DNA from: Actinomycetota bacterium | Lineage (GTDB): Bacteria; Actinomycetota; Humimicrobiia; Humimicrobiales; Humimicrobiaceae | Assembly: GCA_023379515.1 (NCBI GenBank) | Contig: JAMCQQ010000118.1 | Location: 1-16,066 of the forward strand | Length of the DNA: 16,066 nt | Direction: 5' to 3' | Shown here: positions 1-16,066 of the stretch, piece after piece | How the letters are laid out: each line of letters starts with the position of its first letter | Position numbering within the stretch: position 1 is the stretch's first letter | Notes under the pieces: model-generated | Told to the model about the DNA's origin: nothing | Database searches by the model: none | Seen by the model: only the letters and a program-made list of their open reading frames with translations | Program-made: the position numbers and the translations under genes

Positions 1-125
1 GAGATCATACTGAAATGGAAGTAAAGCTAATTACACCGATAGCAATGGAAGAGGGACTGCGTTTTGCTATCCGTGAAGGCGGAAGAACCATAGGTGCCGG
101 AAGCATATCCAAAATAATAGAGTAG
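1..125 (+). CDS. tuf: Elongation factor Tu, C-terminal fragment (cut by window edge)
   Basis: The reading frame opened at base 3 gives the last 40 residues of EF-Tu domain 3, including [20 protein letters not shown], then EGGRTIGAG and SISKIIE before a TAG stop at 123-125. EF-Tu is the GTPase that carries aminoacyl-tRNA to the ribosomal A site. GGRTIGAG with a short hydrophobic tail is the family's C-terminal signature. The gene lies upstream of rpmG and tRNA-Trp, the common position of a second tuf copy in bacteria where the tuf/secE/nusG and str groups are contiguous. Only the 3' end is visible, so integrity of the whole gene cannot be judged. A separate tuf start lies at the other end of the window, in the same orientation. 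Confidence 0.96.
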
Positions 126-158
126 CAATATTAAGACATAAATAAAACAAATTTTATG

Positions 159-187
159 TTGACATAAATAATGCTAAATGTTAGTTT
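159..187 (+). promoter_or_regulatory. Candidate sigma70-type promoter for rpmG-tRNA-secE-nusG
   Basis: A perfect -35 TTGACA at 159-164 is followed after 17 bases by TAGTTT at 182-187, a moderate -10. The expected start site near 194 leaves a leader of about 40 bases before the rpmG start. An 11-base direct repeat, GACATAAATAA, occurs at 135-145 and 161-171; the second copy overlaps the -35. The distance and geometry are good but the -10 is imperfect, and no strong terminator separates it from the upstream tuf. Confidence 0.55.
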
Positions 188-232
188 ATTAACTTGTCTT
201 TATTTATGGAAATATCTTAAAGTGGAGTTAAA

Positions 233-382
233 GTGAGAGTTAATATTACATTGGCTTGCAGTGACTGCAAGAGAAGAAATTATACAAGTGTTAAAAATAA
301 GAAAAACGATCCTGACAGAATAGAGATTAAAAAATATTGCAAGTGGTGTAAGAAGCATACGGTGCATAAGGAGACCAGATAG
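233..382 (+). CDS. rpmG: 50S ribosomal protein L33, zinc-binding type
   Basis: A 49-residue protein beginning [12 protein letters not shown] matches bacterial L33, a small 50S protein near the E site. Two CxxC pairs, C9/C12 and C36/C39, form the zinc-ribbon pattern of the zinc-containing (C+) L33 form, so this is not the zinc-free paralogue. I chose the GTG at 233 because GGAG sits at 224-227 with normal spacing and the product has the usual L33 length. The tuf-rpmG-tRNA-Trp-secE-nusG order is widespread in bacteria and supports the call. The TAG stop occupies 380-382, and its last two bases are also the first two bases of the tRNA-Trp gene, so the coding region and the mature tRNA overlap. 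Confidence 0.95.
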
Positions 383-456
383 GGCTGTAGCTCCAATGGT
401 AGAGCATCGGTCTCCAAAACCGAGTGTTGGGGGTTCGAGTCCCTCCAGCCCTGCCA
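381..456 (+). tRNA. trnW: tRNA-Trp (anticodon CCA, CCA end encoded)
   Basis: The 76-base sequence folds as a full cloverleaf. The acceptor stem AGGGCTG (381-387) pairs with CAGCCCT (446-452), followed by discriminator G453 and an encoded CCA at 454-456. The D stem is GCTC/GAGC, the anticodon stem TCGGT/ACCGA and the anticodon loop CTCCAAA, giving CCA and hence tryptophan. The T arm is GGGGG TTCGAGT CCCTC with one G-T pair. The A1-U72 pair and discriminator G are normal for bacterial tRNA-Trp. The gene starts inside the rpmG stop codon, so it must be cut from the mRNA of rpmG and secE by RNase P and 3' processing. The 3' part from C436 on is the start of a 202-bp tandem repeat. Confidence 0.97.
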
Positions 457-637
457 TATAAAAGTATTACTGTTATTTGAAAATTAAACTTAAATTAAGA
501 GGCTGTGAAATATGCCGGTGGCATATTTCAGGGACTCGAAAGGACGGACTGAAGCGAAGTGCAAGCGAACTGATAGTGAGCGTAAGCGAAGCGTAAGGAG
601 TCCGCGTCTCTGCAGCGAACGAAGTGAGACGAAAGAA
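436..637 (+). repeat. 202-bp tandem repeat, copy 1 (starts in tRNA-Trp T loop)
   Basis: This unit is followed immediately by a copy (638-839) that I read as identical base for base. Its first 21 bases are the 3' end of tRNA-Trp from the T loop to CCA. It then holds an AT-rich stretch, a perfect 11-bp hairpin at 506-516/520-530 (loop GGT), and a structured section rich in AGCG words. Nested stems are 545-550/599-604 (CGGACT/AGTCCG) and 605-610/626-631 (CGTCTC/GAGACG). They are enclosed by 530-538/638-646 (AGGGACTCG/CGAGTCCCT), which closes on the start of the next copy. No coding region or ribosome binding site is convincing inside it. Confidence 0.93.
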
Positions 638-839
638 CGAGTCCCTCCAGCCCTGCCATATAAAAGTATTACTGTTATTTGAAAATTAAACTTAAATTAA
701 GAGGCTGTGAAATATGCCGGTGGCATATTTCAGGGACTCGAAAGGACGGACTGAAGCGAAGTGCAAGCGAACTGATAGTGAGCGTAAGCGAAGCGTAAGG
801 AGTCCGCGTCTCTGCAGCGAACGAAGTGAGACGAAAGAA
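638..839 (+). repeat. 202-bp tandem repeat, copy 2
   Basis: It is an exact second copy of 436-637, offset by 202 bases. It begins with a detached duplicate of the tRNA-Trp 3' end (T-loop part through CCA at 656-658). The same hairpins recur 202 bases downstream of those in copy 1, for example the 11-bp hairpin at 708-718/722-732. Its enclosing stem 732-740 pairs with 840-848 in the partial third copy. Absence of differences suggests a recent duplication, active homogenisation or an assembly error. Confidence 0.92.
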
Positions 840-862
840 CGAGTCCCTCCAGCCCTGCCATA
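840..862 (+). repeat. Partial third copy of the repeat (tRNA-Trp 3'-end duplicate)
   Basis: These 23 bases equal the first 23 bases of each 202-bp unit: tRNA-Trp T-loop remainder, T-stem and acceptor 3' strands, discriminator, CCA and TA. Identity stops at 863, where AGTAAG replaces TAAAAG. The array therefore has the form tRNA 3' end, unit, 3' end, unit, 3' end. This is the shape expected when an insertion at a tRNA 3' end is bounded by attachment-site-like direct repeats. No integrase gene is present in the window. Confidence 0.9.
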
Positions 863-887
863 AGTAAGTAAAAAAGAATGGAAAGAA

Positions 888-1202
888 ATGGCTAAGCAAA
901 AGATTCCAACTAAATTCAGGCAAAAGGCAATGATGGAGAAAATGATGCAGGAAAGAAAACCTCCATCAGCTCCAGCCAGGAAAAAAATAAACTGGAAAAA
1001 ATTTATCAGAGAACTTCCAGGTAAAATTGCAAAGTTTTTCAGAGATGTAGTTCACGAATTAAGAAAAGTATCATGGCCTACAAGAAATGATCTTTTAAGA
1101 TACACAATTGTTGTAATAGCTACTATTGCAATTTTTGGTATTTTACTTGGTGTTTTTGACTTTATCTGGACAAAAGTTGTAGAAGTTTTAGCCGGAATAT
1201 AA
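888..1202 (+). CDS. secE: Preprotein translocase subunit SecE
   Basis: The 104-residue protein has a basic, Met-rich N-terminal extension (residues 1-40), then the SecE amphipathic helix and conserved motif VHELRKVSWPTR, and one hydrophobic transmembrane segment (about residues 73-97, TIVVIATIAIFGILLGVFDF). SecE clamps the SecY channel in the inner membrane and is needed for protein export. The single-helix form is the one found in most bacteria outside the enteric group, whose SecE has three helices. The start at 888 is preceded by a GGAAAG purine run at 880-885. It lies 25 bases after the partial third repeat and is followed by nusG after 21 bases, the usual secE-nusG pair. Confidence 0.96.
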   Translation: MAKQKIPTKFRQKAMMEKMMQERKPPSAPARKKINWKKFIRELPGKIAKFFRDVVHELRKVSWPTRNDLLRYTIVVIATIAIFGILLGVFDFIWTKVVEVLAGI

Positions 1203-1223
1203 TAGTAAAGGTGTAATTGTTTT

Positions 1224-1748
1224 ATGAGACCAAGATGGTATGTGATTCATTCTTATGCCGGATATGAAAACAAGGTAAAATTAAATCTTGAGCATAGGAA
1301 GGAATCTATGAATATGAGCAACAAAATATTTGATATTTATATACCCACAGAAGATGTAATGGAAATTCATAGTGGTAAAAAACACGTTTCATCAAAAAAA
1401 GTTTTTCCAGGTTATCTTCTGGTAAAGATGCTTCTTGATGATGATTCATGGTATGTAGTCAGAAATACTCCTGGAGTAACAGGTTTTGTAGGAAGTGAAG
1501 ATACGCCGCACCCGCTTTCGGAAGATGAAGTTAACAGGATAATGAAGAAAGTAGTTGCAGAAAAACCCAGACCAAAAACTGACTTTGAAATAGGCATGCC
1601 TATAAAGGTTACAAGCGGTCCGTTTGCTAATTTTGACGGGACGGTAAGTGAGATCAATATTGATCAGGGTAAAATGAGAGTTCTTGTTTCAATTTTTGGA
1701 AGACAAACTCCTGTGGAGCTTAATTTTGATCAGGTTGCAAAGATTTAA
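1224..1748 (+). CDS. nusG: Transcription termination/antitermination factor NusG
   Basis: The 174-residue protein starts MRPRWYVIHSYAGYENKVK, the typical opening of the NGN domain (about residues 1-110), which binds the RNA polymerase beta' clamp and beta protrusion. The C-terminal KOW domain is visible as PIKVTSGPFANFDGTVSEI followed by VLVSIFGR and a hydrophobic end (about residues 125-174). It partners Rho or the ribosomal protein S10 in known systems. The length is standard and there is no extra inserted domain. AAAGGTG at 1207-1213 lies 10 bases before the ATG. The end of the gene overlaps a candidate promoter for rplK. Confidence 0.97.
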   Translation: MRPRWYVIHSYAGYENKVKLNLEHRKESMNMSNKIFDIYIPTEDVMEIHSGKKHVSSKKVFPGYLLVKMLLDDDSWYVVRNTPGVTGFVGSEDTPHPLSEDEVNRIMKKVVAEKPRPKTDFEIGMPIKVTSGPFANFDGTVSEINIDQGKMRVLVSIFGRQTPVELNFDQVAKI

Positions 1749-1763
1749 ATAATTTTTTATAAT
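1735..1763 (+). promoter_or_regulatory. Candidate promoter for rplKA, overlapping nusG 3' end
   Basis: TTGCAA at 1735-1740, inside the last nusG codons, is separated by exactly 17 bases from a perfect TATAAT at 1758-1763. A start near 1770 would give a leader of about 27 bases before rplK. A separate promoter before rplK is known in Escherichia coli, so the position makes sense, but AT-rich intergenic DNA yields chance -10 boxes easily. Confidence 0.5.
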
Positions 1764-1796
1764 TAATAGTTTTTATTTTGTTATAAAGAGGAAAAA

Positions 1797-2219
1797 ATGG
1801 CAAAGAAAATAACAGCACAGGTTAAATTACAGGTGACAGCAGGTCAGGCAAACCCTGCTCCTCCAATTGGGCCTGCTCTTGGACAGCATGGCATAAATAT
1901 AATGGAGTTTTGCAAGCAGTTCAATGAGCAGACAGCAAACCAGACCGGCACAGTTCTTCCTGTAATTATTACTATTTATGCAGACAGAACTTTTTCTTTT
2001 ATTACTAAAACCCCTCCTGCTGTGGTACTTCTGAAAAAAGCTTTGAATGTTGAAAAGGGCTCAAAAGAGCCAAACAGAACAAAGGTTGGAGAGATTTCCA
2101 GAGCTCAGGTGGAGGAAATAGCAAAACTTAAGCTTAAGGATTTAAATGCAAGAACAGTTGAATCTGCTGTAAAGGTAATAGAAGGGACTGCTCGAAGCAT
2201 GGGAGTGAAAGTAGTTTAA
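1797..2219 (+). CDS. rplK: 50S ribosomal protein L11
   Basis: The 140-residue protein begins [20 protein letters not shown] and continues [12 protein letters not shown], the hallmark of L11. It binds the 23S rRNA GTPase-associated region at the stalk base and contacts elongation factors. The N-terminal proline-rich part (P20, P22, P23, P26) is the region where thiopeptide antibiotics act in known L11 proteins. The C-terminal rRNA-binding domain ends with [14 protein letters not shown]. Length is normal. A purine-rich AGAGGA at 1787-1792 precedes the ATG. rplA follows 37 bases later, the conserved L11-L1 pair. Confidence 0.98.
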
Positions 2220-2256
2220 AATTTTACAGATTTATGAAGTTTAAAGGAAGGTTGTT

Positions 2257-2970
2257 GTGAAGAGAGGTAAAAAATATCTGGAAAAAGCTAAAGATAGAGA
2301 TAAGACAGCTCCTGTTTCTCCGTTTTCAGCTATAAAGTGGATTAAAGAACATAGTTTTGCAAAGTTTGATGAATCTGTTGATCTTTCAATAAACTTGGGT
2401 GTTGATCCAAGAAAGGCAGATCAGATAGTTAGAGGTACTATTGTACTACCTAACGGTAGTGGCAGAATTCCAAAAATTCTTGTTTTTGCGCAGGGTGATA
2501 AAGCTACAGAAGCAAAGAATGCAGGAGCAGATTATGTTGGAGGAGATGATTTTGTAGAGAAAGTTAACAGCGGATGGCTTGATTTTGATATCTGTATATC
2601 CACACCTGATATGATGAAAAACGTAGGCAAACTTGGAAAAGTTCTGGGTCCCAGAAAATTAATGCCTAATCCGAAATCAGGAACAGTTACAATGGATATT
2701 GAAAGAACTGTCAAAGAAATTAAGAAAGGCAGACTCGAATTCAGAACAGATAAATTTGGTGTAATTCATATTCCAATAGGCAGAGTAAGTTTCGAAGCAA
2801 AACAGCTTGCTGAAAATTACTTGGCATTAATTGATGCAATTATAAAAGCAAAGCCTTCTGCTGCCAAAGGAAAGTATCTGAAATCTGTTTATATTTCATC
2901 AACTATGGGGCCTGCTTTAAGAATTGATTTAAATAAATCCATCGAATCAGAGATGGAGGAAGTAGCATAA
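2257..2970 (+). CDS. rplA: 50S ribosomal protein L1
   Basis: The 237-residue product has the L1 pattern: [20 protein letters not shown] near the N-terminus, then [19 protein letters not shown], and the signature [16 protein letters not shown]1 forms the mobile L1 stalk at the ribosomal E site and represses its own operon in several bacteria. I chose the GTG at 2257 because AAGGAAG at 2244-2250 lies 6 bases upstream and the length matches the family. It is probably co-transcribed with rplK. The stop at 2968-2970 is followed by the leader of rplJ. Confidence 0.97.
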
Positions 2971-2997
2971 ACTTATAGTTTTTTAATAAATAAAAAA

Positions 2998-3111
2998 CAA
3001 ACCATAGACGGCGGGTGTTGTAAAAATATAAAAATACAACTTAATTTCCTGCCCAGGTTGATATTAGGAAATTATTTTATCGGCCTGATAGATGGGTCGA
3101 TTTTGTTTTTT
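2998..3111 (+). ncRNA. Ribosomal protein L10 leader RNA with attenuator
   Basis: The 179-base gap between rplA and the annotated rplJ start matches the known L10 leader class. GGCGGG (3010-3015) pairs with CCTGCC (3048-3053), with an inner hairpin GTTGTA/TACAAC (3017-3022/3035-3040) and the conserved-looking TTAATTTCCTGCC segment. In Bacillus subtilis the L10(L12)4 complex binds such a leader and causes termination before rplJL. Here a terminator-like hairpin CGGCC/GGTCG at 3081-3099 is followed by a T-rich run at 3101-3111. A competing pairing TAATTTCCT/AGGAAATTA (3042-3050/3066-3074) shares CCT with the first stem, so two exclusive folds are possible. The match is from memory of the family, not from a covariance search. 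Confidence 0.82.
3081..3111 (+). terminator. Attenuator-like intrinsic terminator in the rplJ leader
   Basis: CGGCC at 3081-3085 pairs with GGTCG at 3095-3099 (one G-T pair), with an extra T-G pair possible inside, and is followed by ATTTTGTTTTTTA. It lies before rplJ and downstream of the L10-binding-like fold, so it is best read as a conditional terminator. CAGG at 3054-3057 can pair with CCTG at 3084-3087 in its 5' arm, a possible antiterminator contact. Confidence 0.68.
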
Positions 3112-3155
3112 ACAGCAGGATTAATATTTAAGAATTAAAAACGGGGGTTTTGAAA

Positions 3156-3683
3156 TTGATAAAAAATGAAAAGATGAATAAGGTTAGCTTAATAAAGCAG
3201 GAATTTGCAAACAACTGCGGCCTTATATTTACCGATCATACTAATTTAAAGTCAGATCAGTCGGTATTGATAAGAGACAGACTATATGAAGTTGAAGCAA
3301 CTTTAATGATCTTGAAAAATACTCTTGCAAGCATTGCAGCATCGGATTTTTTCAAGGATATTGATCTGGGCAGCACCTTAAAAGGTCCAACCAGCGTTAT
3401 TATCAGCCATAAGGATTTAATTAAAACAGCAAAGATACTTAAAGATATTATTAAAGAATTTGATATTTTAAAACCAAAAGGCGCAGTTATTGATGGTAAA
3501 TTTGTAAGTGCAAATGGTGTTAATATGCTTGCAAACCTGCCGCCAAGGGAAGTATTAATTTCCCAGGTCATAAGCGGACTTGCAAGTCCGATATATAAGC
3601 TTGTAAGTGTTCTTAGCAATTTACCGCAAAAACTGGTTTTAACATTAAGCGCAATTCAGAAAGAAAAGGAAAAAGCAAGTTAA
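3156..3683 (+). CDS. rplJ: 50S ribosomal protein L10
   Basis: The protein (175 residues from this start) has the L10 layout. An N-terminal rRNA-binding domain includes NKVSLIKQEFANNCGLIFTD and KSDQSVLIRDRLYEVEATL, with TLKGPTSVIIS in the middle. A C-terminal helix with LSNLPQKLVLTLSAIQKEKE binds L7/L12 dimers. L10 anchors the stalk that recruits translation factors. There are two in-frame TTG starts, at 3150 and 3156. I prefer 3156 because the GGGGG at 3143-3147 is then 8 bases away rather than 2. An ATG at 3174 is also possible but would trim the N-terminus. Expression is probably controlled by the upstream L10 leader. Confidence 0.94.
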   Translation: MIKNEKMNKVSLIKQEFANNCGLIFTDHTNLKSDQSVLIRDRLYEVEATLMILKNTLASIAASDFFKDIDLGSTLKGPTSVIISHKDLIKTAKILKDIIKEFDILKPKGAVIDGKFVSANGVNMLANLPPREVLISQVISGLASPIYKLVSVLSNLPQKLVLTLSAIQKEKEKAS

Positions 3684-3712
3684 AAAATTTAATTTAATTT
3701 TAAGGAGGAAAA

Positions 3713-4108
3713 ATGGCAAAGGAAATAAAAACAGAAGATATTATAAGTGCAATTGAAAATATGACGGTTCTGCAACTGGCAGAGCTTGTTAAAACTCTTG
3801 AGGAAAAATTTGGTGTAAGTGCCCAGGCAATGATGGCTGCACCTGCTGCAAATGCCGCTGCACCTGCTGCCGGAACTGCTGTAGTTGAAGAAGAAAAGAC
3901 TGAATTTGATGTTCAGCTTAAAGCTGCAGGAGAAAAGAAAATACAGGTAATAAAAGTGGTAAGGGCACTGACAGGTCTTGGTTTAAAAGAAGCTAAAGAT
4001 CTGGTTGACAGCGCACCAAGTCTTGTAAAAGAAAAGATTTCAAAGGAAGAAGCAGAAAAAATTAAAAAAGAGCTTGAAGAAAATGGCGCTGAAGTAGAAA
4101 TCAAATAA
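3713..4108 (+). CDS. rplL: 50S ribosomal protein L7/L12
   Basis: The 131-residue protein has the three L7/L12 parts: an N-terminal dimerisation domain (about 1-37, with [20 protein letters not shown]), a flexible Ala-rich hinge (about 40-57), and the C-terminal factor-binding domain (about 62-131, with [20 protein letters not shown] and [17 protein letters not shown]). Several copies form the ribosomal stalk and stimulate the GTPases EF-G and EF-Tu. The strongest ribosome binding site in the window, AAGGAGG at 3702-3708, precedes it, in keeping with L7/L12 being made in excess over other ribosomal proteins. It follows rplJ by 29 bases. Confidence 0.98.
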
Positions 4109-4210
4109 TCTGGATGCCATTTAAAAATTTTTAATCTAAATTTTCAGGCAGCGAAAAATATTATTATTTGTTATAATTAAACAAGCTAAATAAGATATAA
4201 AATAAACTTT

Positions 4211-4262
4211 AGGCAGGTTACCTTAAAAATTAAAAAATAAGGTAAACTGCCTATTGATTTTT
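4211..4262 (+). terminator. Terminator-like hairpin between rplL and rpoB
   Basis: AGGCAG (4211-4216) and TTACCTTA (4218-4225) pair with TAAGGTAA (4238-4245) and CTGCCT (4247-4252). This makes a 14-bp stem with one G-A mismatch and a 12-base A-rich loop. A short T run (4258-4262) begins 5 bases after the stem, so termination may be partial. A partial terminator in this interval is known in Escherichia coli, where it reduces rpoBC transcription relative to rplL. Confidence 0.68.
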
Positions 4263-4281
4263 AATGTTTATTTGTTATACT
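4254..4281 (+). promoter_or_regulatory. Candidate promoter for rpoBC
   Basis: TTGATT at 4254-4259 and TATACT at 4276-4281 are separated by 16 bases. It sits just after the terminator-like hairpin, overlapping its T run, and would give an untranslated leader of about 125 bases before rpoB. That leader contains a further nested AT-rich hairpin at 4331-4358 (AGTGA/TCACT around AGTAA/TTACT). Both promoter boxes are imperfect. Confidence 0.45.
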
Positions 4282-4415
4282 TAGTGTTTGCAACTTTTTA
4301 GGGCATTCTTTTTTGGCATCCTCTAATAAAGTGAGCTAGTAAGTTTACTTTTTCACTGAAATCAAATTTTTTAATTAAAATTAATTATTTTACAAATAAA
4401 AGGGGAGAATTATTA

Positions 4416-7400
4416 ATGCAAAAAAATAAAAAAATTACAAGGTATGATTTCGGAAAAATTCCTGAAATCATAAAAATGCCCCATTTACTTGAAATCCAAA
4501 AAAAATCATTTGAATGGTTCCTCGATGAAGGTATTCAGGAAGCTTTAAGAGATATTTCACCAATTGAAGATTTTACGGGAAATATGTCTCTTGAATTTAA
4601 AGGGTGCTCTTGGGGAGAACCTAATGCTCCTATCGATGCCTGCAGAATGGAAAATATGGATTATGCTGCTCCTTTAAAAGTTCGGGCAAGATTTGTAAAT
4701 AAGGAAACAGGCGAATATAACGAGCAGGATGATGTATTTTTAGGAGATTTTCCAATAATGACTGACACCGGAACATTTATTATAAATGGAACGGAAAGGG
4801 TTGTTGTATCGCAGCTTGTCAGATCTCCCGGTGCTTATTATGACAGTGATATAGATAAAAAAAAGGAAAAGGTAATCTATCTTGGAAAGCTGATACCTGC
4901 CAGAGGCTCATGGATTGAAATTGAAACAGATAAAAAAGATGTTGCTTATGTAAGAATAGACAGAAAAAGAAAATTTCTGTTGACTATTTTTCTTAAATCC
5001 TGTGGTTTTGGAAATAATCAGGACCTTTTAAACTTATTTGGTCCTTTTGATAAGGTTGGCTGTATTAAAAATACGCTTGAAAAAGATATTACTGAAACAG
5101 AAGAAGGAGCGCTCATTGAATTTTATAAAAAACTTAAACCTGGAGAACCATCTACCAGGGACAGCGCTAAAAGTTTAATTACACAATTATTTTTTAACTC
5201 AAAGAGATATGATCTGGGCAAGGTTGGAAGGCATAAATTAAATAAAAAACTGGATATTGAAACACCCCTTGATCCGCAGATTGAGGAATATTTAAAAACC
5301 ATTGATGAAAAAATAGATATAAACGGGCAGGATTTAAATATACTTCACAGCAAGGATATATTCCTTTTTGTTAAATATCTGCTTCAGCTTATGGATGGGA
5401 TAGGGGAAATTGATGACATAGATCATTTTGGAAACAGAAGAATCAGAAATATCGGCGAGCTTATTCAGAATCAGGTAAGGATTGGCCTTTCAAGAATGGA
5501 AAGAGTTGTTAAGGAAAGAATGACAACTCAGGATATTGAAACTATAACTCCAAAAACACTTATAAATATCAGGCCTCTTGTAGCTGCTTTAAAGGAATTC
5601 TTTGGAAGCGGACAGCTTTCCCAATTTCTTGATCAGACAAATCCTCTTGCAGAAATTACCCATAAAAGAAGATTAAGTGCGTTGGGTCCCGGTGGTCTTT
5701 CAAGGGAAAGAGCAGGGTTTGAAGTTAGAGACGTTCATTCTTCTCATTATGGTCGAATGTGCCCCATAGAAACTCCTGAAGGTCCAAATATCGGGCTTAT
5801 CGGTTCACTTGCAACTTATGCAAGATTAAATGAACATGGTTTTATTGAAACTGCCTACAGAAAAGTTTTAGATGGAAAGGTTACTGATGATTTTGAATAT
5901 CTTACGGCAGATGATGAGGAAAAATTTACCATAGCACAGGCAACAGCAGAACTTTCAAAGGATGGCAAGTTTATAGAGGAAAAAGTTCTTGCAAGACTTG
6001 GTGGTGAAGTTGTGGCAGTAGATCCTGATCAGATTGATTTTATGGATATATCACCAAAGCAGTTGTTCAGTGCGGCAGCATCATTGATTCCTTTTCTTGA
6101 ACATGATGATGCAAACAGGGCATTGATGGGATCAAACATGCAGAGGCAGGCTGTTCCCTTAATTAACCCGGAACCGCCGCTTGTCGGAACCGGGATGGAA
6201 AAGAGAATAGCTCATGACAGCGGGCAGATAATTACAGCAAAACATGCCGGAAAAGTAATAGAGGTTTCAGGCGACCGTATTGTTATAGAATATAAGGGAG
6301 ACGGCAAAAGTAAAACTGTTTTACGTGATGAGTACAAATTGTATAAGTTTAGAAGATCCAATCAGGGTACATGTATTAATCAAAGACCAATAGTTGAAGA
6401 AGGTCAGATTGTTGAGGATGGTGAAGTAATTGCAGATGGGCCTGCTACAAGTTCCGGAGAGCTTTCACTTGGAAGAAATCTTCTTGTAGCATTTATGCCC
6501 TGGGAGGGATATAACTATGAAGATGCCATAGTTATATCTGAAAGACTTGTCAAGGAAGATATATTGTCTTCAATTCATATCTCCAAGCATGAAATTGAAG
6601 CCAGAAGTACCAAACTTGGGCCTGAAGAAATAACAAGGGATATTCCAAATGTAAGCGAAGAGCTTTTAAAAAATCTTGATGAAAGAGGAATTATAAGACT
6701 CGGGGCGGAAGTTAAACCTGGAGATATACTTGTCGGAAAAATTACTCCAAAGGGAGAAACTGAACTTACTGCTGAAGAAAAATTGTTAAGGGCAATATTT
6801 GGCGAGAAGGCAAGAGAAGTAAGGGACAGTTCTCTTAAGGTTCCGCATGGTGAAAGCGGCAAGGTGATAGACATTCAGATTTCTTCAAAGAAAAAAGGAA
6901 ATGAACTTCCTCCTGGTGTAAATGAACTTGTAAGAGTTTTTATTGCAAGGAAAAGAAAAATATCTGTGGGGGACAAACTTGCAGGAAGGCATGGCAATAA
7001 AGGTGTAATTTCTGTAATTCTTCCGGAAGAAGACATGCCTTACATGGAAGACGGCACTCCGGTTGATATAGTATTAAACCCAATGGGTGTACCTTCCCGA
7101 ATGAATGTCGGACAGATACTTGAAACCCATCTTGGCTGGGCAGCTTATGAGGGATGGGATGAACCCGATAACCCTGAACTGAAAAATATAAGAAAAGAAG
7201 ACGGTAAAATATTTTGCGCTACTCCTATTTTTGACAGTGCAAAAGAAGAAAAAATAAAAGAAATATTAAAGAAAGCAAAACTTCCTGCAAACGGTAAGGT
7301 AGCTCTTTATGATGGTAAAAGCGGAGGAAAAGTAGCTGTAGATATTACGGTTGGATATATTTACATCCTTAAACTTCATCACCTGGTAGATGATAAGATT

Positions 7401-7883
7401 CATGCCCGTTCTACCGGCCCTTATTCTTTGGTAACACAGCAGCCTCTTGGGGGAAAGGCGCAGTTTGGAGGTCAAAGATTTGGAGAAATGGAAGTATGGG
7501 CTCTTGAGGCTTATGGAGCATCCCATATTTTGCAGGAAATGCTTACCATTAAATCAGATGATGTTTTTGGAAGAGTTAAAACTTATGAATCAATTGTAAA
7601 GGGCGAAAATATTGAGAAGCCCGGCATTCCGGAATCATTCAAAGTTTTAGTGAAGGAAATGCAAAGCCTTTCCCTTGATGTCGAAGTTCTATCTGAAGAA
7701 GGCAAGGAAGTTGAAATAATGGGTCATGAAGATGAGATTATGAAAACGGTAAAGGAACTTGGAATTGATCTTCAGCATGATGAAAGTCTGATGTTTACAA
7801 ATGAACCTGAAGACAAAAAAAAGAAGGAAGAGCTTTTTGAAGATTACAGTGAAGAAGAATTTCAGGAATCTCCTGTAGAATAA
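4416..7883 (+). CDS. rpoB: DNA-directed RNA polymerase subunit beta
   Basis: The 1155-residue protein is a compact RpoB without the large lineage inserts of Escherichia coli (1342 aa). Together with beta' it forms the catalytic cleft. Visible landmarks are [20 protein letters not shown] near the N-terminus, the rifampicin pocket at 397-421 ([11 protein letters not shown] then [13 protein letters not shown]), and the active-site stretch [15 protein letters not shown] with lysines K854 and K862. [20 protein letters not shown] lies near the C-terminus, which binds beta'. In the pocket D406, H416, R419 and S421 match the drug-sensitive residues (E. coli D516, H526, R529, S531). A very acidic, Lys-rich tail follows the conserved end. 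The start has GGGGAG at 4402-4407, 8 bases upstream. rpoC follows after 144 bases. Confidence 0.98.
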
Positions 7884-8027
7884 ATCATTTAAAATAAAAT
7901 TAATTATTTAATTAAAGAAAATAATATAAGGAAAATTTAATTATCCTGGTTAAAAATTTATGAATTTTAAAAAAAATAAAAAATATTATGTTAATTTGCA
8001 ATTCACTCGAACAGGGGGAATTTATAA

Positions 8028-11000
8028 ATGTCTATAAGTATAGATGTAAACAATTTTGATGCTTTAAGGATTGGACTTGCCTCTCCGGAAAAGATACGCT
8101 CATGGTCAAATGGGGAAGTAAAAAAACCTGAAACCATTAATTATAGAACCTTAAAACCGGAAAAAGACGGATTATTTTGTGAAAGAATATTCGGTCCAAC
8201 GAAAGACTGGGAATGTTATTGCGGAAAATATAAGAGAGTAAGATTTAAAGGTATCATTTGCGAAAGATGTGGAGTGGAAGTAACGCGCTCAAGTGTGCGA
8301 AGGGAAAGGATGGGGCATATCGAGCTTGCTTCACCTGTTTCCCATATATGGTTTTTTAAGGGAGTTCCTTCGAGACTGGGTTATATTCTCGGTCTTACAC
8401 CCAAGGATCTTGAGAAAGTTCTTTATTTTGACTCTTATATAATTATTTCCATTGATAAAGAGAAAATAAATGCAGAGAAAGACAGAATTAAAACATTATA
8501 TGAGGATTATCTGACTGAAATGCAACAGCTGCATGAAGAAAGAATAATGGAAATTAAAGCCAATAGTGAGGATTTCCTTAGAAGGTATAAAGAAGGCGAA
8601 TCATTAACGGAACTTGAAGCTTTTGAAGACAGTGAGCTTGAAATTGAAAAAGATGTTGAGGCTAAAATTGCAAAGATAATCAAGGAAAATGAAAAACTTC
8701 TTGAAGAAGAGGATGAAATTTTTCAGGAGCATATAGAGATGGTTAAAAAAGCACAGGCATTATTTCATAACCTTGAAGAAAAAATGCTCATATCTGATGA
8801 AAATCTTTTTAAAAAATTAAAGGAAATTTTTGGCTCATACTTTAAAGGTGGAATGGGTGCTGAAGCAATCAAGGAGCTTCTTAAGAATATCGACTGTGCA
8901 GCAGAAGTAGAGGAATTAAAGTTAATAATAGAAACTTCAAAAGGACAGAAAAGAAGCAAGGCAATTAAGACATTAAAGATACTTTCTTCTTTTGTAAACA
9001 ACAATAACGAGCCGGAATACATGATACTTAACGTACTTCCTGTCATTCCGCCTGACCTTCGTCCGATGGTTCAGCTTGATGGAGGCAGGTTTGCAACATC
9101 TGATTTAAATGATTTATACAGAAGAGTAATAAACAGAAATAACAGACTTAAAAAACTGCTTGAACTTGATGCTCCGGAAATAATTATAAATAATGAAAAA
9201 CGAATGCTGCAGGAAGCAGTAGATGCATTATTTGATAACGGCAGAAGAGGAAGAGCTGTTTTAGGAGCAGGAAACAGGCCTCTTAAATCTTTAAGTGATA
9301 TGCTTAAAGGTAAACAGGGGAGGTTCAGGCAGAACCTTCTTGGAAAGAGAGTTGATTATTCCGGCCGTTCAGTAATTGTGGTAAATCCTAATTTAAGGCT
9401 GGATCAATGCGGTCTACCCAAGCAGATAGCTCTTGAATTATTTAAACCTTTTGTAATGAAGAAGCTGGTTGATAAGGGAAATGCAACAAATATTAAAAGT
9501 GCCAAGATTATGGTGGAAAGAGGAGATGAAAAAGTCTGGGATATTCTGGAAGCGGTAATCAGAAATCATCCCGTTCTTTTAAACAGAGCTCCTACGCTTC
9601 ACAGGCTTGGTATACAGGCTTTCATGCCAATTCTTGTTGAAGGAAAGGCTATACAAATTCATCCTCTTGTATGTCCGCCTTTTAATGCAGATTTTGATGG
9701 CGATCAGATGGCTGTTCATGTTCCTCTTTCAAATGAAGCCAAGGCCGAAGCAATTGTTTTAATGCTTGCATCAAACAATATACTTTCACCCGCAAGCGGC
9801 GAGCCTGTTTCAACTCCATCTCAGGATATGGTTTTGGGTGTTTATTATATGACATCCGAGAGAATTAAAAGTGACAATAAAGAAAAATACTATCCCGCAA
9901 CTGAAGATGCTTTAAGGGATTATGAATATGGCTTTATAAAGCTTCATACTCCAATTAAGGTAAAAATTGACGGGAAGATTTTAAAAACTACTGCAGGCAG
10001 AATAATTTTTAATGAAGCCTTACCTGAAGACTTTGAATTCATTAATAAGGAAATTGCCAAAAAGGAACTTATTTCAATAATTAACAGGTGTATTAGAAAG
10101 TATCCCAATTATAGTGTAGTGGATGTTCTTGATAATGTAAAAAAACTGGGCTTTCTTTATTCCACAAAATCAGGCCTTACTATTGGAATAGATGACATTA
10201 TTGTTCCGCCAAAGAAAAAGGAAATCCTGAAGCATGCTGAAGAAAATATTGCTAAAATTGAAGGCTATTATCAGCAGGGAATGATTACCGATGACGAAAG
10301 GCATGAAAGGGTAATTCAGAGCTGGTCTGAAGCAAATGAAGCTGTGGCAGAAGCAATGGAAAGAAACTTTGATAAGTTTAATCCAATTTATATGATGGCT
10401 ACGTCAGGTGCAAGAGGAAATATCAAACAGCTAAGGCAGCTTGCAGGAATGAGGGGGCTTGTTGCAAACGCAAGAGGAGATATTATTGACAGACCTATTA
10501 AGTCAAACTTCAGGGAAGGTCTTACTGTCCTTGAATATTTCCTTTCAACTCATGGTGCAAGGCAGGGTCTTGCTGATACGGCACTGCGAACTGCAGACTC
10601 CGGTTATCTTACAAGGAGACTTGTTGATGTTTCTCATGATACCATGATAAGAATTAATGATTGCAAAACCGATGAGGGCATTAATCTTTATGTATTAAAC
10701 CTTGAAGGTGAACCAAATCCTCATCTGATTGGAAGAAGCAGCCAGGAAGAGATAAAAGATCCTGCAACTGGTGAAATTATTCTTGATAAGGGAGTTGAAA
10801 TAGATGAGGAAATTCTTCAAAAACTGGTTCAGGCAAATATTGCGGAGATAAATGTAAGATCAGTTCTTACTTGTGAAGCAGAAACAGGAGTATGCCAGAA
10901 ATGTTACGGCAGAAATCTTTCATCAGGAAAAGTGGCTGATATTGGTGAAGCCGTAGGCATTATAGCAGCTCAATCAATCGGTGAACCAGGAACACAATTA

Positions 11001-12242
11001 ACCATGCGTACCTTCCATACAGGTGGTGTTGCATCAACAGTTATTCAGAGATCCATAAAATCACCTGTAAAAGGCAAACTGGTGTTCAATAAGGAACTTA
11101 TAAATCAGCTTGGACTGAAAATATCAGGAGATGTTATTGATTATATAACTCATCCATCTGAGCAGGAATTATATGGTGTTCCGACCAATATGCTTAAAAT
11201 AAATATAGAACATATACCTCACAAGCTAACTTTTAAGGTAAAAATGCAGGAAGAACAAAAATCCGGGGTACAGGCAGGACAATTGATTGACATTATCATG
11301 CCAAGAGGTGAAGAATTACTGCTCAATAATAATATTAATGTTGAAAGAAACCAGGTTTTTGCAATACTTATCTCGACTGCAAAAAAGAAAAGATATGTAC
11401 ACAAGCATGAAAAAACATTTGAAGGTATAGATATTACTTCAGGTCTTCCAAGAGTTGTGGAATTATTTGAAGCAAGAAAACCCAAAGAGCATGCAATTAT
11501 TGCAGAAGCTTCGGGAAATATAAGAATTGAAGATCTTGACTCAAAGATGATAAAACTTACCATTTCAAATGATGATGAAGCAGAGGAAAAATCTTATGAA
11601 ATCCCCGGACGTTCAAAAATCAGGTTTAATGATGGAGACTTTGTTCAGATTGGTGACCAGTTAACTGAAGGACAAAGAAATCCGCATGATATATTGAGGT
11701 TAAACGGCATTAAAGCTTGTGAGCAGTATCTTGTCAGGGAAATCAGGGATGTTTATAAAGCTCAGGGAGTTGAAATAAACGATAAGCATATAGAAGTTAT
11801 TGTAAGACAAATGGTGAAAAAGGTTACAATACTTGAATCAGGCGACAGCAATTTTCTTCCGGGACAGCTGGTTGACAGGCTGGTATTTGAAAGGGAAAAC
11901 AAGCGTCTCATTGAAGAAGGTAAAAAACCTGCTCTTGCAAAGCAAAATCTTATGGGAATAACAAAAGCAGCACTTGCAACTGACAGTTTCCTTTCAGCAG
12001 CTTCATTCCAGGAAACTACAAGAGTGTTAACCGATGCTGCTATAGAAAACAAGACAGATCATTTAATCGGACTTAAGGAAAATGTGATTATAGGAAAAAA
12101 TATTCCTGCCGGAACAGGAATGACAAGATACAGAACAATAGAGCTTGCTTATCCTGGATATGAAGAGGAAAAATCGGGTGAAATTGATATATCTGCTGAT
12201 CCTAATGTGGAAGAAGGAAATGTTTTTGAATTAAATATCTGA
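8028..12242 (+). CDS. rpoC: DNA-directed RNA polymerase subunit beta', with two lineage inserts
   Basis: The 1404-residue protein contains the full catalytic subunit. Zinc site 1 is C63, C65, C78 and C81. The switch and lid region includes [14 protein letters not shown], and the catalytic NADFDGDQM lies at 553-561 with three Mg-binding aspartates. Zinc site 2 is C879, C949, C956 and C959, and the bridge helix and trigger loop end in MRTFHTGG near residue 1000. Two additions stand out. Residues about 145-262 form a highly charged coiled coil at the place of the actinobacterial beta' insert. Residues about 1003-1134 lie in the trigger loop, where Escherichia coli has SI3; Bacillus and Mycobacterium pass almost directly from the trigger loop to GLPRVxELFEAR. 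The insert shows barrel-like GxL and VxAGQ patterns. A GGGGGAA site at 8014-8020 precedes the ATG. Confidence 0.98.
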
Positions 12243-12355
12243 AATATGTAAAAAACAGTTCTTTTGCTTTTAGCCAGGGTGATTAAAATTCACTTTAAAT
12301 ACTTTATAGTGCTGTTTTTATTAATTTTTCATGCACGTTGAGATATTATTTTTTA

Positions 12356-12384
12356 TTGACAATTGAATCTTAAAATGTTAATGT
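12356..12384 (+). promoter_or_regulatory. Promoter for rpsL-rpsG(-fusA)
   Basis: A perfect -35 TTGACA (12356-12361), 17-base spacing and TAATGT (12379-12384) make the best sigma70-type promoter in the window. The predicted start at about 12390-12392 coincides with the foot of a stable hairpin, leaving a leader of about 165 bases before rpsL. Confidence 0.68.
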
Positions 12385-12389
12385 TTTAG

Positions 12390-12414
12390 CTTGCGTCCTG
12401 AATTCGGACGCAGG
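12390..12414 (+). promoter_or_regulatory. Stem-loop at the predicted 5' end of the rpsL transcript
   Basis: CTTGCGTCC (12390-12398) pairs with GGACGCAGG (12406-12414), including one T-G pair, around a 7-base loop TGAATTC. It is GC-rich in AT-rich surroundings and lacks a following T run, so it is not an intrinsic terminator. Placed at the predicted transcription start, it could stabilise the mRNA or bind a regulator; neither can be told from sequence. Confidence 0.55.
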
Positions 12415-12557
12415 TATTTCTATTGCCCTGTAATTGTTTTATCAGTTACTCGTAATATCGAAATAATATAAGTAATAAAAATATTTAAAACAATTATAAA
12501 AAAACAGGCATATTTTATTATTAATAATTATCATAAAATTAGAAAGTAGAGAGCTTT

Positions 12558-12932
12558 ATGCCTACTATAAATCAACTGATAAGAAAGCCCAGAACGAAAA
12601 TTGTAAAGAAGAAAAAAACTCCTGCTTTGCAGGAAAATCCCTTAAGAAGAGGTGTTTGTGTCAGAGTTTACACTACAACCCCTAAAAAACCTAATTCTGC
12701 ATTAAGAAAGGTTGCAAGAGTAAGGCTTACAAATGGTGTGGAGGTAACAGCTTATATTCCAGGTATCGGACATAATCTTCAGGAACATTCAATAGTTTTG
12801 GTAAGAGGCGGAAGGGTGAAAGATTTACCGGGCGTCAGGTATAAGATTGTAAGAGGAACTCTGGATACCTCAGGTGTTGACGGAAGAAAACAGGGACGTT
12901 CAAGATACGGTGCAAAAAAGCCAAAGCAATAA
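12558..12932 (+). CDS. rpsL: 30S ribosomal protein S12
   Basis: The 124-residue protein starts [14 protein letters not shown] and has the decoding-centre loops [13 protein letters not shown] and [14 protein letters not shown]12 monitors codon-anticodon pairing on the small subunit. K43 and K88, the sites of classic streptomycin-resistance changes, are both lysine here, so the sequence looks like the sensitive type. D89, the residue methylthiolated by RimO in some bacteria, is present. The ribosome binding site is weak (GAGAG, 12549-12553). rpsG follows after 40 bases, the standard str order. Confidence 0.98.
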
Positions 12933-12972
12933 ATTTACACATATAAAGGTCATACTTTACAAGGAGTTATAA

Positions 12973-13443
12973 ATGGCAAGAAAGGGAAGAGCTCCCAGAA
13001 AAGAAATAAAAGTAGATCCGGTTTATAAAAGCAAACTGGTAACGGAATTTATTAATAAAATTTTATGGCGTGGTAAAAAAAGCACGGCAGAGCAGATTGT
13101 TTATGGAAGTTTTGACATTCTTAATAAAAAAACAAAAGAAAACCCGCTTGAAATACTCGAAAAGTGCATGGATAATGTAAGACCTGCTCTTGAAATCAGG
13201 CCAAGAAGAGTGGGCGGAGCTACTTATCAGGTTCCTGTAGAAGTATCTCAGGGAAGAGCAAACACTCTTGCTGTCAGATGGCTGATCAGTTTTTCAAGAA
13301 AAAGAAGAGAAAAAACAATGGCTGAAAGACTTGCAGGAGAGATCCTGGATGGCGCAAGCAATACAGGAAACAGTATTAAGAAGAAAGAAGATCTTCATAA
13401 AATGGCTGAAGCCAACAAGGCATTTGCTCATTACAGATGGTAA
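12973..13443 (+). CDS. rpsG: 30S ribosomal protein S7
   Basis: The 156-residue protein begins [20 protein letters not shown] and contains [20 protein letters not shown] and [18 protein letters not shown]. It ends [18 protein letters not shown], the usual S7 C-terminus and length. S7 starts assembly of the 30S head by binding 16S rRNA, and lines the E site. In Escherichia coli it represses translation of its own operon. AAGGAG at 12961-12966 is well placed before the ATG. An AT-rich terminator-like hairpin lies directly downstream, before fusA. Confidence 0.98.
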
Positions 13444-13470
13444 TTAATTAATCAATCATTTATTTAAATA

Positions 13471-13498
13471 TTAGATTTTTTTAAATCTGATTTTTTTT
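13471..13498 (+). terminator. AT-rich intrinsic terminator between rpsG and fusA
   Basis: TTAGATTT (13471-13478) pairs with AAATCTGA (13483-13490) around TTTT, giving 8 bp with one T-G pair, followed immediately by eight T (13491-13498). The U run is the best in the window but the stem is almost all A-T, so read-through is likely. It would reduce fusA transcription from the rpsL promoter unless fusA has its own. Confidence 0.55.
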
Positions 13499-13514
13499 AT
13501 TTACAGGTATAAAA

Positions 13515-15602
13515 ATGACCAGACAGGTATCATTAAAACATACAAGAAATATAGGCATTACTGCTCATATTGATGCAGGAAAAACAACAACTACGGAACG
13601 AATCCTGTATTATACCGGTAAAAGCTATAAAATAGGCGAAGTTCATGAAGGTACAGCAGTGATGGATTGGATGGTTCAGGAGCAGGAAAGAGGAATTACA
13701 ATTACTTCTGCTGCTACTACTGCTTTCTGGAAAAATCACAGAATAAATATTATTGATACTCCAGGCCATGTTGATTTTACTGTTGAAGTTGAACGATCAT
13801 TAAGAGTTCTTGATGGTATGATAGGACTCTTTTGTGGAGTTGGAGGTGTTGAGCCGCAATCTGAAACAGTTTGGAAACAGGCTGATAAATATAATATCCC
13901 GAGAATAGCATTTATTAATAAGATGGATAGAAGTGGCGCTGATTTCAACTATGTCATTGAAATGATGAAGTCAAGATTAAATGCCAACCCTGTCCCTGTA
14001 CAAATTCCTGTAGGCAGGGAAGATACATTCAGAGGCATGATTGATCTTATAAATATGAAAGCATATATTTATAAGGATGAAATGGGCATTAAGTTTGATT
14101 ATACTGACATACCTTCTGATATGCTGCAAACTGCTAAAAATGCAAGAATGGAATTAATCGAAAATATTGCAAATTATAATGATGATATTTTACATAAATA
14201 TGTTGAAAATATTGAAATAAAACCTGATGAAATAAAAAAAGCACTAAGGGTGCTGACAATTGAGGTAAAGGCAATACCGGTTTTATGCGGAGCATCATTT
14301 AAAAATAAAGGTGTTCAGCCACTTCTGGATGCAGTTGTAGACTATCTGCCGTCACCGCCGGATATGCCTGCGGCAAAAGGTATTAATCCTCAAACCGGCA
14401 AGGAAGAAACAAGAAAAATAAGTGATGATGAACCATTCTCCGGCTATATTTTTAAAATAATGACAGATCCCTTTGTCGGCAGGTTAACATATTGCAGGAT
14501 TTATTCAGGCAAGCTTCCGGCTGGGATGCAAGTTTTAAATACGACTGAAAATAACACTGAAAGAATTGGAAGACTGCTTTTAATGCATGCAAATCACAGG
14601 GAAGAAATCAGTGAAGCATATTGCGGAGACATTGTAGCAATTATCGGACTTAAGAAGGTTAGTACCGGGGATACTATCTGTGATGCCAGACATCCGATAA
14701 GATATGAAACTATTTCATTTCCTGAACCTGTTCTTTCAATTGCAATTGAACCAAAAACAAAAATTGACCTCGATAAATTAAATAAAGCTTTAAATAAACT
14801 TGCAGAGGAAGACCCAACATTTAAAGTTGGAACAGACAGTGAAACCGGACAGACAATTATTGCAGGTATGGGCGAACTTCATCTTGAAATTATTGTTGAC
14901 AGGCTGCTTCGTGAATTTGGTGTTGATGCAAATGTCGGAAGACCCCAGGTTTCTTACAGGGAAACCATTACAAAAACTGTTCAGGTTGAAGGAAAGTATA
15001 TAAGACAAAGCGGCGGCAAAGGCCAGTACGGACATGTAATCATGAAGTTTGAACCAAATGAGTATGGCAAAGGATTTTTATTTGAAGATAAGATTAAAAG
15101 TGGAGCTATTCCAAAAGAATTTATTAAGCCTGTTGAGCAGGGAGTTAAAGATGCAATGCAGACAGGTGAGCTTGCAGGATACCCCGTAATAGATGTTAAA
15201 GCTACTTTACTTGATGGAACTTATCATGATGTTGATTCGTCGGAGCTTGCATTCAGAATTGCAGCTTCCAAAGCTTTCAGGGAAGCCACATTAAAATCTT
15301 CTCCGATATTGATGGAACCTGTCATGGAAGTTGAATCTGTAACTCCCGAGGAATCAATGGGCGAGGTTATAGGAGATTTAAATTCAAGAAGAGGAAAAAT
15401 TCATGAGATTAATACAAGGAATAAGGTTACAACTATTAAAGCTGAAGTACCCCTTGCCAATATGTTCGGATATGCAACTGATTTACGTTCAAAAACACAG
15501 GGAAGGGCTACTTTTACAATGCAGTTTAAGAAATATGAACCTGTTCCTGAAAGTATCGCAAACGAAATAATAAGGAAAGTTAAAGGTGCTGTGGCTGTAT
15601 GA
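13515..15602 (+). CDS. fusA: Elongation factor G
   Basis: The 695-residue protein is a full-length translocation GTPase. The G1 loop AHIDAGKT is at 17-24, followed by the switch 1 region [20 protein letters not shown] at 81-88 (catalytic H85) and NKMD at 135-138. Domains II-V continue through [27 protein letters not shown] and the domain V end RGKIHEI. EF-G moves tRNAs and mRNA through the ribosome after peptide bond formation. The length is close to the housekeeping family norm. Its ribosome binding site is short (AGG at 13505-13507). Position between rpsG and tuf is the classical str order, so this is the main EF-G and not a paralogue such as a tetracycline-protection protein. Confidence 0.98.
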
Positions 15603-15959
15603 CAATGATTTTTTACATTTGATGTTTAGTAAAAAGTGTTTTTAAATATTTATAAAAAACATAATTGATAAAAGTATATGGAAGCATTTCAATTTCATAA
15701 TAGGAACAAAAGTAAGGCTGCAAGAATCAGGCTGGGTGTTTCGAAAACACGCAATCTTTGCCCCAGCTTAGGCAAAGCTTGCTCGGTTTCAGGCTTCGCT
15801 CTCCTCTTTAGAGAGGAACCGTGCCCGCTCAGCCTTCAAACGGTTTTCTCAACACCCAGCCTGATCCAATAATTTGTTTGCAATCACGAAAAAGAAATGC
15901 TAGCAAATTATATTTAAGTTAATAATTTTCACACTAAAAAAAGGAAAGGAAAAAAATAA
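15603..15959 (+). other. fusA-tuf intergenic region (357 bp)
   Basis: It contains an AT-rich stretch (15603-15725), the 140-bp inverted-repeat element (15726-15865) and a tail with the tuf ribosome binding site AAGGAAAGGA (15941-15950). A 64-codon open frame at 15678-15872 crosses the inverted repeat but has no ribosome binding site or protein-like composition, so I do not call a gene. I see no convincing promoter for tuf. Confidence 0.75.
15726..15865 (+). repeat. 140-bp inverted-repeat (fold-back) element upstream of tuf
   Basis: A perfect 15-base inverted repeat, ATCAGGCTGGGTGTT at 15726-15740 and its complement at 15851-15865, extends after two mismatches into GAAAAC/GTTTTC (15743-15748/15843-15848). 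Inside are hairpins CTTTGCC/GGCAAAG (15756-15762/15771-15777), TCCTCT/AGAGGA (15802-15807/15812-15817) and CGGTT/AACCG (15784-15788/15817-15821). The element is GC-rich in AT-rich flanks. It may be a MITE-like insertion, a structured tuf leader or a processing signal. No clear target-site duplication is visible. Confidence 0.75.
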
Positions 15960-16066
15960 ATGGCTAAGGAAAAATTTGCAAGAACTAAAATACATATGAA
16001 TATAGGCACCATAGGCCATGTTGACCACGGCAAGACAACTCTTACCTCTGCAATTACATACTGTCT
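15960..16066 (+). CDS. tuf: Elongation factor Tu, N-terminal fragment (cut by window edge)
   Basis: The frame opens [20 protein letters not shown] and runs on through the P-loop [17 protein letters not shown] to the window end, 35 full codons. GHVDHGKT is the EF-Tu GTP-binding G1 motif. AAGGAAAGGA at 15941-15950 provides the ribosome binding site, 9 bases from the ATG. It follows fusA as in the standard str operon. This is a second tuf start relative to the tuf end at 1-125, so the organism appears to hold two copies in direct orientation about 16 kb apart. Confidence 0.97.

Follow-up and report, generated by a model that had tools for sequence, protein, structure and literature searches.

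The array considered here lies near the start of the window, by which is meant the whole analysed stretch of 16,066 nucleotides from an Actinomycetota bacterium of the Humimicrobiaceae (GenBank assembly GCA_023379515.1, contig JAMCQQ010000118.1). There, on the forward strand, as are all features below unless stated otherwise, rpmG for ribosomal protein L33 (233-382) is followed by a tRNA-Trp(CCA) gene (381-456; found by ARAGORN, 64 bits with the Rfam tRNA model), by the tandem units themselves, and by secE (888-1202), with nusG as a further neighbour; the rpmG stop codon (380-382) shares 2 nt with the start of the tRNA gene. Self-comparison of the window places two units at 436-637 and 638-839, with 100% identity over 202 nt, and a third occurrence of the unit start in the 23 nt at 840-862, where it forms a terminal remnant. 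A sequence-only reading of this DNA had described a 202-bp unit present twice in identical form after tRNA-Trp and then a 23-bp remnant, set between rpmG and secE, and that description is exact to the base and right about both neighbours. A perfect tandem repeat of 202 bp far exceeds what chance would give; the number of units is that assembled in a draft genome (221 contigs, 79.5% complete, 5.1% contamination) and is therefore provisional. The same reading had called the unit seemingly non-coding and without an integrase, in agreement with the finding of no plausible ORF within it: besides a frame that ends at the tRNA, the only unit-overlapping ORF of at least 60 aa is an 82-aa TTG frame on the minus strand (675-923), which is taken as spurious. 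An Rfam search with the unit returned nothing beyond a chance-level match to Gut-1 (E 2.7). Elsewhere in the window, a ribosomal protein L10 leader (Rfam RF00557) occupies 2984-3116, and an inverted repeat of 23 nt (15726-15748 and 15843-15865; 91% complementary, 94 nt apart) lies downstream of an ORF named by eye as elongation-factor-G-like.

Because the host tRNA-Trp spans 381-456, the repeat starts are nt 56-76 of the tRNA plus TA. Copy 0 of the direct repeat (436-456), running from the T loop to CCA, is part of the tRNA gene, copy 1 lies at 638-658 and copy 2, the terminal remnant, at 840-862; the tRNA gene is intact and the units are placed 3' of its CCA, which bears out the attachment-site-like geometry, with the tRNA left whole, that had been proposed. 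Unit 1 continues with an A+T-rich spacer that is particular to the tRNA locus by spacer comparison (457-506), a palindrome predicted to fold as the hairpin GAAATATGCC-GGT-GGCATATTTC (507-529), a putative guide found by complement search as the reverse complement of tRNA nt 54-63 (531-540), and a core (539-637) whose three-way junction is the family structure transferred by hand to window coordinates. The predicted core pairings are P3 (542-545 with 600-603), a pair between the K base T607 and the M base A637, and P4 (608-610 with 626-628), and the first 8 nt of repeat copy 1 would close a helix with the antisense. The body of unit 2 (659-839) is the same by its 100% identity over 202 nt, with the palindrome at 709-731, the antisense at 733-742, and the core at 741-839. 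GGCTG at 501-505, in the unit 1 spacer, is complementary to CAGCC of the acceptor 3' strand and could pair with it; the idea that units generally carry a second antisense, directed at the acceptor strand, was considered and rejected, as the excess (mean 3.39 bp versus 3.02 bp in shuffles, 0 of 1000 as high) is small and confined to few loci.

The window's units are members of a dispersed family. Four more loci of the same genome have the core: three lie behind tRNA-Leu(gag), tRNA-Leu(cag), and tmRNA, respectively, and the fourth is at a contig start, where the repeat is shaped like a tRNA tail. A covariance model built from five units (R1) matched 24 of 61 genomes, the source genome included; with the better model R2, built from 45 units, 40 genomes of the class were scanned and 24 matched, all of them among the 35 of family f1 and none among the 5 that fall outside f1, and a scan of the phylum, run with stricter filters and at most 10 candidates scored per genome, gave 24 of 396 genomes, every one in f1. 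An exact-pattern scan of named genomes yielded at least 80 stretches, and the record titles among the matches listed were Actinobacteria, Actinomycetota, Actinomycetes, "bacterium", Ca. Humimicrobium oleiphilum, and Ca. Hydromicrobium americanum (all metagenome-assembled genomes), the last belonging to class Ca. Humimicrobiia. The suggestion that the array might represent a tRNA-anchored family expanding through its repeats is thus upheld by the recurrence of the core behind other tRNA genes and by the tandem units held by relatives, and the possibility that the unit is found nowhere else is answered by the same recurrence. For 78 of 83 matches (50 loci), a tRNA or tmRNA gene is found no more than 600 nt upstream in the same orientation; contig starts account for four of the remaining five, which lie at one or belong to an array that extends to one, and the fifth stands behind a tRNA-Pro with some of its bases read as N. 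In the literature searched, which took in few subscription papers, no description of this unit family was found.

When units are compared across hosts, one order is displayed: a spacer of about 40-50 nt, a predicted palindrome hairpin, an antisense to the T arm, a core with a predicted structure, and a copy of tRNA nt 56-76. The body, from CCA to repeat, measures 133-181 nt (median 145). The terminal repeat equals nt 56-76 of the unit's own tRNA exactly in 60 of 77 cases and the tails of other hosts in 1 of 2849, and the antisense is the exact reverse complement of nt 56-63 of its own tRNA in 58 of 78 cases, against 53 of 2433 control comparisons; these host-matching counts, taken on the 78 of 83 matches, are not de-duplicated and include a few overlapping loci. 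A de-duplicated set of 88 units was obtained by dropping 15 of 103 parsed units (N in the body, a body outside 120-185 nt, cross-gene Arg artefacts, and three antisenses missed by the search expression), and its hosts comprise 21 tRNA types plus tmRNA. The antisense is followed by AA in all 88 of these cleaned units, so that pairing would reach nt 54-63 where nt 54-55 are TT; its length is 8-10 nt, and it is exact in 68 of the 88. Two units, L051:2287-2412 and L005:805-927, appear to be decaying, with the antisense or the repeat out of fit with the tRNA.

Where nearly identical cores stand behind different tRNAs, the antisense and terminal repeat mostly match the local tRNA. In genome G003, the bodies of the units at tRNA-Arg(acg) and tRNA-Ser(gga) share 95% identity along their full length, and the antisenses, GGGATTCG and GGGGTTCG, as well as the terminal repeats, each fit their own tRNA; likewise, units behind tRNA-Arg(tct) and tRNA-Pro(tgg) have identical cores with antisense and repeat each fitting the local tRNA. 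Ten pairs of units within one genome have a core identity of 95% or more and differ in tRNA nt 56-63; both antisenses fit their own tRNA in 8 of the 10, in a set where two pairs share one partner locus and 2 of the 8 use the two tandem tmRNA units of genome G001. The two exceptions weigh against the reading given below: a Lys/tmRNA pair (G032) has one common antisense, fitting Lys alone, and in a Met/Ser pair (G029) the Ser antisense is one base off. At 90% core identity, both antisenses fit in 23 of 34 pairs, and one pair has a common antisense. Spacers have a median identity within the genus of 0.72 for the same tRNA versus 0.57 between tRNAs of one genome. As spacers follow the tRNA locus, much of the pattern would reflect vertical descent and conversion, not fresh jumping.

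The core probably folds, as RNA, into a three-way junction for which covariation argues. In alignment A4, a hand-picked spread of 45 units whose left end is out of register in one row, 96.3% of the 900 cells of the proposed nested structure are paired, as compared with 30-48% in control structures slid along the sequence, over which a structure drawn from the very sequences counted has an advantage. Double changes occur in 12 of 20 pairs (117 double-change cells versus a mean of 38.5 in shuffles), and the covariation score is 0.368 versus 0.158 shuffled; one of the five structure measures, the number of further pair types, was not higher than in shuffles (24 versus 22.7; 145 of 500). Ranked by mutual information, the top seven column pairs include six that belong to the structure; the other one (47-87) is located within the tip of the same arm. 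At the K-M pair, which joins a core base to the base before the repeat, G-C was counted 48 times, T-A 35 times, and other combinations 4 times (n=87). G-U cells are commoner than A-C cells (29 versus 9, p 0.0017; 28 versus 6, p 0.0002, when the outermost pair is left out), which suggests that the tRNA-sense strand is the one that folds, probably as RNA; single-stranded DNA of the same sense may instead be the folding molecule. For window 501-660, the predicted fold has -60.5 kcal/mol and a z of -4.5. The single-stranded motifs and loops of A4 are highly conserved. The loop motif CTCTGCAGCGA (A4 columns 106-117) is replaced in a few units by CTACGTAAGCGA or similar, and each of the two loops carries a self-complementary 4-mer (TGCA and ACGT, respectively).

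Occupancy varies among relatives, in which empty, single, tandem, and decayed sites are all found. Across 29 NusG loci, 22 have the tRNA-Trp gene, and 10 of these 22 carry one or two units (some decayed) and 12 none, so that a comparison of this spot, which had been called for in close strains, reveals zero, one, or two units in relatives. The tRNA-Trp of G022, for example, has one unit; that of G016 is unit-free with what appears, by eye, to be a spacer remnant; and that of G004, in the same genus, is empty, what follows CCA there resembling what follows the last repeat in G002. An empty site would look the same whether units had been lost precisely, by recombination between repeats, or had never been present. 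Genome G001 holds three tandem units behind tmRNA, tRNA-Gln, and tRNA-Leu(tag), the last tmRNA repeat being different by one base. On a weakly resolved NusG tree of the 29 genomes, unit presence seems clustered but patchy; a single gain in the family was rejected, as the tree needs 4 label changes (shuffled mean 6.4, 4 of 500 as low).

By layout, the closest known system is RtT (RF00391), an old and poorly understood oddity of E. coli tRNA operons. Four RtT units of 178 bp are present around tyrTV in E. coli K-12; each lies behind a tRNA and closes with a 19-nt duplicate of the tRNA tail, down to CCA. Tandem arrangement after a tRNA gene and a duplicated tRNA tail in every unit are common to both systems. 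The first of the units that follow tyrV carries, at 59 nt past CCA, a 10-nt antisense of the tRNA tail, GGGGAAGGAT, a length reached in 6 of 2000 mononucleotide shuffles, and the predicted RtT fold is multibranched and closed by this antisense helix, as is that of the Humimicrobiaceae units; the RtT side of this likeness is noted here and lies outside the published definition as seen. Copy number is variable in both, empty sites included. RtT matches covering at least 80% of the query occur in 4678 of 5426 genomes, 60 rows sampled across 5391 E. coli records show between 0 and 5 annotated RtT units under the match, and strain 98203, with both tRNA-Tyr genes present, lacks RtT units, its first tRNA-Tyr being followed by the post-unit flank of K-12, one base apart, as a clean empty site. 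E. coli strains vary in RtT number both in the interval that separates the tRNA-Tyr genes and downstream of the second gene. The systems differ in that the RtT antisense corresponds to about nt 59-68 and that of the Humimicrobiaceae units to nt 54-63, and in that the latter stand behind 21 tRNA types and tmRNA. RtT is apparently not limited to tRNA-Tyr either, since one report places RtT-family RNAs of Actinobacillus pleuropneumoniae upstream of tRNA-Asn and tRNA-Lys genes (PMC4986893). The likeness is one of layout, with no sequence relation detectable by the models used: the RF00391 covariance model gave no match at E<=5 in window 380-880 nor at E<=1 in the loci of 10 relatives, and with R2 the four RtT units scored 6.9-9.7 bits (E 0.085-0.47) and did not surpass a narJ stretch or the tRNAs.

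With the anatomy, the host matching, the predicted fold, the patchy occupancy, and the tandem copies established at the level of compared sequences, the array is read, with a probability of roughly 60%, as a non-coding, non-autonomous, tRNA-anchored repeat of RtT type, one that builds tandem arrays and passes from one tRNA gene to another. The unit would be transcribed together with the pre-tRNA, and its antisense would clasp the duplicated T arm and so close the three-way-junction RNA. Tandem growth and clean loss would proceed via recombination or slippage between the 21-23-bp repeats, and spread to other tRNA genes via copying or gene conversion of the body, with the antisense rematched to the new T arm after or alongside the transfer. 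The history of the family is accordingly read as vertical descent of the locus combined with copying or conversion of bodies between loci and rematching of the antisense. The pairing may serve in the choice of insertion site or only in shielding the duplicated tail or stabilizing the RNA. Counted against this reading are the 20 of 88 units with an inexact antisense, the observation of no insertion event among the relatives compared, and a decayed unit without its tmRNA. The last (L229:430-710, on contig C199 of G002) consists of a decayed core and a tmRNA-like repeat with no adjoining tmRNA; upstream of the core lies protein-coding sequence, including by eye a small toxin-type ORF, as if something had been inserted between the tmRNA and its unit.

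The host-tracking antisense, the conserved predicted fold, and the likeness to E. coli RtT had gone unreported in the sequence-only reading, and the multi-tRNA, host-matched form of an RtT-like layout is new here. The occurrence of the same layout in a distant phylum, behind 21 tRNA types and tmRNA with an antisense that follows the host, suggests a general kind of tRNA-anchored element. A bolder and doubtful extension would make RtT-like units a general class of minute retargetable mobile elements, in which the antisense, in the unit RNA or a displaced strand, pairs with nt 54-63 of the tRNA or its gene across 55/56 and directs insertion, and in which rematching permits harmless colonization of many tRNA genes. 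Short target-complementary stretches that go with each copy are also a property of the IS110 bridge RNA and of group II introns, and the present units are like these in carrying such a stretch and unlike them in that no associated protein was found. The family supplies a covariance model and a natural experiment of near-identical cores facing different targets, and E. coli strains that range from no RtT unit to at least five make unit gain and the role of the helix testable in a laboratory strain.

Of the other explanations, the one that survives best, tentative as it is, regards the unit as a trailer RNA useful to the host, either processed out of the pre-tRNA as a small structured RNA or acting as a tuner of tRNA maturation, which is kept by selection and whose copies are incidental; the antisense would then stop the duplicated tail from competing with the real tail for the 5' half of the tRNA. 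The strong conservation of the fold and of the single-stranded motifs, together with G-U pairs in the tRNA sense, speaks for such an RNA. RtT offers a precedent, as RefSeq annotates it (rttR) as an sRNA processed from the tyrT transcript and RtT sRNAs are reported to derive from tRNA operons and to modulate the stringent response (PMC4986893). Against a useful trailer stand a match directly 3' of just 36 of 150 typed tRNA genes of the genus (154 found; none had an opposite-strand match within 100 nt), the differing occupancy of one locus between relatives (10 of 22 tRNA-Trp sites), and the 11 of 35 family genomes that have no R2 match.

Less probable still is a folded single-stranded DNA cassette similar to those of integrons, in which the T loop would stand for attI, the antisense and the duplicated T arm for R'' and R', and exchange would take place at nt 55/56 through XerC/XerD or similar enzymes. 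Integron cassettes are arranged in tandem, and in attC the exchange point lies where the short helix closing the folded structure ends on its inner side; the units correspond to it piece by piece, with a folded site and complementary boxes beside a putative exchange point. They depart from it in having no gene, in the tRNA T loop that takes the place of attI, in wobble pairs that are tRNA-sense (attC sites fold on the bottom strand; the 29-to-9 count of G-U against A-C here favours the top strand, whichever strand an exchange would use), and in highly conserved loops. Gene cassettes between distant copies were considered and rejected, the kilobase-apart matches being separate tRNA genes, each with its own unit. 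As to the enzyme, tyrosine recombinases (PF00589) are encoded in 35 of 35 f1 genomes, equally in the unit-free ones. Movement in trans by an integrase, along the lines suggested earlier, is hypothetical. Six full-length recombinases from three unit-bearing genomes are all XerC/XerD-like: three XerD-like proteins pass TIGR02225, and three XerC-like proteins score best with TIGR02224, yet under its cut-off. All six pass NF040815, "site-specific tyrosine recombinase/integron integrase" (228-237 bits versus 220), but none of the six comes near the cut-offs of the integron-integrase models TIGR02249 (117-136 bits versus 265) and NF011946 (71-86 versus 435).

A decayed or minimal attP element of ordinary kind, mobilized in trans by a phage-type integrase that cuts in the T loop, is very unlikely. 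Elements of the T-loop class that target tRNAs have direct repeats that begin in the T loop and run through to the end of the tRNA, with an intact tRNA upstream, and the units share that repeat span and keep the tRNA whole; they differ in their size of about 155-202 bp, in having no integrase, and in an antisense matched to each host. To our knowledge, ordinary attP elements are fixed to one tRNA, in contrast to units at 21 tRNA types and tmRNA with mostly matched antisenses. The exact pattern had no match in the viral contigs scanned; the plasmids searched yielded nothing, and the phages searched one weak 28-bp match, to a single phage under two accessions. G002 and G024 are rich in units (11 and 8 R2 matches, respectively) yet have two PF00589 matches each. 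An assembly artefact or a plain tandem duplication of ordinary spacer, which the draft state of the assemblies and the several fetched contigs that stop at or within a unit might suggest, is contradicted for the family by an element that recurs at numerous tRNA genes across 24 genomes and shows covariation, and can be set aside.

None of the four enzyme families counted (PF00589, PF01797, PF02371, and PF00078) is consistently associated with units. The Y1 transposase PF01797 (10 of 24 genomes with units versus 4 of 11 without) and the IS110-type transposase PF02371 (11 of 24 versus 4 of 11) were rejected for want of association. Reverse transcriptase (PF00078) is skewed toward unit-bearing genomes (12 of 24, one of the 12 scoring under the family's cut-off, versus 0 of 11; hypergeometric p 0.003, ignoring kinship), a skew that kinship may explain, and it was rejected as the unit's enzyme, a unit lying beside just 1 of 12 fetched reverse transcriptase loci (11 genomes). 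Since the recombinases are Xer-like, the transposases unassociated, and the reverse transcriptase loci mostly introns, with group II intron RNA above the gathering score at 8 of the 12, no enzyme is named. The one unit near a reverse transcriptase locus is there because a group II intron sits inside it: on contig C126 of G009 (L210:3867-5992), an intron matching Rfam group-II-D1D4-3 and group-II-D1D4-1, with reverse transcriptase reading frames, lies within the antisense of a tRNA-Pro(cgg) unit, just past the palindrome hairpin.
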